From assembly GCF_004403065.1 (NCBI RefSeq), contig NZ_SOHA01000041.1, positions 62,001-126,000 on the forward strand: 64,000 nucleotides of DNA, written 5' to 3'. Source of the DNA: Cryobacterium cryoconiti. Lineage in GTDB: Bacteria; Actinomycetota; Actinomycetes; Actinomycetales; Microbacteriaceae. The notes under the pieces were generated by a model that saw only the letters and a program-made list of their open reading frames with translations, searched no databases and had not been told where the DNA came from. A program made the position numbers and the translations under genes. Below, one piece after another: positions 1-64,000 of the stretch; positions within the stretch are counted from its first letter, which is position 1, and the number at the start of each line of letters is the position of its first letter.

Positions 1-149
1 ACGCGCAGTCCGCGGACGGGGCACTGCGGGACACCGTCGTGTTCTCGGTGATCCAATCGGAATGGCCGACCGTGAGGAAGGACCTCCGGCACAAGCTGGA
101 GCAGGGGCTGCGCCACCGGACGGACGCGAACCGCGCTCCCAGCGTCTGA
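1..149 (+). CDS. GNAT-family N-acetyltransferase, C-terminal fragment
   Basis: Only the last ~48 codons are in the window; the gene enters from the left edge and stops with TGA at 147-149. The frame reads a C-terminal pattern typical of RimJ/RimL-like GNAT acetyltransferases: an LRDTVVFSV strand followed by a SEWPTVRKDL helix. Family members transfer acetyl from acetyl-CoA to amino groups of proteins or small molecules. The substrate cannot be judged from this fragment. The assignment rests on this short C-terminal signature only. Confidence 0.55.
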   Translation, partial: AQSADGALRDTVVFSVIQSEWPTVRKDLRHKLEQGLRHRTDANRAPSV

Positions 150-237
150 AGTTACAATTGAGGCGAAACGATTCTTGTGTAGCGGTCGCCCAGGCTTTTC
201 CCCGCGCCTGCCCGAATCATCCGCGAAAGAAGGATCC

Positions 238-1857
238 ATGACGCAGCTCGCCGGCGTGTCCACGCCCGAGGTACTGACCGAAGCCCTCCGGCGGCGCACG
301 TTCGCCGTGATCTCGCACCCCGACGCGGGCAAGTCGACGCTCACCGAAGCACTGCTGCTGCACGCCCGCGCCATCACCACGGCCGGTGCGACGCACGGCA
401 AGGCCGGCCGGCGTGGCACCGTGTCCGACTGGATGGCGATGGAGCAGGCTCGCGGGATCTCCGTGACCAGCGCGGCGATCCAGTTCGAGTACCGCGACGC
501 CGTGATCAACCTGGTGGACACCCCCGGTCACGCCGACTTCTCCGAGGACACCTTCCGCGTGCTCTCCGCCGTCGACGCCGCGGTGATGCTCGTGGACGCC
601 AGCAAGGGTCTCGAAGTGCAGACCATGAAGCTCTTCGAAGTCTGCAAGCAGCGTGGCCTCCCCGTGATCACCGTGATCAACAAGTGGGACCGTCCGGGCG
701 CCGAGGCACTGGACCTGATGGACGAGATCCGGGAGCGCACCGGCCTCCTGCCCACCCCCCTGACCTGGCCCGTCGGGATCGCCGGCGACTTCCGTGGTGT
801 GATCGACCGTGCCTCGCACGAATTCATCCGTTTCCACCGCACCGCCGGCGGGGCGAAGACCGCGGAGCCCGAGCGCCTGAGCGCGGCCGTCAAGGCCGCC
901 GAAGAGGGTGCCGCCTGGGTCACCGCCACCGAGGAATCGGAACTGCTGGCGGAGGAGAGCCAGGACCACGACGAGGCCCGTTTCCTCGCGAACGAGACCA
1001 CCCCGGTGCTCTTCGCCGCCGCCGTGCTCAACTTCGGTGTGCAGCACATTCTGGACACCCTCGTGGACTTCGCGCCGGCCGCGGAGGCCCGGGAGGACGC
1101 ATCCGGTGGTCACCGCCCCGTGGACAGCGCCTTCTCCGGCTTCGTGTTCAAGGTGCAGTCCGGGATGAACGCCTCGCACCGCGACCATGTCGCCTTCGTG
1201 CGGGTCTGCTCGGGCCAGTTCAAACGGGGCATGATCGTCACCCACGCGGCCAGTGGCCGCCCGTTCGCCACCAAGTACGCCCAGCATCTGTTCGGGCGCG
1301 AGCGCGAGGTGGCCGACGAGGCCTGGCCCGGCGACATCGTCGGACTGGTCAACGCCTCCGCCCTCCGCGTGGGTGACACCATCTTCGAGACCGAAGCGGT
1401 CGAGTACCCGCCGCTGCCGATGTTCGCCCCGGAGCATTTCCGGGTGGTGCGTTCAGCGGACTCCAGCAAGCACAAGCAGTTCCGGCGCGGAATCGACCAG
1501 CTCGACCACGAGGGTGTCATCCAGGTGCTGCGCTCGGAGCTGCGCGGCGACCAGGCACCGGTGCTCGGCGCCGTCGGACCGATGCAGTTCGAGGTCGTGG
1601 AGGAACGAATGACGCACGACTTCGGCGCGGCCATCCGCACCGAGGCGCTGCCCTACCAGCTGGCGCGCCGCACCGACCGGGCCAGCGCCGAGATCCTCGG
1701 GCACGACCGCCAGGTCGAGGTGCTGATGCGCTCGGACGGCACGTTGCTCGCCCTGTTCAGCACCCCGTGGCGACTGCGGAACACCGTGCGCGACCACCCC
1801 GAGCTGATGCTCGAAGACCTGGCCACGGGCAGCAACGCGGTTCCGGCCGCGTACTAG
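238..1857 (+). CDS. prfC: Peptide chain release factor 3 (RF3)
   Basis: This translational GTPase recycles RF1/RF2 from the ribosome after peptide release. The protein is 539 residues. The N-terminal G domain shows the P-loop SHPDAGKST at residues ~26-34, switch motifs ending in DTPGH, and NKWD as the guanine-specificity motif. EF-Tu-like domain II and the RF3 C-terminal domain follow. The reading frame is open upstream to 175, but ATG 238 has a purine-rich GAAAGAAGGA just before it and begins the conserved region, so it is preferred. The gene stands alone and is followed 29 bp after its stop by a palindromic repeat (family B), then by a convergent PBP gene. Confidence 0.95.
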   Translation: MTQLAGVSTPEVLTEALRRRTFAVISHPDAGKSTLTEALLLHARAITTAGATHGKAGRRGTVSDWMAMEQARGISVTSAAIQFEYRDAVINLVDTPGHADFSEDTFRVLSAVDAAVMLVDASKGLEVQTMKLFEVCKQRGLPVITVINKWDRPGAEALDLMDEIRERTGLLPTPLTWPVGIAGDFRGVIDRASHEFIRFHRTAGGAKTAEPERLSAAVKAAEEGAAWVTATEESELLAEESQDHDEARFLANETTPVLFAAAVLNFGVQHILDTLVDFAPAAEAREDASGGHRPVDSAFSGFVFKVQSGMNASHRDHVAFVRVCSGQFKRGMIVTHAASGRPFATKYAQHLFGREREVADEAWPGDIVGLVNASALRVGDTIFETEAVEYPPLPMFAPEHFRVVRSADSSKHKQFRRGIDQLDHEGVIQVLRSELRGDQAPVLGAVGPMQFEVVEERMTHDFGAAIRTEALPYQLARRTDRASAEILGHDRQVEVLMRSDGTLLALFSTPWRLRNTVRDHPELMLEDLATGSNAVPAAY

Positions 1858-1871
1858 GTGTACCGAGCCCG

Positions 1872-1935
1872 GTAACTGTTGCCCATCCGGACAACTGTCA
1901 CCGGTGTGCGGGCAACAGTTGTCCGGTTCGGCAAC
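1872..1935. repeat. Dispersed palindromic repeat, family B, copy 1
   Basis: The core is an inverted repeat at 1887-1902 and 1911-1926 (CCGGACAACTGTCACC against GGCAACAGTTGTCCGG). It has two mismatches and an 8-nt loop. The reverse complement aligns over about 65 nt with the sequence at 43461-43525, including outside the stem, where AACAGTT and GACAGTT motifs recur. It lies between the convergent ends of prfC and the PBP gene, so it could also act as a bidirectional terminator, although there is no T-run. Confidence 0.7.
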
Positions 1936-1981
1936 ATATGCGGGTAGCCGGACGTGCGGGGGGCCGGGAGGCTGCGGCCGG

Positions 1982-4087
1982 TCAGCGGACCAGGTCGCGG
2001 GGCGGCTCGGTGAACTCGTCGCCGCCGAATTTGGCGTTGGCGACGCTCATCATGTCGGGCCACATCCGGTGCCGGGCTTTGGCTGCCTGCCCACTCTCGA
2101 AGTACGTCTCCCGCTGGTCCTCACCGGCCCCGGACACGTTCACGACCCCCGCGATGGTGGCGACCTTGGTGCTGGCGCCGGCCATCCAGGTGTCCTTGTT
2201 CTCGTCGGTGGTGCCGGTCTTGCCGATCATCGGCACCTCCGGCTCGGTGTCGTAGTAGGAGGGAGTCCCGGATCCGCGGGTCATCACGCGCTGCATCGCG
2301 TAGGTCATCGCCGCCGCAACCTCCGAGGAGACGGACTGCGCGCACGTGGACTGCGGGGCCGGGAGCTCGGCTCCGCCGGGGCCGGTGATGCGGTCGATCA
2401 CGATCGGCGAGCAGGTGACGCCGTTGTTGGCGATCCCCGCGTAGGCGGCCGCCATCGTCAGGGGCGCGATCTCGTTGGTGCCCAGAACCGCGGACGCGCC
2501 CTGCTCCAGCGCGGCACCGTCGGCCCGGTGCACCCCGAAGGCCTCGGCCGTCTTCCGGATGTTGCACAGGTCCAGTTCCTTGGCCATGCCGATGTAACCC
2601 GTGTTGATCGAGTCGATGGTCGATTCCAGCGCGGAGTAGTAGGAGTCATCGTCGGAGGATGAGTCGTTGCTGGGTGCGAAGTCGGTGCCGTAGTCCTGGG
2701 GTCCGTTGCAGCTGTCCTCGAACTCGCCCCAGTCCGAGCGTTCCCAGGAACTGGCCGTGTCGCCCAGGGAATTGCCCTGGTTCAGCCATTCGGCGAGGGT
2801 GAAGACCTTGTAGGTCGACCCGGTCTGGAACCCGTTGGAGCCGCCCTGGCCCAGATCGGTGTTGTAGTTGATCCCGGTGTAGTTCGCCCCGGTGGCCTGC
2901 ACGGCCGGATCCTGGCTGTAATCCTTGTTCTGCGCCATGGCCAGCACCCGCCCGCTGCCCACGCCCACACTCGTGACGACTCCGCCGACGTCCCAGTCGT
3001 CATACGTTGTGGGAACGTTCTCGGCGAGGGTGTCCAGGGCCGCCGTCTGCAGGTCCAGGTCGAGGGTCGTGTACACGTTGTAACCGCCGAGACGGAAGTT
3101 CGCCAGCCGGGTGTCGGCGTCCGCGCCGAACGCCGGGTCGTTGCGGAGCGTCTGCAGGACCAGGTCGCAGAAGAAGGCGCTGCCGCCCGCGGTCTGGCAG
3201 CCCGTGCTCGGTTCGGTGATCGTGGGCTCGATCGGCGCGGCGATCGCGGCCTCGTGATCGGCCGCGCTGATCTTCTTCAGCCTCAGCATCTCGTCGAGGA
3301 TGTAGTCGCGGCGGTCCTTGTTGGCCGCGTACCCGTTGGCGGCCCCGTTCTCCGGGTTCTCCGGCACGTCGAGCTGGAACTTGACCGGGTTGTTGACGAT
3401 GGCGACGAGGCTCGCTGCCTGCGGCAGGGTGAGGGCCGCCGCCGTGGTGTTGTAGTAGTAGTTGGCGGCCGCTTCGATGCCGTAAACAGACCCGCCGAAA
3501 CCGGTGATGTTCAGGTACTGGCGCAGAATGTCGTCTTTGGAGTATTTCTTCTCCAGGCCGACCGCGAGGCTCATCTCCTTGAGTTTGCGATCGGGACTGG
3601 TCTCGGTGGCCGTGTCGTAGCAGCTCATCCGTTCGTCGTCGTCGGAGAGCGCCTCACACTCCTGCACGAGCACGTTCTTCACGTACTGCTGCGTGATGGA
3701 GGAGCCGCCGCGCACCTCCCCCGTGAACAGCGTGGTCGCGGCGCCGGTGAGGGTGCCCATGATGTTGATGCCGCCGTGGTCGTAGAAGCCGGGGTCCTCG
3801 CCGGAGGTCGCGGCATCCTTCACGTACTGGCTGATCGCATCCGAGCTCACTTCGACCCGGTTCTGGTCGTAGAACGAGGCCAGCAGGGTGGGCGTGCCGT
3901 CGCCGGCGGTGGCGTAGATGTTGCTCTTCTGCGACAGGCGGCCGATCGTGAGATCGTCCGGCAGACTCACGACGACGACGACGACCGCCGTCGCCAGCAG
4001 GGCGATGACGATTCCGAGCGCGATCAGAACCCGTGACCGACGACGGGAACGACGAGCGGTCTTTCTACCGGACAATTCTTGGGTCAT
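1982..4087 (-). CDS. Bifunctional penicillin-binding protein (class A: GT51 plus transpeptidase)
   Basis: This enzyme polymerises and cross-links peptidoglycan at the outer face of the membrane. The protein is ~701 residues: a short Arg/Lys-rich cytoplasmic start, one membrane segment at ~20-42, and a glycosyltransferase domain with the catalytic Glu97 (EDPGFYDHGG) and GGSSITQQ (~128-134). The transpeptidase domain has STYK (Ser424, Lys427), SIN (493-495) and KTGT (623-626). All catalytic motifs are present. The ATG at 4087 is chosen because it directly precedes the basic/TM start; the frame is open 26 codons further up and no clear SD is visible. It lies 82 bp downstream of rnj on the same strand, with a strong hairpin between them. 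Secreted-domain Cys residues at ~144 and ~156 and at ~297 and ~307 could form disulfides. Confidence 0.92.
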   Translation of the reverse strand: MTQELSGRKTARRSRRRSRVLIALGIVIALLATAVVVVVVSLPDDLTIGRLSQKSNIYATAGDGTPTLLASFYDQNRVEVSSDAISQYVKDAATSGEDPGFYDHGGINIMGTLTGAATTLFTGEVRGGSSITQQYVKNVLVQECEALSDDDERMSCYDTATETSPDRKLKEMSLAVGLEKKYSKDDILRQYLNITGFGGSVYGIEAAANYYYNTTAAALTLPQAASLVAIVNNPVKFQLDVPENPENGAANGYAANKDRRDYILDEMLRLKKISAADHEAAIAAPIEPTITEPSTGCQTAGGSAFFCDLVLQTLRNDPAFGADADTRLANFRLGGYNVYTTLDLDLQTAALDTLAENVPTTYDDWDVGGVVTSVGVGSGRVLAMAQNKDYSQDPAVQATGANYTGINYNTDLGQGGSNGFQTGSTYKVFTLAEWLNQGNSLGDTASSWERSDWGEFEDSCNGPQDYGTDFAPSNDSSSDDDSYYSALESTIDSINTGYIGMAKELDLCNIRKTAEAFGVHRADGAALEQGASAVLGTNEIAPLTMAAAYAGIANNGVTCSPIVIDRITGPGGAELPAPQSTCAQSVSSEVAAAMTYAMQRVMTRGSGTPSYYDTEPEVPMIGKTGTTDENKDTWMAGASTKVATIAGVVNVSGAGEDQRETYFESGQAAKARHRMWPDMMSVANAKFGGDEFTEPPRDLVR

Positions 4088-4126
4088 GGGCGCGCCGAGT
4101 CGTTTCTGGTTGCGGGGAAAGCGGGA

Positions 4127-4157
4127 GGGCCGCCGGGCCGGGATGGCCCGGCGGCCC
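4127..4157 (-). terminator. GC-rich hairpin after rnj
   Basis: A perfect 13-bp stem (4127-4139 pairs with 4145-4157) has a 5-nt loop. It lies 13 bp beyond the rnj stop codon and ahead of the PBP start. No T-tract follows, so it may be an I-shaped terminator or a processing/stability element rather than a classic intrinsic terminator. Confidence 0.5.
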
Positions 4158-4169
4158 GGCGGCATTCGA

Positions 4170-5858
4170 TCAGGCGTCGACGACGACCGAGGTGATCACC
4201 GGGATGCGACGGTACTTGCGCTGCATCCAGCGGGTCAGGCTCTGGGTGAAGATGTCTTCGAGCTCTGCGCCGTTGACGATCTTGACCTTGTTCGCGGCGC
4301 GCAGGGCGTCATCGATGGACTTCGTCGCACCCTGGATCCACTCGTTGTCCTGCACGAAGCCGCGGGCGATGAACTCGACCGGCTCGGTGAGCAGGCCGGT
4401 GCGGGTGTCGAGGATGCCGAGGATGGTGACGGCACCGTCGTTGGAGAGCTGCACGCGGTCGGCGAGAGCCTCTTCCGAGCCGCCGCCGCCCACGGTCATG
4501 CCGTGCACGAACACGAGCTCGGCAGCGACTCGGCCGGTGACCTTCGCGACGCCGTCGACGAGGTCGACGACCACGCCGTCCTCGACGACGAGAACCTGCT
4601 CCTCGGGGACACCCGTGCGGATGGCGAGGTCGGCGTTCGACTTGAGGTGGCGCCATTCACCGTGGTACGGCAGGACGTTCTTGGGCTTGACGATGTTGTA
4701 GACGTAGACGAGCTCGCCGGCCGACGCGTGGCCGGAGACGTGCACCTTGGCGTTGCCCTTGTGCACGACGTTGGCACCCCAGCGGGTGAGGCCGTTGATG
4801 ACCCGGTAGATCGAGTTCTCGTTGCCGGGGATCAGCGAGCTGGCCAGCAGCACGGTGTCGCCCTCGCCGATCTTGATGGTGTGCTCGCGGTTGGCCATCC
4901 GGGCCAGCGCCGCCATCGGCTCACCCTGCGAACCGGTGCAGATGAGCACGACCTTGTCGTCCTTCATGCGATCGAAGGCCTTGACGTCGACCAGGAGGCC
5001 CTTGGGCACCTGGAGGAAGCCAAGCTTCTCGGCGATGCCCATGTTGCGCACCATCGACCGGCCGACGAAGGCGACCTTGCGGTTGTGGCGGGCGGCAGCG
5101 TCGATGACCTGCTGGATGCGGTGCACGTGGCTCGCGAAGCTGGAGACGATGATGCGGCGCGGCGCGGTGCGGAAGACGGCGTCGATGGCCGGGCGGATGT
5201 CCTCTTCGGTCACCGTGAATCCGGGCACCTCGGCGTTGGTGGAGTCGGTCAGGAAGAGGTCGACACCCTCTTCGCCGAGCCGGGCGAAGCCGGGGAGGTC
5301 GGTGAGGCGCTTGTCGAGGGGGAACTGGTCCATCTTGAAGTCGCCGGTGACGAGGACCAGGCCGGCCTCGGTGCGAATCGCGACGGCAACCCCGTCGGGG
5401 ATCGAGTGGTTCACGGCGAGGAACTCCAGGTCGAACGGGCCGGCCTTGCGGCGCTGGCCTTCCTCGATCTCGATCAGGCGGGGCGTGATGCGGTGCTCTT
5501 CGAGCTTGGCGCTGATGAAGGCCAGGGTCAGTTCCGTCCCGATGATCGGGATGTCCTTGCGCTCGCGCAGCAGGTACGGAACCCCGCCGATGTGGTCCTC
5601 GTGGCCGTGGGTGAGCACGATGGCCTCGATGTCCTGGAGGCGGTCGCGAATGGAAGAGAAGTCGGGCAGGATCACGTTGATGCCGGGCTGGGTCTCTTCC
5701 GGGAAGAGAACGCCGCAGTCCACGATCAGGAGCTTGCCCTTGTGTTCGAAGACGGTCATGTTGCGGCCGATTTCGCCGAGACCGCCGAGCGGGGTGACGC
5801 GGAGGCCGCGGCTGGGCAGTTTCGGCGGTGTGGACAGGTCGAGCGGGTGCTTGGTCAA
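4170..5858 (-). CDS. rnj: Ribonuclease J (metallo-beta-lactamase/beta-CASP RNase)
   Basis: RNase J has 5'-3' exonuclease and endonuclease activity in mRNA decay and rRNA maturation. The protein is 562 residues. The N-terminal LGGLGEIGRNM signature (~25-34) is followed by the zinc-binding HGHEDH at residues 84-89, which supplies the metal ligands. The beta-CASP domain has STNAEVPG and ICTGSQGEP motifs, with GHASAGEL nearer the C-terminus. The start is TTG at 5856-5858; the nearby ATG at ~5868 is in another frame. This alignment start fits the family length. The upstream ~330 bp has no convincing gene but may carry a long leader with a 17-codon ORF. Confidence 0.93.
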   Translation of the reverse strand: MTKHPLDLSTPPKLPSRGLRVTPLGGLGEIGRNMTVFEHKGKLLIVDCGVLFPEETQPGINVILPDFSSIRDRLQDIEAIVLTHGHEDHIGGVPYLLRERKDIPIIGTELTLAFISAKLEEHRITPRLIEIEEGQRRKAGPFDLEFLAVNHSIPDGVAVAIRTEAGLVLVTGDFKMDQFPLDKRLTDLPGFARLGEEGVDLFLTDSTNAEVPGFTVTEEDIRPAIDAVFRTAPRRIIVSSFASHVHRIQQVIDAAARHNRKVAFVGRSMVRNMGIAEKLGFLQVPKGLLVDVKAFDRMKDDKVVLICTGSQGEPMAALARMANREHTIKIGEGDTVLLASSLIPGNENSIYRVINGLTRWGANVVHKGNAKVHVSGHASAGELVYVYNIVKPKNVLPYHGEWRHLKSNADLAIRTGVPEEQVLVVEDGVVVDLVDGVAKVTGRVAAELVFVHGMTVGGGGSEEALADRVQLSNDGAVTILGILDTRTGLLTEPVEFIARGFVQDNEWIQGATKSIDDALRAANKVKIVNGAELEDIFTQSLTRWMQRKYRRIPVITSVVVDA

Positions 5859-6190
5859 AGAAACTCATTTCTCAATGTGAAACCGCGCGCGTCGCGGGCG
5901 TGTCTCGCGTAGTGGACCGTTGTCTGGTCCGGGTGAACGGATGTCTGGTGATCAGATCGTGCAAAGTTTGGTTTCGGGCTTCCTCGCCCGCAGCGAACAC
6001 GAGTGTCCGATCGGGTCGGAGTCGAGGCTGAGTCCGAAGGCGATGGCGTCAGGACCGTGGAGTCGTCGACACGGTGGTCGAGAGGGCACGGATGATGCTC
6101 ATGACTCCCCATTCTACCGCAGGCCGGTCGGCCGCTGGGCCGCATCCGCTGCCCAGCCTTCTTGAAGCCGGTTCCGCTACTCTCAACCCC
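5859..6190. other. Gene-free stretch between divergent rnj and glutathione peroxidase
   Basis: No protein family is recognisable on either strand. On the minus strand a TAGAAT hexamer (6111-6116) lies 8 nt before an ATG that opens a 17-codon ORF (6049-6102), giving a possible rnj promoter and leader. On the plus strand TACTCT at 6178-6183 lies 7 nt before the glutathione peroxidase ATG. A small GGACC/GGTCC hairpin sits at about 5914-5930 inside the putative rnj leader. Confidence 0.45.
6049..6102 (-). CDS. Possible 17-residue leader peptide upstream of rnj
   Basis: The minus-strand ATG at 6100-6102 opens a frame ending with TGA at 6049-6051. It encodes MSIIRALSTTVSTTPRS, rich in Thr and Ser codons. 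A TAGAAT box lies 8 nt upstream of the ATG, so a leaderless start is conceivable. There is no homology evidence and short ORFs arise by chance in this GC content. It is listed because it sits in the only long gene-free stretch and precedes an RNase gene that could be regulated post-transcriptionally. Confidence 0.2.
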   Translation of the reverse strand: MSIIRALSTTVSTTPRS

Positions 6191-6694
6191 ATGTCAGCCT
6201 CAGTGCTCCCCTCAACCCCGCTCACCCTCATCGACGGCACGGAAACGACCTTCGACCACTTCGCCGGCAAGGCGGTCCTGGTCGTGAACGTCGCCTCCAA
6301 ATGCGGGTTCACCCCGCAGTACGCCGGCCTCGAAGCCCTGTACGCGAAGTACAAGGACGAGGGCCTCGTGGTGCTCGGTCTGCCCTGCAACCAGTTCATG
6401 GGCCAGGAGCCGGGCGCCGAGGCGGACATCGAGTCGTTCTGCCAGATGAACTACGGCGTCACCTTCCCGCTGACCGTGAAGGCCGACGTGCGCGGCAAGC
6501 ACCAGCACCCCCTGTACGCCCAGCTGACCAAGTTCAAGAGCGGACTGCTGCCGGGCCTGGTGAAATGGAACTTCGAGAAGTTCCTGGTGAATCCGCAGGG
6601 CGAGATCGTCGACCGTTTCGCGTCGACCGTCGAACCGGAATCCGACGAGATCGTGCGCGCGATCGAAAAGACCCTCGCGGCCGACGCCGCTTAG
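6191..6694 (+). CDS. Glutathione peroxidase family protein (Cys form)
   Basis: This thiol peroxidase reduces hydroperoxides; Cys-type bacterial members usually use thioredoxin or mycothiol-linked reductants rather than glutathione. The protein is 167 residues, the normal length. The active-site Cys38 is in NVASKCGFTPQY, the Gln in LPCNQF (~68) and the Trp in VKWNFEKF, so the catalytic set is complete. Start: ATG 6191 begins the conserved fold. It lacks a Shine-Dalgarno but has TACTCT 7 nt upstream, suggesting a leaderless mRNA. Its stop overlaps that of the convergent CitE-like gene by 3 bp. Confidence 0.92.
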   Translation: MSASVLPSTPLTLIDGTETTFDHFAGKAVLVVNVASKCGFTPQYAGLEALYAKYKDEGLVVLGLPCNQFMGQEPGAEADIESFCQMNYGVTFPLTVKADVRGKHQHPLYAQLTKFKSGLLPGLVKWNFEKFLVNPQGEIVDRFASTVEPESDEIVRAIEKTLAADAA

Positions 6695-7554
6695 TAGTCG
6701 ACCGCGTCGGTCGGAGCCGGGCCGGGGGCAGCCCCGGGTTCCGGACGGCTCGCCTCCGCGCGCCGCAGCACGGCCTCGGCATGGCGGAGCAGGGGCGCGT
6801 CGATCATGCGTCCCTGATAGGCGAACACACCCTCCTCCCCCGCGGCCGCCTCCAGGATCTGCCACGCCGCCGAAACCTCGGCCGGCGCGGGCCGGAAGGC
6901 CGCCCGGATGACGGGCACCTGGCTGGGGTGGATGCAGGCGGTGGCGCGGAACCCGCTCGCGACGGCATCCGTCACCTCGGCATCGAGCCCCTCGAGGTCG
7001 GGGATGGCCAGAAACACGCCGTCCACGGCCGCCTTGCCGTGGGCACCGGCCGCCAGCAGCACCGCGGACCGGGCGTGGCGGGCGATGGCCCGGTAGCTGC
7101 CGTCGGGGAACCGGCTCGAGCTGCCGCCGAGCGACGCCACCAGATCATCGGCCCCCCACATCAGTGCGATCACGTTGGGTTCGGCCGCGATCGACGGGGC
7201 GGCGAGCACGCCCGCGGCGGTCTCGCAGAGCGCGATCACCTCGAACCGGCCCAGGGACGCGAGGTGCGCGGCGTTCACGGCCTTCGGCAGCATCACGTAG
7301 CGGTACAGGGTGTCGTCGAGGGCGGCGAGGTCGAGCTCGAAGTCGGGCGTGCCGACCGGGTTGACCCGCACGATGGTGCGTTCGGGGTCGAGCGGATGGC
7401 TGACCAGCATGCCGCGCGCCCGGGCCCGGTTGCCGGGCAGGAGCGCGTCTTCCAGGTCGAGGATCACCGCGTCCGCCCGCTCGGCCGCCTTACGGTAGCG
7501 GTCGGCGCGGTCGGCCGGGCAGAACAGCAGGGCAGGTCCGAGGTCGAAGCTCAT
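6691..7554 (-). CDS. CitE-like HpcH/HpaI family acyl-CoA lyase of the leucine cluster
   Basis: This is a TIM-barrel lyase of the citE/HpcH family, 287 residues, with LILDLEDA-type (AVILDLEDAL) and IALCETAAGV motifs that carry the Mg-binding acidic residues, and the C-terminal GFRATACIHPSQV. It is the last gene of an operon MccB-MccA-acyl-CoA dehydrogenase-MaoC-CitE. By synteny it matches M. tuberculosis Rv2498c, reported as a beta-hydroxyacyl-CoA lyase of leucine breakdown. Here it probably cleaves 3-hydroxy-3-methylglutaryl-CoA or a related thioester (inference). The ATG overlaps the stop of the MaoC gene (ATGA). The Pro/Ala-rich C-terminal tail is probably disordered. Confidence 0.85.
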   Translation of the reverse strand: MSFDLGPALLFCPADRADRYRKAAERADAVILDLEDALLPGNRARARGMLVSHPLDPERTIVRVNPVGTPDFELDLAALDDTLYRYVMLPKAVNAAHLASLGRFEVIALCETAAGVLAAPSIAAEPNVIALMWGADDLVASLGGSSSRFPDGSYRAIARHARSAVLLAAGAHGKAAVDGVFLAIPDLEGLDAEVTDAVASGFRATACIHPSQVPVIRAAFRPAPAEVSAAWQILEAAAGEEGVFAYQGRMIDAPLLRHAEAVLRRAEASRPEPGAAPGPAPTDAVDY

Positions 7555-8036
7555 CGCATGGCCTCCCGGCACCAGACCAGCACGGTGCGCTGGGCCGTGG
7601 CCACCACGTCACCCTGCTGGTTCCGCCCGGTGTGCAGCAACGTGACCAGACCCTGGCCCGGCCGGGACCCCGACAGCCGGCGGGCGGTGACGATCGTGTC
7701 GGAGTAGAGGGTGTCGCCGTGGAAGAGCGGATGCGGAAACGTCACCTGCCCGAAGCCGAGGTTCGCCACGATCGTGCCCTGGGTCAGTTGCGCCACCGAG
7801 CTGCCCACAAGGGTCGACAGGGTGAACATCGAGTTGACCAGGCGCTGCCCGAACGGCTGCGTCGCCGCCCACGCCGCGTCGAGGTGCAGCGCCTGCGAGT
7901 TCATGGTCAGGGTGCTGAAGAGCACGTTGTCGGCCTCGGTGACCGTGCGGCCGGGGCTGTGCCGGTAGCGGGCGCCCTCGTCGAACTCCTCGTAGTACAG
8001 GCCGCGCTGATCGATGGTGCGTCGCTCGTCGTTCAT
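7551..8036 (-). CDS. MaoC-family (R)-hydratase
   Basis: A hot-dog-fold enoyl-CoA hydratase-like protein of 161 residues. The MaoC signature is visible in FSTLTMNSQALHLD (the hydratase-type D/H pair is replaced by an N...H arrangement often seen in this subgroup) and FHGDTLYSDT. In this operon it is the candidate hydratase for 3-methylglutaconyl-CoA or the preceding unsaturated acyl-CoA. It lies 11 bp downstream of the acyl-CoA dehydrogenase stop and its own stop overlaps the CitE start by 4 bp. It corresponds in position to M. tuberculosis Rv2499c. Confidence 0.87.
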   Translation of the reverse strand: MNDERRTIDQRGLYYEEFDEGARYRHSPGRTVTEADNVLFSTLTMNSQALHLDAAWAATQPFGQRLVNSMFTLSTLVGSSVAQLTQGTIVANLGFGQVTFPHPLFHGDTLYSDTIVTARRLSGSRPGQGLVTLLHTGRNQQGDVVATAQRTVLVWCREAMR

Positions 8037-8047
8037 GCTCCTCCTGC

Positions 8048-9214
8048 CTAACCGGTGAATCCGAGCGCCCGCGAGATGACCATCAGCTGCACCTCGGTGG
8101 TGCCCTCGCCCAGCTCGAGCACCTTCGAGTCGCGGTAGTGCCTGGCCACCGGGTTCTCGTTCAGGAAGCCGTAGCCGCCGAAGATCTGGGTGGCGTCGCG
8201 GGCGTTGTCCATGGCGGCTTCGCTCCCCACCATTTTGGCAATCGAGGCCTCCATTTTGAAGGGCCGTCCGTGCACCATCTTCTGGGCCGCGTCGTAGTAG
8301 GCGAGACGGGCGGTGTGCACGCGCGCCTGCATCCGTGCGATCTTGAACGCGATGTGCTGGTTGGAGCCGATCGACCGGCCGAACACATTGCGGCTGTTGG
8401 CGTAACGGATGGCCTCCTCGAGGCAGCCCTGCGCCGCGCCGGTGCAGAGCGCGGCGAAGGCGATACGCCCCTCGTCGAGGGTCTGCACGAAGTTGGCGAA
8501 GCCGCGGCCGCGGTCGCCGAGCAGGTTGGCCTCCGGCACGCGCACATTCTCGAAGCGCAGCGGATGCGTGTCGGAGGTGTGCCAGCCCACCTTGTCGTAG
8601 GCCGGCAGCGCCGTGAACCCGGGGGTCGGGGTGGGCACGAGGATGGCGGTGAGCTCCTTCTTGACCGAGCCGTCGGGTCGGCGCGATTCGCCCGTGACCG
8701 CGGTCACGGTGACCAGCCGGGTGATCTCGGATCCGGAGTTGGTGATGAACTGCTTGGTGCCGTTGATCACCCACTCGCCCGCGGAGAGTTCGGCGGTGGT
8801 CTTCGTGCCCGCCGCGTCGGAACCGGCGTCGGCCTCGGTCAGCCCGAAGGCGGCGAGCGCGCGCCCACTGGCCAGAAGCGGCACCCACTCCTGCTTCTGC
8901 GCCTCGGTGCCGCGCCGGTAGACGGGCATGATGCCCAGGCCCACGCCGGCCTCGAGCGTGACGGCGATGGACTGGTCGACACGGGCGAGCTGCTCGACGG
9001 CGAGACAGAGCGCGAAGTAGTCCTGGCCCTGGCCGCCGTACTCCTGGGGGAAGGGCAGGCCGAACAGGCCCAGCTCCCCCATCTGGGCGATGATGTCGTA
9101 CGGCAGACTCCGCTTGGTGTCGTACTCGTAGGCGGCCGGCGCGACGACCGTGTCGGCGAAGTCGCGCACGGTGTCGCTGAGGCGGCGCTGGTAGTCGGTC
9201 AGGTCCTGGTTCAC
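8048..9214 (-). CDS. Acyl-CoA dehydrogenase (isovaleryl-CoA dehydrogenase-like)
   Basis: This FAD-dependent enzyme introduces the alpha-beta double bond into an acyl-CoA. It is 388 residues, the standard length. It shows the substrate/FAD signature [10 protein letters not shown], the FAD/NAD-type ITNSG strand, the [11 protein letters not shown] helix and the EGTTEVQ C-terminal motif. The start is GTG 9214, preceded by GGGAGA at 6 nt, and it overlaps the carboxylase alpha stop (GTGA). The operon partners, a biotin-dependent acyl-CoA carboxylase pair, a hydratase and a lyase, point to isovaleryl-CoA as substrate (inference). Position matches fadE19 of mycobacteria. Confidence 0.9.
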
Positions 9215-11343
9215 GTTGGGTCTCCCTTGACTGGCGTGGCGGGTGCTGCTGATGTTTCGGGTGGCGGGGTGGCCGGTGTGGTGGCCGGCGGGGTGGCGTC
9301 CACCACGGTGGCGACCGTGGCGACGATCTGGTCGAGGCGCACGAGGTCGCCCGGGCGCACGCTGACGGTGAGCCGGCCATCCGTTTCGGCCAGCAGATGG
9401 TGCTCCATCTTCATGGCCTCCACCGTGATGATGCGCTGTCCGGCACGGACCAGGTCGCCCGTGGCGAGGTGCACGGCCACCACCGTGCCGGGCATCGGCG
9501 AGCGCACCTCGGGCCGGGCGCCCGCGGCCTCTCCGCCGGCCGGGTCTCGGCCGGCGAGGCGGTCGGCGAGCTGCTCGGCCCGGGAGCGGTGCACCAGGTC
9601 GACCGTGAAACCGGTCTGGCCGAGCCAGAGGCGCGGGCCGTCGGCCACGAGGTGCAGCACCTCGATCCGGCCGCCCAGTTCGCAGGCAAAGGTACCCGGG
9701 CGATCGGTGACGGGCGCGAGCCGGGCGGGAACGGGCATCCGGTCGTCGATGGCGACGCGGAGGCCGTCCGGCCCGGTCAGCACGGCGACGTCGACCGTGT
9801 CGGTGGCGCTCAGCCGCAGGCTGTACCGCACCGGCCGGTCGGGGCCGAGCCGCCAGCCGCCGGCACGGTCCCAGAGGCCGGTGGCGCCCGCGGTGGCCCG
9901 GTCGTGCAGGAACAGGGCGGCGGCGGCCGGAAAGTGGTCGGGCAGCGGTTGCCCGGGTGTGCCGCGCAGCCCGAGGCCCGGCAGGCTGCGCTCGATCAGG
10001 CCGGTGTCGAGGCGGCCGGCGACCACCTCGGGGGTGCGCAGCAGCAGCCGGAGGAACTCCAGGTTGGTGTGCACCCCGAGCACCACGGTGTCGGCGAGCG
10101 CCCGGTCGAGGCGGGCGAGGGCCTCGGCGCGGTCGGCACCCCAGGCGATCACCTTGGCGAGCATCGGATCGTAGACACCCGAGACGGGCAGGCCCGGCCT
10201 CAGCGAACTGTCCACCCGGATGCCCGCGCCCGCCGGTTCGGACAGGCTGCGCACGGTGCCCTGGCCGGGCAGGAAACCGCGGGCCGGGTTCTCCGCGTAC
10301 AGGCGCGCCTCGATCGCGTGCCCGGTGAGCACCACCTCGGCCTGGGTCAGCGGCAGCGGCTCCCCCGCGGCGATCCGCAGCTGCCACTCGACCAGGTCGA
10401 GACCGGTGACCAGCTCGGTCACCGGGTGCTCCACCTGCAGCCGGGTGTTCATCTCCATGAAGAAGAACTCGTCCGGGGCCGCGTCCGAGACCAGGAACTC
10501 CACCGTGCCGGCGCCGGTGTAGCCGACGCTCCGGGCCGCCTGGCAGGCGGCCTCGCCGATGCGGGCGCGGGTCGCCGGGTCGAGCAGCGGCGAGGGAGCC
10601 TCCTCGATCACCTTCTGGTGGCGGCGCTGCAGGGAGCACTCGCGCTCGCCGAGGTGGATGACGGCGCCCGTACTGTCGGCGAGCACCTGCACCTCGATGT
10701 GGCGGGGACGGTCGATGAAACGTTCGAGCAGCAGCGTGTCGTCGCCGAACGCGCTCAGCGCCACGCGCCGGGCGGTGACGAGTGCCGCGGCGAGCTCGCC
10801 CGGGGCGTCCACCCGCAGCATCCCCTTGCCGCCGCCGCCCGCGGACGGTTTGATCAGCAGCGGGTAGCCCACCGTCTCGGCGGCGGCCACGAGCTGCTCG
10901 TCGCTCTGGCCGGGCAGGGAGAAGCCGGGGATGACGGGCACCCCGCTGTCGGCGACGTGGTTCTTGCCGCGGATCTTGTCGCCCATCACGGCGAGGGCGG
11001 TGAGGCCCGGCCCGACGAAGACCAGGCCGGCGGCGGCAGAGGCGCGGGCGAAGGCCTCGTTCTCGCTGAGGAACCCATAGCCGGGATGCACGGCGTCCGC
11101 GCCCGTGGCCGCCGCGGCAGCCAGGATCGCGGCGATGTTCAGGTAGCTCTCCCGGGGCGCGGCCGGGCCGAGGCGCACCGCGGCATCCGCGAGGCTCACA
11201 TGCAGCGCGTCCCGGTCGGCGTCGCTGTACACGGCCACCGAACGGATGCCCATGGCGCGCAGGGTGCGGATGATGCGGCAGGCGATCTCGCCGCGGTTGG
11301 CGACCAGCACGGTCGTGAAGGGTGTCGGTGCGTTCGGGGTCAT
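9211..11343 (-). CDS. Biotin-dependent acyl-CoA carboxylase alpha subunit (methylcrotonyl-CoA carboxylase type)
   Basis: A 710-residue fusion of biotin carboxylase and biotin carboxyl carrier domains. The N-terminal [12 protein letters not shown], the ATP-grasp loop [21 protein letters not shown] and the carrier motif EAMKMEH with biotinylated Lys645 are all seen. It carboxylates biotin with bicarbonate and ATP, and the partner beta subunit transfers the carboxyl to the acyl-CoA. The setting with an acyl-CoA dehydrogenase, MaoC and CitE proteins favours 3-methylcrotonyl-CoA over acetyl- or propionyl-CoA. A Pro/Thr/Ala-rich tail of ~25 residues follows the carrier domain. ATG 11343 lies 8 bp after the beta-subunit stop. 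Confidence 0.92.
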
Positions 11344-11351
11344 GGTGCGCC

Positions 11352-12959
11352 TCACATCCGGAAGAGGCCGAAGGCGGTCTCGGGCAGGGGTGGCAGGGCG
11401 ACGACGTCGAGGGCCAGGCCCAGCACGGTGCGGGTGTCGGCCGGGTCGATCACCCCGTCGTCCCAGAGCCTCGCGGTCGAATAGTAGGGGCTGCCCTGCC
11501 GCTCGTACTGGGCGGTGACGGGCGCGGTGACCTGGCTCTCGGCATCCGTCGGAAAGGGCAGGCCCGCCTTCTCCTGCTGCTCGCGTTTGACGGTGGCGAG
11601 CACGGAGGCGGCCTGCGGCCCGCCCATCACGGAGATGCGGCTGTTCGGCCACATCCAGAGGAAGCGGGGCGAGTAGGCGCGGCCGCACATGGAGTAGTTG
11701 CCGGCGCCGAAGGACCCGCCGATCACGACCGTGAGCTTGGGCACGCGCGCGGTGGCGACGGCCGTGACCATCTTCGCGCCGTGCTTGGCGATGCCGCCGG
11801 CCTCGGAGTCGCGGCCGACCATGAAGCCGGAGATGTTCTGCAGGAAGATCAGCGGCACGCCGCGCTGATCGCACAGCTCGATGAAATGCGCCCCCTTGAG
11901 CGCGGATTCGGAGAAGAGCACGCCGTTGTTGGCGACGATGCCGACGGGGTGGCCGTGCAGGTGCGCGAAGCCCGTGACCAGGGTGGTGCCGTACTCCCTC
12001 TTGAACTCGTGGAACTCGCTGCCGTCGACCAGCCGGCCGATCACCTCGCGCACGTCGTAGCGGCCCTGCGGGTCGGTGGGCACCGCGCCGTAGAGCTCGG
12101 CCGGGTCGGCGACCGGGGAGACGGCAGGTTGCCGCGGCCAGGCCGGTGGCGGGGGTGCGGGCAGGTAGCGCACGATGTCGCGCACGATCTGGAGGGCGTG
12201 CTCGTCGTCCTCGGCGAGATGGTCGGTCACCCCGGACGTCCGGGCGTGCAGTTCGCCGCCGCCGAGCTCCTCGGCCGTGACGATCTCGCCGATCGCGGCC
12301 TTCACCAGCGGTGGACCGCCGAGGAAGATAGTGCCCTGGCCGCGCACGATCACGGTCTCGTCGCTCATCGCCGGAACGTAGGCGCCACCGGCGGTGCAGG
12401 AGCCGAGCACGGCGGCGATCTGCGGGATCTTGGCCGCCGACATCCGGGCCTGGTTGAAGAAGATGCGGCCGAAATGGTCACGGTCGGGGAAGACCTCGTC
12501 CTGCAACGGCAGGAAGGCCCCGCCGGAGTCGACCAGGTACACGCACGGGAGCCGGTTCTCGAACGCGATCTCCTGCGCCCGGAGGTGCTTCTTGACCGTC
12601 ATCGGGTAGTAGGTGCCGCCCTTGACGGTGGCGTCGTTGGAGATGACGAGCACGTGGCGGCCGTGGATCAGCCCGATCCCGGCGATCAGGCCGGCGCCGG
12701 GGCTCTCGTCGCCGTAGAGGCCGGTGGCGGCGAGGGGTGCGATCTCGAGGAAGGGGCTGCCGGCATCCAGCAGCCGGTCGATGCGTTCGCGCGGCAGCAG
12801 TTTGCCGCGGGCGAGATGACGCTGGCGGGAGGCCTCGGGACCGCCGAGGGCGACGACGGCGAGGCGGCGGCGCAGATCGGCGACGAGTTCGCGGTGGGCG
12901 GCGTCGTTCGCGGTGAAGGCCGGATTGGTCGAGTCGATCAGACTCGCGAGTGTCTCCAT
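11352..12959 (-). CDS. Acyl-CoA carboxyltransferase beta subunit (methylcrotonyl-CoA carboxylase type)
   Basis: Carboxyltransferase of the crotonase superfamily, 535 residues, acting with the alpha subunit encoded next. It shows [10 protein letters not shown] near the N-terminus, the oxyanion-forming [16 protein letters not shown] in the N-half and the [11 protein letters not shown]...AKHGAKM region in the C-half. The last is characteristic of the methylcrotonyl-CoA/geranyl-CoA beta branch. Two starts are possible: ATG 12959 or in-frame TTG 12965. A GGAAAG lies 7 nt before the TTG, so the longer form is not excluded. It is the first gene of the five-gene operon and faces a TetR gene. Confidence 0.92.
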
Positions 12960-13000
12960 CGACAACGTCCCGCTTTCCGCTTGAGTGCTCAGCCGGTACA

Positions 13001-13031
13001 GTTAGCGTGTACTAACCGAAATTCAGGTTAG
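13001..13031. promoter_or_regulatory. Probable TetR operator: alternating GTTAG/CTAAC repeats
   Basis: In the gap between the carboxylase operon and the TetR gene three half-sites follow each other: GTTAG at 13001-13005, CTAACC at 13012-13017 and GGTTAG at 13026-13031. The first and second, and the second and third, each form an inverted repeat, with 6- and 8-bp spacers. This is the usual layout for a TetR-family repressor controlling itself and a divergent operon. Confidence 0.6.
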
Positions 13032-13072
13032 CGGTTCATAACTGAGTTGTCCAGAGTTTCGGACGGGACGGG

Positions 13073-13699
13073 GTGTCGATGGGTGTCCTGCCTTCCTCAC
13101 CGACGGCCCGGAGCCAGGCCAAGGCCGACCGTCGGCAGGCATTGCTGGGCGCCGCCGCGACACTGTTTGCCCGGTCGGGCTACAACGGAGTGTCGATCGA
13201 GGACCTCGGGGCTGCTGTGGGCGTGAGCGGTCCGGCCGTCTACCGGCACTTCAGCGGCAAGCCGGCGGTGCTCGCCGCGCTGCTGGTGGAGGTCAGCGAG
13301 ACGCTCGTGGCAGGCGGCCAGGCCGTGGTCGAGGGCGCTCCGGATGCCGCGGGCGCCCTGCGCGCGCTGGTGCGCTTCCACACCGACTTCGCCCTGTCGC
13401 ATCCGAACGTCATCCGAGTGCAGGACCGGGACCTGGACAGCCTCGCCCCCGCGGACCGGCACCAGGTGCGCACCCTGCAGCGCACCTACGTGGAACTGTG
13501 GGTGCGCGTTCTCGGGCAGGTGCACCCCGGGGTGGATGCGCAGCTTCTGCGCATCCGTGCCCAGGCGACGTTCGGGCTGCTCAACTCGACCCCGCACACC
13601 CTGCCGGCGTCACCGACCGTCGCCGTGCGGCCGCTGCTCGAGGAGATGGCGCTCGCGGCGCTCGGGATGCTCGGGGCCGCAGGCGTCGCGCCGGCGTGA
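13073..13699 (+). CDS. TetR/AcrR-family transcriptional regulator of the leucine operon
   Basis: A ~208-residue regulator with an N-terminal TetR helix-turn-helix (ALLGAAATLFARSGYNGVSIEDLGAAVG then SGPAVYRHFSGK in the recognition helix) and a variable ligand domain. It is transcribed divergently from the acyl-CoA carboxylase operon, with a clear inverted-repeat operator in the shared gap. It therefore probably represses that operon and senses an acyl-CoA intermediate (inference). The start is GTG 13073 or ATG 13079; a G-rich GGACGGGACGGG lies just before both. Confidence 0.88.
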   Translation: MSMGVLPSSPTARSQAKADRRQALLGAAATLFARSGYNGVSIEDLGAAVGVSGPAVYRHFSGKPAVLAALLVEVSETLVAGGQAVVEGAPDAAGALRALVRFHTDFALSHPNVIRVQDRDLDSLAPADRHQVRTLQRTYVELWVRVLGQVHPGVDAQLLRIRAQATFGLLNSTPHTLPASPTVAVRPLLEEMALAALGMLGAAGVAPA

Positions 13700-13713
13700 G
13701 CCGGGAGGACAGG

Positions 13714-14376
13714 TCAGTACGCCGTGGTGCAGACGCAGAGTTCGTTGCCCTCGGGGTCGGCCAGCACCCACCAGTCCGGGGCGTGCTCGTCGGTGAGGAG
13801 GTCACCGCCGGCGGCGATCACGTCCTGCACCCGGGACTCGGCGTCATCGGTGGGCACGTACACATCGAGGTGGATGCGGTTGCGCTCGGTGCGGGCGATG
13901 TCCATGGTCTGGAACCACAGCCGCGGTCCCTGACCGGAGGGATCGACGAGTTCGACCTCTTCGTCGCTGACGACCTCCACATAGCCGAGGCCCACCCGCC
14001 AGAACGGGCGGATCGCCGCAGCGTCGGTGCAGTCGATCGCCACGTCGTAGCGGGCCGGCTGTGTCGGGGCGCGGTCGGCTCCCTGCGCATCCGCCAGCTC
14101 CTGGATGCGCAGGGCGAGCCGCAGGTCTCGATCGGTCACCCCGCCGGCGTCGTGGGATGACAGGCGGAAGCCGACCCGGCCGTAACCGAGCCGCACCTCC
14201 GGGTGGTGATTCATTGCATCCGCCGCCGCGGCCACCTGGTCGACCAGCCGCACGGCCGACGCGAAATCCCGGGTCGTGAACGAGCCGTGCAGGGTGCCGT
14301 CGAGGTGCACGAAGGCGCCGCCGGAGAGCACGGGTTCGGTGTCGACGGGGGTGAGGAGGGTGCCCGGTGGTTTCAT
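13714..14376 (-). CDS. Pterin-4a-carbinolamine dehydratase / VOC (glyoxalase-like) fusion
   Basis: A 220-residue protein. The N-terminal ~105 residues match the 4a-hydroxytetrahydrobiopterin dehydratase fold: NHHPEVRLGY, then SSHDAGGVTDRDLRLA. The C-terminal ~110 residues are a VOC/glyoxalase-like domain ending WWVLADPEGNELCVC. Such fusions occur in actinobacteria; whether the VOC part is catalytic is unknown. A tetrahydrobiopterin-using enzyme is not visible nearby. The ATG 14376 has CAGAGT 6 nt upstream and no SD. The gene converges with the TetR gene, leaving only 14 bp. Confidence 0.82.
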   Translation of the reverse strand: MKPPGTLLTPVDTEPVLSGGAFVHLDGTLHGSFTTRDFASAVRLVDQVAAAADAMNHHPEVRLGYGRVGFRLSSHDAGGVTDRDLRLALRIQELADAQGADRAPTQPARYDVAIDCTDAAAIRPFWRVGLGYVEVVSDEEVELVDPSGQGPRLWFQTMDIARTERNRIHLDVYVPTDDAESRVQDVIAAGGDLLTDEHAPDWWVLADPEGNELCVCTTAY

Positions 14377-14454
14377 GCCCTCACTCTGCTGCGCGGTCCG
14401 AACCCCGTCAAGGCGCGCCCGGCGGCATCCGGTGCGACCCGGCTCCCGCGCGGA

Positions 14455-15777
14455 CTAGAGGAGGGCCAGGGCGCGCGCCGGGTTGGCGAGGAGACCGGCG
14501 ACGTCGGTCAGGAAGCGGGCGGCCTGCTCCCCGTCCACGAGCCGGTGGTCGAAGGCGACGCTCAGGGTGACCACCTGCCGCAGCGCGATCTCGCCCCGGT
14601 ACACCCACGGTCGCGGGGCGATCGCCCCGAGGGCCAGGATGACCGCCTCCCCCGGAGGCAGGATCGGCGTGCCCGCATCAATGCCGAACGAACCGATGTT
14701 GGTGATCGAGATCGTGCCGCCGCGCAGGGCCGCGGGGCGGGTCGCGCCTGCCCGGGCGGCGCTGGTCAGCTCGGCGAGCGCCGCGGCAAGGTCGACCAGG
14801 CTGAGCCGGTCGGCATCCGGGATGCTGGGCACGATGAGTCCCCGCGGGGTGGCTGCGGCGATGCCGAGGTTCACGTAGTGGAACTGCACGATCTCACCGG
14901 CTGCCTCGTCCCAGTGCGTGTTCACCTCGGGCGTGCGGGCGACCGCGAGGCAGAGCGCCTTCGCGACGACGGCCAGGATGCCGATGCGCGCCTCCGCGAA
15001 GACCCGGTCGCCGCGGAGCGCCTCGATCAGCTCGATCGCCGGGGTCACGTCCACGGTCAGGAATTCCGTGGCGTGCGGCGCGGTGAACGCGCTCTGCACC
15101 ATGGCCGCCGCGGTGTGCTTGCGCACGCTCCGGATCGGGCTGCGGGTTTCCCGCACGCCGGCCACGGGTACCGCGGGCCCGGCCAACGCCTCCACGTCCT
15201 GCCGGGTGATGAGTCCGGTCGGACCGGTCCCGGTCACCTCGGCGAGGTCCACGCCCAGGGTGCGGGCCAGGGCACGCACCGGCGGCGTGGACCGCGGGCG
15301 CTCGGTCGCCACCGGCGGCTCCTCCCCCGCGATCGGCGGCGCAGGCACGGTGTCCGTGGCGACCTGACCTCCCGCATCCGTCGCCCCGATGCGAGCCCGG
15401 CGCTGCGGCCGCCCCCCGCGCTCGACGGCGGCGCCGTATCCCACCAGCACCGCCTCCCGTTCGGTCTCGCGAGAGCGCACTTTCTGCCCACTCGAAGCCG
15501 CTGAGGGGGCAGAAAGTGCGCTCTCGCGACCAGACGGGGAGTCGACCTCGAAGGAGACGATCGGGTCACCGACGCGCACGGTGGTGCCGGGCTGCTGGTG
15601 GAGCTCGGCGACCACCCCGGCGAACGGCGACGGCAGTTCCACCACGGCTTTGGCCGTCTCGACCTCGGCGATGAGCTGGTTGAGGGTCACGGTGTCGCCC
15701 GGCGCGACGCGCCAGGCCACGATCTCCGATTCGGTCAGTCCCTCGCCGAGGTCGGGCAGTGTGAAGACCTTGATCAT
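14455..15777 (-). CDS. bkdC: Branched-chain 2-oxoacid dehydrogenase E2 (dihydrolipoamide acyltransferase)
   Basis: E2 core of the branched-chain 2-oxoacid dehydrogenase complex, 440 residues. The lipoyl domain carries the lipoylated Lys43 (VETAKAVVE). The peripheral subunit-binding domain (~TPPVRALARTLGVDL) follows a long linker, and the catalytic domain ends with DHRLVDGEQ. Residues ~84-104 of the first linker are encoded by a 63-bp perfect palindrome (family A repeat). The encoded ESALSAPSA...VRSRE is almost identical to a peptide in the unrelated Ada/AlkA protein further on. ATG overlaps the E1 beta stop (ATGA). The substrate class is inferred from the Lrp regulator and adjacent leucine genes; a pyruvate role is less likely. 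Confidence 0.9.
   Translation of the reverse strand: MIKVFTLPDLGEGLTESEIVAWRVAPGDTVTLNQLIAEVETAKAVVELPSPFAGVVAELHQQPGTTVRVGDPIVSFEVDSPSGRESALSAPSAASSGQKVRSRETEREAVLVGYGAAVERGGRPQRRARIGATDAGGQVATDTVPAPPIAGEEPPVATERPRSTPPVRALARTLGVDLAEVTGTGPTGLITRQDVEALAGPAVPVAGVRETRSPIRSVRKHTAAAMVQSAFTAPHATEFLTVDVTPAIELIEALRGDRVFAEARIGILAVVAKALCLAVARTPEVNTHWDEAAGEIVQFHYVNLGIAAATPRGLIVPSIPDADRLSLVDLAAALAELTSAARAGATRPAALRGGTISITNIGSFGIDAGTPILPPGEAVILALGAIAPRPWVYRGEIALRQVVTLSVAFDHRLVDGEQAARFLTDVAGLLANPARALALL
15467..15529 (-). repeat. Dispersed palindromic repeat, family A, copy 1 (inside bkdC)
   Basis: Arms 15467-15489 and 15507-15529 form a perfect 23-bp inverted repeat with a 17-nt loop. The arm centre reads GAGAGCGCACTTTCTGCCC. 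The orientation is assigned from the loop end CTGAGG shared with copy 2. The element is read in frame by the E2 gene and encodes its linker residues ~84-104. Related copies are at 40587-40647 and 57648-57706. Confidence 0.88.
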
Positions 15778-16823
15778 CGTCGTCTCCCTAGTACGCGGTC
15801 GACGCCGTCGAGCATGCGGTCGAGGTCGGGCAGGTGGTGGCTCTCCAGCTTCGCCGGCGGGTAGGGGATGTCGAACCCGGTGACCCGCACCGGCGCGGCC
15901 TCGAGGTGGTCGAAGCAGCGCTCGGTGATCTCGGCGATGATCTCCCCGCCCAGCCCGCCCGAGCGGGCGGCCTCATGCGTCACCACGAGCCGGCCGGTCT
16001 TCCGAACGGATGCCTCGACGGTGTCGTAGTCGACGGGCGAGAGCGAGCGCAGGTCGATGACCTCGATCGACACGCCCTCGTCGGCGGCGGCGAGCGCGGC
16101 ATCCGTCGCCGTGGATACCAGCGCGCCGTAGGCGAGCAGTGTGACGTCGGTGCCGGCGGCCACGACCCGGGCGCTCTCCAGCGGGGCGCCGAGCTCCGGG
16201 GACACCGGGCCGGCGACGTGGTAGCGGCGTTTGGGTTCGAAGTACAGCACCGGGTCGTCGGAGGCGATCGCCTGGCGGATCAGGCCGTAGGCGTCCTGCG
16301 GGTTCGAGACCGCGACCACCCGGAGTCCCGAGGTGTGAGTGAAGTAGGCCTCGGGCGATTCGGAATGGTGCTCGGCGGCGCCGATGCCACCGCCGAACGG
16401 GACCCGGATGGTGATGGGCATGCGCACGGCCCCCTGGGTGCGGTAGTGGAACCGGGCCACCTGGCTGACGATCTGGTCGAAGCCCGGGAAGATGAAACCG
16501 TCGAACTGGATCTCGCAGACCGGGCGGTAGCCCCGGTAGGCCAGCCCCACCGCCGTGCCGATGATGGCGGACTCGGCCAGCGGGGTGTCGATCACCCGGT
16601 TCGGCCCGAATTCGGCGAGCAGGTCGCTGGTCACCCGGAACACACCGCCCAGCGTGCCGATGTCCTCGCCCAGCAGCACCACCTTCGGGTCGTCGAGCAT
16701 GGCGCGCCGCAGCCCGGCGTTGATCGCCTTGGCCAGGGTCAGGGTCTTCGTCTCGGTCAGCGGCACCGGCGCCTGGCCGTTCGCTGCGCCCGCCGAGGAG
16801 TTCTGCTCGGTGATCATGGTCAT
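15774..16823 (-). CDS. bkdB: Branched-chain 2-oxoacid dehydrogenase E1 beta
   Basis: The beta half of the thiamine-diphosphate E1 heterotetramer, 349 residues. The transketolase pyrimidine-binding domain shows LLGEDIGTLGGVFRVT and ESAIIGTAVGLAYRG. The C-terminal transketolase domain shows IEVIDLRSLSPVD and VVTHEAARSGGLG. It decarboxylates branched 2-oxoacids together with the alpha subunit. Start and stop both overlap neighbours by 4 bp (ATGA), so it is translationally coupled between E1 alpha and E2. A second ATG two codons downstream is possible. Confidence 0.92.
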   Translation of the reverse strand: MTMITEQNSSAGAANGQAPVPLTETKTLTLAKAINAGLRRAMLDDPKVVLLGEDIGTLGGVFRVTSDLLAEFGPNRVIDTPLAESAIIGTAVGLAYRGYRPVCEIQFDGFIFPGFDQIVSQVARFHYRTQGAVRMPITIRVPFGGGIGAAEHHSESPEAYFTHTSGLRVVAVSNPQDAYGLIRQAIASDDPVLYFEPKRRYHVAGPVSPELGAPLESARVVAAGTDVTLLAYGALVSTATDAALAAADEGVSIEVIDLRSLSPVDYDTVEASVRKTGRLVVTHEAARSGGLGGEIIAEITERCFDHLEAAPVRVTGFDIPYPPAKLESHHLPDLDRMLDGVDRVLGRRR

Positions 16824-17932
16824 GCGTCCGTCCCTCCGGTCGGATCGAAGCTCGCCAGGTAGGCCGCGTATTCCGCCCTCTGGCGGTCGAGGCCGGCGTG
16901 CGGGGTGGCATAGACGTTCGCCAGCACGGTCAACGGTTCCGGGTCCGGCAGGCCGATGCAGCCGGCTCGCAGTTCGGCCGCGGTGGAGTCGGCCAGGGTC
17001 TGGGTTTCGGCCTCCAGCTCGGGCGTGAACAGGCCGAGGGAGTCGAGCAACCGCCGCAGGCGCAGGATCGGGTCTTTCTCCGCCCACTCCTCGAGTTCGT
17101 TCGCCGGCCGGTACCGGGTCGGGTCGTCAGCGGTCGTGTGCGGGCCCATCCGGTAGGTGACGGCCTCGATGAAGGTGGGGCCGCCCCCGGTGCGAGCCCG
17201 GTGCAGGGCCAGCCGGGTCACCGCCAGCACGGCCAGAACGTCGTTGCCGTCGACCCGGAGGCTGGGGATGCCGAACCCGGGTGCGCGGCCGGCGATGCCC
17301 GCCGGGGCCTGCAGGCCGACCGGTTCGGAGATGGCCCACTGGTTGTTCTGGCAGAAGAAGACCACCGGGGCCTGGAAACTGGCGGCGAACACCAGCGCCT
17401 CACTGACGTCGCCCTCGCTGGTCGCCCCGTCGCCGAAGTAGGCCACAGCCGCGGAGTCGGCACCGTCGAAGCGGGCTCCCATCGCCCAGCCCGTGGCGTG
17501 CAGGGTCTGCGCGCCGATGATGATGCTCGGCGTCGCCATGCCGTGGGAGTAGGGATCCCAGCCGGATTGCGCCGTGCCGCGCCAGACCCGGAGGATGTCG
17601 GTGGGCGACACCCCCCGGCAGTACGCGACCGCGTTCTCGCGGTAGCTGGAGAAGACGAAGTCATCGGTGCGGAGGGCGCGTGCCGAGCCGATCTGCGCGG
17701 CCTCCTGGCCGAGCAGCGGCGGCCAGAGCCCCAGCTCGCCCTGACGCTGCAGGGCCGTGGCCTCGGCGTCGATGCGGCGCACGACCACCATGTCCCGGTA
17801 GAGGGCGGCGAGGTCCTCGGCCTCGATATCGGCCACCCACGGATCGAGTTCGGCGCTTCGCATGCGCATCCCGTCGGGGCTCAGCAGCTGCAGGGAAACG
17901 GCGGGGGTCTCCCCGGTATGGACAGTGTGCAC
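16820..17932 (-). CDS. bkdA: Branched-chain 2-oxoacid dehydrogenase E1 alpha
   Basis: The TPP-binding alpha subunit of E1, ~370 residues. The thiamine motif runs from GDGATSEGD to FFCQNNQWAIS. RQGELGLWPPLLGQEAAQIG near the N-terminus and the phosphorylation-loop-like RMGPHTTADDPTRY are typical of BCKDH/PDH E1 alpha. The frame is open to 18019, but GTG 17932 has GGGAG 6 nt upstream and gives the usual N-terminal length, so it is chosen with some doubt. It is first in the bkdABC operon, which is divergent from the Lrp gene. Confidence 0.88.
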   Translation of the reverse strand: MHTVHTGETPAVSLQLLSPDGMRMRSAELDPWVADIEAEDLAALYRDMVVVRRIDAEATALQRQGELGLWPPLLGQEAAQIGSARALRTDDFVFSSYRENAVAYCRGVSPTDILRVWRGTAQSGWDPYSHGMATPSIIIGAQTLHATGWAMGARFDGADSAAVAYFGDGATSEGDVSEALVFAASFQAPVVFFCQNNQWAISEPVGLQAPAGIAGRAPGFGIPSLRVDGNDVLAVLAVTRLALHRARTGGGPTFIEAVTYRMGPHTTADDPTRYRPANELEEWAEKDPILRLRRLLDSLGLFTPELEAETQTLADSTAAELRAGCIGLPDPEPLTVLANVYATPHAGLDRQRAEYAAYLASFDPTGGTDA

Positions 17933-18063
17933 AATGCGCTCCCAGCGTCGTTGCCGAAGTTGTTGAGAGCGTACGATTCCGCGACACACAGCACAACCAT
18001 GTTGCATAATTTTGAGCATTTTGCCCTATTCATGGGGCACCCAGCCTGCTAACGTCGAGCATT
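17933..18063. promoter_or_regulatory. Divergent control region between bkdA and lrp-like gene
   Basis: The 131-bp gap contains a patch of low GC unlike its surroundings, TTGCATAATTTTGAGCATTT at about 18002-18021, next to the regulator start. Lrp/AsnC proteins favour AT-rich degenerate sites, so this is the likely binding region. Promoter hexamers could not be fixed with confidence. Confidence 0.4.
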
Positions 18064-18597
18064 ATGCACAGTCTCGACAAAGTCGACTTACAACTGCTCC
18101 GTGCCCTGTGCGCCGACCCGCGCAGCACGTTCGTCGCGCTCGCCCAGCAGCTGCACCTCTCCCGCAACACGGTGCAGGCGCGCATGTCGAGGCTCGAGGA
18201 GTCGAGTGCGTTCCTCGCCTTCGACCGTCGCATCAACCCGGTCGCTCTCGGCTATCCGCTGACGGCCTTCATCGAGGTGCATGTGCAGCAGAAACGGCTC
18301 GCGCAGATCGTGGCCGAGCTGGCCCGCATTCCCGAGATCGTGCAGGCGCACGGCATGAGCGGGTCGACCGACATCCTGGTGCGCGTGGTGTGCGCGGATG
18401 CCGACGACCTGTTCCGCATCGATGGCACCATCCTCGCCTGCGAGGGTGTCGAGCGCACCGAGACGTCACTGGCCATGGGCGAGCTGATCCCCTACCGGAT
18501 CACTCCTCTGTTGGAGCGCAGCGGGCGCCAGGGCGGCGCCGGCCCCGTCGCCTCCGGATCGGGCCCGTCCCTGTTCCCCGATGCGATGATCCCCTGA
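18064..18597 (+). CDS. Lrp/AsnC-family transcriptional regulator (BkdR-like)
   Basis: A 177-residue regulator: N-terminal winged helix (LDKVDLQLLRALCADPRSTF, then LSRNTVQARMSRLE) and a C-terminal RAM/AsnC ligand domain (GMSGSTDILVRVVCADADDLF). It is divergent from bkdABC, the standard position of BkdR activators that respond to branched-chain amino acids or their oxoacids. The last ~25 residues are Gly/Ser/Pro-rich and probably disordered. ATG 18064 starts directly at the conserved MHSLDKVD. Confidence 0.9.
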   Translation: MHSLDKVDLQLLRALCADPRSTFVALAQQLHLSRNTVQARMSRLEESSAFLAFDRRINPVALGYPLTAFIEVHVQQKRLAQIVAELARIPEIVQAHGMSGSTDILVRVVCADADDLFRIDGTILACEGVERTETSLAMGELIPYRITPLLERSGRQGGAGPVASGSGPSLFPDAMIP

Positions 18598-18613
18598 TGC
18601 GGCCGGCCCGACG

Positions 18614-19246
18614 ATGACGACCCCGCCGCAGTCCGTGCTCCCGATGTTCCCGCTCGGGTCGGTCCTGTTCCCGTATATGCCATTGCAGCTGCGCGTGTTC
18701 GAGGATCGGTACCTGGTCATGCTCTCCCGGATCCTCAAGGAGGAACCGGCCGAGTTCGGCGTGGTGCTGATCGAACGCGGCCAGGAGGTCGGCGGCGGCG
18801 AGCGGCGCTTCCAGTACGGCACGGTGGCCCAGATCACCGAGCTCGAGGCCTCCGAGGGATTCGTGGGTGTGACCGCCCAGGGCGAACGCCGGATCGAGAT
18901 CATGGACTGGCTGAGCGAGGACCCGCACCCCCAGGCCACGGTGCGCAGCCTCGACGCCCTCGACTGGGACGACGACCTGCTGCCGCTGCGGGAACGGGCC
19001 GAGCAGGCCGTTCGCCGTGCCCTCGCCCTGGCCAGCGAATTCGCCGACCAGCTCTGGCCGTCCACGGTGGAACTGTCCCGCGACCCGACTGCGGCGGCCT
19101 GGCAGATCGCCGGAATCGCCCCCCTGGGCCCGCTGGATCAGATCACCCTGCTGCGGTCGACCTCGATGGAGCAGCTGCTCAACGGCGTGATCGAGCACAC
19201 CCAGGAGGCCGTGGACTCCCTGAGCGCACCCTGGCCCGATGAATAA
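18614..19246 (+). CDS. Lon substrate-binding-domain protein (LON N-terminal domain only)
   Basis: A 210-residue stand-alone PF02190-type domain: LPMFPLGSVLFPYMPLQLRVFEDRY at the start, then GERRIEIMDW. There is no AAA or protease domain, so it is not a Lon protease. Such proteins are common in actinobacteria and their function is not established; a role in protein quality control is only a suggestion from the domain. It lies 16 bp after the Lrp gene, possibly in one transcript, and ends 75 bp before the hydrogenase-related operon. Confidence 0.85.
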   Translation: MTTPPQSVLPMFPLGSVLFPYMPLQLRVFEDRYLVMLSRILKEEPAEFGVVLIERGQEVGGGERRFQYGTVAQITELEASEGFVGVTAQGERRIEIMDWLSEDPHPQATVRSLDALDWDDDLLPLRERAEQAVRRALALASEFADQLWPSTVELSRDPTAAAWQIAGIAPLGPLDQITLLRSTSMEQLLNGVIEHTQEAVDSLSAPWPDE

Positions 19247-19321
19247 GCCGAATCTATTTGATAAAAACATCATATAGGTATATAAAGAAGTAATGATGTA
19301 TCGTGCCTCCTGGAGCCTGAG
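19247..19321 (+). promoter_or_regulatory. Promoter and putative ArsR operator of the Ehr operon
   Basis: This AT-rich island has TTGATA (19258-19263) and TATAAA (19281-19286) separated by exactly 17 bp. An inverted repeat ACATCAT (19267-19273) and ATGATGT (19293-19299) brackets the -10 element, as expected for repressor binding. A GGAG follows 6 nt before the TTG start of the first gene. The base composition contrasts strongly with the flanks. Confidence 0.65.
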
Positions 19322-19807
19322 TTGAGCGTCAAACGACTCACGAATCTCATCCGCACCAGTGGGCGCATCGCCGAAGCGGCTCCGCCGGCCCCGGCCCTGC
19401 TCCCCGGAGCCGAGGTCTTCGGAGGCAGCGTGCAGGTGCGCTTCATCAACGCGGGCAGCTGCAACGACTGCGCGATGGAGGTGCAGAGCGCATTCGGCCC
19501 GGTCTATGACGTGGAGCGCTACGGCATCCGCCTGGTCGCGTCCCCGCGTCACGCCGACGTGCTCGTCATCACGGGTGCAGTCACCCGCAACCTGATCGAG
19601 CCGCTGCTGCGCACGATCGACGCCACTCCCACTCCCCGCTTCGTGATCGCCGTCGGCGACTGCGCCATCACCGGCGGGATTTTCGCCGAGGGCTACGGGG
19701 TGGCCGGGCCGGTCTCCGATTTCGTGCAGGTCGACCTGACCGTGCCGGGCAATCCGCCCGAACCGGCCGTCATCGTCGAAGCGCTCCGACGGATGACCGG
19801 ACGATGA
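19322..19807 (+). CDS. NuoB/HycG-like small subunit of hydrogenase-related membrane complex
   Basis: A 161-residue homologue of the [4Fe-4S] subunit of complex I (NuoB) and group 4 hydrogenases. Motifs: AGSCNDCAMEV, YGIRLVASPRHADVLVITG, then VGDCAITGGIF. Three of the usual four cluster cysteines are present, but the last one, normally in GCPPxP, is Asn here (GNPPEP). The cluster is therefore either differently ligated or lost. Start: TTG 19322 with GGAG at 6 nt. Its stop overlaps the next ATG (ATGA). It is the first gene of a six-gene operon. Confidence 0.85.
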   Translation: MSVKRLTNLIRTSGRIAEAAPPAPALLPGAEVFGGSVQVRFINAGSCNDCAMEVQSAFGPVYDVERYGIRLVASPRHADVLVITGAVTRNLIEPLLRTIDATPTPRFVIAVGDCAITGGIFAEGYGVAGPVSDFVQVDLTVPGNPPEPAVIVEALRRMTGR

Positions 19808-21822
19808 CCGCCCTCGAAGCAGGCCTGCTCGGCCAGCTCCTGCTGCTCGTGCTCGCCGTGGCCGCGGCCCTGCTCACCCCCACCCGCTGGCGCTCCCGGG
19901 TCAGCGGAACCGTCTGCACGCTGCTCGCCACGGCCGGCGTCGTCACCGGCGCGATCGCCCTCTCCGGCGGAACCGGGTCACTGACCATCCCCACCGCCCT
20001 GCCGCTGGACCCGCTCGTGCTCTCCCCCGACAAACTGGGCGGCCTCGTCATGATCGTCGTCTCCGCGGTCGGAGCCCTGGCCGCCCTGTTCGGGATCGGC
20101 TCGGCCCGCGTGGCCTCGGCATCCCGCACCGCCTGGCTGTCGATGGCCGTATTCCTCTTCGGCATGCAGCTGGTGCCGGCCGCCACCGACGTGGTGTCGT
20201 TCCTGCTGCTCTGGGAGATCATGACGCTCGGCTCCACGGCGCTGCTGCTGGCCCACCACGCCACCCGCGGCACGGTCGCCTCCGCCCTGGTCTGGTATTC
20301 GGCGATGTCGCAGCTGAGCTTCTTCTTCGTACTGGCCGGGTTCGCGATGCTCGCCGGCCTGGCCGGCGGGACCGGGTTCGACCTGCTCGCCACGGTCGAC
20401 CCGTTCTCCTGGCAGGCGAGCGTGGCCTTCCTGCTGCTGCTGCTCGGCTTCGGCGGCAAGGCGGAACTCGTCCCCCTGCACGTCTGGGTTCCCCGGGTGC
20501 TGCCCGAGGCGCCCGGTCACGTCGCCGCCGCGATGAGCGGCGCGATGGTGAACATCGGCGTCTACGGCGCCCTTCTCGTCTTCGTTCGGATGCTGCCGAA
20601 CGGCCCAGCCTGGTGGGGGGTTCTGATCATGGCGCTCGGCGGGGTCTCCGCGCTCTACGGGATCCTGCAGGCCTCCGTGGCGAGCAACCTCAAGGTGCTG
20701 CTGGCCTACTCCACGACCGAGAACATGGGTCTGGTGTTCCTGGGGCTCGGGGCATCCGTTCTGCTCCGCGCCGACAACGCGACGGCCGCGGCCGACGCCG
20801 CCCTCGTCGCCGCCCTGCTGCTCATGCTCAGCCACGCCGCGTTCAAGTCGACCCTGTTCCTCGGCGCCGGGGCCGTGGCCCGCGCGGCCGGTGAGATGAA
20901 CCTCGACCGGCTCGGTGGCCTCGGCAGTCGCATGCCCTGGACCGCCGGTGCGTTCGGCGCGGCCGCCATGGGGGCCGCGGCCCTCCCGGTGACCAGCGGT
21001 TTCGTTGCCGAGTGGATGCTGCTGCAAGCACTGATCCACGGATCCCGGGTCGACGGGGAGGTCGTCTCCGTCGCGGCATCCGTCGCCATGCCGCTCGCCG
21101 TCGCCGTGATCGCCCTGACCGCCGGGCTGGCCCTGCTCACCTTCGTCAAGGCCTACGGGATCGCCTTCCTGGCCCGCCCCCGCTCCCCGCAGGCCGAACA
21201 GGCTCGCGAGGTTCCCGTCATCATGCGCATCCCGCTCGTGATCGGCGCCCTGCTCGTCGTCGGGCTCGGCCTGCTGCCCGGACCCCTCGCCGTGGCCATC
21301 GGCGGGGCCGTGGGCCCGGAGTTCACTCCCGACGTGCGCATCATCGGCCTTGCCGGCGTCGACGCCCGAGGCATCGACGCCGTGCTCGACCCCACCACCT
21401 TCGTGGTGCTGGCCGGGCTGCTGCTGGCGCCCGTGCTGATCGCCGTGTTCGTCTCCGCCCGGCGCCACCCCACCCGCATCTCACCGCTCCCCTGGGCCGG
21501 CGGCGGCTCACGGCTGCGGCCCAGGATGCAGTACACCGCCACCTCCTATGCCGAGCCTCTGGTGCGCGTCTTCGACGACGTGCTCCGGCCGTCCCGCGAC
21601 GTGGAGGTCACCCATGTCGGTGAATCCCGCTACCTGGTGGAACGAGTGCATGTGGAACAGACGGTGTCCGACGTGGTCGAAACCCGGCTTTACCGCCCGG
21701 TGCTGAATCTGCTGCAGCGGTTCGGAATTCTGGCCCGGCGAGCGCAGAACGGCAGCATCCACCGCTACCTGTCCTACTCCTTCGTCGCCCTACTGTCCGT
21801 TCTGATCGTGGTGTCCCTGTGA
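19804..21822 (+). CDS. HyfB/NuoL-like antiporter-type membrane subunit
   Basis: A 672-residue polytopic protein of the Mrp/NuoL/HyfB proton-translocating family. Ion-channel residues are retained: Glu in LLLWEIMTLGS (TM5), Lys in GFGGKAELVPLHVWVP (TM7), LAYSTTENMGLV (TM8), and the Lys in SHAAFKSTLFL. A hydrophilic C-terminal stretch (~585-640) precedes a final membrane helix. It probably couples electron flow to H+ or Na+ movement. The gene overlaps both neighbours by 4 bp. Confidence 0.88.
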   Translation: MTALEAGLLGQLLLLVLAVAAALLTPTRWRSRVSGTVCTLLATAGVVTGAIALSGGTGSLTIPTALPLDPLVLSPDKLGGLVMIVVSAVGALAALFGIGSARVASASRTAWLSMAVFLFGMQLVPAATDVVSFLLLWEIMTLGSTALLLAHHATRGTVASALVWYSAMSQLSFFFVLAGFAMLAGLAGGTGFDLLATVDPFSWQASVAFLLLLLGFGGKAELVPLHVWVPRVLPEAPGHVAAAMSGAMVNIGVYGALLVFVRMLPNGPAWWGVLIMALGGVSALYGILQASVASNLKVLLAYSTTENMGLVFLGLGASVLLRADNATAAADAALVAALLLMLSHAAFKSTLFLGAGAVARAAGEMNLDRLGGLGSRMPWTAGAFGAAAMGAAALPVTSGFVAEWMLLQALIHGSRVDGEVVSVAASVAMPLAVAVIALTAGLALLTFVKAYGIAFLARPRSPQAEQAREVPVIMRIPLVIGALLVVGLGLLPGPLAVAIGGAVGPEFTPDVRIIGLAGVDARGIDAVLDPTTFVVLAGLLLAPVLIAVFVSARRHPTRISPLPWAGGGSRLRPRMQYTATSYAEPLVRVFDDVLRPSRDVEVTHVGESRYLVERVHVEQTVSDVVETRLYRPVLNLLQRFGILARRAQNGSIHRYLSYSFVALLSVLIVVSL

Positions 21823-22769
21823 CCGGCGCCGCGGCGATCGTGATCGCCCTCGTTCAGCTGACGCTGTTCGTGTTCCTCGCCCCCGTGCTGATCGGCGTGA
21901 TCCGCCAGGTGCGCGCCCGCCTTGAGGGCCGGGCCGGTTCCGGCATCTGGCAGCCGTGGCGCGATGTGCGCAAGCTGCTCACGAAGAACCCGGTGCGCGC
22001 CGCCGACAGCAGCTGGATGCTCGCCGCCGGCCCGGTCACCCTCCTGGTCTCCAGCCTGCTGCTCTGCGCCCTGCTGCCCCTGGTGGGCACCCTGCCGCTG
22101 CCGCTGATCCCCAGCGACCTGTTCGTGATCGTCTCCGTCATGCTGATCGGCGTGGTGGCCCTGGCCCTGGTCGGCCTCGACGCCGGCACCGCGTTCGGCG
22201 GGATGGGGTCCAGCCGGCACATGACCGTCGCCGCCCTGGTCGAGCCGACCCTGCTGCTCGCGGTCTACGCACTCTCCATCCCGGCCGGCACCTCCACGCT
22301 GTCACTGATCGTGGAAACGCGGCTCGCGACTCCCGCCGTGATCATCTCCCCGGTCAGCCTGCTGGCGATGGTCGCGCTGGCGATCGCCATCATGGCCGAG
22401 ACCAGCCGCCTGCCGGTCGACAACCCGTCGACCCACCTCGAGCTGACCATGCTGCACGAGGCCATGGTACTGGAGGCCTCCGGCCGCGACCTGGCCTGGC
22501 TCGAGCTCGGCTCCTGGCTCAAGCTCGCGGCTTTGCTCGGCCTGCTCAGCAACCTGATCGTGCCGTGGGGCATCGCGACCGAGTTCTCGGCGCTCGGCGT
22601 GATCGTCGGCGCGGGCACCGTCACCGTGAAGATCCTGCTGTTGGGCGTCCTGCTCAGCGTGGGTGAGGTCTTCCTGGCCAAAGCGCGGCTGTTCCGCGTG
22701 CCCGAGCTGCTGGCGGGGTCGTTCGCCCTGGCCCTGCTGGCCGTCACCGCTTCCTACCTGGTCGCTTAG
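21819..22769 (+). CDS. HyfC/HycD (NuoH-like) membrane anchor subunit
   Basis: A 316-residue polytopic protein matching NuoH/HycD. The conserved loops are visible: NPVRAADSSWML near TM2, EPTLLLAVYAL, and the signature AETSRLPVDNP followed by THLELTMLHEAM. In complex I this subunit links the peripheral arm to the membrane arm. GTG start overlaps the preceding TGA (GTGA). An equivalent gene is hycD (Rv0084) in the M. tuberculosis cluster Rv0081-Rv0087. Confidence 0.9.
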   Translation: MTGAAAIVIALVQLTLFVFLAPVLIGVIRQVRARLEGRAGSGIWQPWRDVRKLLTKNPVRAADSSWMLAAGPVTLLVSSLLLCALLPLVGTLPLPLIPSDLFVIVSVMLIGVVALALVGLDAGTAFGGMGSSRHMTVAALVEPTLLLAVYALSIPAGTSTLSLIVETRLATPAVIISPVSLLAMVALAIAIMAETSRLPVDNPSTHLELTMLHEAMVLEASGRDLAWLELGSWLKLAALLGLLSNLIVPWGIATEFSALGVIVGAGTVTVKILLLGVLLSVGEVFLAKARLFRVPELLAGSFALALLAVTASYLVA

Positions 22770-22777
22770 GAGCATCC

Positions 22778-23434
22778 GTGTTCACCACCATTTACCCGCA
22801 GCTGATCGGCCTCTGCACCGGCGCCTTGCTGCTCACCAGCGCCCTGATGGTCTGGCGGCACTCGCTGCTGGCGTCGATCCGGCTGCTCAGTGTGCAGGGC
22901 GTCGCGCTGGCCGCGCTGGTCGCCGTGATCGGCGTGGAGGAGGGCGAAGTCGAGGTGATCCTCGTCTCGGTGCTCGTCCTGCTGGTCAAGGGCGTGGCCC
23001 TGCCCTGGGTGCTCGCCCGGGAGACGCACGCCACCACGCGAACGGATGAGGCGCCGCGCCTCAACCCCACGGCGGCGCTGTTGACCGTGGCGCTGCTGAC
23101 CATCCTCAGCTACGTCGTGGCCAGCCGGCTGTTGGCCGGGGATACCAGCGTCTCGGCCCACGCGGCCCCGATCGGCCTCGCGATGGTGCTGATCGGCTTC
23201 CTGCTGCTGATCACCCGCCGGCAGGCGGGATCGCAGCTGATCGGCTTCCTGGTGCTCGACAACGGCATCGCCACGGTCGCCTTCCTCACGTCGGGCGGCG
23301 TGCCGTTGTTCCTCGAGCTCGGCATCTCCCTCGACGTGCTGCTGGTCGTCGTCATCCTGTACGTCTTCGCCGGCCGCATGCGCACCAAGTTCGGCAACAC
23401 CGAGATCGATCAGCTCAGAAAGTTGCACGACTGA
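22778..23434 (+). CDS. HyfE (NuoK-like) membrane subunit
   Basis: A 218-residue protein with about six membrane helices, related to HyfE/HycP and distantly to NuoK. It has short charged turns, and the two buried acidic residues expected for this family lie in VIGVEEGEVEVILVSVLVL. GTG 22778 has TAGGAG 5 nt upstream. Its stop overlaps the next ATG (TGATG). The role is proton path/structural within the membrane arm. Confidence 0.82.
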   Translation: MFTTIYPQLIGLCTGALLLTSALMVWRHSLLASIRLLSVQGVALAALVAVIGVEEGEVEVILVSVLVLLVKGVALPWVLARETHATTRTDEAPRLNPTAALLTVALLTILSYVVASRLLAGDTSVSAHAAPIGLAMVLIGFLLLITRRQAGSQLIGFLVLDNGIATVAFLTSGGVPLFLELGISLDVLLVVVILYVFAGRMRTKFGNTEIDQLRKLHD

Positions 23435-25044
23435 TGTCATTCGCCCTCTGGACGCCTCTGGCCATCCCGGCCCTGCTCGCCGTGCTCAGCCTCGCCGTTC
23501 CCTCCCCCGTGCTGCGCCGGCTCAGCCCCGTGGCCGCCAGCGTCGCCGTGCTCGGGTCGGGCCTGCTGCTGGTGAGCGCCGCACTCGCCGACCAGGTACC
23601 CACGCTCGGCGACGGACTGCTCCGCGCGGACGCGCTGAGCGCCTACATGCTCACGGTCGTCGGCGCCGTCGGACTCGTCTCCACCTGGGGCGGGCTGGGC
23701 CACGCCAGCGCCGTGCCCGTCCGCTTCGCCGGCTCCTACGACGCCCTGATCTCGGTGTTCCTGGCCGCCATGAGCCTCGCGGTGCTCGCCGACAACATCG
23801 GCCTGATGTGGGCCGCCATCGAGGCCACCACCATCGCCACAGCCTTCCTGGTCGGCCATCACCGCACCCCCCGCTCGCTGGAAGCAGCCTGGAAGTACGT
23901 CATCCTCGGCTCCGTGGGCGTGGCCATCGCACTGCTCGGCATCGTGCTGATCTACGCCGCTTCGCGCGGCACGGGTGAGGCCACCCTGTCCTGGCTGGTG
24001 CTCAGCCAGGCCGACCTGCCGCTCGACCCCGCGCTGATCCGCGCCGGCGGCGCCCTCGCCGTGCTCGGCTTCGCCACCAAGGCCGGGCTCGCGCCCATGC
24101 ACAGCTGGCTGCCCGACGCGCACAGCCAGGCCCCCGCGCCCGTCTCGGGGCTCATGTCGGGCGTGCTGCTCGCCGTGGCCCTCTACGCGATCCTGCGGAT
24201 CCAGACCATCACCGACGCCGTGATCGGCCCGGACTTCCTGCGCGTGATGCTCAGCATCGGCGGGCTGCTCTCTCTCTTCGTGGCGGCGGCACTGTTGATC
24301 CGCCAGCGTGACTTCAAACGGATGCTGGCCTACTCCAGCATCGAGCACATGGGCATGATGGCCGTGGGCGCGGCCATCGGCGCAGCGGCCCTGCCGGCCG
24401 TGCTGCTGTATGTGCTCGGCCACGGGTTGACCAAAGCCACGCTGTTCGTGATCTCGGGGCGCATCCTCGAGGTCGAGGGCACGCCGAAGATCGACGATGT
24501 GCGCGCCCTGCTCGTACGCCGGCCCGGCCTGGCCGTGCCGTGGCTGATCGCCATGGCCGCCCTGATCGGGTTCCCGCCGTTCAGCATCTTCTTCTCCGAG
24601 GTCGGCATCATCATGGCCGGCTTTTCGACCGGCATGGGCGTCACGGTCGGCATCGCGCTGGTGCTGCTGCTCGTCATCTTCGCCAGCCTGACCCGGCTGA
24701 CGGTGGCCATGACCATCGGAGCGCCGACGTCCGCGGTTGCCGCGGCCGCCGCCGCTGCGGCCGCCGAGGCCGCGGTTCCGGTCGTACCCGCGGCGGCCCT
24801 CACCGGATTGATCCCCACGGTCGGCGCCGGCGCATCCGTCATCGTCGCCGACATCGAGCCGAACCCCGTCGAGCCGGTCGTGCCCGTCGAGCCGGTCGTG
24901 CCGGTCGTGCCGGACCGGTCGGGGCATGGGCCCATGCTTCCGCTGATCCTGGCGCTGGTTACCACCGCGGTGGTGGCCTTCATCGCCGATCCGGTCGGCA
25001 CGCTCCTCACGCGTGCGGCCGAGGTACTGGGAGGTATCCAATGA
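23434..25044 (+). CDS. HyfF/HycQ (NuoN-like) antiporter-type membrane subunit
   Basis: A 536-residue second antiporter-like subunit. TM motifs: LMWAAIEATTIATAFL (Glu), GFATKAGLAPMHSWLPDAHS (Lys), AYSSIEHMGMM and GHGLTKATLFV (Lys), so the ion-path residues are intact. Before the last helix there is an unusual ~65-residue insertion, first poly-Ala, then Val/Pro/Glu repeats (PVEPVV twice), encoded by short tandem DNA repeats at ~24862-24912. That insertion is absent from the usual family length and is probably an extended loop. ATG overlaps its neighbour on both sides. Confidence 0.87.
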   Translation: MSFALWTPLAIPALLAVLSLAVPSPVLRRLSPVAASVAVLGSGLLLVSAALADQVPTLGDGLLRADALSAYMLTVVGAVGLVSTWGGLGHASAVPVRFAGSYDALISVFLAAMSLAVLADNIGLMWAAIEATTIATAFLVGHHRTPRSLEAAWKYVILGSVGVAIALLGIVLIYAASRGTGEATLSWLVLSQADLPLDPALIRAGGALAVLGFATKAGLAPMHSWLPDAHSQAPAPVSGLMSGVLLAVALYAILRIQTITDAVIGPDFLRVMLSIGGLLSLFVAAALLIRQRDFKRMLAYSSIEHMGMMAVGAAIGAAALPAVLLYVLGHGLTKATLFVISGRILEVEGTPKIDDVRALLVRRPGLAVPWLIAMAALIGFPPFSIFFSEVGIIMAGFSTGMGVTVGIALVLLLVIFASLTRLTVAMTIGAPTSAVAAAAAAAAAEAAVPVVPAAALTGLIPTVGAGASVIVADIEPNPVEPVVPVEPVVPVVPDRSGHGPMLPLILALVTTAVVAFIADPVGTLLTRAAEVLGGIQ

Positions 25045-26555
25045 CGAACCCGAGCCCGCTGCCGGCCGCCACCCCCGAGGTACGCACGCTCGACCGCGAT
25101 GACCTGCGGGACGGAGCGGCCGCACTGCTCACCGAGGGCAACCGGCTCGCGCTCATGGCCTGCCACGACGACGGCGACCGGCTGCGCGTGGTCTACTCCT
25201 TCGTGGCCGTCTACCCGCGGCGCCAGATCGATCTCGTCGTGCCGGTTCCCTACGACGACGCCTGGATTCCGAGCCTGGCCGATCTCTCGTACCCGGCCGG
25301 CAACTTCGAGCGCGGCACGCGGGACCTGTTCGGTGTGCGCCCGGCGAACCACCCCCAGCCCTACCGGCTCGTGCGGCACGGGCACTGGCCCCGCGGCTGG
25401 TATCCGATGCGGAAGGACGCCCGGGTCACCCCCGAGTTCGAACCCGACGTCGAGTCGTTCCCGTTCGTGGAGGTCGAGGGCCCCGGGGTCTACGAGATCG
25501 CGGTCGGCCCCATCCACGCCGGCATCATCGACCCCGGCCACTTCCGCTTCTCCGTGGTCGGCGAAACCATCGTGCGGATGGAAGCCCGCCAGTGGTACAT
25601 GCACCGCGGCGTCGAGCGTTTGTTCGAGGGCCGCCTGTCCGGTGACGGCATCGCGTTGGCCGAGCAGATCGCCGGCGACACCGTGATCGGCCACACGCTG
25701 GCCTACCTGATGGCAATCGAAGCGGCCTCCGGCATCGAGGTCTCCGAACCGGACCGGCTGTTGCGCGCCCTCCTGCTGGAACTCGAGCGCCTCTACAACC
25801 ACGTCTCCGACCTCGGCTCGCTGGCCAACGACGTGGGATTCAGCGTCGTCAATTCACACGCCCAGCGGCTGCGTGAGACGCTGCTGCGCATCAACAAGAC
25901 CGTCACCGGACACCGCTTCCTGCGCGGGGCGCTGATGGTGGGCACTGTGAGCGTGCTCGCCCTGCCCGATCCCGACGACCTCCGCGCCGTGGCCGTGGAC
26001 GTGCAGGAGATCATCGCCATCACCCTCGGCCACGCCATCGTGCGCGACCGGTTCACCGGCACGGCACCGCTTCCCACCGGACTGGCCGAGGCCATGGGCA
26101 CGCTGGGCTTTGTGGCGCGGGCATCCGGTGTCGACGCCGACGCCCGCCGCGACCACCCCTTCATCGACCTCGGCGAGCACTTCCATGTGGTCACCGACAC
26201 CGGCGGCGACGTGCTCAGCCGCTACCGGGTGCGAGCCGGTGAGTTCGAGGTGTCCATCGCGGTGGCGATCGACCTGATCGGCCGGCTCGGTGCCCACCGC
26301 GGCGGCACGGTTGCCGCAACGGTTGCCCCGTCCACGGCTGCCCGCAGCGGCCTCGCCCTCGTCGAGGGCTGGCGCGGCACCATCTGCCACCGCGTCGAGC
26401 TGGGGGCCGACGGCACCATCAGCCGGCTCAAGGTCGTCGACCCGTCGTACTTCAACTGGCCGGCGCTGCCGGTGGCCCTGGCCGAGACGATCGTGCCGGA
26501 CTTCCCACTCGTGAACAAGAGTTTCAACCAGTCCTACGCGGGCAACGACCTGTAG
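25041..26555 (+). CDS. HycE-like large subunit (NuoC-NuoD fusion) lacking Ni-Fe ligands
   Basis: A 504-residue fusion. Residues ~1-130 are NuoC-like (FERGTRDLFGVRPANHPQPYR); the rest is the hydrogenase large-subunit/NuoD domain (RQWYMHRGVERLFEGR). The two CxxC motifs that bind Ni-Fe are absent: the N-terminal site reads EQIAGDTVIGHTLAY and the C-terminal site reads DPSYFNWP. Only two cysteines remain, neither in these motifs. The protein cannot hold a Ni-Fe centre, so the complex is not a hydrogenase. It fits the Ehr (energy-converting hydrogenase-related) class, with an unknown electron donor/acceptor. Confidence 0.9.
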   Translation: MTNPSPLPAATPEVRTLDRDDLRDGAAALLTEGNRLALMACHDDGDRLRVVYSFVAVYPRRQIDLVVPVPYDDAWIPSLADLSYPAGNFERGTRDLFGVRPANHPQPYRLVRHGHWPRGWYPMRKDARVTPEFEPDVESFPFVEVEGPGVYEIAVGPIHAGIIDPGHFRFSVVGETIVRMEARQWYMHRGVERLFEGRLSGDGIALAEQIAGDTVIGHTLAYLMAIEAASGIEVSEPDRLLRALLLELERLYNHVSDLGSLANDVGFSVVNSHAQRLRETLLRINKTVTGHRFLRGALMVGTVSVLALPDPDDLRAVAVDVQEIIAITLGHAIVRDRFTGTAPLPTGLAEAMGTLGFVARASGVDADARRDHPFIDLGEHFHVVTDTGGDVLSRYRVRAGEFEVSIAVAIDLIGRLGAHRGGTVAATVAPSTAARSGLALVEGWRGTICHRVELGADGTISRLKVVDPSYFNWPALPVALAETIVPDFPLVNKSFNQSYAGNDL

Positions 26556-26567
26556 CTGCCGGCGGGG

Positions 26568-26909
26568 TTACTCCGTGTCCTGCTCGATGGTGCGGAGCAG
26601 GGCGTGGGAGTCCTCGAGACTGGTCACCAGCATCCGTTTGGCGATGGCCAGCAGATCGGCGACGTCCGGGTCGCGCAGGGCGTAGAAGATGGTGTTGCCG
26701 TCGCGCCGGGTGACGACCACCCCGGCACGGCGCAGGACCCCCAGCTGCTGGGACAGGTTCGACAGTTCGGCGCCGAGCACCTCGGCGAGGCTGCCGACCG
26801 AGCGTTCTCCGTCGACCAGCTGCTCCAGAACCTGGACCCGCAACGGATGCCCGAGAGCCTTGAAGAGGTCGGACTTCAATTGGGCCATGGGTAGTCCGGT
26901 CGTTGACAC
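26568..26909 (-). CDS. ArsR/SmtB-family transcriptional repressor next to Ehr operon
   Basis: A 113-residue winged-helix protein: LFKALGHPLRVQVLEQL, then ELSNLSQQLGVLRRAGVV (recognition helix) and the wing TRRDGNTIFYAL. There is no Cys at all, so the classical metal-thiolate sites are absent. The homologue in M. tuberculosis, Rv0081, also adjoins the same type of operon. It converges with the Ehr operon, 12 bp away, and probably acts at the operon promoter 7 kb upstream and at its own. The start GTG 26909 is supported by a promoter placed for leaderless transcription; ATG 26888 is an alternative. Confidence 0.88.
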   Translation of the reverse strand: MSTTGLPMAQLKSDLFKALGHPLRVQVLEQLVDGERSVGSLAEVLGAELSNLSQQLGVLRRAGVVVTRRDGNTIFYALRDPDVADLLAIAKRMLVTSLEDSHALLRTIEQDTE

Positions 26910-26944
26910 AGTGTGATCATATCGCTAACTTGTAATACTTTCAA
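26910..26944 (-). promoter_or_regulatory. Leaderless promoter of the ArsR gene
   Basis: Read on the minus strand: TTGAAA (26939-26944), a 17-bp spacer, TATGAT (26916-26921), 6 nt, then the GTG start codon. Both hexamers are close to the vegetative consensus. The spacing would put the transcript start at the GTG, and no Shine-Dalgarno is present. Confidence 0.7.
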
Positions 26945-27004
26945 ATAGCCGATCTCTGGCGGTGCCGGTCTTGCTCGGGATGGCGTGGATCGTGCGCCCC
27001 ACAC

Positions 27005-27046
27005 GCAGGAAGCGCTCGCGGCCGCGTGGCCGCGAGCGCTTCCTGC
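27005..27046 (-). terminator. Strong hairpin immediately after the GDSL hydrolase gene
   Basis: A perfect 19-bp stem (27005-27023 with 27028-27046) and a GCGT loop start 3 bp beyond the stop codon at 27050. There is no T-run after it on the minus strand, so an I-shaped or factor-assisted terminator, or a 3' stabilising structure, is likely. Confidence 0.65.
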
Positions 27047-27049
27047 CCG

Positions 27050-27973
27050 TCAGCGGCGCAGCAGGCCGTCGTTGGCCAGCGCCCGGTAGTAGCCGCCGGT
27101 GTTGCCGAGCACGTTCGGGTGGAAGTTGCTCGGTGCCATCAGGTTCGACGGGTCGAAGGCGATGTAGGGCACGCGGGACCCGATACCGTGCCCGGCGAAC
27201 TCGTCCGTCACGTCGACGAAGCGGATCCGGTCGACGCCGACCGGCTCGGGGGTGACCCCGACGGCCGTCTGGATCACCCCGTTCAACGCGCCGGTTCCCT
27301 GGTTGACCAAGTCACCCAGGGGGGAGGCCCCGGGCTGGAACAACAGCGGGTAGCCCAGCACGGCGACGCGGGCATTCGGCAGGGTTGCCGCGATCTGGCC
27401 GTAGGTCGTGGCCAGGGCGGCCACGAAGGCCGGGTCTTGCAGGGTCGCCACGCTTGCCGCCACGGCCGCACCGCAGGCCCCACTCAGCGGATCCGGATTC
27501 GGAGCGCAAGCCCGAAGGATCTCGGTCGACCCGGCGTCGATGCCGCCGACCGTGAGGGTGACCAGCTTCGTCGACCCGCCGACGCCGACCAGCTGGGACG
27601 GGATATCGGCCAGGCGAGCCCCGGAGCACGCCTTGTTCGCGGTCAGGCGATAGGGGCTGACCAGCGAGATGATGACCGGGTAGCTCTTGTACCGGCTGCG
27701 CAGGCAGGTCAGGTCGGAGTACGGCGGAGCGCCCTGGCCGGAGGTGAAGGAGTCGCCGAGGGCGACGTAGTCCAGCCGCCCGTAGGAGGTGTGGCTGGGC
27801 CGGGGCACATTCGAGCTCGCAACTACGACGGAGGTGACCGGGGCGGCGGCCGGGAGGGCGGCCGGGACGGCGGTGGCCGGGGCTGAAACAGCGCCGACGG
27901 CCAGGGCGACACTCAGGAGGGAGACGGCCCCGAGGCGCGACAGGAAACGCATGCGGTTCTCAGAATTCATCAT
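27050..27973 (-). CDS. Secreted SGNH/GDSL-fold hydrolase with altered oxyanion block
   Basis: A 307-residue secreted protein. A signal peptide (basic MRFLSRLG, hydrophobic core, AxA sites near residue 35) precedes an SGNH hydrolase domain. Block I carries the nucleophile in ALGDSFTSGQG and block V the catalytic His in SNFHPN. Block III, normally GGND with an Asn that helps form the oxyanion hole, reads GGID (codon ATC). Activity may be altered or lost. The four cysteines expected for paired disulfides in streptomycete-type SGNH lipases are present. Two ATGs (27973, 27970) are adjacent; no SD is obvious. Confidence 0.85.
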   Translation of the reverse strand: MMNSENRMRFLSRLGAVSLLSVALAVGAVSAPATAVPAALPAAAPVTSVVVASSNVPRPSHTSYGRLDYVALGDSFTSGQGAPPYSDLTCLRSRYKSYPVIISLVSPYRLTANKACSGARLADIPSQLVGVGGSTKLVTLTVGGIDAGSTEILRACAPNPDPLSGACGAAVAASVATLQDPAFVAALATTYGQIAATLPNARVAVLGYPLLFQPGASPLGDLVNQGTGALNGVIQTAVGVTPEPVGVDRIRFVDVTDEFAGHGIGSRVPYIAFDPSNLMAPSNFHPNVLGNTGGYYRALANDGLLRR

Positions 27974-28084
27974 GTGCGCACGCTAGCCCCGCGCCGACGG
28001 CGCCGCTAGCTGTACCCGGCGCCGACAACGTCACCCTCGAACCGGTGGTGATCCCGGTGTGCGGACGGCACGCCGGAGGCGCAA

Positions 28085-28116
28085 AAAACCCGCCCTGCCG
28101 TAGCAGGACGGGTTTT
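28085..28116 (-). terminator. Intrinsic terminator of pnp
   Basis: Hairpin with a 14-bp arm containing one mismatch (AAAACCCGCCCTGC against GCAGGACGGGTTTT) and a 4-nt loop. On the minus strand it ends in six T residues. It lies ~50 bp after the pnp stop. On the plus strand it also reads a short T-run, so it may work in both directions. Confidence 0.8.
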
Positions 28117-28164
28117 CCGTCTAGCCGACTAACCTGGCGAGAGGTTGTCGGTAGATCTAGCGGA

Positions 28165-30438
28165 CTACGCCTCGGTCGAAACCGGTGCGTCCTCGGTGCC
28201 GGCCTCAGCCGACTCGTCGAGGACCGGGGCGAGCGACAGCTTGCCACGGTCGTCAATCTTGGTGATCTCCACGAGGACCTTCTGGCCCACGCCGAGCACG
28301 TCTTCGACGTTCTCGACCCGCTTGCCACCGGCGAGCTTGCGCACCTCGCTGATGTGCAGCAGTCCGTCCTTGCCCGGGAGCAGGGAGACGAAGGCGCCGA
28401 ACGCGGCGATCTTGACGACGGTTCCGAGGAACTGCTCGCCGATCTCCGGGTTGGTCGGGTTCGCGATGGCGTTGACCTGGGCGCGAGCGGCCTCGGCCGA
28501 CGGTCCGTCGACAGCGCCGATGTAGACCGTGCCGTCCTCCTCGATGGAGATGTCGGCGCCGGTCGTGTCCTGGATCGCGTTGATCGTCTTGCCCTTCGGG
28601 CCGATCAGCTCGCCGATCTTGTCGACGGGGATCTGCACGCTGATCACGCGGGGCGCGGTCGGTGCCATCTCGTCGGGACGGTCGATGGCGGCGTTCAACA
28701 CGGCCAGGATGGTCGCGCGAGCGTCCTTGGCCTGGGTGAGCGCGCCGGCGAGGACGGATGCCGGGATGCCGTCGAGCTTCGTGTCGAGCTGGATCGCGGT
28801 GACGAACTCGCTCGTGCCAGCGACCTTGAAGTCCATGTCGCCGAGGGCGTCTTCGGCACCGAGGATGTCGGTGAGAGCCGCGTAGCGGGTCTTGCCGTCA
28901 ACGGTGTCGGAGATGAGGCCCATGGCGATGCCGGCAACGGGTGCGCGCAGCGGCACACCGGCGTTGAGCAGCGACAGGGTCGAGGCGCAAACGGAACCCA
29001 TCGAGGTGGATCCGTTGGAGCTGAGCGCCTCGGAGACCTGACGGATGGCGTAGGGGAACTCCTCGCGCGTCGGCAGCACGGGGACCAGGGCACGCTCAGC
29101 GAGCGCTCCGTGGCCGATCTCGCGGCGCTTGGGCGTTCCGACGCGGCCGGTTTCACCGGTCGAGTAGGGCGGGAAGTTGTAGTTGTGCATGTAGCGCTTC
29201 TTGGTGACCGGGCTCAGGGAGTCGATCGTCTGCTCGAGCTTGAGCATGTTCAGCGTGGTGACACCCAGGATCTGGGTCTCGCCGCGCTGGAAGATCGCCG
29301 AACCGTGCACGCGCGGGATGATGGCAACCTCGGCGTCGAGCGGGCGGATGTCCGCGAGCCCACGGCCGTCGATGCGGATGCCCTCGTTGAGAACGCGTGA
29401 GCGCACGACGAGCTTGGTGACCGACTTGTACGCGGCGGAAACCTGGTTGTTCGCGCTCGCGTCGAGCTCGCCGGCGGCGACCTTGGCAGCGATGGCTTCC
29501 TTGACGGATGCCTTCAGCGCGTCATCCGCATTCTGGCGCTCGATCTTGTCGGCGATCTGGTAGACGCCCTTGAGCTGGTCGTACGCGAGAGCGGCGACGG
29601 CGTCGTAGGTGGCCGGCTGGTAGGACGGGAACACCTGGTAGGCGCCGGTCGGCTTGGCCGCCGAGGCGGCAACCTTCTGCTGCGCTTCGATGAGCTGCTT
29701 GATGAAGGGCTTCGAGGCTTCGATGCCCTCGGCGATGACCTCTTCGTTCGGCTTGATGGCGCCGCCCTTGATGAGGTCCCAGGCGTTGTCGGTGGCTTCG
29801 GCCTCGATCATCATGATCGCGACATCCTGCACGCCGTTGGCGTCGGTCACCACGCGGCCGGCGACGACCATGCTGAACACGGCGTCAACCATCTGCGAGT
29901 GCTTCGGGAAGGCAACCCACTGGCCGGAGCCGTTCGCGTCGGGGATGAGGGCGACGCGAACGCCACCGATCGGGCCCGAGAAGGGAAGGCCGGCGAGCTG
30001 GGTCGACATCGACGCCGCGTTGATCGCGAGCACGTCGTAGTACTCATCGGGCGCGATGGCCAGGACGGTGACGACAACCTGGATCTCGTTGCGGAGTCCG
30101 TCGACGAACGACGGGCGCAGCGGCCGGTCGATCAGACGGCAGGTGAGGATCGCCTCGGTCGACGGGCGACCCTCGCGACGGAAGAAGCTGCCCGGGATGC
30201 GACCGGCGGCGTACATGCGCTCTTCGACGTCAATGGTGAGGGGGAAGAAGTCGAAGTTTTCCTTCGGCTGCTTGCTGGCGCTCGTGGCGGAGAGCAGCAT
30301 GGTCTCTTCGTCAATGTAGGCGGCGGCAGAGCCCTGCGCCTGCTGGGCGAGGCGCCCGGTTTCGAAACGGATGGTGCGCGTGCCGTACTTGCCGTTATCG
30401 ATAACGGTTTCGGCGAACGTGATTTCTGGACCCTCCAT
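28165..30438 (-). CDS. pnp: Polynucleotide phosphorylase
   Basis: 3'-5' phosphorolytic exoribonuclease of RNA decay; actinobacterial members were also described as guanosine pentaphosphate synthetases. The protein is 757 residues: two RNase PH domains ([25 protein letters not shown] in the first; [15 protein letters not shown]-type in the second), then a KH domain ([18 protein letters not shown]) and an S1 domain ([26 protein letters not shown]). ATG 30438 is chosen because AAAGGAGAG lies upstream at normal spacing; the frame extends 13 codons further. It is not adjacent to rpsO here (rpsO is 14.6 kb away), unlike in many bacteria. Confidence 0.96.
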
Positions 30439-30696
30439 ATGGGGGTTCTCTCCTTTGGTTTTTTTGCTTCTCGCCATTCTGGCGACGAAGACTCGGTTGC
30501 CCGTATGGCGCGCGAGCTGGACGCGGAGGAGACGGCGCGAGTGCTGGCCACCAGTAGAAATTCACCAACTGCGGACGCGTTGTTCGAGTTGGGAAACCAC
30601 CACCGAGGACCAGCGCGCTGCCGGTCTGCTCCGTATTGAGCGTGTTTCTGCGTGGCCGTTCGTAAGATTGACCTCCTCAAGCCTAACAGAAGACGT

Positions 30697-31713
30697 TCAG
30701 CCTGCCGCGTTGGCGCCCCCGGCGGCGGCGGTAAGCGGCAGCACGGCGTCGAACACCGGGCCGTCGACACAGACCAGCGGCCCCTCGACGGCGGGATCCG
30801 TGGCGACGGGCGCGGCGCAGCCGTGGCAGTAGCCGAGGCCGCAGGCCATGTGGGCCTCCAGCGAGACCTGCACCGGCACATCCCACTCGGAGCCGAGCTC
30901 GGCGGCGAGGCGGGCCAGCACGCCGGCGCCGCAGACCAGGATCACATCGGGCGGGGTGGCCGCGAAGCGCGCACGCAGGCGTTCGCCCAGCGCCGGCAGC
31001 GCGCTCGAGCCGTCGTCGTCGGTGACCGGGATGACGGTGGCGCCGAGTTCGGCGCAGTCGGCGAGGCCGATCAGGTTGGCCCGCGACCGGCCGCTGAGCA
31101 CGACCGTGGCGCTGATGCCCTGGTCGGCGGCGTCTTCGACCGAGCCCATGATGGCGCAGACGCCGACGCCGCGGCCGATCATCAGCGCCGTGCGGGCCGG
31201 TTGCGGGCCGGGACCGGCCGACGGGGTCGCGGTCGGGAGGGCGGCATCCGGGAACTCGAAGCCGCGGCCCAGCGGCCCGGTGACCAGGAGGCTCTCGCCC
31301 ACGACGACGTCGGCGAGGGCGGTGGTGCCGCGGCCGGCCACACCGTAGATGACCTCCACGGTGCCCTGCTCCGGGTGCCGGCGGTGAATGGCCATCGGGC
31401 GCGGAAGCAGGATGCGCTCCCCACCCTTCGGCGGCACCGTGATCATCAGGAACTGTCCGGCAAGGGCGGTCGTCGCAATGGTGGCGGTTCTCAGCACGAG
31501 CCGGCGGTACCGCTCCCCCACCACCTCGTGCACGAGAACGGGGGCGTCGTCCCAGACCGGGTCGGGCCGGGGCGTCCGGGCCGGCGGGCGCACCGCGATG
31601 AGGCCGTCGAGCGCGGCCTCGTCGGCGGCGGCGAACGCCTGCTGGCGGCGCAGGGCGGCGAGGGCGTCGCGGGCGGCGAGAACCGCGGGTGTCTCGGCGG
31701 GGGTTCCGGGCAT
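30697..31713 (-). CDS. pyrK: Dihydroorotate dehydrogenase electron transfer subunit-like protein (PyrK)
   Basis: A 338-residue flavin/[2Fe-2S] reductase of the PyrK type. FAD region: LLPRPMAIHRR; NAD region: ALMIGRGVGVCAIMG; the C-terminal [2Fe-2S] site is CGLGYCHGC...C. A ~60-residue N-terminal extension rich in Ala/Arg precedes the ferredoxin-reductase fold and is unusual for PyrK. It follows pyrD with stop/start overlap, so the two are coupled and should form the NAD-linked type 1B enzyme. No other pyrimidine genes are nearby. Confidence 0.85.
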   Translation of the reverse strand: MPGTPAETPAVLAARDALAALRRQQAFAAADEAALDGLIAVRPPARTPRPDPVWDDAPVLVHEVVGERYRRLVLRTATIATTALAGQFLMITVPPKGGERILLPRPMAIHRRHPEQGTVEVIYGVAGRGTTALADVVVGESLLVTGPLGRGFEFPDAALPTATPSAGPGPQPARTALMIGRGVGVCAIMGSVEDAADQGISATVVLSGRSRANLIGLADCAELGATVIPVTDDDGSSALPALGERLRARFAATPPDVILVCGAGVLARLAAELGSEWDVPVQVSLEAHMACGLGYCHGCAAPVATDPAVEGPLVCVDGPVFDAVLPLTAAAGGANAAG

Positions 31714-32687
31714 CAGGCTCTCCAGATTTCGATCAGCCGGCCGATATCGGCGACCTCGGCGGCCAGACAGCGTTCCTGCAGGGCGCGGGCGATTTCGACC
31801 ATGGCGTACGGGCGTCCGAAGCTGGCCGTGCCCACCTGCACGGCGCGGGCGCCGACCGAGAAGTAGTCGAGGGCGTCGTCGGTGGTTTCGATGCCGCCGC
31901 AGGCGATCACCGGGATCTGCACCGCGCGGGAGGCCAGCCAGACCAGCCGCAGCACGATCGGGCGGATGTTCGGGCCCGACAGCCCGCCGATCACGTTGCC
32001 GAGCACAGGGCTGCGGGTGTCGGCCGTGAGCGGCAGGGCCGGGACGGAGTTGGCCACGCAGACCGCGTCGGCGCCGGCCGCCTCGGCGGCCCGGGCGCAG
32101 TCCGCGATCGAGGAGACGAGCACGGGCAGCTTGACGATCAGGGGTTTGTCGGTCTCCTGCCGCACCAGGCGCACGACCTTCTCGATGGCGTCGGGGTCGG
32201 AGCCGATGTCGGTGCCGTGGCGGTCGAGGTTCGGGCAGGACACGTTGAGTTCGTAGGCGTCGCCCGCGCCCCGCAGGTCCCGAACGACGGGGGCGTACTC
32301 ACTGGACCGGTGGCCGCCGACGCTGACGATCACGGGCACGCCGAGCGTGAGGTAGAGCGGATGCTGTCCGGCCAGGTAGCCGTCCGCGCCGCGGCTCGGG
32401 ATGCCGACGCTGTTGACCATGCCGGCCCGGATCTCGGTCAGCCGGTGCGCCGCGTTGCCGCCGCGCGGGGTGCCGAACACGGTCTTGGTGACCACGGCGC
32501 CGAGTTCGGTGACCGGGATCAGCCGGCCGAGCGAGGGACCGAAGCAGCCCGAGGCCGGCATCACCGGGTTGGCGAGGGTGAGGCTGCCGATTCGCACCGA
32601 GAGGTCGACCGCCGCGGAATCGGCGGGGCGGGCGTCGAAGAAGGCGCTGCGCGCATCCGTCGGTGTCCGAGGGGGTGCGATGGTCAT
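31713..32687 (-). CDS. pyrD: Dihydroorotate dehydrogenase, type 1B catalytic subunit
   Basis: FMN TIM-barrel enzyme, 324 residues, oxidising dihydroorotate to orotate. The catalytic Cys (type 1) is in YELNVSCPNLDRHG. FMN-phosphate binding is in ACGGIETTDDAL and VQVGTASF. The type 1B identity is supported by the linked PyrK gene. ATG 32687 has GGAAG ~8 nt upstream. Many actinobacteria use the quinone-linked class 2 enzyme instead, so this pair may be additional or replace it. Confidence 0.87.
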   Translation of the reverse strand: MTIAPPRTPTDARSAFFDARPADSAAVDLSVRIGSLTLANPVMPASGCFGPSLGRLIPVTELGAVVTKTVFGTPRGGNAAHRLTEIRAGMVNSVGIPSRGADGYLAGQHPLYLTLGVPVIVSVGGHRSSEYAPVVRDLRGAGDAYELNVSCPNLDRHGTDIGSDPDAIEKVVRLVRQETDKPLIVKLPVLVSSIADCARAAEAAGADAVCVANSVPALPLTADTRSPVLGNVIGGLSGPNIRPIVLRLVWLASRAVQIPVIACGGIETTDDALDYFSVGARAVQVGTASFGRPYAMVEIARALQERCLAAEVADIGRLIEIWRA

Positions 32688-32710
32688 GGTGTCTGCTTCC
32701 ACGGGACAGG

Positions 32711-33817
32711 TCAGGGCCGGGCGACGGATGCCGCAAGCCGTCCGGTCACGGCGGCGGCCTTCAGGGAGGCGTGCGTTGGCGCGTCGGGAACGTGGGCGGG
32801 CCGGTTCGCGGCCAGTTCGCGGCGGAGCACGGGCACCACCTCGCCGCCGAGGATGTCGAGCTGCTCGAGCACGGTCTTCAGCGGCAGTCCGGCGTGGTCC
32901 ATCAGGAACAGCTGGCGCTGGTAGTCGCCGAAGTAGTCGCGCATGCCGGCGTAGCGGTCGATGATCTGCTGCGGGCTGCCGACGGTCAGCGGGGTCTGCT
33001 CGGTGAACTCCTCGAGACTCGGGCCGTGGCCGTAGACCGGGGCATTGTCGAAGTAGGGCCGGAATTCGTCCACGGCGTCCTGCGAATTCGTGCGCATGAA
33101 CACCTGTCCGCCCAGACCCACGATCGCCTGGTCGGCGCGGCCGTGTCCGTAGTGCTCGAACCGGGCCCGGTAGAGGCTGATCAGCTTGAGGTAATGCTCC
33201 CGGGGCCAGAAGATGTTGTTGGCGAAGAACCCGTCTCCGTAGAAGGCGGCCTGCTCGGCGATTTCCGGGCTGCGGATGCTGCCGTGCCAGACGAAGGGCG
33301 GCACGCCGTCGAGCGGGCGCGGCGTCGACTGGAACCCCTGCAGCGGAGTGCGGAACTGGCCCTCCCAGTCCACGACGTCCTCGCGCCACAGCCGGCGCAA
33401 CAGGGCGTAGTTCTCCAGCGCCAGCGGGATGCCCTGGCGGAGATCCTGGCCGAACCACGGGTAGACCGGGCCGGTGTTGCCGCGGCCGAGCATCAGGTCG
33501 ACCCGGCCGCCGGAGAGATGCTGCAGCATGGCGAAGTCTTCGGCGATCTTCACCGGGTCGTTGGTCGTGATCAGCGTCGTCGCCGTGGAGAGGATGATCC
33601 GCTCGGTCTTCGCCGCGATATAGCCGAGCAGCGTCGTGGGCGAGGAGGGCACGAAAGGCGGATTGTGGTGCTCGCCGGCGGCGAAGACGTCGAGGCCGAC
33701 CTCTTCCGCCTTCCGGGCGATGGCGACCATGGCCGTGATGCGCTCATGCTCGGTGGGGGTGTGACCGGTCGTGGGGTTGGCCGTGAGGTCACCCACGGTG
33801 AAGATCCCGAATTGCAT
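32711..33817 (-). CDS. Luciferase-like (LLM class) flavin-dependent oxidoreductase
   Basis: A TIM-barrel flavin oxidoreductase of the bacterial luciferase superfamily, 368 residues. MQFGIFTVGDL start, FAAGEHHNPPF, the LMLGRGNTGPVYPWFG stretch and the C-terminal VGSPQQIIDRY are typical of the CE1758/alkane-monooxygenase-like branch. Substrate unknown. ATG 33817 begins the first beta strand; upstream codons are not conserved-looking. It lies 23 bp before pyrD on the same strand, so co-transcription is possible, but a functional link to pyrimidines is not evident. Confidence 0.88.
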   Translation of the reverse strand: MQFGIFTVGDLTANPTTGHTPTEHERITAMVAIARKAEEVGLDVFAAGEHHNPPFVPSSPTTLLGYIAAKTERIILSTATTLITTNDPVKIAEDFAMLQHLSGGRVDLMLGRGNTGPVYPWFGQDLRQGIPLALENYALLRRLWREDVVDWEGQFRTPLQGFQSTPRPLDGVPPFVWHGSIRSPEIAEQAAFYGDGFFANNIFWPREHYLKLISLYRARFEHYGHGRADQAIVGLGGQVFMRTNSQDAVDEFRPYFDNAPVYGHGPSLEEFTEQTPLTVGSPQQIIDRYAGMRDYFGDYQRQLFLMDHAGLPLKTVLEQLDILGGEVVPVLRRELAANRPAHVPDAPTHASLKAAAVTGRLAASVARP

Positions 33818-33854
33818 GTGCAGCCTCCCACTCGCGCGGCGCGCACAGACGATT

Positions 33855-35006
33855 CTATTCGCTGGCAGGGGCAGGCAGACGGCCGAACGAGTGCTGGATG
33901 GCCACGGCCGCTGCCCCGCGGGCCCATGAGGAGACCCCACCGTCGTCGACGACGATGGTCAGCGCCGTCGCGGCCGGGTCGCGGTCGGCTCGGGCGGCGG
34001 CGATGACGTCGTCGGATGCCAGAGCCCACAGGCCGATCCCCTCGCCGGAGAGCACGATCGTGTCGAGCATCCCGAGGTTGGCGATCACCGCGATCAACCG
34101 GCCCAGGGCGCGTCCGGTGGCGGTGACGACGGATGCCGCAGCCCGGTTCCCCGCCGCCGCGAGCCGAAGCACCTCGTCGTAGTCGACCTCGCGGCCGAGG
34201 GCGACGCTGACCTGGGCGGACACGCTCTGACTCGTCAGCATGGCCCGCGAGCAGCCGCGGTGCCCTTCGGGGCAGAGCGGCCCGTTCGGGTCGAGCGGGA
34301 TGTGCCCGGCGAGACCCAGGCCGCTGTCGACCGTCACGATCACCCGGTCGTCGACCACCAGCCCGTAGCCGACGCCGACACCGATGGTCAGAACCGCGAA
34401 GGTCGGCGTACCCCGGACCATCCCGAACCACTGTTCGGCGGAGGTGAGCGCGACGACGTCGTTCTCGATCGTGACCGGGATCCCGAGCAGCCGTTCGAGC
34501 GTGGACGCCAGGTCGACGTCGTGCCAACCCAGAAAGGGCGCCTGGGTCACGACCCGAGCGTCGGCGACGTGCCCGCCCACGCAGACGCCGAGCGCAGACA
34601 GCCCGTCCGGTCCGCCGAGCTCGCGCACGACCTCCTCGATCCTGGCCACGACATGTTCGATCGTGTGGTCGGCGAGCCGTCGCCGCGCCGAGTGCAGCTC
34701 GTTGGCGCGCAGGTCGGTGAGCACTCCGAAGACGTCGTCACCGGTGAGCTTCACGCCGACGAACCGCCTGGCATCCACCCGCACGTCCAGCGGCCGGGCC
34801 GGGCGCCCGACGGTTCCGTCATGGTCTTCGCTGCCCTCGACGAACAGCCCCCGGTCGAGGAACGGCTTGCTCAGCCGGGTGAGGCTGGCCGGCGACAGAC
34901 CCAGGCGACGACCGAGGTCGCCGCGGGAGATCGGGCCGTGGATGAGAACCGCGCGCGCGAGTTCCCGGGCGGTCTCACTCGCCGTCGACGGTGCATCCGT
35001 GGTCAT
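33855..35006 (-). CDS. ROK-family transcriptional regulator of the sugar-uptake operon
   Basis: A 383-residue NagC/XylR-type repressor. N-terminal winged helix: GPISRGDLGRRLGLSPASLTRLSKPFL. ROK domain with ATP/phosphate-like VENDV-type loop (IENDVVALTSAEQWF) and GHIPLD. The zinc motif is degenerate: CPEGHRGC, lacking the middle Cys of the usual CxCGxxGC. ATG 35006 has CAGGAG upstream. Divergent from the sugar ABC operon, so it is the probable local regulator with a sugar ligand. Confidence 0.9.
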   Translation of the reverse strand: MTTDAPSTASETARELARAVLIHGPISRGDLGRRLGLSPASLTRLSKPFLDRGLFVEGSEDHDGTVGRPARPLDVRVDARRFVGVKLTGDDVFGVLTDLRANELHSARRRLADHTIEHVVARIEEVVRELGGPDGLSALGVCVGGHVADARVVTQAPFLGWHDVDLASTLERLLGIPVTIENDVVALTSAEQWFGMVRGTPTFAVLTIGVGVGYGLVVDDRVIVTVDSGLGLAGHIPLDPNGPLCPEGHRGCSRAMLTSQSVSAQVSVALGREVDYDEVLRLAAAGNRAAASVVTATGRALGRLIAVIANLGMLDTIVLSGEGIGLWALASDDVIAAARADRDPAATALTIVVDDGGVSSWARGAAAVAIQHSFGRLPAPASE

Positions 35007-35163
35007 ATCCACTCCTGAGGTGCCATTTGTTCCATGATGGCATGAATATGCTGCCTCCCACGGAATTTCCACCCCACAACGTCACCGATTCCAGAAGTTG
35101 ACGTCCTATTCTTTTTGCCGTAGAAAGATTCGGTAGTGATTTGACGGCCTAAGGAGCCCCGCA
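35007..35163 (+). promoter_or_regulatory. Divergent promoter region, ROK gene / sugar ABC operon
   Basis: On the plus strand TTGACG (35098-35103) and TAGAAA (35121-35126) are 17 bp apart, giving a plausible promoter for the ABC operon; AAGGAG lies before its ATG. The rest holds AT-rich words (ATGAATATG, GGAATTTCC) where a ROK operator could lie, but no single convincing inverted repeat was found. Confidence 0.45.
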
Positions 35164-36501
35164 ATGACGGATACGACGACGTACCAGGCACCCTCCCGGC
35201 GACGGCATCGGCCGAGGAGGCCGCGGACGCTGCGGCGATCCATGGCACTCGTCCTGGTCGGCGCACTCGGCCTCGGCGCGCTCAGCGGCTGCGCCCCGAG
35301 CGAGAGCGACGTCGTCACCCTCGATTTTTTCCAGTTCAAGTCCGAGGCCATTGCTGACTTCGACGGCATCATCGCCGATTTCGAGGCCGAGAACCCCGGC
35401 ATCCGGGTGACGCAGAACGCCGTCCCCGACGCGGACACCGCCATCCGCACCCTGCTGGTCAAGAACAAGGTGCCCGATGTGATCAGCCTGAACGGATCGG
35501 GCAACTTCGGCCAGCTCGCCCGGGCCGGCGTCTTCCACGATTTCACCGGCGACCCCGTTCTCGACCAGATCAACCCGGCCGTGCAGGACATCGTCGGCGC
35601 CCTCGGCACCTACGAGAACGAGGTGAACGCCCTCGGCTTCGTGAACAACGGCAACGGCGTGCTCTACAACCGCGAGATCTTCGCCGCGCAGGGCATCGCG
35701 ATCCCCACCACCTGGGACGAGCTGATCGCCGCCTGCGACACCCTCCAGGCGGCCGGAATCGCCCCGTTCTACGGCACCGCGGCCGACGCGTGGACGATCC
35801 AGTCCTCCCTGAACGGTATCGGCGCCCAACTCGGCGGCGACGATTTCTTCCCCGACCTCCGTGCGGAGGGTGCGGAGGTCGGTCCCGACTCCGCCGTCTC
35901 GTTCGCGAAGAACTACGACGAAACGCTGCAGAAGCTGCAGACGCTGTATTCCTACGCGCAGGACGGCTACCTCGGCCGCACCTACGAAGACGGCAACCTG
36001 GCCTTCGCGAATGGTGAATCGGCGATGCTGATGCAGGGGATCTGGGCCCTCAGCCCGATCCTGGCCAACAACCCCGACATCAGCGTCGGCGGTTTCCCGT
36101 ACCCGGTGACGGATGACCCGGCCGACATCAAGCTCGTCTCCGGCGTCGACGTGGCCATCGCCATCGGCCGCGACACTCCGCACCTCGCCGAGGCCCGGCT
36201 GTTCGTGGACTTCCTCTTCCAGAAGGAGGTGCTCAACTCCTTCGCAGCCTCCCAGAACATGTTCTCGACGGCCCGGGACGCCGCAGAGAACACCAACCCG
36301 GCCCTGGCGGAACTGCAGCCGTACTTCCAGGCCGGCCGGATCACCGGCTTCATCGATCACCAGATCCCGGCGAGCATCCCGCTCGGGCCGATCGTTCAGC
36401 AGTACCTGACCGACCAGAACAGCGCGAAAGCGCTGGCCACCCTCGACAACGAGTGGCGCAAGGTCGCATCACGCACCACCTCGACACGAAGCGGAGACTA
36501 A
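35164..36501 (+). CDS. Sugar ABC transporter substrate-binding lipoprotein
   Basis: An extracellular family 1 solute-binding protein, 445 residues. A long twin-Arg-like basic start (RRRHRPRRPRTLRR) precedes a hydrophobic core and lipobox LSGC (Cys ~42), so it is a membrane-anchored lipoprotein. The mature part has the usual NGNGVLYNREIF and TTWDELIAACD motifs of oligosaccharide binders. AAGGAG is 7 nt before ATG. It is the first gene of an operon with two permeases and an alpha-glucosidase, suggesting alpha-glucosides as cargo (inference). The ATPase is not encoded here. Confidence 0.9.
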   Translation: MTDTTTYQAPSRRRHRPRRPRTLRRSMALVLVGALGLGALSGCAPSESDVVTLDFFQFKSEAIADFDGIIADFEAENPGIRVTQNAVPDADTAIRTLLVKNKVPDVISLNGSGNFGQLARAGVFHDFTGDPVLDQINPAVQDIVGALGTYENEVNALGFVNNGNGVLYNREIFAAQGIAIPTTWDELIAACDTLQAAGIAPFYGTAADAWTIQSSLNGIGAQLGGDDFFPDLRAEGAEVGPDSAVSFAKNYDETLQKLQTLYSYAQDGYLGRTYEDGNLAFANGESAMLMQGIWALSPILANNPDISVGGFPYPVTDDPADIKLVSGVDVAIAIGRDTPHLAEARLFVDFLFQKEVLNSFAASQNMFSTARDAAENTNPALAELQPYFQAGRITGFIDHQIPASIPLGPIVQQYLTDQNSAKALATLDNEWRKVASRTTSTRSGD

Positions 36502-36503
36502 CG

Positions 36504-37439
36504 ATGGCTACTCCCGTCCTGACCCGGCCCCGGCCGGAGCGCGCACCCCGAACGACTGGGTCGAGCCGCGTGCGGCGACGCGTCGGAGCCACCCCGCGCG
36601 CCTTCTACTGGATGGTCGTCCCCGCGGTCGCCGTCTTCGCGCTGCTGCACACCGTTCCGGTGCTCATCGGCATCTTCTTCTCCTTCACCAACTACGCCGG
36701 CTTCGGTTCCTGGGACTTCGTCGGGTTCGGCAATTTCATCGCTCTGTTCCAGGACGACCGGGTGCTGAAGGCCTACGGCTTCACCTTCGGCTTCGCCATC
36801 GTCGCCACCATCCTCACCAATGTGATCTCGCTGGCGATCGCGGTCGGGCTCAATGCCAAGATCGCGTTCCAGTCCACCTTCCGCGGCGTCTTCTTCATCC
36901 CCTACGTGCTGGCGATCCTGGTCGTCGGCTACGTCTTCCAGTATTTCTTCGCCAACTCGCTCCCCCGGATCCTGTCCGGCATCCCGGTGTTCCGTGACAA
37001 CATCCTGACCAACCCGGACTGGGCGTGGACAGCCATCGTCGCCCTGGCGGTCTGGCAGGCCTGCGCGTTCGCGATCATCCTCTACCTGGCCGGGCTGCAG
37101 ACGATCCCTCAGGAGCTCTACGAGGCATCCGCGATCGACGGCGCCACGCCGAGAAGGCAGTTCCGGTCGATCACCTTCCCCATGATCAGCGCCTTCTTCA
37201 CCATCAACATGGTGCTGAGCCTGAAGGGATTCCTGCAAACCTTCGACCACATCGTCGCCCTCACCGCCGGCGGGCCGGGAACCTCGACCGAATCGATCAC
37301 CCTGCTCATCTTCCGGGGCGGCTTCCAGGGCGGCGAGTTCGCCTATCAGTCCGCCAACGCGGTGCTCTTCGTCGTCGTCATCATGCTCGTCTCGTTTCTG
37401 CAGTTCCGAGTTCTTCAGCGCAAGGAGGCCGACTTCTAA
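36504..37439 (+). CDS. Sugar ABC transporter permease 1 (MalF/UgpA type)
   Basis: A 311-residue inner-membrane permease with six membrane helices after an Arg-rich start. The EAA loop that contacts the ATPase reads YEASAIDGATPRRQFRSIT. It starts 2 bp after the binding-protein stop. With the next permease it should form the channel of a carbohydrate importer. The missing ATPase is commonly supplied in trans by an MsiK/MalK-type protein in actinobacteria. Confidence 0.9.
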   Translation: MATPVLTRPRPERAPRTTGSSRVRRRVGATPRAFYWMVVPAVAVFALLHTVPVLIGIFFSFTNYAGFGSWDFVGFGNFIALFQDDRVLKAYGFTFGFAIVATILTNVISLAIAVGLNAKIAFQSTFRGVFFIPYVLAILVVGYVFQYFFANSLPRILSGIPVFRDNILTNPDWAWTAIVALAVWQACAFAIILYLAGLQTIPQELYEASAIDGATPRRQFRSITFPMISAFFTINMVLSLKGFLQTFDHIVALTAGGPGTSTESITLLIFRGGFQGGEFAYQSANAVLFVVVIMLVSFLQFRVLQRKEADF

Positions 37440-38347
37440 TGGCTATCACCATCGACGCCCCCGCGACGCTCGAACCTGCGTCCCCCAGACCCGCCCGGGA
37501 CCCGCGCGCGATCCGGCGCATCAACGGCAACCGTGCCCGGATCAACTGGTGGGCCACCGCGCTGATCGCGGTCTGCGCGATCACCGTTCTGGTGCCGCTC
37601 TACTTCGCCGTGGTCACCGCGCTGAAGACCCCCGACCAGCTCGGCGGCACCGGATTCGAGCTGCCTACCAGTTTCCACTGGCAGAACTTCGTCGACGCCT
37701 GGACGCTGACCAGGTTCCCGCAGGCCTTGGTGAACACGGCCCTGATCACCGTCGGCGCCGTCGTGCTCACCCTGCTGACGAACTCGCTGGTGGCCTATGC
37801 CATCGCCCGCAATTTACACAAGCCGTTCTTCAAGGGTGTCTACTTCTACCTGCTGTCCGCCATCTTCATTCCGTTCCCGATCATCATGCTCCCGGTCGTG
37901 AAAGAGACGGCTCTGTTCGGCCTCGACAACCAGGTCGGACTGATCCTGCTCTACGCCGTGTTCGGGCTCTCGCTCAACGTTTTCATCTACGTCGCGTTCA
38001 TCAAGTCGATCCCGATCGAGCTCGAGGAGGCGGCCTACACCGACGGGGCGACGACGTGGCGGGTGTACTGGCAGATCATCTTCCCGCTGCTGACCCCGAT
38101 GAACGCGACCGTCGGCATCCTCACCTGTGTCTGGGCGTGGAACGACTTCATCCTGCCGCTCGTCGTGCTCTCGGACCCGGCGGCGCGCACCCTGCAGCTC
38201 TCCCAGTTCGTGTTCCAGGGCCAGTTCAACACCAACTACTCGGCTGCGTTCGCGTCGTACCTGATGGCCATGGCCCCGCTTCTGATTGTGTACATTTTTG
38301 CCCAGCGCTGGGTCATCTCCGGCGTGATGAGAGGATCGATCAAATGA
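37439..38347 (+). CDS. Sugar ABC transporter permease 2 (MalG/UgpE type)
   Basis: A 302-residue permease with six helices; the EAA loop reads LEEAAYTDGATTWRVYWQIIFPL. The start ATG overlaps the previous TAA (TAATG), with AAGGAGG at ideal spacing. Its stop overlaps the next ATG by 4 bp. It pairs with permease 1. Confidence 0.9.
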   Translation: MAITIDAPATLEPASPRPARDPRAIRRINGNRARINWWATALIAVCAITVLVPLYFAVVTALKTPDQLGGTGFELPTSFHWQNFVDAWTLTRFPQALVNTALITVGAVVLTLLTNSLVAYAIARNLHKPFFKGVYFYLLSAIFIPFPIIMLPVVKETALFGLDNQVGLILLYAVFGLSLNVFIYVAFIKSIPIELEEAAYTDGATTWRVYWQIIFPLLTPMNATVGILTCVWAWNDFILPLVVLSDPAARTLQLSQFVFQGQFNTNYSAAFASYLMAMAPLLIVYIFAQRWVISGVMRGSIK

Positions 38348-40065
38348 CAACCACCGCACCGACGGCCGGCCCGAACGCCCCCGAGTCCACCCCCGAGACC
38401 GGAGCCCCCTGGTGGACCAGCGCCGTCGTCTACCAGGTGTACCCGCGCAGCTTCGCGGACTCCGACGGCGACGGGATCGGCGACCTCGGCGGCATCCGTT
38501 CGAAGCTCGACTACCTCGCCGAGCTGGGCGTCGACGCGGTCTGGCTCTCCCCCGTCTACCCGTCGCCGCAGCATGACAACGGCTATGACATCAGCGACTA
38601 CCAGGACATCGAACCCGTCTTCGGCAGCCTGGCGGAATTCGACCTGCTGCTGGCCGAGGCCCACGAGCGCGGAATCAAGATCGTGATGGACCTGGTGGTC
38701 AACCACACCAGCGACGAGCACGCCTGGTTCCAGGAGTCACGCTCGTCGCTGACGAACCCGAAGCGCGACTGGTACTGGTGGCGGAAGCCGCAGGCCGACG
38801 GCGGACCGCCGAACGGCTGGGGCAGCGCCTTCAGCGGCCCGGCCTGGACCCTCGATCCGGCCACCGACGAGTACTACCTGCACCTGTTCGCGAAGCAGCA
38901 GCCCGACCTCAACTGGGAGAACCCCGAGGTGCGCCAGGCCGTCTACTCGATGATGAACTGGTGGCTGGACCGCGGCGTCGACGGCTTCCGGATGGACGTG
39001 ATCAACTTCATCGCCAAGCAGGTCGAGCTGATCGACGGACCGGCCCCGGCCACCGGCGGCGGCTCGCCGATGGGGGCGCAGATCCACGATTTCCTGCAGG
39101 AGATGCACCGGGAGGTGTTCGACGGGCGCACGGGCCGGCACCTCACCGTCGGCGAGATGCCCGGCGTGAGCACCGATGACGCCCTGCTGTTCACCAACCC
39201 GGCCCGGCGTGAAGTCGACATGATATTCCAGTTCGAGCATGTCGGCCTCGACCAGGGCGAGCACAAGTTCGACGTGCTCCCGCGCAGCCTGCCGGCGCTG
39301 AAGAAGAGCCTGTCCCGTTGGCAGGAGGGCCTCGCCGCCACCGGCTGGAACAGCCTCTACCTGAACAACCACGACCAGCCCCGGCTGGTGTCGCGTTTCG
39401 GGAACGACACCTCGTGGCGCTACGAGTCGGCGACGCTCTGGGCGCTGGTGCTGCACCTGCACCGCGGCACGCCCTACATCTATCAGGGCGAGGAGATCGG
39501 CATGACCAACGTGCGGTACGACTCCATCGACGACTACCGCGACCTCGAGTCCCTCAACCATTACCGTGAGGCGGTGGACGAGTTCGACCTCGACCCGGGC
39601 ACCGTGCTCGCCGGCGTGCAGACCATGGGCCGTGACAACGCGCGCACACCCATGCAGTGGGACGCCTCCCCGCAGGCCGGTTTCACCACCGGCACACCGT
39701 GGCTGGCCGTGAACCCCAACAGCGACACGGTCAACGTGGCCGCCGACCGCGACAGCGAGCGGAGCGTGTTCCGCTTCTACCAGCGACTGATCGCACTGCG
39801 TCACGACAGCGCGGTGGTCGCGCTCGGTGACTTCGCCCTGCTCGAACCCGACCATGAGGCGCTGTACGCCTTCACACGCACCCGGGGCGAGGAAACACTC
39901 CTCGTGGTCGCCAACGCGTCGGATCTCCCGTTCACCGACCCGCTGCCGCTGGACGTCTCGGGTGCGGAACTGGTTCTGGCGAACTACCCGGCGCGGGCGG
40001 ATGCCGCCGCATCCGCCACCCAGACGACCCTGCGCCCGTGGGAGGCGCGCCTCTACCGGCTGTAG
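38344..40065 (+). CDS. GH13 alpha-glucosidase (oligo-1,6-/alpha-glucoside type)
   Basis: A 573-residue cytoplasmic glycoside hydrolase family 13 enzyme hydrolysing alpha-glucosidic bonds of imported oligosaccharides. Region I LVVNHTSDEH, nucleophile Asp218 (GFRMDVINF), acid/base Glu271 (VGEMPG) and Asp344 (NNHDQPR) are all present. DSDGDGIGDLGG near the start is the usual Ca/Mg-like loop of the oligo-1,6-glucosidase subfamily. There is no signal peptide, which fits hydrolysis after uptake. It is translationally coupled to permease 2, and its end overlaps the convergent VanZ gene by 13 bp. Confidence 0.93.
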   Translation: MTTTAPTAGPNAPESTPETGAPWWTSAVVYQVYPRSFADSDGDGIGDLGGIRSKLDYLAELGVDAVWLSPVYPSPQHDNGYDISDYQDIEPVFGSLAEFDLLLAEAHERGIKIVMDLVVNHTSDEHAWFQESRSSLTNPKRDWYWWRKPQADGGPPNGWGSAFSGPAWTLDPATDEYYLHLFAKQQPDLNWENPEVRQAVYSMMNWWLDRGVDGFRMDVINFIAKQVELIDGPAPATGGGSPMGAQIHDFLQEMHREVFDGRTGRHLTVGEMPGVSTDDALLFTNPARREVDMIFQFEHVGLDQGEHKFDVLPRSLPALKKSLSRWQEGLAATGWNSLYLNNHDQPRLVSRFGNDTSWRYESATLWALVLHLHRGTPYIYQGEEIGMTNVRYDSIDDYRDLESLNHYREAVDEFDLDPGTVLAGVQTMGRDNARTPMQWDASPQAGFTTGTPWLAVNPNSDTVNVAADRDSERSVFRFYQRLIALRHDSAVVALGDFALLEPDHEALYAFTRTRGEETLLVVANASDLPFTDPLPLDVSGAELVLANYPARADAAASATQTTLRPWEARLYRL

Positions 40066-40514
40066 GTCGGAGCGGCTCGCCTCGTCCGGGGGTCCTCACG
40101 GCGCACCAGCTTGAACGCCGTGAGGACCAGACCGGCGACGACCCCGAGCACGGCGCCGCTCCCGTTCGCGACCAGATCGCGCACTTCCGGGAACCGGGTC
40201 GGCAGGAACTGCTGGGTGAACTCGATCGTGCCGGTGAGCAGGAGACCCAGGGCGATGGCCAACCACCAGAACCGGCGCCCGAACAGAAGCAGCAGGAACA
40301 CCCCGATCGGGATGAACATGGCGATGTTGGCGGCGAATTCGACCCGCCCGTAGGTGATCCAGTCGGTGGAGTCGTGCCGGGCGAAGAACCCGAGCGCCCG
40401 CAGCAGCAGCCCGTTGTTGCTGCTGTCGAGCGGCTGCGGCCCCAGCGTCACCCAGCCCACGAACGCCAGATAGGCGAGCGTGATCAGGGACAGGAGCGGG
40501 TGACGGTGCAGCAT
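40053..40514 (-). CDS. VanZ-like membrane protein
   Basis: A 153-residue protein with about four membrane helices and the VanZ-family core NIAMFIPIGVFLLLLFG plus GTIEFTQQFLPTRFPEVRDLVANGSGAVLG. VanZ gives low-level teicoplanin resistance in enterococci; chromosomal homologues in actinobacteria have no settled role. The ATG 40514 is chosen because the membrane domain begins there; upstream codons run into a palindromic repeat. Confidence 0.82.
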   Translation of the reverse strand: MLHRHPLLSLITLAYLAFVGWVTLGPQPLDSSNNGLLLRALGFFARHDSTDWITYGRVEFAANIAMFIPIGVFLLLLFGRRFWWLAIALGLLLTGTIEFTQQFLPTRFPEVRDLVANGSGAVLGVVAGLVLTAFKLVRREDPRTRRAAPTYSR

Positions 40515-40586
40515 GGCTCCATCCTCCCCGATCCCTGCTGGGGGTCTACCCCGTGCGCTCTCCGCGCGCAGGGGCCGTTCACCGAA

Positions 40587-40647
40587 CGCGAAAGCGCACA
40601 ATCTGCCCCTTCCCGAACACTGAGGGGGCAGATTGTGCGCTTTCGCG
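40587..40647 (+). repeat. Dispersed palindromic repeat, family A, copy 2 (intergenic)
   Basis: Perfect 23-bp arms at 40587-40609 and 40625-40647 enclose a 15-nt loop. The arm centre AAGCGCACAATCTGCCCC differs from copy 1 at three stem positions, each compensated in the other arm. It begins 72 bp upstream of the VanZ start and ends 16 bp beyond the APC permease stop. Confidence 0.88.
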
Positions 40648-40662
40648 GGTCATGCAGGGGCT

Positions 40663-42198
40663 CTACTTGCTCAGCGCGGCCCGTTCCTCGGCGATGAGCT
40701 CCTCGCGGAGGGTGTCGTCGAAGACGCGCTTGGCTTCGATGCCGACCACGGAGTGGCGGCGGCCGTAGAGGAAGTACACCGCGATGCCGATCGCGAGCCA
40801 GACCGCGAAGCGCACCCAGGTCAGCGTCGTGAGGTTGAGCATGAGCCAGAAGCAGAGCACCGCCGACAGGATGGGCAGGTACGGCGAGAACGGAACTTTG
40901 AAGGCCCGGGGCAGGTCGGGGCGCTTCTTGCGGAGCACGACCACGGCGATGCTGACCAGCACGAAGGCGGACAGCGTGCCGATGTTGATCATTTCCTCGA
41001 GCACGCCCACGTCGGTGAACCCGGCGATCAGGGCCACGGCGGCACCGGAGATGATCTGCACCCGTGCGGGGGTGCCGCGCTTGGATGAGGTGACGCTCAG
41101 CCCACGCGGCAGCAGGCCGTCGCGGCTCATCGCGAAGAGCACGCGGGACAGGCCGAGGAGCAGCACCATGATCACGGTGGTGAGCCCCACCAGGATGCCG
41201 ACCGAGATCACCTGAGCAGCCCAGCCGGCGCCGACCGAGATGAACGCCGTGGCGAGCGAGGCGTTGGGGTCGTCGGCAAGAACCGTGTACGGCACCATTC
41301 CGGTGAGCACGAGGCTGACACCGAGGTAGAGCACCGTGACGATGGCCAGACCGGCGAAGATTCCGCGCGGCAGCGTCTTCTGCGGGTTCTTGACCTCTTC
41401 GGCGCTGGTGGCGACCACGTCGAACCCGATGAACGCGAAGAAGACCAGTGAGGCACCGGCGAGCAGGCCGAACAGTCCGTACTGGGCCGGCTGGGCGCCG
41501 GTCATGAACGAGAAGAGCGACTGCATCCAGACGTCGCCGTCGCCGCCCGTGGACGGCACGGCCTCGGGGATGAACGGCGTGTAGTTCTTCGGGTTGATGA
41601 AGAAGGCGCCGACCACGATCACGAACAGCACGATCGCGACCTTGAGGATGGTGAAGATGCTGGCGACCCGCGCGGAGAGCTTGGTGCCGAGCACCAGAAG
41701 GGTGGTGAAGATGGCGACGATCACGAAGGCGCCCCAGCTGACCTGCAGGCCGAAGACCGAGATCGTGGCCGGGACATCCCAGTTCCAGAGCTCGAACACC
41801 TCACTGAGGTAGATTCCCCAATACTTGGCGATCACGGCGGCGGCGGTGAGCATCTCGAGGATCAGGTCCCAGCCGATGATCCAGGCGAGCAGTTCACCGA
41901 GCGTCGCGTAGGTGAAGGTGTACGCCGAGCCGGCCACGGGCACCGCCGACGCGAACTCCGCGTAACACATGATGGCGAGGGCGCAGGTGATCGCGGCGAG
42001 CAGGAACGCCAGGGTGACGGATGGCCCGGCGTAGCTGCCGGCCGCCTTCGCACCGACCGAGAAGATACCGGCGCCCACGGCGACCGCCACCCCCATGATC
42101 ATGAGGTCCCAGGTGCCCAGCGTGCGCTTGAGGCTGTGGCCCTTCTCGAGGGAGTCAGCCAGGGAGGCTTCGATGCTCTTGGTGCGCCAGACGCTCAT
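40663..42198 (-). CDS. APC-family cationic amino acid permease
   Basis: A 511-residue 12-helix transporter of the CAT-type APC family: helix 1 motif GVAVAVGAGIFSVGAKAAG, FAFIGFDVVATSAEEVKNPQKTLPRGI and SRDGLLPRG are diagnostic. It probably imports basic or other amino acids by proton coupling; the substrate cannot be set from sequence. ATG 42198 starts the conserved N-terminus (MSVWRTKSIE), with a GGAA-rich leader. Confidence 0.9.
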   Translation of the reverse strand: MSVWRTKSIEASLADSLEKGHSLKRTLGTWDLMIMGVAVAVGAGIFSVGAKAAGSYAGPSVTLAFLLAAITCALAIMCYAEFASAVPVAGSAYTFTYATLGELLAWIIGWDLILEMLTAAAVIAKYWGIYLSEVFELWNWDVPATISVFGLQVSWGAFVIVAIFTTLLVLGTKLSARVASIFTILKVAIVLFVIVVGAFFINPKNYTPFIPEAVPSTGGDGDVWMQSLFSFMTGAQPAQYGLFGLLAGASLVFFAFIGFDVVATSAEEVKNPQKTLPRGIFAGLAIVTVLYLGVSLVLTGMVPYTVLADDPNASLATAFISVGAGWAAQVISVGILVGLTTVIMVLLLGLSRVLFAMSRDGLLPRGLSVTSSKRGTPARVQIISGAAVALIAGFTDVGVLEEMINIGTLSAFVLVSIAVVVLRKKRPDLPRAFKVPFSPYLPILSAVLCFWLMLNLTTLTWVRFAVWLAIGIAVYFLYGRRHSVVGIEAKRVFDDTLREELIAEERAALSK

Positions 42199-42328
42199 AA
42201 CTGGGTGTTTTCCGTTCCGTTGGGTACCGCTCAATATTAGGCCCCCGCCGGGGACCCCCCGCCGGTCAGGCGCTACGCAGCGGCCGCCCGCCGACCCGCG
42301 ACCGGCGCCCACCCCCTAGCATTGAGCG

Positions 42329-43102
42329 GTGCCTGCCGACCTTCGCCACTCCCCCGGAGTCAGGGTCGGCCTGTCGGTCGCGGTGGCCACCGGGCTCTAC
42401 GGAATCTCGTTCGGCGCCCTGGCGGTGGCCTCGGGCCTCGACGTCTGGCAGACCGCGGTTCTGAGCCTGCTCCTGTTCTCGGGGGGCTCCCAGTTCGCGT
42501 TCATCGGGGTGATCGCCGGCGGCGGCGGCGGGGCCGCGGCTGCCGGCGCGGCGGCGCTTCTCGGCATCCGTAATGCCGTCTATGGCATGCAATTGAACGC
42601 CCTGCTGCATCCGCAGGGCTGGCGCCGCTTCGCCGCGGCCCAGGTCACCATCGACGAATCGCTGGCCACCAGCACCGGACAGACCGACCCTGTCGAGCAG
42701 AAGCGGGGTTTCTGGGTGGCGGGCGTGGGCATCTTCGTGCTCTGGAACGCCTTCACGCTGATCGGGGCGTTCGCCGGCGACGCCCTCGGTGACCCGAAAC
42801 GGTGGGGTCTGGACGGGGCGGCCGTCGCGGCGTTCCTCGGATTGCTCTGGCCGCGGCTGCGATCCCGGGAGGCGGCGGCGATCGCCGTGGTGTGCGCCAT
42901 GGCCACCGTGCTGGCCGTGCCGTTCGTGCCGCCGGGCGTACCCATCCTGGTGGCGGCCGTCGCCGCCGCCGGCATCGGCTGGTTCGGCTTCCGGCACGGG
43001 CCGGACGGTGAGGGTCTCGAGCCCGACGTCGACCCCTATCCCGATCCTCGGGACCGGCCCGGCCACCGGCCCGGTCCACCGGATGCGGAGGCTCCCCGGT
43101 GA
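42329..43102 (+). CDS. azlC: AzlC-family branched-chain amino acid exporter, large subunit
   Basis: A 257-residue membrane protein of the AzlC/BrnF family: FGALAVASGLDVWQTAVLSLLLFSGGSQFA and RNAVYGMQLNALL. With AzlD it exports branched-chain amino acids or analogues. The hydrophilic tail of ~45 residues (Gly/Pro/Asp-rich) is longer than usual. GTG 42329 lies 6 nt after TAGCAT with no SD, consistent with a leaderless mRNA. The stop overlaps the AzlD GTG start. Confidence 0.87.
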   Translation: MPADLRHSPGVRVGLSVAVATGLYGISFGALAVASGLDVWQTAVLSLLLFSGGSQFAFIGVIAGGGGGAAAAGAAALLGIRNAVYGMQLNALLHPQGWRRFAAAQVTIDESLATSTGQTDPVEQKRGFWVAGVGIFVLWNAFTLIGAFAGDALGDPKRWGLDGAAVAAFLGLLWPRLRSREAAAIAVVCAMATVLAVPFVPPGVPILVAAVAAAGIGWFGFRHGPDGEGLEPDVDPYPDPRDRPGHRPGPPDAEAPR

Positions 43103-43410
43103 GCGTCTGGTTCTGGATCCTCGTGGCCTGTGCTGCCGGGTTTCTCACGAAGCTGCTCGGCTACCTCGTGCCGCGCAAGTGGCTCACCAACGCGCGCATC
43201 GCCCGGGTCGCCGGCACGCTCACGATCGGCCTGCTCGCCTCCCTGACGGTCGCGAACACCCTCTCCACCGGGCAGACGCTGGTCCTGGACGCCCGACTCG
43301 GCGCCCTCGCCGCCGCGGCGATCGCCCTCTGGCTGAGGGCCCCGTTCCTGGTGGTGGTCGTCGCGGGAGCGGCCGCGGCGGCCGGACTGCGCCTGCTCGG
43401 CGCCGCCTAG
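43099..43410 (+). CDS. azlD: AzlD-family branched-chain amino acid exporter, small subunit
   Basis: A 103-residue protein with three to four helices; AGFLTKLLGYLVPRKWL and ALWLRAPFLVVVVAG fit the AzlD/BrnE family. GTGA overlap with azlC indicates translational coupling. Family B palindrome copy 2 begins 50 bp after the stop. Confidence 0.85.
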   Translation: MSVWFWILVACAAGFLTKLLGYLVPRKWLTNARIARVAGTLTIGLLASLTVANTLSTGQTLVLDARLGALAAAAIALWLRAPFLVVVVAGAAAAAGLRLLGAA

Positions 43411-43460
43411 CACCGTGCCCCGGCCGCCCCGACCGTCGCCGCCCTGCCACTCATCTGTTC

Positions 43461-43525
43461 CCCGTGCGGACAACTGTTGCCGGCACGCGGGCAACAGTTG
43501 TCCGCACGGGCGACAGTTGCCGGTC
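43461..43525. repeat. Dispersed palindromic repeat, family B, copy 2
   Basis: A perfect 21-bp inverted repeat (43461-43481 with 43490-43510) has an 8-nt loop; the arm contains GCGGACAACTGTTGCC. The similarity to copy 1 (reverse complement) continues downstream through GACAGTTGCCGG. It sits between azlD and the YegP-like gene. Confidence 0.75.
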
Positions 43526-43603
43526 GCGGTGCCGGGAGCGGTAGGGTTTTTCCAACGGCTAGCTGCCGACCATGTTTTTCAATGTTGAAGAAATGAGTGT
43601 GCC

Positions 43604-43792
43604 ATGAGTGGAAAATACGAGCTCTACGCAGAACGATCCGGCGGATTCCAGTTTCGGCTGAAGGCCAACAACGGCGAAGTGATCGCAACCTCCGAGAGCT
43701 ACCACTCCAAGGCGGAGGCCCTCAAGGGCATCGAGGCGCTGAAGACCCACGTCAAGTCGCACGTGGTCGACATGACGGAACCGGAAGACTGA
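43604..43792 (+). CDS. YegP-like DUF1508 small protein
   Basis: A 62-residue protein with one DUF1508 unit: KYELYAERSGGFQFRLKANNGEVIATSESYHSKAEALKGIEAL. Many homologues carry two copies in tandem; here there is one. The fold is a small beta-sheet plus helix; the cellular role is not established. ATG 43604 is the only in-frame start that gives the complete domain. Confidence 0.88.
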   Translation: MSGKYELYAERSGGFQFRLKANNGEVIATSESYHSKAEALKGIEALKTHVKSHVVDMTEPED

Positions 43793-43844
43793 GCCCGGAA
43801 ACAGCCGGCTACCAGGGCGTGACCGCCCACCCGCACGCGCGCCG

Positions 43845-44915
43845 TTAGGCGGCGAGCTGCTCCCCGGTCAGCAATTCCGCGGCGAGCAGTTCGAGGGTGC
43901 GCTCCCGGGCCGGTGAGGCGAACGGGTCCGCATCCGTGTGAGCGGACGCGATCGGCTGCAGCATGACCTCGTCGACCCCGAACTGCGCCGCGAGGGCACG
44001 GATGCGCGTTGCAGCACCGACGGGCTCGTCGATGATCCAGGCGGCGGCCATCCGTTCGACCATGCCGAGCAGTGCCGGCGTCATCGGTGCGGCGGCGGCC
44101 TCCTCGACCGTGGCGAGGGGTCCGAGCGGCAGGCCTGAGCGCAGGCGCGCCATCTGCTGCATCTGCGGCAGCGCGAGGGCGAGGGCCTCTGCTTTCGTGT
44201 CGGCGACCGCCACGTTCAGGGTGAGGATCGTGCGGGGTGCGTCGAGGGTCTCACTGGGCGTGAACCCGCGGCGGTACAGGTCGAGGGCCTGGGTGGTGCC
44301 GTCGCCGGCGAAGTGGTTGGCGAAGACGTAGGGCATGCCCTGCCGGGCCGCGAGCCGGGCCGAGTACTCGCTCGAGCCCAGCAGCCAGATGTCGGGCATC
44401 CCGGTGGCGGCGGGCGTCGCGTGCAGGGTGTACTCCTGGCCGGAGGTGAGGCTGAGCGAAGCCCCGTCGGGGTGCAGCAGCGCGGCGATGTCGGCGATGT
44501 TGCGCGGGAACGCGTCGACCTCGCTCACGGCGCCGCTCGAGCGGAGCAGCGCGGTGATCATCGGGTCGCTGCCGGGCGCACGGCCCAGCCCCAGGTCGAT
44601 GCGACCGGGGAAGGCCGCCTCGAGGATGCCGAACTGCTCGGCGATGACGAGCGGCGAGTGGTTGGGCAGCATCACTCCCCCGGAGCCGACCCGGATGCGT
44701 TCGGTCCGCGCGGCGAGGATGCCGATCAGCACGGGCGGGTTCGTCGACGCCACCGCCTGCATATTGTGGTGCTCCGCGACCCAGTACCGGGTGTAGCCGA
44801 GGCGGTCGGCGCTCTGGGCGAGACGCACGGCTGCCGCGATCGCCTGAGCGGAGCTCTGGGGGGTGCGGACGGGAATCAGATCGAGCACGGACAGGCTCAG
44901 CGCGGAGGTAGACAT
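43845..44915 (-). CDS. Luciferase-like (MsnO8-type) flavin-dependent oxidoreductase
   Basis: A 356-residue LLM-family protein: LSVLDLIPVRTPQSSAQAI at the start, RYWVAEHHNMQAVAS, VGSGGVMLPNHSPLVIAEQFG and LGLGRAPGSDP are typical of the MsnO8/YhbW branch. Substrate unknown. It lies downstream of the rpsO terminator. Confidence 0.9.
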   Translation of the reverse strand: MSTSALSLSVLDLIPVRTPQSSAQAIAAAVRLAQSADRLGYTRYWVAEHHNMQAVASTNPPVLIGILAARTERIRVGSGGVMLPNHSPLVIAEQFGILEAAFPGRIDLGLGRAPGSDPMITALLRSSGAVSEVDAFPRNIADIAALLHPDGASLSLTSGQEYTLHATPAATGMPDIWLLGSSEYSARLAARQGMPYVFANHFAGDGTTQALDLYRRGFTPSETLDAPRTILTLNVAVADTKAEALALALPQMQQMARLRSGLPLGPLATVEEAAAAPMTPALLGMVERMAAAWIIDEPVGAATRIRALAAQFGVDEVMLQPIASAHTDADPFASPARERTLELLAAELLTGEQLAA

Positions 44916-44974
44916 CGCTGGGGAAAACCGCGCCGGGCCCGGGGATATTCCCGTTCCCCACTCCCGGACATACG

Positions 44975-45009
44975 AAACGGGCCGCCACCTTGAAGGTGAC
45001 GGCCCGTTT
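44975..45009 (-). terminator. Hairpin terminator of rpsO
   Basis: A ~17-bp stem with one mismatch (AAACGGGCCGCCACCTT against its complement) and a minimal loop. It lies 33 bp after the rpsO stop and ends with TTT on the minus strand. Confidence 0.75.
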
Positions 45010-45041
45010 GTAAGAAGATCGCGGTGTCTTCGAAAAGTGCC

Positions 45042-45311
45042 TTAGCGGCGCAGTCCGAGGCTGCCGATCAGCGTGCGGTACCGAGTGATGTCGACATCCG
45101 ACAGGTAACCGAGCAGACGACGGCGCTGACCAACCATGAGAAGCAGGCCACGACGTGAGTGGTGGTCGTGCTTGTGCTCTTTCAGGTGCTCCGTGAGGTC
45201 CAGGATGCGCTGCGTGAGCATGGCAATCTGCACTTCGGGGGACCCGGTGTCGCCTGGGTGGGTAGCGTACTTTTCGATGATCGCCTTCTTTGCATTAGCT
45301 TCGAGTGCCAT
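45042..45311 (-). CDS. rpsO: 30S ribosomal protein S15
   Basis: An 89-residue protein of exactly standard length with [32 protein letters not shown] and [11 protein letters not shown]. It binds 16S rRNA in the central domain of the 30S platform. ATG 45311 has AAGGGGAT upstream. A 14-G homopolymer lies ~155 bp upstream of the start in the promoter-proximal region. Confidence 0.97.
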
Positions 45312-45465
45312 AGATGGGATCCCCTTTCTCTCACTGCGCGGTGCCCGGGGCCGAATGCCTGGGCTCTCTTGATCCGCGGCCGTCAAACGGCAACCCACCG
45401 AGTTTAGCAGAGTCGGGGCGGCCGGCAGCTCCGCGCGGCGATCCCGGGCGGGACGGCGAGCAGCT

Positions 45466-45479
45466 GGGGGGGGGGGGGG
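45466..45479. repeat. Homopolymer of 14 G
   Basis: An uninterrupted run of 14 G in the gap between the AI-2E-family transporter stop and the rpsO start. Long G runs are prone to replication slippage and to sequencing error, so the exact length is uncertain. Confidence 0.85.
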
Positions 45480-45510
45480 TTCGTGCAGGGGCGCCGAGGA
45501 TGTCCGGGCC

Positions 45511-46629
45511 CTAGGCAGGCACCGGCCGGTGCCGGAGTGAGAACTTGGCCCGCTTCGTGATCGACTCGTCGGGGCCGTCCCAGACCTTGATCATCGCCCA
45601 GCCCACGGCCACGAACGGCACCGCGAGCACGGCCCCGGCGATGCCGCCGAGGATGGTGCCCACGGTCAGGGCGATGAGGATCACCAGCGGATGCAGCTTC
45701 AACGAGCCCGCCATCACCACCGGGTTGAGCAGGTCGCCCTCGATCTGGTTGACCACGACCACGATGGCCACCACGATCAACGCCACGAGGGGACCGTTGG
45801 CCACCAGGGCCACCAGGGCGGCCAGGATGCCTGCGACGGTGGCCCCGATCAGCGGGATGAACGCCGTCAGGAACACGATCACGGCCAGTGGCAGGGCCAG
45901 CGGCACCTGCAGGATGGCCAGCCCGATGCCGATCAGTACGGCGTCGAAAAGGGCGATGATCGCAGTCCCTCGCACATACTGACCGAGCACCGTCGGGGTG
46001 ACGTCACCGATCCGGTGTGCCCGCTCGAGCGGCCCGCCGTGCAGGAACCGGAGGAAGAACCCCCAGATCTGGCCGCCGTCCTTGAGGAAGAAGAACAGGA
46101 TCACCAGCACCAGCAGGGCCCCGGTGACCAGTTCCACCGCGGCGGACACGCCCGCGAGGGCGCCGGTGCCGAATTGCGCGCTGGTCACGAAGCCCACGAT
46201 CGCGTTCCGCACCGCGTTGAACTGCTCGGAGTCCAGCTCCAGCGGCCCGTCCACCAGAAGCCCTTGCAGCTCGTCGAGCCCGTCGCTGGCGGCCACCACC
46301 AGCGCACCCCACTGGTTGCGCACCGCGAAGACGATGAGCGTGACGATGCCGCCGAGGATGAGCGCCCCCGCCAGCAGGGTGATCCACGTCGCGAGGATCC
46401 TCGGCAGGCCGCGCTTCCGCAGCCAGCCGACCAGCGGCGCCAGCGCCGAGGCCAGGATCAGCGCCACCAGCACGGGGATGACCACGAGTTTCACCTGGAC
46501 CAGGGCGTAGACGGCGCCGCCCGCCAGAACGATGACGACGATGATCTGGGCAGAGCGCACGGCTATCCGGCCGAGTCGGTCGGTCAGCAGGGTCTGCAGA
46601 GGCTGGTGTGAGGTGTCGGCGGCGCGCAT
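45511..46629 (-). CDS. AI-2E/PerM-family transporter
   Basis: A 372-residue membrane protein, about eight helices, of the TqsA/PerM (UPF0118) family: [25 protein letters not shown], then [11 protein letters not shown] and [16 protein letters not shown]. Members include AI-2 exporters and Na+/H+-type antiporters; the substrate cannot be told. TATGGT lies 6 nt before ATG 46629 and a GGAGG also overlaps, so either initiation mode is possible. Confidence 0.87.
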
Positions 46630-46754
46630 GCCTCCACCATAGGCACGTGTCCGGCGCCGGGATACGGCCCTGGAATCAGGGGCTCCTGAGCAGCGGCCGA
46701 CCGCGCCTCAAACGTGGTTCCCGCATCGACGTCTGAGGCCCGCGCGTCGAAGGT

Positions 46755-48617
46755 CTACCGCGTCGCCGGCTCGACCTGCTCGACCTGTTCAACCTGCTCG
46801 ACCGGCTCCGACTCGGTCAGGTTCGCCTGCTCGGCGACGTCCGATTCCGCGCGGGCGTGCTCCACCGGATGCTTGCGACGCCAGAGCTTCCACCGGCGCT
46901 GTTCCCCATCGGAGAGGGCCGCGGTGATCCGGTCGTCCATCTGGTCGCCGAAGTGGTCGTCGAAGTTCTGCTCCAGGTGGTCGGTGACCTTCTTGCTGAT
47001 CCGTCCGGCCAGCTCTTCCCGGCGCTGGCGCCGTTCGAGGCGCACCAGCACCTGATGCTCTTCCTGGAAGGCCTTGTAGGTGGCGAAGCACATGCCGATC
47101 ATCACCACGCTGACCGGGATGGCCGTCAGGATGGCCCCCGTCTGCAGTGCCGCGAGGCCACCCGCCAGCAGGAGCGCGATGGCGACGAGCCCGCCGAGGC
47201 CGGCCCAGAGGATGCGGCTCCACTTGGGTGGGTTCGTGTCGCCGCCGGAGGCGAGCATGTCGATGACCAGCGATCCGGAGTCGGCCGAGGTGATGAAGAA
47301 GATCGCGACCACGATCACGGCGAGCACCGAGAGCACTGCGCCGAACGGCAGGCCGGAGAGGAAGTCGAAGAGCACGTTCTCGGGGATGATTCCGACCTCC
47401 GGGTCGAACAGGCCACCGCCGCTGCCGTCCCAGGCCTGCTTGATGGCGCTGCCGCCCATCACCGCGAACCACGCGAACGTCACCAGGGTGGGCACCAGCA
47501 GCACGCCGGCCACGAACTCGCGCACCGTGCGGCCGCGCGAGATCCGGGCGATGAAGACGCCGACGAACGGCGCCCACGAGATCCACCAGCCCCAGTAGAA
47601 GACGGTCCAGGCACCCTGCCAGTCGAGGCCGGTCTGGCCGGTGAAGGAGCCGGCGTCGAACGTGAGCCCGACGACACCCTGCAGGTAGCCGCCGATGGAT
47701 TCGACGAATACGCGCAGCAGGTAGAGCGTGGGGCCGAGGAGCAGCACGGCCACGAGCAGCAGCCCGGCCATGCCGAGGTTGATGTTCGAGAGCCACTTGA
47801 TGCCCTTGCCCACACCGCTGACGACGGATGCCGTGGCGATCAGGGTGATCACGACGATGAGCCCCACGAGCAGGGTGTTGTCGACCTCGCCCACGACGCC
47901 CAGGTGGTGCAGGCCGGCGGCGATCTGCTTGACACCCAGCCCGAGGGAGGTGGCCACGCCGAAGAGGGTTCCGACGATCGCGATCACGTCGATGGAGTCG
48001 CCGAGGCGCCCACGCACCCGGTCTCCGAGAAGAGGTTCCAGGGCCCAGCGGATCGAGACGGGACGTCCCTTGCGGTGGATGGCGTAGGCCAGCGACAGGC
48101 CGACCACGGCGTAGATGGCCCAGGCGTGGAAGCCCCAGTGCAGGAACGTCTGTGACATGGCTGCCGCGGCCAGCTCCTGGCTGCTGCCCGTGACGCCGGG
48201 CTTCGGGTCGGTGAAGTGGGTGAGCGGCTCGGCCGTGCCCCAGAACACCAGGCCGATGCCCATGCCGGCGGCGAAGAGCATCGAGAACCAGGACATGAGC
48301 CCGAATTCGGGCACATCGTCGTCCTGGCCGAGTTTGATGTCACCGAACCGGCTCATCCCCATCCAGACCGCGAAGACCACGAACCCGGCGACGATGATCA
48401 GGTAGTACGGTCCCAGGCCGGCCACGACCCAGCCCTGTAGCAGGCTAAGGGTGTCGCCCGTGCGGGTGGGGAAGACGATGGCGATGACAACGATGGCCAG
48501 GATGATGATCAGGGCCGGGAAGAAGACCCGGGGCGCCGGCACGATCTTGCCGCGGTGGCGGGACCGGTCCGGGCGACGCTCATCGGGACGGTTGGGTACG
48601 GGGTTTGGTGCGGTCAC
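46755..48617 (-). CDS. BCCT-family betaine/choline/carnitine transporter
   Basis: A ~620-residue twelve-helix osmolyte transporter. The Trp-rich substrate site region reads FYWGWWISWAPFVGVFIARIS; FGLMSWFSMLFAAGMGIGLVFWG and the preceding G-rich helix match BetP. The long charged C-terminal tail (~115 residues), a site of osmosensing in BetP, ends in tandem VEQ repeats encoded by 9-bp DNA repeats at ~46770-46803. GTG 48617 is the probable start, with only a weak SD. Confidence 0.9.
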   Translation of the reverse strand: MTAPNPVPNRPDERRPDRSRHRGKIVPAPRVFFPALIIILAIVVIAIVFPTRTGDTLSLLQGWVVAGLGPYYLIIVAGFVVFAVWMGMSRFGDIKLGQDDDVPEFGLMSWFSMLFAAGMGIGLVFWGTAEPLTHFTDPKPGVTGSSQELAAAAMSQTFLHWGFHAWAIYAVVGLSLAYAIHRKGRPVSIRWALEPLLGDRVRGRLGDSIDVIAIVGTLFGVATSLGLGVKQIAAGLHHLGVVGEVDNTLLVGLIVVITLIATASVVSGVGKGIKWLSNINLGMAGLLLVAVLLLGPTLYLLRVFVESIGGYLQGVVGLTFDAGSFTGQTGLDWQGAWTVFYWGWWISWAPFVGVFIARISRGRTVREFVAGVLLVPTLVTFAWFAVMGGSAIKQAWDGSGGGLFDPEVGIIPENVLFDFLSGLPFGAVLSVLAVIVVAIFFITSADSGSLVIDMLASGGDTNPPKWSRILWAGLGGLVAIALLLAGGLAALQTGAILTAIPVSVVMIGMCFATYKAFQEEHQVLVRLERRQRREELAGRISKKVTDHLEQNFDDHFGDQMDDRITAALSDGEQRRWKLWRRKHPVEHARAESDVAEQANLTESEPVEQVEQVEQVEPATR

Positions 48618-48827
48618 GTCGTGCTTTCTGGATCGGGAGCATGGTCCGCGACCGGCAGGGAGAGGCCGGTGCGGAACGGAGAGCGTGTCAGCGCCTCGTC
48701 CACGAGGCCTGCAGCGAAAACGGGACCCGGGTCCAGAAGTGGAGGCGGGCGCCGGAGGGCGAATCCTCCAGACTACAGCCCGTGGGGCTTCGAGCTGACG
48801 GCCGCTCAGCATCTCCCGTGCTTCCGC

Positions 48828-49718
48828 TCAGGTCCTCAGCCGCCGCATCACGGCCGGCATCTGCTCCAGAACGGCCTCCGATCCGGTGTAGACGCCGCTG
48901 CTGCGCGGCCAGTGGCAGATCACATCCGTGAAGCCGAGGGAAGCGGCGCGGCCGACGGCATCCTCGAAGGCGGCCATGCTCCGCAGTGAGTAGCTGCCGC
49001 CACTGTCGAGCGACAGGTACCGGTCGATTCCGGCCGGGTCACGGCCCAGGGCGAGCGCCGTATCGTCGAGCCGGTGCGCCAGGGCGGCGACCGAGGCCCA
49101 CCAGGCGTCGCCCTCCGCCCCGTCGGCTCCCGTCGTCACCCAGCCGGAGCCGTGCGTCGCCGCGAGGCGCAGCCCCGTGGGCCCGTTCGCGGCGATCACG
49201 AACGGAACCCGCGGCTGCTGGGCCGGCACGCCGACCATGCGGGCGGCGACCGCGCTCGCCCATTCGCCGCTGAAACTGATGCCGCCGCCACCCGGTTCTT
49301 CGTGGCGCAGTAACACGTCGAGGTGCGTGACGAACTCCCTGAAGCGCTCCGAGCGCTGCTTCGGGGTGTACTCGGGCTGGCCGAGCACGGTGGCGTCGAA
49401 CCCGGTCCCGCCCGATCCGACACCGAGCAGGAATCGCCCGCCCGCGATGTCATCGAGCGTGGCGATTTCCTTGGCGAAGGTCACCGGATGCCGGAAGTTC
49501 GGTGACGAGACAAAGGTGCCCAGCCGGATCCGGGAGGTGACGACCGCCGCCGCAGTCAGGGTCGGAATCGTCGCGTGCCACGGCTGGTCGGCCAGGGACC
49601 GCCAGGACAGATGGTCGTAGGTCCAGGCGTGATCGAAACCGAGGCGCTCCGCCTCCTCCCAGCGGCGACGGGCAACGGGCCACGAGTCCTGCGGGAGAAT
49701 GACGATTCCGAAGCGCAT
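48828..49718 (-). CDS. LLM-class (possibly F420-dependent) oxidoreductase
   Basis: A 296-residue luciferase-like protein: MRFGIVILPQ, DHAWTYDHLSWRSL, RIRLGTFVSSPNFRHPVTFAKEIATLDDIAGGRFLLGVGSGG and VIAANGPTGLRLAATHGSGW. These match the F420-dependent branch of the family, but cofactor use is inferred. TAGACT lies 6 nt before ATG 49718 without SD, suggesting a leaderless start. The gene is divergent from the M4 protease. Confidence 0.88.
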   Translation of the reverse strand: MRFGIVILPQDSWPVARRRWEEAERLGFDHAWTYDHLSWRSLADQPWHATIPTLTAAAVVTSRIRLGTFVSSPNFRHPVTFAKEIATLDDIAGGRFLLGVGSGGTGFDATVLGQPEYTPKQRSERFREFVTHLDVLLRHEEPGGGGISFSGEWASAVAARMVGVPAQQPRVPFVIAANGPTGLRLAATHGSGWVTTGADGAEGDAWWASVAALAHRLDDTALALGRDPAGIDRYLSLDSGGSYSLRSMAAFEDAVGRAASLGFTDVICHWPRSSGVYTGSEAVLEQMPAVMRRLRT

Positions 49719-49970
49719 GCTGTGAGTCTACGGAGCGCCTTCGCACACGCCTTCTCGGCCGCAGGCGGTGGTGCTATTAATGATGCGCGACCGGCATTCT
49801 TTCCTCCTCAGGCAGCCGGTCCGCCAGCTGAGGACAGCAGACCCCCGCGGCGGCAAGCGGCCCACGTTCCGGATGCCGCCGCGGGCCTTCCCAGGCCGGG
49901 TCGACCGCTCGCCGGGTCCAATCGGCCTATTCCTGTGGTGCGCGTCACCGGCAGGTGCCACACTCGAGCC

Positions 49971-51143
49971 ATGACAGGCTCAACGCACAAGGCCACCCGG
50001 TGCGCGATCGTGCCGCCCTACCTCTTGGTGCGGCTGGCCCGGGTCGACGATCCCCGGCTCGCAGCAGCAGCCGAGGCAGCGAGGCGGTCGCTGATGCGGG
50101 ACACGCCGATCCGCGACCTGCGCGCGGCGAAGCATCCGTCGCCGCCCCGCCCCGGCGTGAGCGGCGCCGCGCCGGTGCGCGGCCGTCTCGACCGGGCCGT
50201 GTCGGATGCCGGCAGCCTGGAGCGCCTGCCGGGCCGGCTGGTACGCCGCGAGGGGCAGCCGCCCGGGGCAGACCCGGCGGTGACCGAGGCCTGGGAGGGT
50301 CTCGGCGACACCCATTCCCTCTTCTGGAACGTGTTCGAGCGTGACTCGATCGATGACCGCGGTCTGACGCTGGAAGCGACCGTGCACTACGGCCGCAACT
50401 ACGACAACGCGTTCTGGGACGGCGAACGCATGGTGTTCGGCGACGGCGACGGCCAGGTCTTCAACCGGTTCACGTCCTCGGTGACGGTGATCGGGCACGA
50501 ACTCACGCACGGAGTCACCCAGTTCACGGCCGACCTTGCCTATGAGGGGCAATCCGGCGCGATCAACGAATCCCTGTCGGACGTTTTCGGGTCCCTGGTG
50601 GAGCAGCACGCGCGGGGCCAGTCCGCTGCCGAGGCCGGGTGGCTGATCGGGGAGGGGCTCTTCACCGATCAGGTGCAGGGGGTCGCGTTGCGGTCGCTCA
50701 AGGCGCCCGGAACCGCCTACAACGACGATGTACTCGGTAAAGATCCGCAGCCGGCGCATCTGTCCGGCTACATCGAGACCGAAGACGACAACGGCGGGGT
50801 GCATCTGAACTCCGGCATCCCGAACCGGGCGTTCTACCTCGTGGCCACCGCGCTCGGCGGCAACGCGTGGGACACGGCCGGCCGAATCTGGTTCGACACG
50901 CTCACCTCCGGCACGCTCCCCCGCACAGTGGACTTCGCCGGGTTCGCCCGGGCAACCTCGCGGGCTGCAGTCACGCGCTACGGCGCCGGTTCCCGCGAGC
51001 ACGACGCGGTCATCGCCGGGTGGAGCGAGGTCGGCCTGGGCGGCGGGCTCGGTGCCGGCTGGGGCACCCGATCCGCGTCCCGACCGGGGAGTTCGCCGGT
51101 CGCCGGCCGCGCCTTCGTCGATCCCGGCATCCGACCGGAGTAA
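49971..51143 (+). CDS. Protealysin-like M4 metallopeptidase
   Basis: A thermolysin-family zinc protease, 390 residues. The short N-terminal propeptide has the protealysin-type PPYLL motif (residues 15-19). The catalytic domain has HELTH at 176-180, NESLSD with the third zinc ligand Glu200, and the active-site His in DNGGVHLNSGIPNRAFY. No signal peptide or FTP propeptide is present, as in protealysins. A ~30-residue Gly/Ser/Pro tail extends the C-terminus. ATG 49971 follows CACACT by 6 nt. It is paired with a downstream inhibitor gene. Confidence 0.92.
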   Translation: MTGSTHKATRCAIVPPYLLVRLARVDDPRLAAAAEAARRSLMRDTPIRDLRAAKHPSPPRPGVSGAAPVRGRLDRAVSDAGSLERLPGRLVRREGQPPGADPAVTEAWEGLGDTHSLFWNVFERDSIDDRGLTLEATVHYGRNYDNAFWDGERMVFGDGDGQVFNRFTSSVTVIGHELTHGVTQFTADLAYEGQSGAINESLSDVFGSLVEQHARGQSAAEAGWLIGEGLFTDQVQGVALRSLKAPGTAYNDDVLGKDPQPAHLSGYIETEDDNGGVHLNSGIPNRAFYLVATALGGNAWDTAGRIWFDTLTSGTLPRTVDFAGFARATSRAAVTRYGAGSREHDAVIAGWSEVGLGGGLGAGWGTRSASRPGSSPVAGRAFVDPGIRPE

Positions 51144-51153
51144 CATCGGCCCC

Positions 51154-51423
51154 ATGAAGGTCGTCGTCTCCAGAAGCGGTGGCTTCGCCGGCATCCGCAC
51201 CACCTGGGAGGTCCAGGTGGACGAGCAACCCGACCGGTCCGCCTGGGCGGAACTTCTCGGCGGGCTGCCGTGGGACGCGGTCTCCGAGACCGCGCCGCAA
51301 CCCGACCGGTATGTCTACCGCATCCGCTGCGCCCCGCACGAAGTCGTGCTCGGCGAGCAGCAGGTCTGCGGGCCCTGGAAAGAACTCATTGACCGGGTCA
51401 GAGGCGTGAATGACGCCTCCTGA
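51154..51423 (+). CDS. Emfourin-type protealysin inhibitor
   Basis: An 89-residue protein beginning KVVVSRSGGFAGIRTTWEV, the signature of emfourin (M4in), the proteinaceous inhibitor encoded next to protealysin genes. It starts 10 bp after the protease stop. TAACAT, overlapping the protease stop, lies 7 nt before ATG, so it may have its own leaderless transcript besides read-through. It is expected to bind the active site of the adjacent protease in the cytoplasm (knowledge of the family; not shown here). Confidence 0.85.
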   Translation: MKVVVSRSGGFAGIRTTWEVQVDEQPDRSAWAELLGGLPWDAVSETAPQPDRYVYRIRCAPHEVVLGEQQVCGPWKELIDRVRGVNDAS

Positions 51424-51542
51424 ACCATCCGTCGTCGCATCAGCCTGAGGATCCCCTGTTAGAGTGGCACTGATAAAGGGGGCTCGCCATCGCTAATCTG
51501 CCGGCTGTAAAATCTTCACGTTCTTTCTTCCGTCCTTCGGCA

Positions 51543-52478
51543 TTGAACCACTCGATTGCGTTGGCACTGGGCCTCCTCCTCGCGGCGTTCGTCCTGAGCG
51601 CGTCGCCCCTGATGGCCGCCTCAGCTGCGCCGTCGTCACCGGACGTCAACCAGTGCAACGGCACCGACAACGTCGGAGGCCAGGCTGTGGTGTGTGATAT
51701 CACCATCACCAACAACTACGACCTGGACGCCAACACGACCAGTTCGACCGTGACCACGAGAGAATGCCACGGCTTCGCCGGCGCTCCGCCATCGATCACC
51801 TGCGAGACCCTGACCGAGTCCTATCCGCAGCTCACGCTGACGGCCACGCAATGCAACGGCTCCGGCAACAACGGTGGCTCGAACGTCATCTGCAATGTCT
51901 CGATCATCAACAACATCACAGGCTCCTTCACCACCACCGCCGCGACCGTCAACCAGTGCCTCGAATCAGGTACCGGCGGCGGCACCCAGCCGACGGTGGA
52001 CTGCGACCCGCTGCAGAACACCAACCTGGCCACCGCCACCATCGTCCAGTGCAACGGCTCCGGTAATGGCGGCGGCGGCACCGACCGGGTGAACTGCACC
52101 GTCGGCGCGTCAACCCAGACGTCCGCTCTTCCGCTGATCAAGGTCAATCAGTGTGTCGGTTCAGGCACCGGCGGCGGCGCGACCGTGGACTGCTCCACGC
52201 GCCTGACCAACAACGTCGTTCCTGCGGCCGAGATCCCCCCGGTCGACACTGAGACCGACACGCCAACCGAGTCCGAGACCGAAACAGATACCGTGATCGA
52301 GACGGAGACGGCGTCCCCGATGGTGGCTCCCATCGTCGCGGCCGCTCCCGAACTCGCCGCGACCGGCGTCGACTCGGCTCCACTGCTCATCTCCGTCGGC
52401 ACAGGCTTCCTGCTCCTCGGAGTCGGTGCGCTCCTGGCCATGCGGCGCACCGTCGCGCGCCCGGTCCGACAGGACTGA
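51543..52478 (+). CDS. Secreted Cys-repeat surface protein with LAATG sorting signal
   Basis: A ~311-residue predicted secreted protein. A signal peptide (hydrophobic LALGLLLAAFVLSA, cut near AASA) precedes six irregular repeats of a Cys-(12-14 residues)-Cys unit, the best of form QCNGSGNxGG...C followed by a beta-like stretch ending NN. A Thr/Glu-rich spacer (~ETETDT), then LAATG, a hydrophobic helix and a basic tail (MRRTVARPVRQ) form a sortase signal of the LAxTG (class E) type. TTG 51543 is the first usual start codon but lacks an SD. The frame is open further up to an ATC at 51489 preceded by AAAGGGGG, which may be the true start. Confidence 0.78.
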   Translation: MNHSIALALGLLLAAFVLSASPLMAASAAPSSPDVNQCNGTDNVGGQAVVCDITITNNYDLDANTTSSTVTTRECHGFAGAPPSITCETLTESYPQLTLTATQCNGSGNNGGSNVICNVSIINNITGSFTTTAATVNQCLESGTGGGTQPTVDCDPLQNTNLATATIVQCNGSGNGGGGTDRVNCTVGASTQTSALPLIKVNQCVGSGTGGGATVDCSTRLTNNVVPAAEIPPVDTETDTPTESETETDTVIETETASPMVAPIVAAAPELAATGVDSAPLLISVGTGFLLLGVGALLAMRRTVARPVRQD

Positions 52479-52497
52479 CCGGTTCGCTGAACAGCGC

Positions 52498-52541
52498 AAA
52501 ACGCGCCCACCTTCCCGTCGGGAAGGTGGGCGCGTTTTTTT
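52498..52541 (+). terminator. Intrinsic terminator after the surface-protein gene
   Basis: Perfect 20-bp arms (52498-52517 and 52519-52538, GC core CGCGCCCACCTTCCCG) are followed by seven T. It starts 20 bp after the stop. This is the clearest rho-independent terminator in the window. Confidence 0.93.
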
Positions 52542-52591
52542 GGTGCCCGGCACCTGCTCGCGCCGGCCCGGACCGCGTGGGACTATGAGTC

Positions 52592-53017
52592 ATGGAAACC
52601 AACGACCTGTATCCGGTTCAGAATCTCACCGAGGACGACTGCTGGGATCTCCTGATCTCGTCCAGTTTCGGGCGACTGGCGCTGAGCATCTCCGGTGAAC
52701 CGGACATCTACCCGGTGAACTTCGTTGCCGTGGACAAGCGTCTGCTGTTCCGCACCGCCGAGGGCACGAAACTCCTCGAGCTCACGGTGAACAATCGGGT
52801 CGCCTTCGAGACGGACGGCGTCGGCCGGAGCGAGGCGTGGAGCGTCGTGGTGCGCGGCGAGGCCCGTGTTCTCGAGAAGGAAACCGAGATCGAGGCCGCA
52901 GATCAGCTGCCGCTGCGCCCGTTGATCCCGACCCTGAAGTACATCTACGTTGAGATCGTCCCGACAACGGTCACGGGCCGCCGGTTCCAACTCGGCCCGG
53001 AACCCGACCGATACTAG
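52592..53017 (+). CDS. Pyridoxamine 5'-phosphate oxidase-like flavin-binding protein
   Basis: A 141-residue split-barrel protein of the PNPOx-like superfamily: SSFGRLALSISGEPDIYPVNFVAVDKRLLFRTAEGTKL, then WSVVVRGEARVL. Members bind FMN, F420 or heme; the cofactor here is not known. It is a stand-alone gene with its own start soon after a strong terminator. Two nested hairpins lie between its stop and the convergent gene. Confidence 0.83.
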   Translation: METNDLYPVQNLTEDDCWDLLISSSFGRLALSISGEPDIYPVNFVAVDKRLLFRTAEGTKLLELTVNNRVAFETDGVGRSEAWSVVVRGEARVLEKETEIEAADQLPLRPLIPTLKYIYVEIVPTTVTGRRFQLGPEPDRY

Positions 53018-53123
53018 GCGCAGGTGTTTCGAGCCCAGGCTCGGTGTCGTCCTGATCAGCGTGCCGAGCTGGGCGGAGCCATCGGCCAGCCGTTCAACGT
53101 GCACCCCCGCCTCGGCGCAGGTT

Positions 53124-53183
53124 GTGGAAGGTGGCGCACGGTAGAACGTGCGCCGGCTTCCACAGGGTGCGCCGCGGCGCACC
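53124..53183. terminator. Two consecutive hairpins between convergent genes
   Basis: First hairpin: 53124-53140 with 53147-53163, a 17-bp stem with two mismatches and a 6-nt loop. Second: an 18-bp perfect palindrome at 53166-53183. Both lie between the converging ends of the PNPOx-like gene and the minus-strand hypothetical gene. There is no T-run, so terminator function is inferred from position. Confidence 0.5.
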
Positions 53184-53191
53184 GGGGCCGG

Positions 53192-53611
53192 TCAGGCCGG
53201 AGAGTCGGCGGTGAGGCTGAGCAGGCGCAGGAGGGCGTCTGCGTAGGCATCCGCGGGGTCAGCGGCGTCGAACGCTTCCGGTGAGCCGGCCAGGTCGACC
53301 GTGACCCGGTAGCGGTCCTCGCCCAGACGGGCCAGGGAGCGGAAGCTGGTGCTCAGCAGGTCGCGCAGCTGGTCCTCGCGGGGAAGCCACAGCGCATCCT
53401 CGAGGGCCAGGGAGTCCAGAGCCCACTCGGTCGTGCCGTTGAAGCCGAGGATGGTGCCCGTGTCGAACTCGTGCGGCTCGATCGTCATGTCACTGACCGT
53501 GAACACATCGCTCTCGAAACCGGTGCGTTCGATTCGAAAGGCGTCTCCGGACAGGGGCCGCCAGCGCAGCCCGGCGTCGGCCAGGGCCCGAGCACTATCG
53601 ATTGAGATCAT
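53192..53611 (-). CDS. Conserved hypothetical protein
   Basis: A 139-residue protein starting MISIDSARALADAGLRW, with SDMTIEPHEFDTGTILGFNGTTEWALDSLALEDALWLPREDQLRDLL. The pattern is acidic, soluble and well formed, and I recall similar proteins in Microbacteriaceae that carry unreliable names such as pilus assembly CpaE. No catalytic motif is visible. It stands between an FKBP gene and convergent hairpins. Function unknown. Confidence 0.7.
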   Translation of the reverse strand: MISIDSARALADAGLRWRPLSGDAFRIERTGFESDVFTVSDMTIEPHEFDTGTILGFNGTTEWALDSLALEDALWLPREDQLRDLLSTSFRSLARLGEDRYRVTVDLAGSPEAFDAADPADAYADALLRLLSLTADSPA

Positions 53612-53690
53612 GAGGCCGACTCCGCCCAGTAGCGTTTTGTGGAGAACGATGTTCCCGGGGCGCTGTCAGCAGCGGATGCGCGCAGTCGCC

Positions 53691-53744
53691 CCGAATAACG
53701 CACGCGCGAATCGACCACGATTCGGGACGATTCGCACGTGCGTG
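53691..53744. repeat. Imperfect palindrome, possible terminator or third repeat family
   Basis: Arms 53699-53714 and 53729-53744 (ACGCACGCGCGAATCG against CGATTCGCACGTGCGT) pair with one mismatch around a 14-nt loop. An alternative 7-bp pairing joins 53691-53697 with 53721-53727. It lies 15 bp after the FKBP stop. Only one copy was seen. Confidence 0.45.
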
Positions 53745-53758
53745 CATCAGCGTGAGGC

Positions 53759-54130
53759 CTAGCGGGTGCCGAGCAGGTCGATCACGAAGATCAGGGTCTG
53801 GCCGGAGAGACGGTGTCCTCCGCCGGCGGGACCGTAGGCCAGGTGCGGCGGGACGACGAGCTTGCGACGTCCGCCGACCTTCATTCCGGGGATACCCTGC
53901 TGCCAGCCGGCGATGAGCTGGCCAAGCGGGAAGTTGATCGACTGGCCGCGGCTCCAGGAGGAGTCGAACTCGTCGCCGGTGTCGTATTCGACACCCAGGT
54001 AGTGCACGTTGACGGTGGCGCCGGGGGTTGCCTCGGCTCCCTCGCCCACCACGATGTCGGTAATGGTCAGTTCCACGGGGGCCGGGCCCTCGGGAGCGTC
54101 GAGTTCGGGCTTGGTATTCAGATCAGTCAT
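53759..54130 (-). CDS. FKBP-type peptidyl-prolyl cis-trans isomerase
   Basis: A 123-residue cytoplasmic single-domain FKBP: TVNVHYLGVEYDTGDEFDSSWSRGQSINFPLG, GWQQGIPGMKVGGRRKLVVPP, LAYGP and a final LIFVIDLLG. Length and motifs are standard. It speeds prolyl isomerisation in folding. ATG 54130 is preceded by a GGATAGGGG purine stretch. Confidence 0.93.
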   Translation of the reverse strand: MTDLNTKPELDAPEGPAPVELTITDIVVGEGAEATPGATVNVHYLGVEYDTGDEFDSSWSRGQSINFPLGQLIAGWQQGIPGMKVGGRRKLVVPPHLAYGPAGGGHRLSGQTLIFVIDLLGTR

Positions 54131-54283
54131 CCCCCTATCCAATCGGATTCGGCGCCCGCACGCACGTCGAGAATTCCCCCTTGCGCGAACGCCTGTACAA
54201 GGCGCACCATGTCAGTAGAACTCGCTGCACCGGGAGAGTTGTCGGCAGTGCCACACCACCGGGGCGGCGAGTCCTTTTGCCCT

Positions 54284-54339
54284 CACACCGGCCCGATCAC
54301 ACCGGCCCGATCACACCGGCCCGATCACACCGGCCCGAT
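54284..54339. repeat. Tandem repeat, four 14-bp units, across the PrsW stop codon
   Basis: Four identical copies of CACACCGGCCCGAT in a row. They cover the last codons and the stop (54311-54313) of the PrsW-like gene and continue past it. Because 14 is not a multiple of three, unit number changes would shift the C-terminal frame. Confidence 0.93.
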
Positions 54340-55531
54340 CCCGCTGGATCAGGCCCAGCAGCTCGGACTCGTCGGCCCGGTCGACGTTGACGAAGGTTCC
54401 GTTCAGCATCCGTTGCCGGGCGAAGGCGAGGCGGGTGGAATTCTGGATGAAATCACGCATCGCCTGTTTGCGGGCCGGTGGCTGCCGGGCTGCCCAGGCA
54501 CGGGCCTGCCGACGGCCGCCGCGGGTGGCCAGCATGCCCACCTCGGCGAGGCTGAACCAGCCTGCCGCCGCGTACTCCCGGAGCCGGAGCGAGGTGACGC
54601 GTTCCTCCTGGCGTCGGAGCACGATCACGACGGCGATCGCGGCCAGGAACAGGGGCACCTGCACGACCAGGTAGTAGACCACGAGCGACTCGCCGGCCAC
54701 GAGGTAGAAGGCGCCGTTCCATACGAAGTGCAGGAACATCGCCGAGACGAACCCCAGCACGATCGTTCCGACGGCCGCCGCCGGGCGCATCCGGGACGCC
54801 AGTCCGCAGGCGATCCCGATGCAGGCGGTGAACATGACGTGCGCGAACGGGGACAGCACACCGCGCACCAGGAACGTGAAGCCCAGGTTCGCGGCGCCGC
54901 CCTCGATCATCGCCACCCCGAAGTACTGGATGTTCTCGGAGAAGGCAAATCCGGCGGCGATTGTCGCGGCGTAGACGACTCCGTCGACGGGCCCGTCGAA
55001 ACGGTGACGGAACACCCAGAAGATCAGCAGCACCCCGGCGCCCTTGGCTGCCTCCTCGACGAGGGGCGCCTGAACGACGGCCGCGGCGAAACCGCCATCC
55101 GTTTCGCTGATCCCGGTGCCGGCCCGGGCCAGTTGCACGCCCAGGTCGAAAAGCAGGGCGGTCACGACGGACACCCCGGCACCCCAGAGGAAGGCGAACC
55201 AGAGGGCCGGTCGCGGTTCCGGTTCCCAGCGGTCGATCCAACGCACCGCGAGCAGGATGCCCAGCAGCGGGATGAGCGCCAGAATCAGGCCGACCAGCAG
55301 CGTGCCGGCACCCAGGAAGGTGGCCAGGTACACGAAGACCAGGAACAGCGCGGCCGCCGCGATGACGATGCCGACGATCGCCAGCGCGACGAGGCCGGGA
55401 CGGGTGCGGCGCACCGGGGCGGTCCAGACCGGACGCACCGGCTGGGCGGCCGGCTGCACGGCCGCCGGCGCGGGGCCGGCCGGATGCTCGTGCGGGGCGG
55501 CGGAGTGCGCCGCAGGAGGCTCGTGGGTCAT
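54311..55531 (-). CDS. PrsW-family intramembrane metalloprotease-like protein
   Basis: A 406-residue membrane protein. After a Pro/Ala-rich N-terminal ~45 residues come about eight helices with PrsW motifs: LVEEAAKG, AFSENIQYF, the His in LSPFAHVMFTACIG and the later His in FLHFVWNGAF. In Bacillus, PrsW cleaves an anti-sigma factor; the target here is unknown and no sigma/anti-sigma pair is adjacent. ATG 55531 has TAGTCT 7 nt upstream. The extreme C-terminus (RAGVIGPV) is encoded by a tandem repeat. Confidence 0.87.
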   Translation of the reverse strand: MTHEPPAAHSAAPHEHPAGPAPAAVQPAAQPVRPVWTAPVRRTRPGLVALAIVGIVIAAAALFLVFVYLATFLGAGTLLVGLILALIPLLGILLAVRWIDRWEPEPRPALWFAFLWGAGVSVVTALLFDLGVQLARAGTGISETDGGFAAAVVQAPLVEEAAKGAGVLLIFWVFRHRFDGPVDGVVYAATIAAGFAFSENIQYFGVAMIEGGAANLGFTFLVRGVLSPFAHVMFTACIGIACGLASRMRPAAAVGTIVLGFVSAMFLHFVWNGAFYLVAGESLVVYYLVVQVPLFLAAIAVVIVLRRQEERVTSLRLREYAAAGWFSLAEVGMLATRGGRRQARAWAARQPPARKQAMRDFIQNSTRLAFARQRMLNGTFVNVDRADESELLGLIQRDRAGVIGPV

Positions 55532-55553
55532 GCCCACCAGACTATCGGCGCGC

Positions 55554-56945
55554 TCAGACCTCGAACATCGTGCCGGGGTTGAGGATCCCGAGCGGGTCGA
55601 ATACGGCCTTGATCTGGCGTTGCAGTGCAAAGCTCTGGTCGCCGAGCTCCTCGGCCAGCCAGCGGCGCTTCAGCTGCCCGACCCCGTGCTCGCCCGTGAG
55701 GGTGCCACCCAGTTCGAGGGCGGCACGGAAGAGCTCACCGGCCGCGGCCCACACCGCCTCGGGCACGACCGGCTCCGCGTTGCCCCGGTGCGGGTCGACG
55801 GGAATCACGAAGTTGGGGTGCAGGTTACCGTCGCCGGCATGAGCCACGGTGGGGATCGGGATGCCCGTGCGGGCGCTGATCTCGGCGATCCGCCCGAACA
55901 TGTCGGCGAGCCGGGATCTGGGCACGCAGACATCCTCGATCAGAACCTCGCCGTGGGCGGCGAGCGCCGGGTGCGCTGCCCGGCGCACCGCCAACAGACG
56001 ATCGGCGGATGCGGCATCACTGGACACGCGCACCTCCCCGCCCGCACCGCGCAGCACGGCCACGGCCTGCTGCGCCTCGGCCTGGCTCGCCGGGCCATCC
56101 GTCTGCACCAGCAGGAACGCACCTCCCGTCGGGACTCCGTCCGTGAGCTCGGGGCCGAGGTAGGCCACGATCAGGGCCAGGGCCACCGGATCGATCAGTT
56201 CCATCACGGCCGGGCGAAGCCGGGCCGCCGTGACGAGAGCGGATGCCGCGGCCGCCTGCGCCACGTCGGGGAACACGGCGCCGATCGTGACGGTCTCGCC
56301 CGCGGGCACGGCCCGTGCCCGCACGGTGGCCTCGACGATCACGCCGAGAGTGCCCTCCGAGCCGGTCAGCAGGGCGGTCAGGTCGTAGCCCGTGACGCCC
56401 TTGACGGTGGCTCGCCCGGTCTTCAGCAGGCTGCCGTCGGCGAGCACCACCGTGAGCGCCAGCACCGCCTCCCGGGTCACGCCGTATTTGGCGCAGAGCA
56501 ACCCGCCCGCGTTCGTGGCGATGTTGCCGCCCACCGTGGAGATCGCCCGGCTCGCCGGGTCGGGCGCGAACCACAGTCCGTGGGCGGCGAGGGCGGCGTT
56601 GAGGTCGCCGTTCAGCACGCCCGGTTCGACCACGGCCAACTCGTCCTCCGGCCGGATCAGGACGATCCGGTTCATTCGCGCGAGGCTCAGCACGATGCTT
56701 CCGTTCGTGCCGCACGCTCCCCCGGCCAAACCCGTACCCGCACCGCGGGTGATCACCGGGATGCGGTCTTCGGCTGCGATGCGCAGCGTGGCCTGCACGT
56801 GCCGGGCGGATGCCGCGTGCACGATCGCGAGCGGCATCCCCGGGGCCACCCATCCCGACTTGTCGGTGCGCGTGGCGGCGAGCTCAGCCGGATCGACGCT
56901 GACGTGGGTGCCGAGCTCGGCCTGTAGGCGCTCCAGTGCGGTCAT
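55554..56945 (-). CDS. FAD-linked oxidase, GlcD/D-lactate dehydrogenase type
   Basis: A 463-residue VAO-family flavoprotein. FAD-binding PCMH domain: [50 protein letters not shown]-terminal cap: [16 protein letters not shown] and [12 protein letters not shown]. It oxidises a 2-hydroxyacid such as glycolate or D-lactate; the exact substrate is not determined. No GlcE/GlcF genes are adjacent. TACTGT lies 6 nt before ATG 56945, with no SD. Confidence 0.9.
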
Positions 56946-57043
56946 GGGCCCACAGTACCGGCAGCGACACCGGCACCGCGCCGAGGGTCGGCCGTGGCCG
57001 ATTCCCGCTGGTGCGCGTCCGTCGACGGTGTCAGGCTGGACCG

Positions 57044-58744
57044 GTGACCAGCACCCGCCCCGCCGTGCCCGACCCGGCCTTCGCCGAACGGTACCGTGCC
57101 ATGTCCTCCCGGGACTCCCGCTTCGACGGGCAGTTCATCACGGGCGTGCACTCCACCGGGATCTACTGCCGGCCCAGCTGCCCGGCCGCCACGCCGAAGC
57201 CGTCGAATGTGTCGTTCTACCTGACCAGCGCGGCCGCGCACGAGGCCGGCCTGCGGGCTTGCAAACGCTGCCTGCCCGACGCCGTCCCCGGGTCGCCGGA
57301 ATGGGACATCCGTGACGACCTGGCGGCCCGGGCCATGCGGCTGATCGGAGACGGCCTGGTCGAACGGGAGGGCGTACCCGGGCTCGCCCGTCGCCTCGGC
57401 TACAGCGAGCGCCACCTCACCCGGGTGCTCGTCTCCGAACTCGGCGCCGGGCCGCTCGCACTCGCCCGGGCGCACCGCGCGCAGACCGCCCGGATGCTGT
57501 TGGTCGGCACGGATGTCCCGATCACCGACGTGGCCTTCGCCGCCGGGTTCGGCAGCGTGCGCCAGTTCAACGACACCATCGCCGCCGTCTACGAGCGCAC
57601 CCCGACCGAGTTGCGCCGCGCCTATTCCCCCGCGAAGCCCCCCGGCTGCGAGAGCGCACTATCTGCCCCCTCAGCGTCCCCGAAGGGGCAGATAGTGCGC
57701 TCTCGCGAGGTGGTGGACGGCGGGGGCGGGACGGGGGGCGGGACGGGGATCAGTTTGCAGCTGGTGGCCCGGGCTCCGTTCGACGGGGTGGGGGTGCTGC
57801 GCTTTTTGGCCGCACGGGCGCTCGCCGGGGTGGAGCAGGCGACGGATGCCCGCTACGCGCGCACGCTGCGCCTGCCGGCCGGCCCCGCGACGGTGGAGCT
57901 GACCCTGACGGGGCCGCCGTCCGCACCGGGCGTCACCTGCCGTGCCCGTCTGACCAGCCTCGCCGACCTGGCCCCGCTCGTCAGCCGGGTGCGCCGGCTC
58001 CTGGACCTGGACGCGGATTCGCAGGCGATCGACCGGGCGCTGTCCGGGGACCCGCACCTCGCGGCCGGGGTCGCGGCCACGCCCGGGATGCGCGTGCCCG
58101 GCAGCCTCGACCCGGAGGAAACGCTGTTTCGCGCACTGATCGGCCAGCAGGTGTCCGTGGCCGCCGCCCGCACGGTGCTGACCCGGCTGGCCGAGGCGCT
58201 CGGCGAGCCGCTCCCCGGCGCGGATTCGGCCGACAGCGCGGCCGACAGCGCAGCCGACCGTGACGCGCACACCGCCGGCAGCGCCCAGGCCGGGCACTCC
58301 GCACCTCTCACCCGGTTGTTCCCGACCGCCGAGCGGATCGCGGCCGAGGGACGCACCGTGCTGCGCGGCCCGGCCAGCCGGGTCGACGCGATCATCCGGG
58401 TGGCGGAGGCGCTCCGCACGGGGGACCTGGTGCTCTCGTTCGGTCAGAGCCGGGAAGACCTCGAGAGCCGGCTGATGGCTCTGGCCGGGATCGGGCCGTG
58501 GACGGCCGGCTACGTGGCCCTGCGCGTGCTGGGGACCCCGGACATCCTGCTGACCAGCGACCTGGCCCTGCGGCAGGGGGCCGGGCGGCTCGGCCTGCCC
58601 GCGGATGCCCGCCACCTCGCCCGTCACGGGGCCGCCTGGGCACCGTGGCGCAGCTATGCCGGCATGCACCTGTGGCGCGCGGCGGGCGCCACGACGGGCG
58701 CCACGACGAGCGCCGCGAACCGGGACCTCTCCCCGGCCAGCTAG
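57044..58744 (+). CDS. Ada zinc domain-AraC HTH-AlkA glycosylase fusion (alkylation repair)
   Basis: A 566-residue fusion. Residues ~1-85: Ada N-terminal zinc domain with Cys42, Cys46, Cys73 and Cys76, where Cys42 is the expected methylphosphotriester acceptor. ~90-195: AraC HTH ([23 protein letters not shown]). ~235-340: AlkA N-terminal domain; ~345-560: HhH-GPD glycosylase with [27 protein letters not shown] and Asp in LLTSDLALR. No O6-methyltransferase domain is present. Residues ~202-221 are encoded by a family A palindrome. A second low-complexity insert ([10 protein letters not shown]) splits the glycosylase domain. GTG 57044. Confidence 0.9.
57648..57706 (+). repeat. Dispersed palindromic repeat, family A, copy 3 (inside Ada-AlkA gene)
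   Basis: Perfect 22-bp arms (57648-57669 with 57685-57706) and a 15-nt loop; arm centre GAGAGCGCACTATCTGCCCC. In the orientation set by the loop, it lies opposite to copies 1 and 2 on the chromosome. Relative to its host gene it is in the same orientation and frame as copy 1. Confidence 0.88.
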
Positions 58745-58753
58745 CCTGAAGAG

Positions 58754-59629
58754 GTGAAATTCGCCCACCTCAGAGTTGAAGGTCAATCCACTCCGCGTCT
58801 CGCCGCCGTTTTCGACGAGGCTGCCCTGTTCCTCGACGAGATCATGGACGAGGCCCCCCGCGACCTGCAGGACCTGATCGAAAAGGGCTCCGACGAGTAC
58901 GACCGGGTGCGTGCCCTGAGCCAGAACGCCGCAGCGCAGGGAGCCACCCTCACCCCGCTCAGCGAACTGCGCTACTCGTCCGCCGTGCTGCGCCCGCCGC
59001 AGATCATCGCGATCGGCGCGAACTACGCCGCCCACTCCTCCGAGCTGAAACTGCGCGTCGAGACGGCCGCGACCGTGTTCTCGCTCTGGCCCAACTCCCT
59101 CACCGGGCATGAAGCCACGATCACGTGGCCGACCGATCTGACCGGCCAGGTCGACTACGAGGCCGAACTCGGCGTGATCATCGGCACGGCCGCCCACCAC
59201 GTGTCGGTGGCGGACGCACTCGATCACGTCTTCGGCTACACGGTCGTCAACGACATCACGGCGCGCGACCTGCAGTTCTCCGAAGCGCAGTGGTCACGGT
59301 GCAAGTCATTCGACGGCTTCACTCCCACCGGGCCGGTCGTCATCACGGCCGACCAGATCGCCGACCCGCAGGACCTGTGGCTCACCACCCACGTCGACGG
59401 CCGCGTCCTGCAGGATGCCTCGAGCGGTGACATGGTGCGCTCGGTCGCCGAGATCATCTCCTACCTCTCCAGCACCGCCACCCTGCTGCCGGGCACGCTG
59501 ATCTCCACCGGCAGCCCGGGTGGCGCCGGCTACAGCCGCAAGCCGCCGGTCTTCCTGCGCGACGGCTCGACCGTGACGATCACGATCGACAAGATCGGAT
59601 TCCTGACCACGCACTGCCGCGCGATCTGA
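58754..59629 (+). CDS. Fumarylacetoacetate hydrolase-family protein
   Basis: A 291-residue FAH-fold protein: IIAIGANYAAHSSE, the metal-binding EAELGVIIG and VVNDITARDLQ, KSFDGFTPTGPV, and LISTGSPGGAGYSR. It probably hydrolyses or decarboxylates a 2-oxo/acylpyruvate metabolite; the substrate is not clear. GTG 58754 lies 6 nt after TAGCCT, again fitting leaderless initiation, and only 9 bp after the AlkA stop. Confidence 0.88.
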   Translation: MKFAHLRVEGQSTPRLAAVFDEAALFLDEIMDEAPRDLQDLIEKGSDEYDRVRALSQNAAAQGATLTPLSELRYSSAVLRPPQIIAIGANYAAHSSELKLRVETAATVFSLWPNSLTGHEATITWPTDLTGQVDYEAELGVIIGTAAHHVSVADALDHVFGYTVVNDITARDLQFSEAQWSRCKSFDGFTPTGPVVITADQIADPQDLWLTTHVDGRVLQDASSGDMVRSVAEIISYLSSTATLLPGTLISTGSPGGAGYSRKPPVFLRDGSTVTITIDKIGFLTTHCRAI

Positions 59630-59691
59630 CCGGGCGCACAATGTCCGAACAGCACGACAGCTGCGCTCCCACGCGAAGGAAGGCAGGCCGG

Positions 59692-60465
59692 ATGACGATA
59701 TCCGTTGTGATCCCCTGCTACAACGACGCGGTTTTCCTGGAGAAGTGCCTCGAGGCTCTGGCTCTGCAGGACCGCTCGCCCGACGAGGTGATCGTCGTCG
59801 ACAATGCGAGCACGGATGCCTCGGCGGAGATCGCACTCTCCGCCGGCGCCCGGGTCGTGCGTCTGCCGCAGCGGGGCATCTGGCCGGCGGCGGCGGCCGG
59901 CTACGACGCGGCAACGGGTGACGTGATCGCCCGGCTCGACGCCGACTCCGTGCCGCCGGCTGACTGGCTGGCACGGATCGAGTCTGCCCTGGTGGACTCC
60001 CCCCGGACGGATCTGGTCACCGGACCCGGTGATTTCTACGATTGCAGCCCGCTCGTGGCCTGGCTGGGCGGCACCTTCTATATCGGCGGCTACTTCTTCT
60101 GGACGCTGTTCTGGCTGGGCCACCGCCCGGTTTTCGGCTCGAATTTCGCCATGCGCCGGGCGGTCTGGCTGGAGGCCCGCCTGCGGGTCCACCGCGACCG
60201 TGACGACATCCACGACGACCTCGACCTGAGCCTGAACCTGAGTCCGATGGTGAAGGTGCGGTACGACCCCACGCTGCGGGTCGCCATCTCCGGCCGCCCC
60301 TTCGACACCTGGAGCGGCTTCGCCCGCCGGGCACGATGGGGCGGCCGCACGTTCCTGCAGGACTGGCCGGCGGACAACCCGTGGCGCCGGCACGCAACCC
60401 GGTCCGCGATGCGGCTGCACCGGGCGGGGCTCAACCGGGTCCAGCGCCCCCGGGTCGGCCGCTGA
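59692..60465 (+). CDS. Family 2 glycosyltransferase
   Basis: A 257-residue GT-A enzyme: ISVVIPCYNDAVFLEKCLEAL, EVIVVDNASTD and DXD-like ARLDADS bind the nucleotide sugar and metal. A central hydrophobic stretch (GGYFFWTLFWLGH) may associate with the membrane. Acceptor unknown; there is no cell-wall or polysaccharide cluster around. GAAGGAAGG 7 nt before ATG 59692 supports this start rather than ATG 59641. Confidence 0.88.
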   Translation: MTISVVIPCYNDAVFLEKCLEALALQDRSPDEVIVVDNASTDASAEIALSAGARVVRLPQRGIWPAAAAGYDAATGDVIARLDADSVPPADWLARIESALVDSPRTDLVTGPGDFYDCSPLVAWLGGTFYIGGYFFWTLFWLGHRPVFGSNFAMRRAVWLEARLRVHRDRDDIHDDLDLSLNLSPMVKVRYDPTLRVAISGRPFDTWSGFARRARWGGRTFLQDWPADNPWRRHATRSAMRLHRAGLNRVQRPRVGR

Positions 60466-60549
60466 CCGTTCCCCGTCTGGTCAGCCCGGCGATCTGCCGC
60501 GGCGGGAGCACCCGGGGTGCCCGGGTCGCCGAGCGACCATCACCCCGGG

Positions 60550-62097
60550 TTACGGCGCGGTCGAGTCGTCCCGGCCGTCGAGAGCCAGTAGTTGCTCCTC
60601 CACTGTGCCGCCGTACCCTTCCTTCTGCGGGTCGCCGTGCAGGCCGCCGGACACCGCGTACTCCTCCTCCGGAGAGAGCACGAGGCGCTTGCGCCCGTAG
60701 AGCGCGAAGATCAGCAGCATGACCACGTAGACCACGGCCACCGCCGCGATCGCCGGGCGGGCCGGCTCATTGATGAAGAACCCGAAGAAGATGGCCAGGG
60801 AGAGGATGCCGGCGATCACGGCCCCGGGAACACCCCACGGGCTGCGGTACGGCCGGTTCGCGTTCGGGTACTTCTTGCGCAGCACGACGAACGAGATCAT
60901 CTGCAGGATGTAGGCGATCACGGCCCCCCAGACGGCGATGTTCAGCACGATCGCCCCGGCGACGCCGCCGGTGCCGCCGAGCGCGTCGACGAGGATCAGG
61001 GCCACGAAGCCGATCAGGGCCCCCACGAGCAGCGCCACGGCGGGGGTCTGGCGGCGGCCGGTCAGGGAGAGGAACTTCGGGTAGTAGCCGGCCCGCGAGA
61101 GGGAGTACATGTTGCGTCCGTAGGCGAACATGATTCCCTGCAGGGAGGCCAGCAGTCCGACCAGGGCGAACAGGGCGAGCACGGCGGCGGCCTCGTCGCC
61201 GACCATCGCCCGGAAGCCGTCGAGCAGAGGCTCCCCGGCGGTGGCGATGTTCGACGCCCCGACGATTCCGGTGTTGAGCACCAGCACGAGGATGCCGGTG
61301 ACGATGAGGGTCGAACGGGCGATGAGACCAGCTCGCGGGATGTCCCGCACCGGGTCGTGCGCCTCCTCCGCGGCCAGCGGGAGCTCCTCGATGCCGAGGA
61401 AGAACCACATGGCGTAGGGCAGCGCGAACAGGATCGGCACCACACCGAACGGCAGGAATTCGGACTGGCCGGCCTCCGGGGCGATATCGAACAGGTTGTC
61501 GACGCTGAACAGGCCGGAGAAGGCCGCCATCACGGAGAACACCAGCAGGATGCCGATGGAGACGATCGAGACCACGATCGCGAACCGGAACGAGATCGCG
61601 GCGCCGGCCGCGTTCAGGCCGATGAACACGGCGTAGAGGATGGCCCACCACGCCCAGGCAGGCAACGACACTCCGAGCAACTCACTCGTGATGCCGTCGG
61701 CGTAGGACGCCGAGAAGTACACGATCACGGCGGTGGTCGCGACATATTCGATGGTCTCGGCCAGCCCGGTGACGAAGCCGCCCCACGGCCCGAGTGCCGC
61801 CCGGGCGAAGGAGTAGGCCCCGCCCGTGTGCGGCATCGCCGACGCCATCTCACCGATCGCGAAGATCATGCCGTAGTACATGACGATCAACAGGGCGAAG
61901 GCGATCAGCATCCCGCCGAAGCCGGCGAAGTCGATGCCGAAGTTCCAGCCCGAGAAGTCTCCGGAGATGACCGCGGCGACAGCCAGGCCCCACAATCCCC
62001 AGATGCCGGCGGTGCGCTTGAGCTTGCGTTTCTCGAAGTAGCCTGCCTCAGCCGTCGTGTAGGTCACGCCCGAGACGTTCAAGGTGTCTTTGGACAT
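60550..62097 (-). CDS. APC-family permease, ethanolamine/amine-type
   Basis: A 515-residue twelve-helix permease resembling ethanolamine permeases: KRTAGIWGLWGLAVAAVISGDFSGWNFGI, AMPHTGGAYSFARAALGPWGGFVTGLAE, FFLGIEELPLAAEEAHDPVRDIPR and GRNMYSLSRAGYYPKFLS. It is divergent from a glutamine-synthetase-like gene and a PuuD-like gene, so an amine (ethanolamine or polyamine) is a likely substrate (inference). Confidence 0.87.
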   Translation of the reverse strand: MSKDTLNVSGVTYTTAEAGYFEKRKLKRTAGIWGLWGLAVAAVISGDFSGWNFGIDFAGFGGMLIAFALLIVMYYGMIFAIGEMASAMPHTGGAYSFARAALGPWGGFVTGLAETIEYVATTAVIVYFSASYADGITSELLGVSLPAWAWWAILYAVFIGLNAAGAAISFRFAIVVSIVSIGILLVFSVMAAFSGLFSVDNLFDIAPEAGQSEFLPFGVVPILFALPYAMWFFLGIEELPLAAEEAHDPVRDIPRAGLIARSTLIVTGILVLVLNTGIVGASNIATAGEPLLDGFRAMVGDEAAAVLALFALVGLLASLQGIMFAYGRNMYSLSRAGYYPKFLSLTGRRQTPAVALLVGALIGFVALILVDALGGTGGVAGAIVLNIAVWGAVIAYILQMISFVVLRKKYPNANRPYRSPWGVPGAVIAGILSLAIFFGFFINEPARPAIAAVAVVYVVMLLIFALYGRKRLVLSPEEEYAVSGGLHGDPQKEGYGGTVEEQLLALDGRDDSTAP

Positions 62098-62316
62098 CCT
62101 GGTTTCCTTTGCGCTCTGGTTGCGCGCCTCGGCAGACGAGCGGCAACGCCGTGAGTTTTCTTGGCATGACTATAGGGCTCCAATGGTGGTGTGTACATAC
62201 CTTTATGGTCCCGTTTCCGGCGGGATCGTACGGATAAATTGGCCGTGGCCGCGTGCGCGATGTGTGGTCTAATGGTCGGAAGTTCTCGATTTGACCGCCT
62301 CGATGAGGAGAAGTTG

Positions 62317-63684
62317 ATGACACTCAGTTCCGGAAATCTCACGCTCGAAGACCTCACGGCACTGGTGCGGGTCGGTGAAATCGACACGATCGTCGTTGCC
62401 TTCACCGACATGCAGGGGCGGCTGGTGGGCAAGCGGGTCTCGGCGCGGCTCTTCCTGGAAGACGTGGCGAGCCACGGCGCGGAATGCTGCAACTACCTGC
62501 TCGCGGTCGACGTGGAGATGAACACGGTGGACGGCTATGAGATGTCGAGCTGGCGGCGCGGCTACGGCGACATGGCCATGATCCCCGACCTCGGCACGTT
62601 GCGCCGGGCGCCGTGGCTGCCCGGTGCCGCCCTCGTCACGGCCGACCTGCAGTGGCTCGACAAGACCCCGGTCGTGGCGTCCCCGCGCCAGATCCTGAAG
62701 GCGCAGCTGGCGCGCCTGGCGGATCGCGGGCTCGTTCCCTACGTGGGCACCGAGCTGGAGTTCATCGTCTTCGACGACGGTTACCGCGAGGCCTGGAAGA
62801 AGGGTTACCGCGACCTGACCCCGGCCAGCGACTACAACATCGACTACGCCCTGCTCGGCTCCACCCGGATGGAGCCGTTGCTGCGGGACATCCGCAACGC
62901 CATGGACGGCGCCGGCATGTACTGCGAGGGCGTCAAAGGCGAATGCAACCTGGGCCAGCAGGAGATCGCGTTCCGGTACACCGACGCCCTGGCCACCTGC
63001 GACAACCACTCGATCTACAAGAACGGGGCCAAGGAGATCGCGGACGCCCACGGCAAGAGCCTGACCTTCATGGCCAAGTTCAACGAGCGGGAGGGCAACA
63101 GCTGCCACATCCACATCAGCCTGCGCGGCACCGACGGGTCCGCCGTCTTCGCCGAGAAGGATGCCGATTACGGCATGTCTCCGTTGTTCCGCCACTTCCT
63201 CGCCGGTCAGCTCGCGGTGATGCGTGAGCTGACCCTCTTCTCAGCACCGAACATCAACTCGTACAAGCGCTACGTCAGCGGCAGCTTCGCACCGACCGCC
63301 ATCGCCTGGGGAATCGACAACCGCACCTGTGCCCTGCGCGTGGTCGGTGCCGGCCTCGGCCTGCGGGTGGAGAACCGGGTTCCGGGCGGCGACGTGAACC
63401 AGTACCTGGCCGTGGCCGCCCTCATCGCGGCCGGCCTCTACGGCATCGAGAACGAACTCGAACTGGACGACGTCTTCGTCGGAAACGCCTACGAGAGCGA
63501 CGCGGAACGCGTGCCGGCCTCACTGCGGGAGGCCGCCGCCCTGTTCGCAACCTCGGTGGTCGCCCGGGAGGCGTTCGGCGATGAGGTCGTCGACCACTAT
63601 CTCAACAACGCCCGGATCGAGCTGGAGGCCTACGACGCGGCGGTCACCGACTGGGAGCGGGTGCGCGGTTTTGAACGCCTCTGA
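62317..63684 (+). CDS. Glutamine-synthetase-like gamma-glutamyl-amine ligase
   Basis: A 455-residue GS-family protein. Catalytic regions: [61 protein letters not shown]-type Glu/ATP loop (with NRTCALRV), and [14 protein letters not shown]. The adenylylation Tyr context of GlnA1 is not evident. With the divergent amine permease and following PuuD-like hydrolase it fits a gamma-glutamylation route (PuuA or GlnA3/GlnA4-like) for polyamine or ethanolamine use rather than ammonia assimilation. GAGGAG 6 nt before ATG 62317. Confidence 0.88.
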
Positions 63685-64000
63685 TCCCGGGAACGTCTCT
63701 GAACCCCGCTCATCTCGCCCCATCATCGGCCTGACCACCTATCTGGAGCAGTCCCGGACCGGTGTCTGGGACGTGCCCGCCGCCTTCCTGCCTCAGGTCT
63801 ACTTCGACTCCGTCATCCAGGCGGGCGGCATCGCTGTGCTGCTGCCGCCGCAACCCGTGGACGCGGCCATCGCCGACCGGGTGCTCGACGGCCTTGACGG
63901 GCTGGTGATCACCGGCGGCAAGGATGTCGACCCGGCCCGCTACGGCCAGGCGGCGCACGTGGCCACGGATGAGCCCCGGCCGGACCGTGACGCGTGGGAA
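63671..64000 (+). CDS. PuuD-like gamma-glutamyl hydrolase (class I amidotransferase fold), 5' part
   Basis: The gene runs off the right edge. From TTG 63671, overlapping the GS-like stop by 14 bp, 110 codons read RPIIGLTTYLEQSRTGVWDVPAAFLPQVYFDSVIQAGGIAVLLPP-type sequence, then DGLVITGGKDVDPARYG and PRPDRDAWE. These match the N-terminal half of peptidase C26/PuuD. The catalytic Cys and His lie beyond the window. It should release glutamate from gamma-glutamyl compounds made by the preceding ligase. The start is uncertain. Confidence 0.82.
   Translation, partial: MNASDPGNVSEPRSSRPIIGLTTYLEQSRTGVWDVPAAFLPQVYFDSVIQAGGIAVLLPPQPVDAAIADRVLDGLDGLVITGGKDVDPARYGQAAHVATDEPRPDRDAWE

Follow-up and report, generated by a model that had tools for sequence, protein, structure and literature searches.

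The window, a stretch of 64,000 nucleotides from Cryobacterium cryoconiti that was analysed as a whole, contains three copies of a 63-nt palindrome, two of them in frame inside protein-coding genes and one between genes. The copies and the genes around them are located as follows:

14455-15777, minus strand: gene for a 2-oxoacid dehydrogenase E2 with Biotin_lipoyl, E3_binding and 2-oxoacid_dh domains, host of copy 1
15467-15529, minus strand: copy 1, a 63-nt palindrome that lies in frame in the E2 gene and is read as 22 residues between the lipoyl and E3-binding domains
40586-40648, minus strand: copy 2, an intergenic 63-nt palindrome, 14 nt past the stop codon of an amino-acid permease gene and upstream of a VanZ-like gene
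40663-42312, minus strand: the amino-acid permease gene
56936-58744, plus strand: Ada-AlkA fusion gene with an Ada metal-binding domain, an HTH and an AlkA_N domain, host of copy 3
57646-57708, plus strand: copy 3, a 63-nt palindrome in frame inside the Ada-AlkA gene, read as 21 residues between the AraC-type HTH and AlkA_N domains

All three palindromes described in the first-pass annotation are present, each of them 63 nt long when set in register. The coordinates given there for copy 1 stand, whereas those for copies 2 and 3 were 1 and 2 nt short per end, respectively. With position i paired with position 64-i, an uninterrupted run of 22-23 pairs makes up the outer stem, exactly as had been claimed, and is followed by one mismatch or wobble, 2-3 further pairs, and a 9-nt loop. 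The differences between the stems (TTT, AAT or TAT, and GAG or GAA) are each mirrored in the opposite arm, again as described. The CTGAG at the end of the loop is found in the three window copies, in copy 3 on the other strand, but it is not a feature of the family. The statement that one copy, in the E2 gene, is coding was correct with respect to E2 but not with respect to the number, as copy 3 is also in frame. Read as protein, the element frame of copies 1 and 3 is identical (ESALSAPSA...GQ.VRSRE).

Five perfect inverted repeats with arms of at least 20 nt occur in the window, three of which are the 63-nt copies, and 100 dinucleotide shuffles of the window produced none. The RNA folding z-scores of copies 1, 2, and 3 are -9.0, -9.8, and -11.7, and no gathering-level match to Rfam was obtained anywhere in the window. 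Some further repeats were observed. A second palindrome family, GGACAACTGT...GGCAACAGTTGTCC, is represented at 1863-1948 and 43452-43527, and a pattern search found it at eight places in the genome, including these two. At 52498-52538, there is a perfect palindrome outside the 63-nt family, with 20-bp arms (AAAACGCGCCCACCTTCCCG) and a 1-nt spacer, and at 54283-54352, the 14-nt unit TCACACCGGCCCGA forms a tandem array.

Spread of the family and its place at gene ends

A first covariance model (R1), built from five copies of the C. cryoconiti genome (3.43 Mb), identified at least 15 full copies in that genome, each 63 nt in length, together with one weak 39-nt match. Within the genus Cryobacterium, R1 matched in 53 of 57 genomes. 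The first-pass annotation had proposed a family from three copies, had suggested a covariance search of the whole genome, and had named a lack of further copies as the outcome that would speak against its proposal; the search supports it on this point. A second, broader model (R2) gave 37 matches in the C. cryoconiti genome, so that a few extra weak copies are possible. No published description of this Cryobacterium palindrome family was found in a literature search of open-licence papers.

Named genomes were scanned with a pattern in which the outer 12-mers were fixed and the gap was set to 35-39. Of the 73 stretches obtained, 63 are from Cryobacterium, and Mycobacterium, Leucobacter, Arthrobacter, Microbacterium, and Bifidobacterium account for the other 10. 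A search of the class with R2 matched in 22 of 394 genomes, and the same model matched in 16 of 40 genomes of one genus, taken as Mycobacterium from the element sequence. In other families, the R2 matches are more variable in length and sequence. The Mycobacterium-like genomes have palindromes of 63-65 nt, mostly CGCGA-ended and directly behind stop codons. A viral origin was dropped, as viral contigs gave no match to the fixed-12-mer pattern with the gap of 35-39, the one pattern tried there.

Constancy in length and ends was assessed with 124 model-chosen Cryobacterium copies from 31 genomes. The set comprises all 15 R1 copies of C. cryoconiti and, elsewhere, mostly the best-scoring matches to this model built from C. 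cryoconiti copies: part of the copies from ten genomes (G048, G009, G007, G003, G018, G010, G015, G029, G030, and G039) and one copy each from 20 further genomes, with locus L031 (G026) excluded. A length of exactly 63 nt was found for 113 of the 124, with a model that tolerates insertions and deletions. The ends CGCGA...TCGCG are present on both sides in 109 copies and on one or both sides in 123. An early count of 99 out of 115 at 63 nt came from a scan that saw only 61-65 nt, so that its constancy was partly imposed. Since the filters of the early scans had this effect on both ends and length, our conclusions rest on the 124 model-chosen copies.

The gene settings of these copies, derived with a crude codon-usage gene caller, were convergent in 53 cases, co-directional in 50, divergent in 13, at an edge in 5, and within a gene in 3. 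Thus, 103 of the 116 intergenic copies with two flanking genes are at convergent or co-directional gene ends. Comparison gaps of at least 75 nt, taken from the window and 63 Cryobacterium loci, were distributed as 27 convergent, 95 co-directional, and 73 divergent, and the enrichment of convergent over divergent settings has an odds ratio of 11 (Fisher p ~1e-11, with orthologous copies being non-independent). Of the 50 co-directional copies, 44 are closer to the upstream stop (median 24 nt) than to the next start (median 71 nt). At the Mycobacterium-like loci (n=28, of which 27 are readable, as L321 is mis-cut and shows no element), we counted 19 convergent, 8 co-directional, and no divergent settings, mostly at most 20 nt from the stop codon. 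These counts show that the usual home of the palindrome is the gene end and not the gene interior. The coding copy in E2, which the first-pass annotation had taken as its lead example, is therefore an exception in a family whose members mostly lie just past stop codons, chiefly at convergent ends.

Judged from position only, a gene-end transcript role is most likely, either in the protection of mRNA 3' ends or in termination that would be free of a U-tract. As bacterial stem-loops in general are described as favouring gene 3' ends (PMC1590033), the position by itself is weak evidence for a role as RNA. The 13 copies between divergent genes, the missing U-tract, and the unclear G-U preference (see below) also count against such a role. 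A canonical intrinsic terminator, defined by a hairpin and a U-tract, was rejected: TTT occurs within 15 nt behind the hairpin in just 2 of 50 co-directional sense-strand tails, and there is no terminator-like site around copy 2.

It is also possible, but in our estimation unlikely, that the palindromes are TRIT-like RNA terminators at gene ends, subject to ordinary selection, whose compensated stems and dialects (see below) would result from RNA pairing and co-evolution with a factor. Such an explanation accommodates the strong bias to 3' ends, above all those of convergent genes, and the persistence at the same gene ends across species (90 same-site pairs). It does not readily account for the missing U-tract, for the copies between divergent genes (13/124) and in genes (3/124), or for the presence of two stem types in one genome, which independent selection at each site would not be expected to produce. 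In addition, the stem of the 63-nt palindromes is longer and more perfect than termination should require. A preference for G-U over A-C mismatches on the sense strand is also not clear, with 20 versus 12 in the unfiltered co-directional copies (p = 0.22). An earlier count (G-U 17 versus A-C 16 for co-directional copies, and 2 versus 16 for convergent copies in the given strand) was set aside because its set was filtered for Watson-Crick pairing. As a side aspect, A-C exceeded G-U (24 versus 11) in the given strand of the convergent copies of the unfiltered 124-copy set, for no obvious reason.

In the RNIE work of Gardner et al. from 2011, TRIT is said to be a hairpin of conserved sequence found at the 3' ends of genes in Mycobacterium tuberculosis. 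The likeness, which is one of description only, lies in the Mycobacterium-like palindromes of 63-65 nt right behind stop codons, whose gene-end position at the 27 readable loci is shared with TRIT and Myt-1. The use of a "TRIT model" is mentioned in PMC3526491. Coding copies, dialects, and the occurrence in Cryobacterium are features of the palindromes described here that do not appear in the publications consulted. Myt-1 is a stem-loop family of M. tuberculosis with a length of 72 nt, 75 listed copies, and the entry "+++" in a structure table (PMC2267715); as described there, it resembles our family in similar size, dispersed stem-loops, and a host from a related order. On the basis of these descriptions, TRIT and Myt-1 are likely the nearest relatives of the palindrome family.

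Paired changes in the stems and copies inside genes

The first-pass annotation had concluded from the matched stem changes of the three window copies that the hairpin is maintained. A set of 30 diverse copies had changes in both partners of 21 out of 26 pairs, with a covariation score of 0.483 compared to 0.149 for shuffled copies and none of 500 shuffles reaching it; this set had been pre-filtered for Watson-Crick pairing and CGCGA ends, so that the five invariant outer pairs are imposed. Strong covariation is found across the family. Without filtering, a comparison of six genomes with each genome's commonest pair gave 89 two-sided Watson-Crick departures, 75 one-sided departures, and 9 others. 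Same-site copies with similar stems (29 pairs, which are non-independent) showed 29 changes with pairing kept in both copies and 77 with pairing broken in one. By rough arithmetic, about one pairing-kept change would be expected if the arms mutated independently. One same-site pair, of G009 and G030, has three two-sided changes, none broken, and a nearly identical loop. However, the excess of broken over kept pairs counts against strict compensation.

Inside the constant ends, the stem varies strongly in sequence, although most of it remains paired. This observation bears on the idea that the palindromes serve as duplex-DNA targets of a protein for chromosome organisation or topology and are tolerated at promoter-free gene ends, in the way that gyrase binds the BIMEs of E. 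coli. The CGCGA at both ends of 109 of the 124 copies, its near-constant spacing, and the symmetry of the whole element would suit such a protein. The interior varies widely between and within genomes, however, and pairing would be needless in a segment whose sequence the protein ignores, which makes this explanation quite improbable.

Since the two-sided changes are far above chance, we infer template switching between the arms: while the hairpin is being replicated, a switch of template would carry a change from one arm of a copy into its partner arm. Template switching is described as a well-studied process in microbes, and it has been suggested to keep stems intact via matched multi-base changes (PMC8794818). 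Such matched changes are shared with our palindromes; the hairpins treated in that source are in RNA genes, whereas here they form a dispersed bacterial family with dialects.

Copies inside genes are rare. Only three belong to the 124-copy set, namely the two in the C. cryoconiti host genes and the E2 copy of G007. In a comparison of E2 orthologues, as had been suggested in the first-pass annotation, 30 loci were covered, one of which (L149) has no linker, and the linker DNA of nine was inspected. The insert is confined within the genus to 3 of the 29 readable linkers (C. cryoconiti, G007, and G030), and its outer stem is perfect in C. cryoconiti and decayed in G007 and G030. The outcome named against the proposal in that annotation, an E2 linker sequence shared by descent across distant families, was not encountered in this comparison within the genus. 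The C. cryoconiti and G007 copies are separated by two changes that affect both sides of a pair and by five positions at which pairing is broken. The Ada-AlkA comparison covered 29 of 30 loci (L280 was excluded), and the full element was present in C. cryoconiti alone among the 29 linkers. Among the six DNAs viewed by eye, remnants of the left arm were seen in G030 and G029 and of the right arm in G007; remnants elsewhere may have escaped this inspection. As the linkers differ in length between species, clean empty sites cannot be read off.

The orthologous coding copies thus decay in sister species, which indicates that pairing is not strictly kept there. The proposal that the hairpin is maintained is supported by the covariation of the family as a whole, but not strictly for these copies. 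The E2 and Ada-AlkA copies would represent rare insertions into interdomain linkers, which could survive because the length of 63 nt equals 21 codons and one of the element's frames is open. They are two cases of a near-perfect long palindrome within a bacterial protein-coding gene.

Rickettsia palindromic elements insert in frame in genes, and the in-frame copies in the unrelated E2 and Ada-AlkA genes resemble them in this respect. The wider group of CGTC-tagged repeats, to which the Rickettsia elements belong, also has in-gene copies, with no dedicated transposase known according to PMC3733652, where these repeats are listed in five phyla, Actinobacteria not being in that list. In contrast to them, the palindromes described here have no CGTC tag, and coding copies are rare (3/124). 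Perfect palindromes in protein-coding sequences have also been described for the mitochondria of Nematomorpha (PMC6649704); ours differ in being bacterial and dispersed, with dialects across sites.

Stem dialects and the origin of the copies

We obtained 90 pairs of copies at the same site, that is, at orthologous gene ends matched by both flanks, and their stems often differ. Stem similarity was compared for 55 pairs (23 genome pairs) whose two genomes each had at least three other copies. It averaged 0.81 within a genome, against 0.65 for the same site in different genomes and 0.61 for different sites in different genomes (0.80, 0.64, and 0.63 with an alternative averaging). The difference between within-genome and same-site similarity was significant (Wilcoxon p 0.0003), and in 45 of the 55 pairs, the closest same-genome copy surpassed the same-site copy in similarity. 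The within-genome mean was above the same-site value in no more than 33 of the 55 pairs and 16 of the 23 genome pairs. When flanks were at least 80% identical, the difference gave p = 0.10 (38 pairs), and when they were at least 85% identical, the values were 0.80 and 0.72 (p = 0.43, 21 pairs). Same-site copies were slightly more similar than other between-genome copies, with p = 0.06, 0.02, and 0.08 at three cut-offs. Together, these figures point to concerted evolution throughout the genus, with a partial positional memory among close relatives.

One orthologous site has three stem types:

C. cryoconiti, G007, and G039: related ACAATATGCCC-like stems
G009 and G030: GGGTGAATCGTCG stem
G048 and G040: ACTTTTCGCCC stem

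By eye, the right-hand boundary of the element at this site is apparently the same base in C. cryoconiti, G007, G009, and G030, which covers two of the three types (ACAATATGCCC-like and GGGTGAATCGTCG). In G009, two distinct stem types occur side by side, the second of which, GCGGGTGAATCGTCG, is homogeneous. This coexistence favours copy-by-copy replacement over gradual drift. As further observations, several of the newer-type copies of G009 (loci L196-L208) are near contig ends, and at L033 (967, 1501), L063 (2954, 3478), and L183, two 63-nt palindromes each were seen at a distance of about 0.5-0.8 kb; at L033 and L063, both members of the pair occupy corresponding sites in two species.

Lineage dialects at inherited positions could arise if individual gene-end hairpins of Actinomycetes were rewritten where they stand, each from another copy in its own genome and without any transposase. 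Hairpins with no more than about 10 bp in common at each end would then be copied onto one another by gene conversion or template switching, and this might sometimes reach even copies within protein-coding genes. Gene conversion of REP-type palindromes is an old question, asked in the title of a 1988 review cited in PMC3116915. We put this rewriting forward tentatively, as overwriting in place is weakened by the 33/55 and 16/23 counts and by a shared boundary that extends to two types only. At some sites, the flanks are too diverged to prove the same base, and loss followed by re-insertion at a favoured spot may apply there.

Dialects could also be the traces of successive bursts of a non-autonomous mobile element of the MITE or REPIN kind, served by an unrecognised transposase with a preference for gene ends. 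The homogeneous GCGGGTGAATCGTCG type beside an older type in G009 looks like such a burst, the 13 G009 copies are dispersed with unrelated flanks, and the occurrence in the E2 and AlkA linkers is lineage-restricted. However, a search for the Y1 (RAYT-type) transposase family PF01797, the first-pass annotation having suggested that a RAYT-like gene be looked for, gave no match at E <= 0.001 in the 57 genus genomes, while the control search was positive in 5 of 14. No target duplication flanking the G009 copies was seen by eye. Moreover, 28 of the 29 exact arm matches in the C. cryoconiti genome fall in the 15 palindromes, so that a longer element carrying these arms was not encountered in it. 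Taken together, we consider a mobile element rather doubtful. A larger repeat around the element was rejected on account of the dissimilar flanks of the 13 G009 copies, and a DNA uptake sequence was rejected because solitary arms are almost absent from the C. cryoconiti genome.

REPs and REPINs are dispersed hairpins moved by RAYTs, mostly extragenic, with compensatory changes and several types per genome, as outlined in PMC3116915 and PMC8049555, and our palindromes resemble them in all of these respects except for the RAYT. They are dispersed, extragenic, and near 3' ends, 116 of the 124 lying between two genes. They differ in having no RAYT match in the 57 genomes, no GTAG tag, which is defined as an end feature of REPINs in PMC3733652, a length of about 63 nt, and a strong convergent bias. 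With PF01797 and the tag both missing, a REPIN/RAYT system was rejected, and the palindromes are not REPINs as defined. Of the earlier classification as a non-autonomous REP/MITE-like element, the REP-like dispersion remains, whereas the RAYT that defines REPINs was found in none of the 57 genomes. REP-like is the best reading of the family, and it is perhaps TRIT-like.

The explanation that we favour, with about even confidence, is an actinobacterial family of gene-end hairpins that is homogenised between sites and whose arms are matched by template switching, the in-gene copies being rare linker insertions. Copies would be overwritten or re-seeded by copies of the same genome, which would give rise to genome-specific stem dialects, and the corresponding pattern is seen genus-wide. 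As the family combines the lack of a RAYT match with near-constant length, shared orthologous positions, and dialects, in-place copying should be measurable by the comparison of strains. Beyond Cryobacterium, the palindrome family suggests a gene-end signal that is common to several Actinomycete families.
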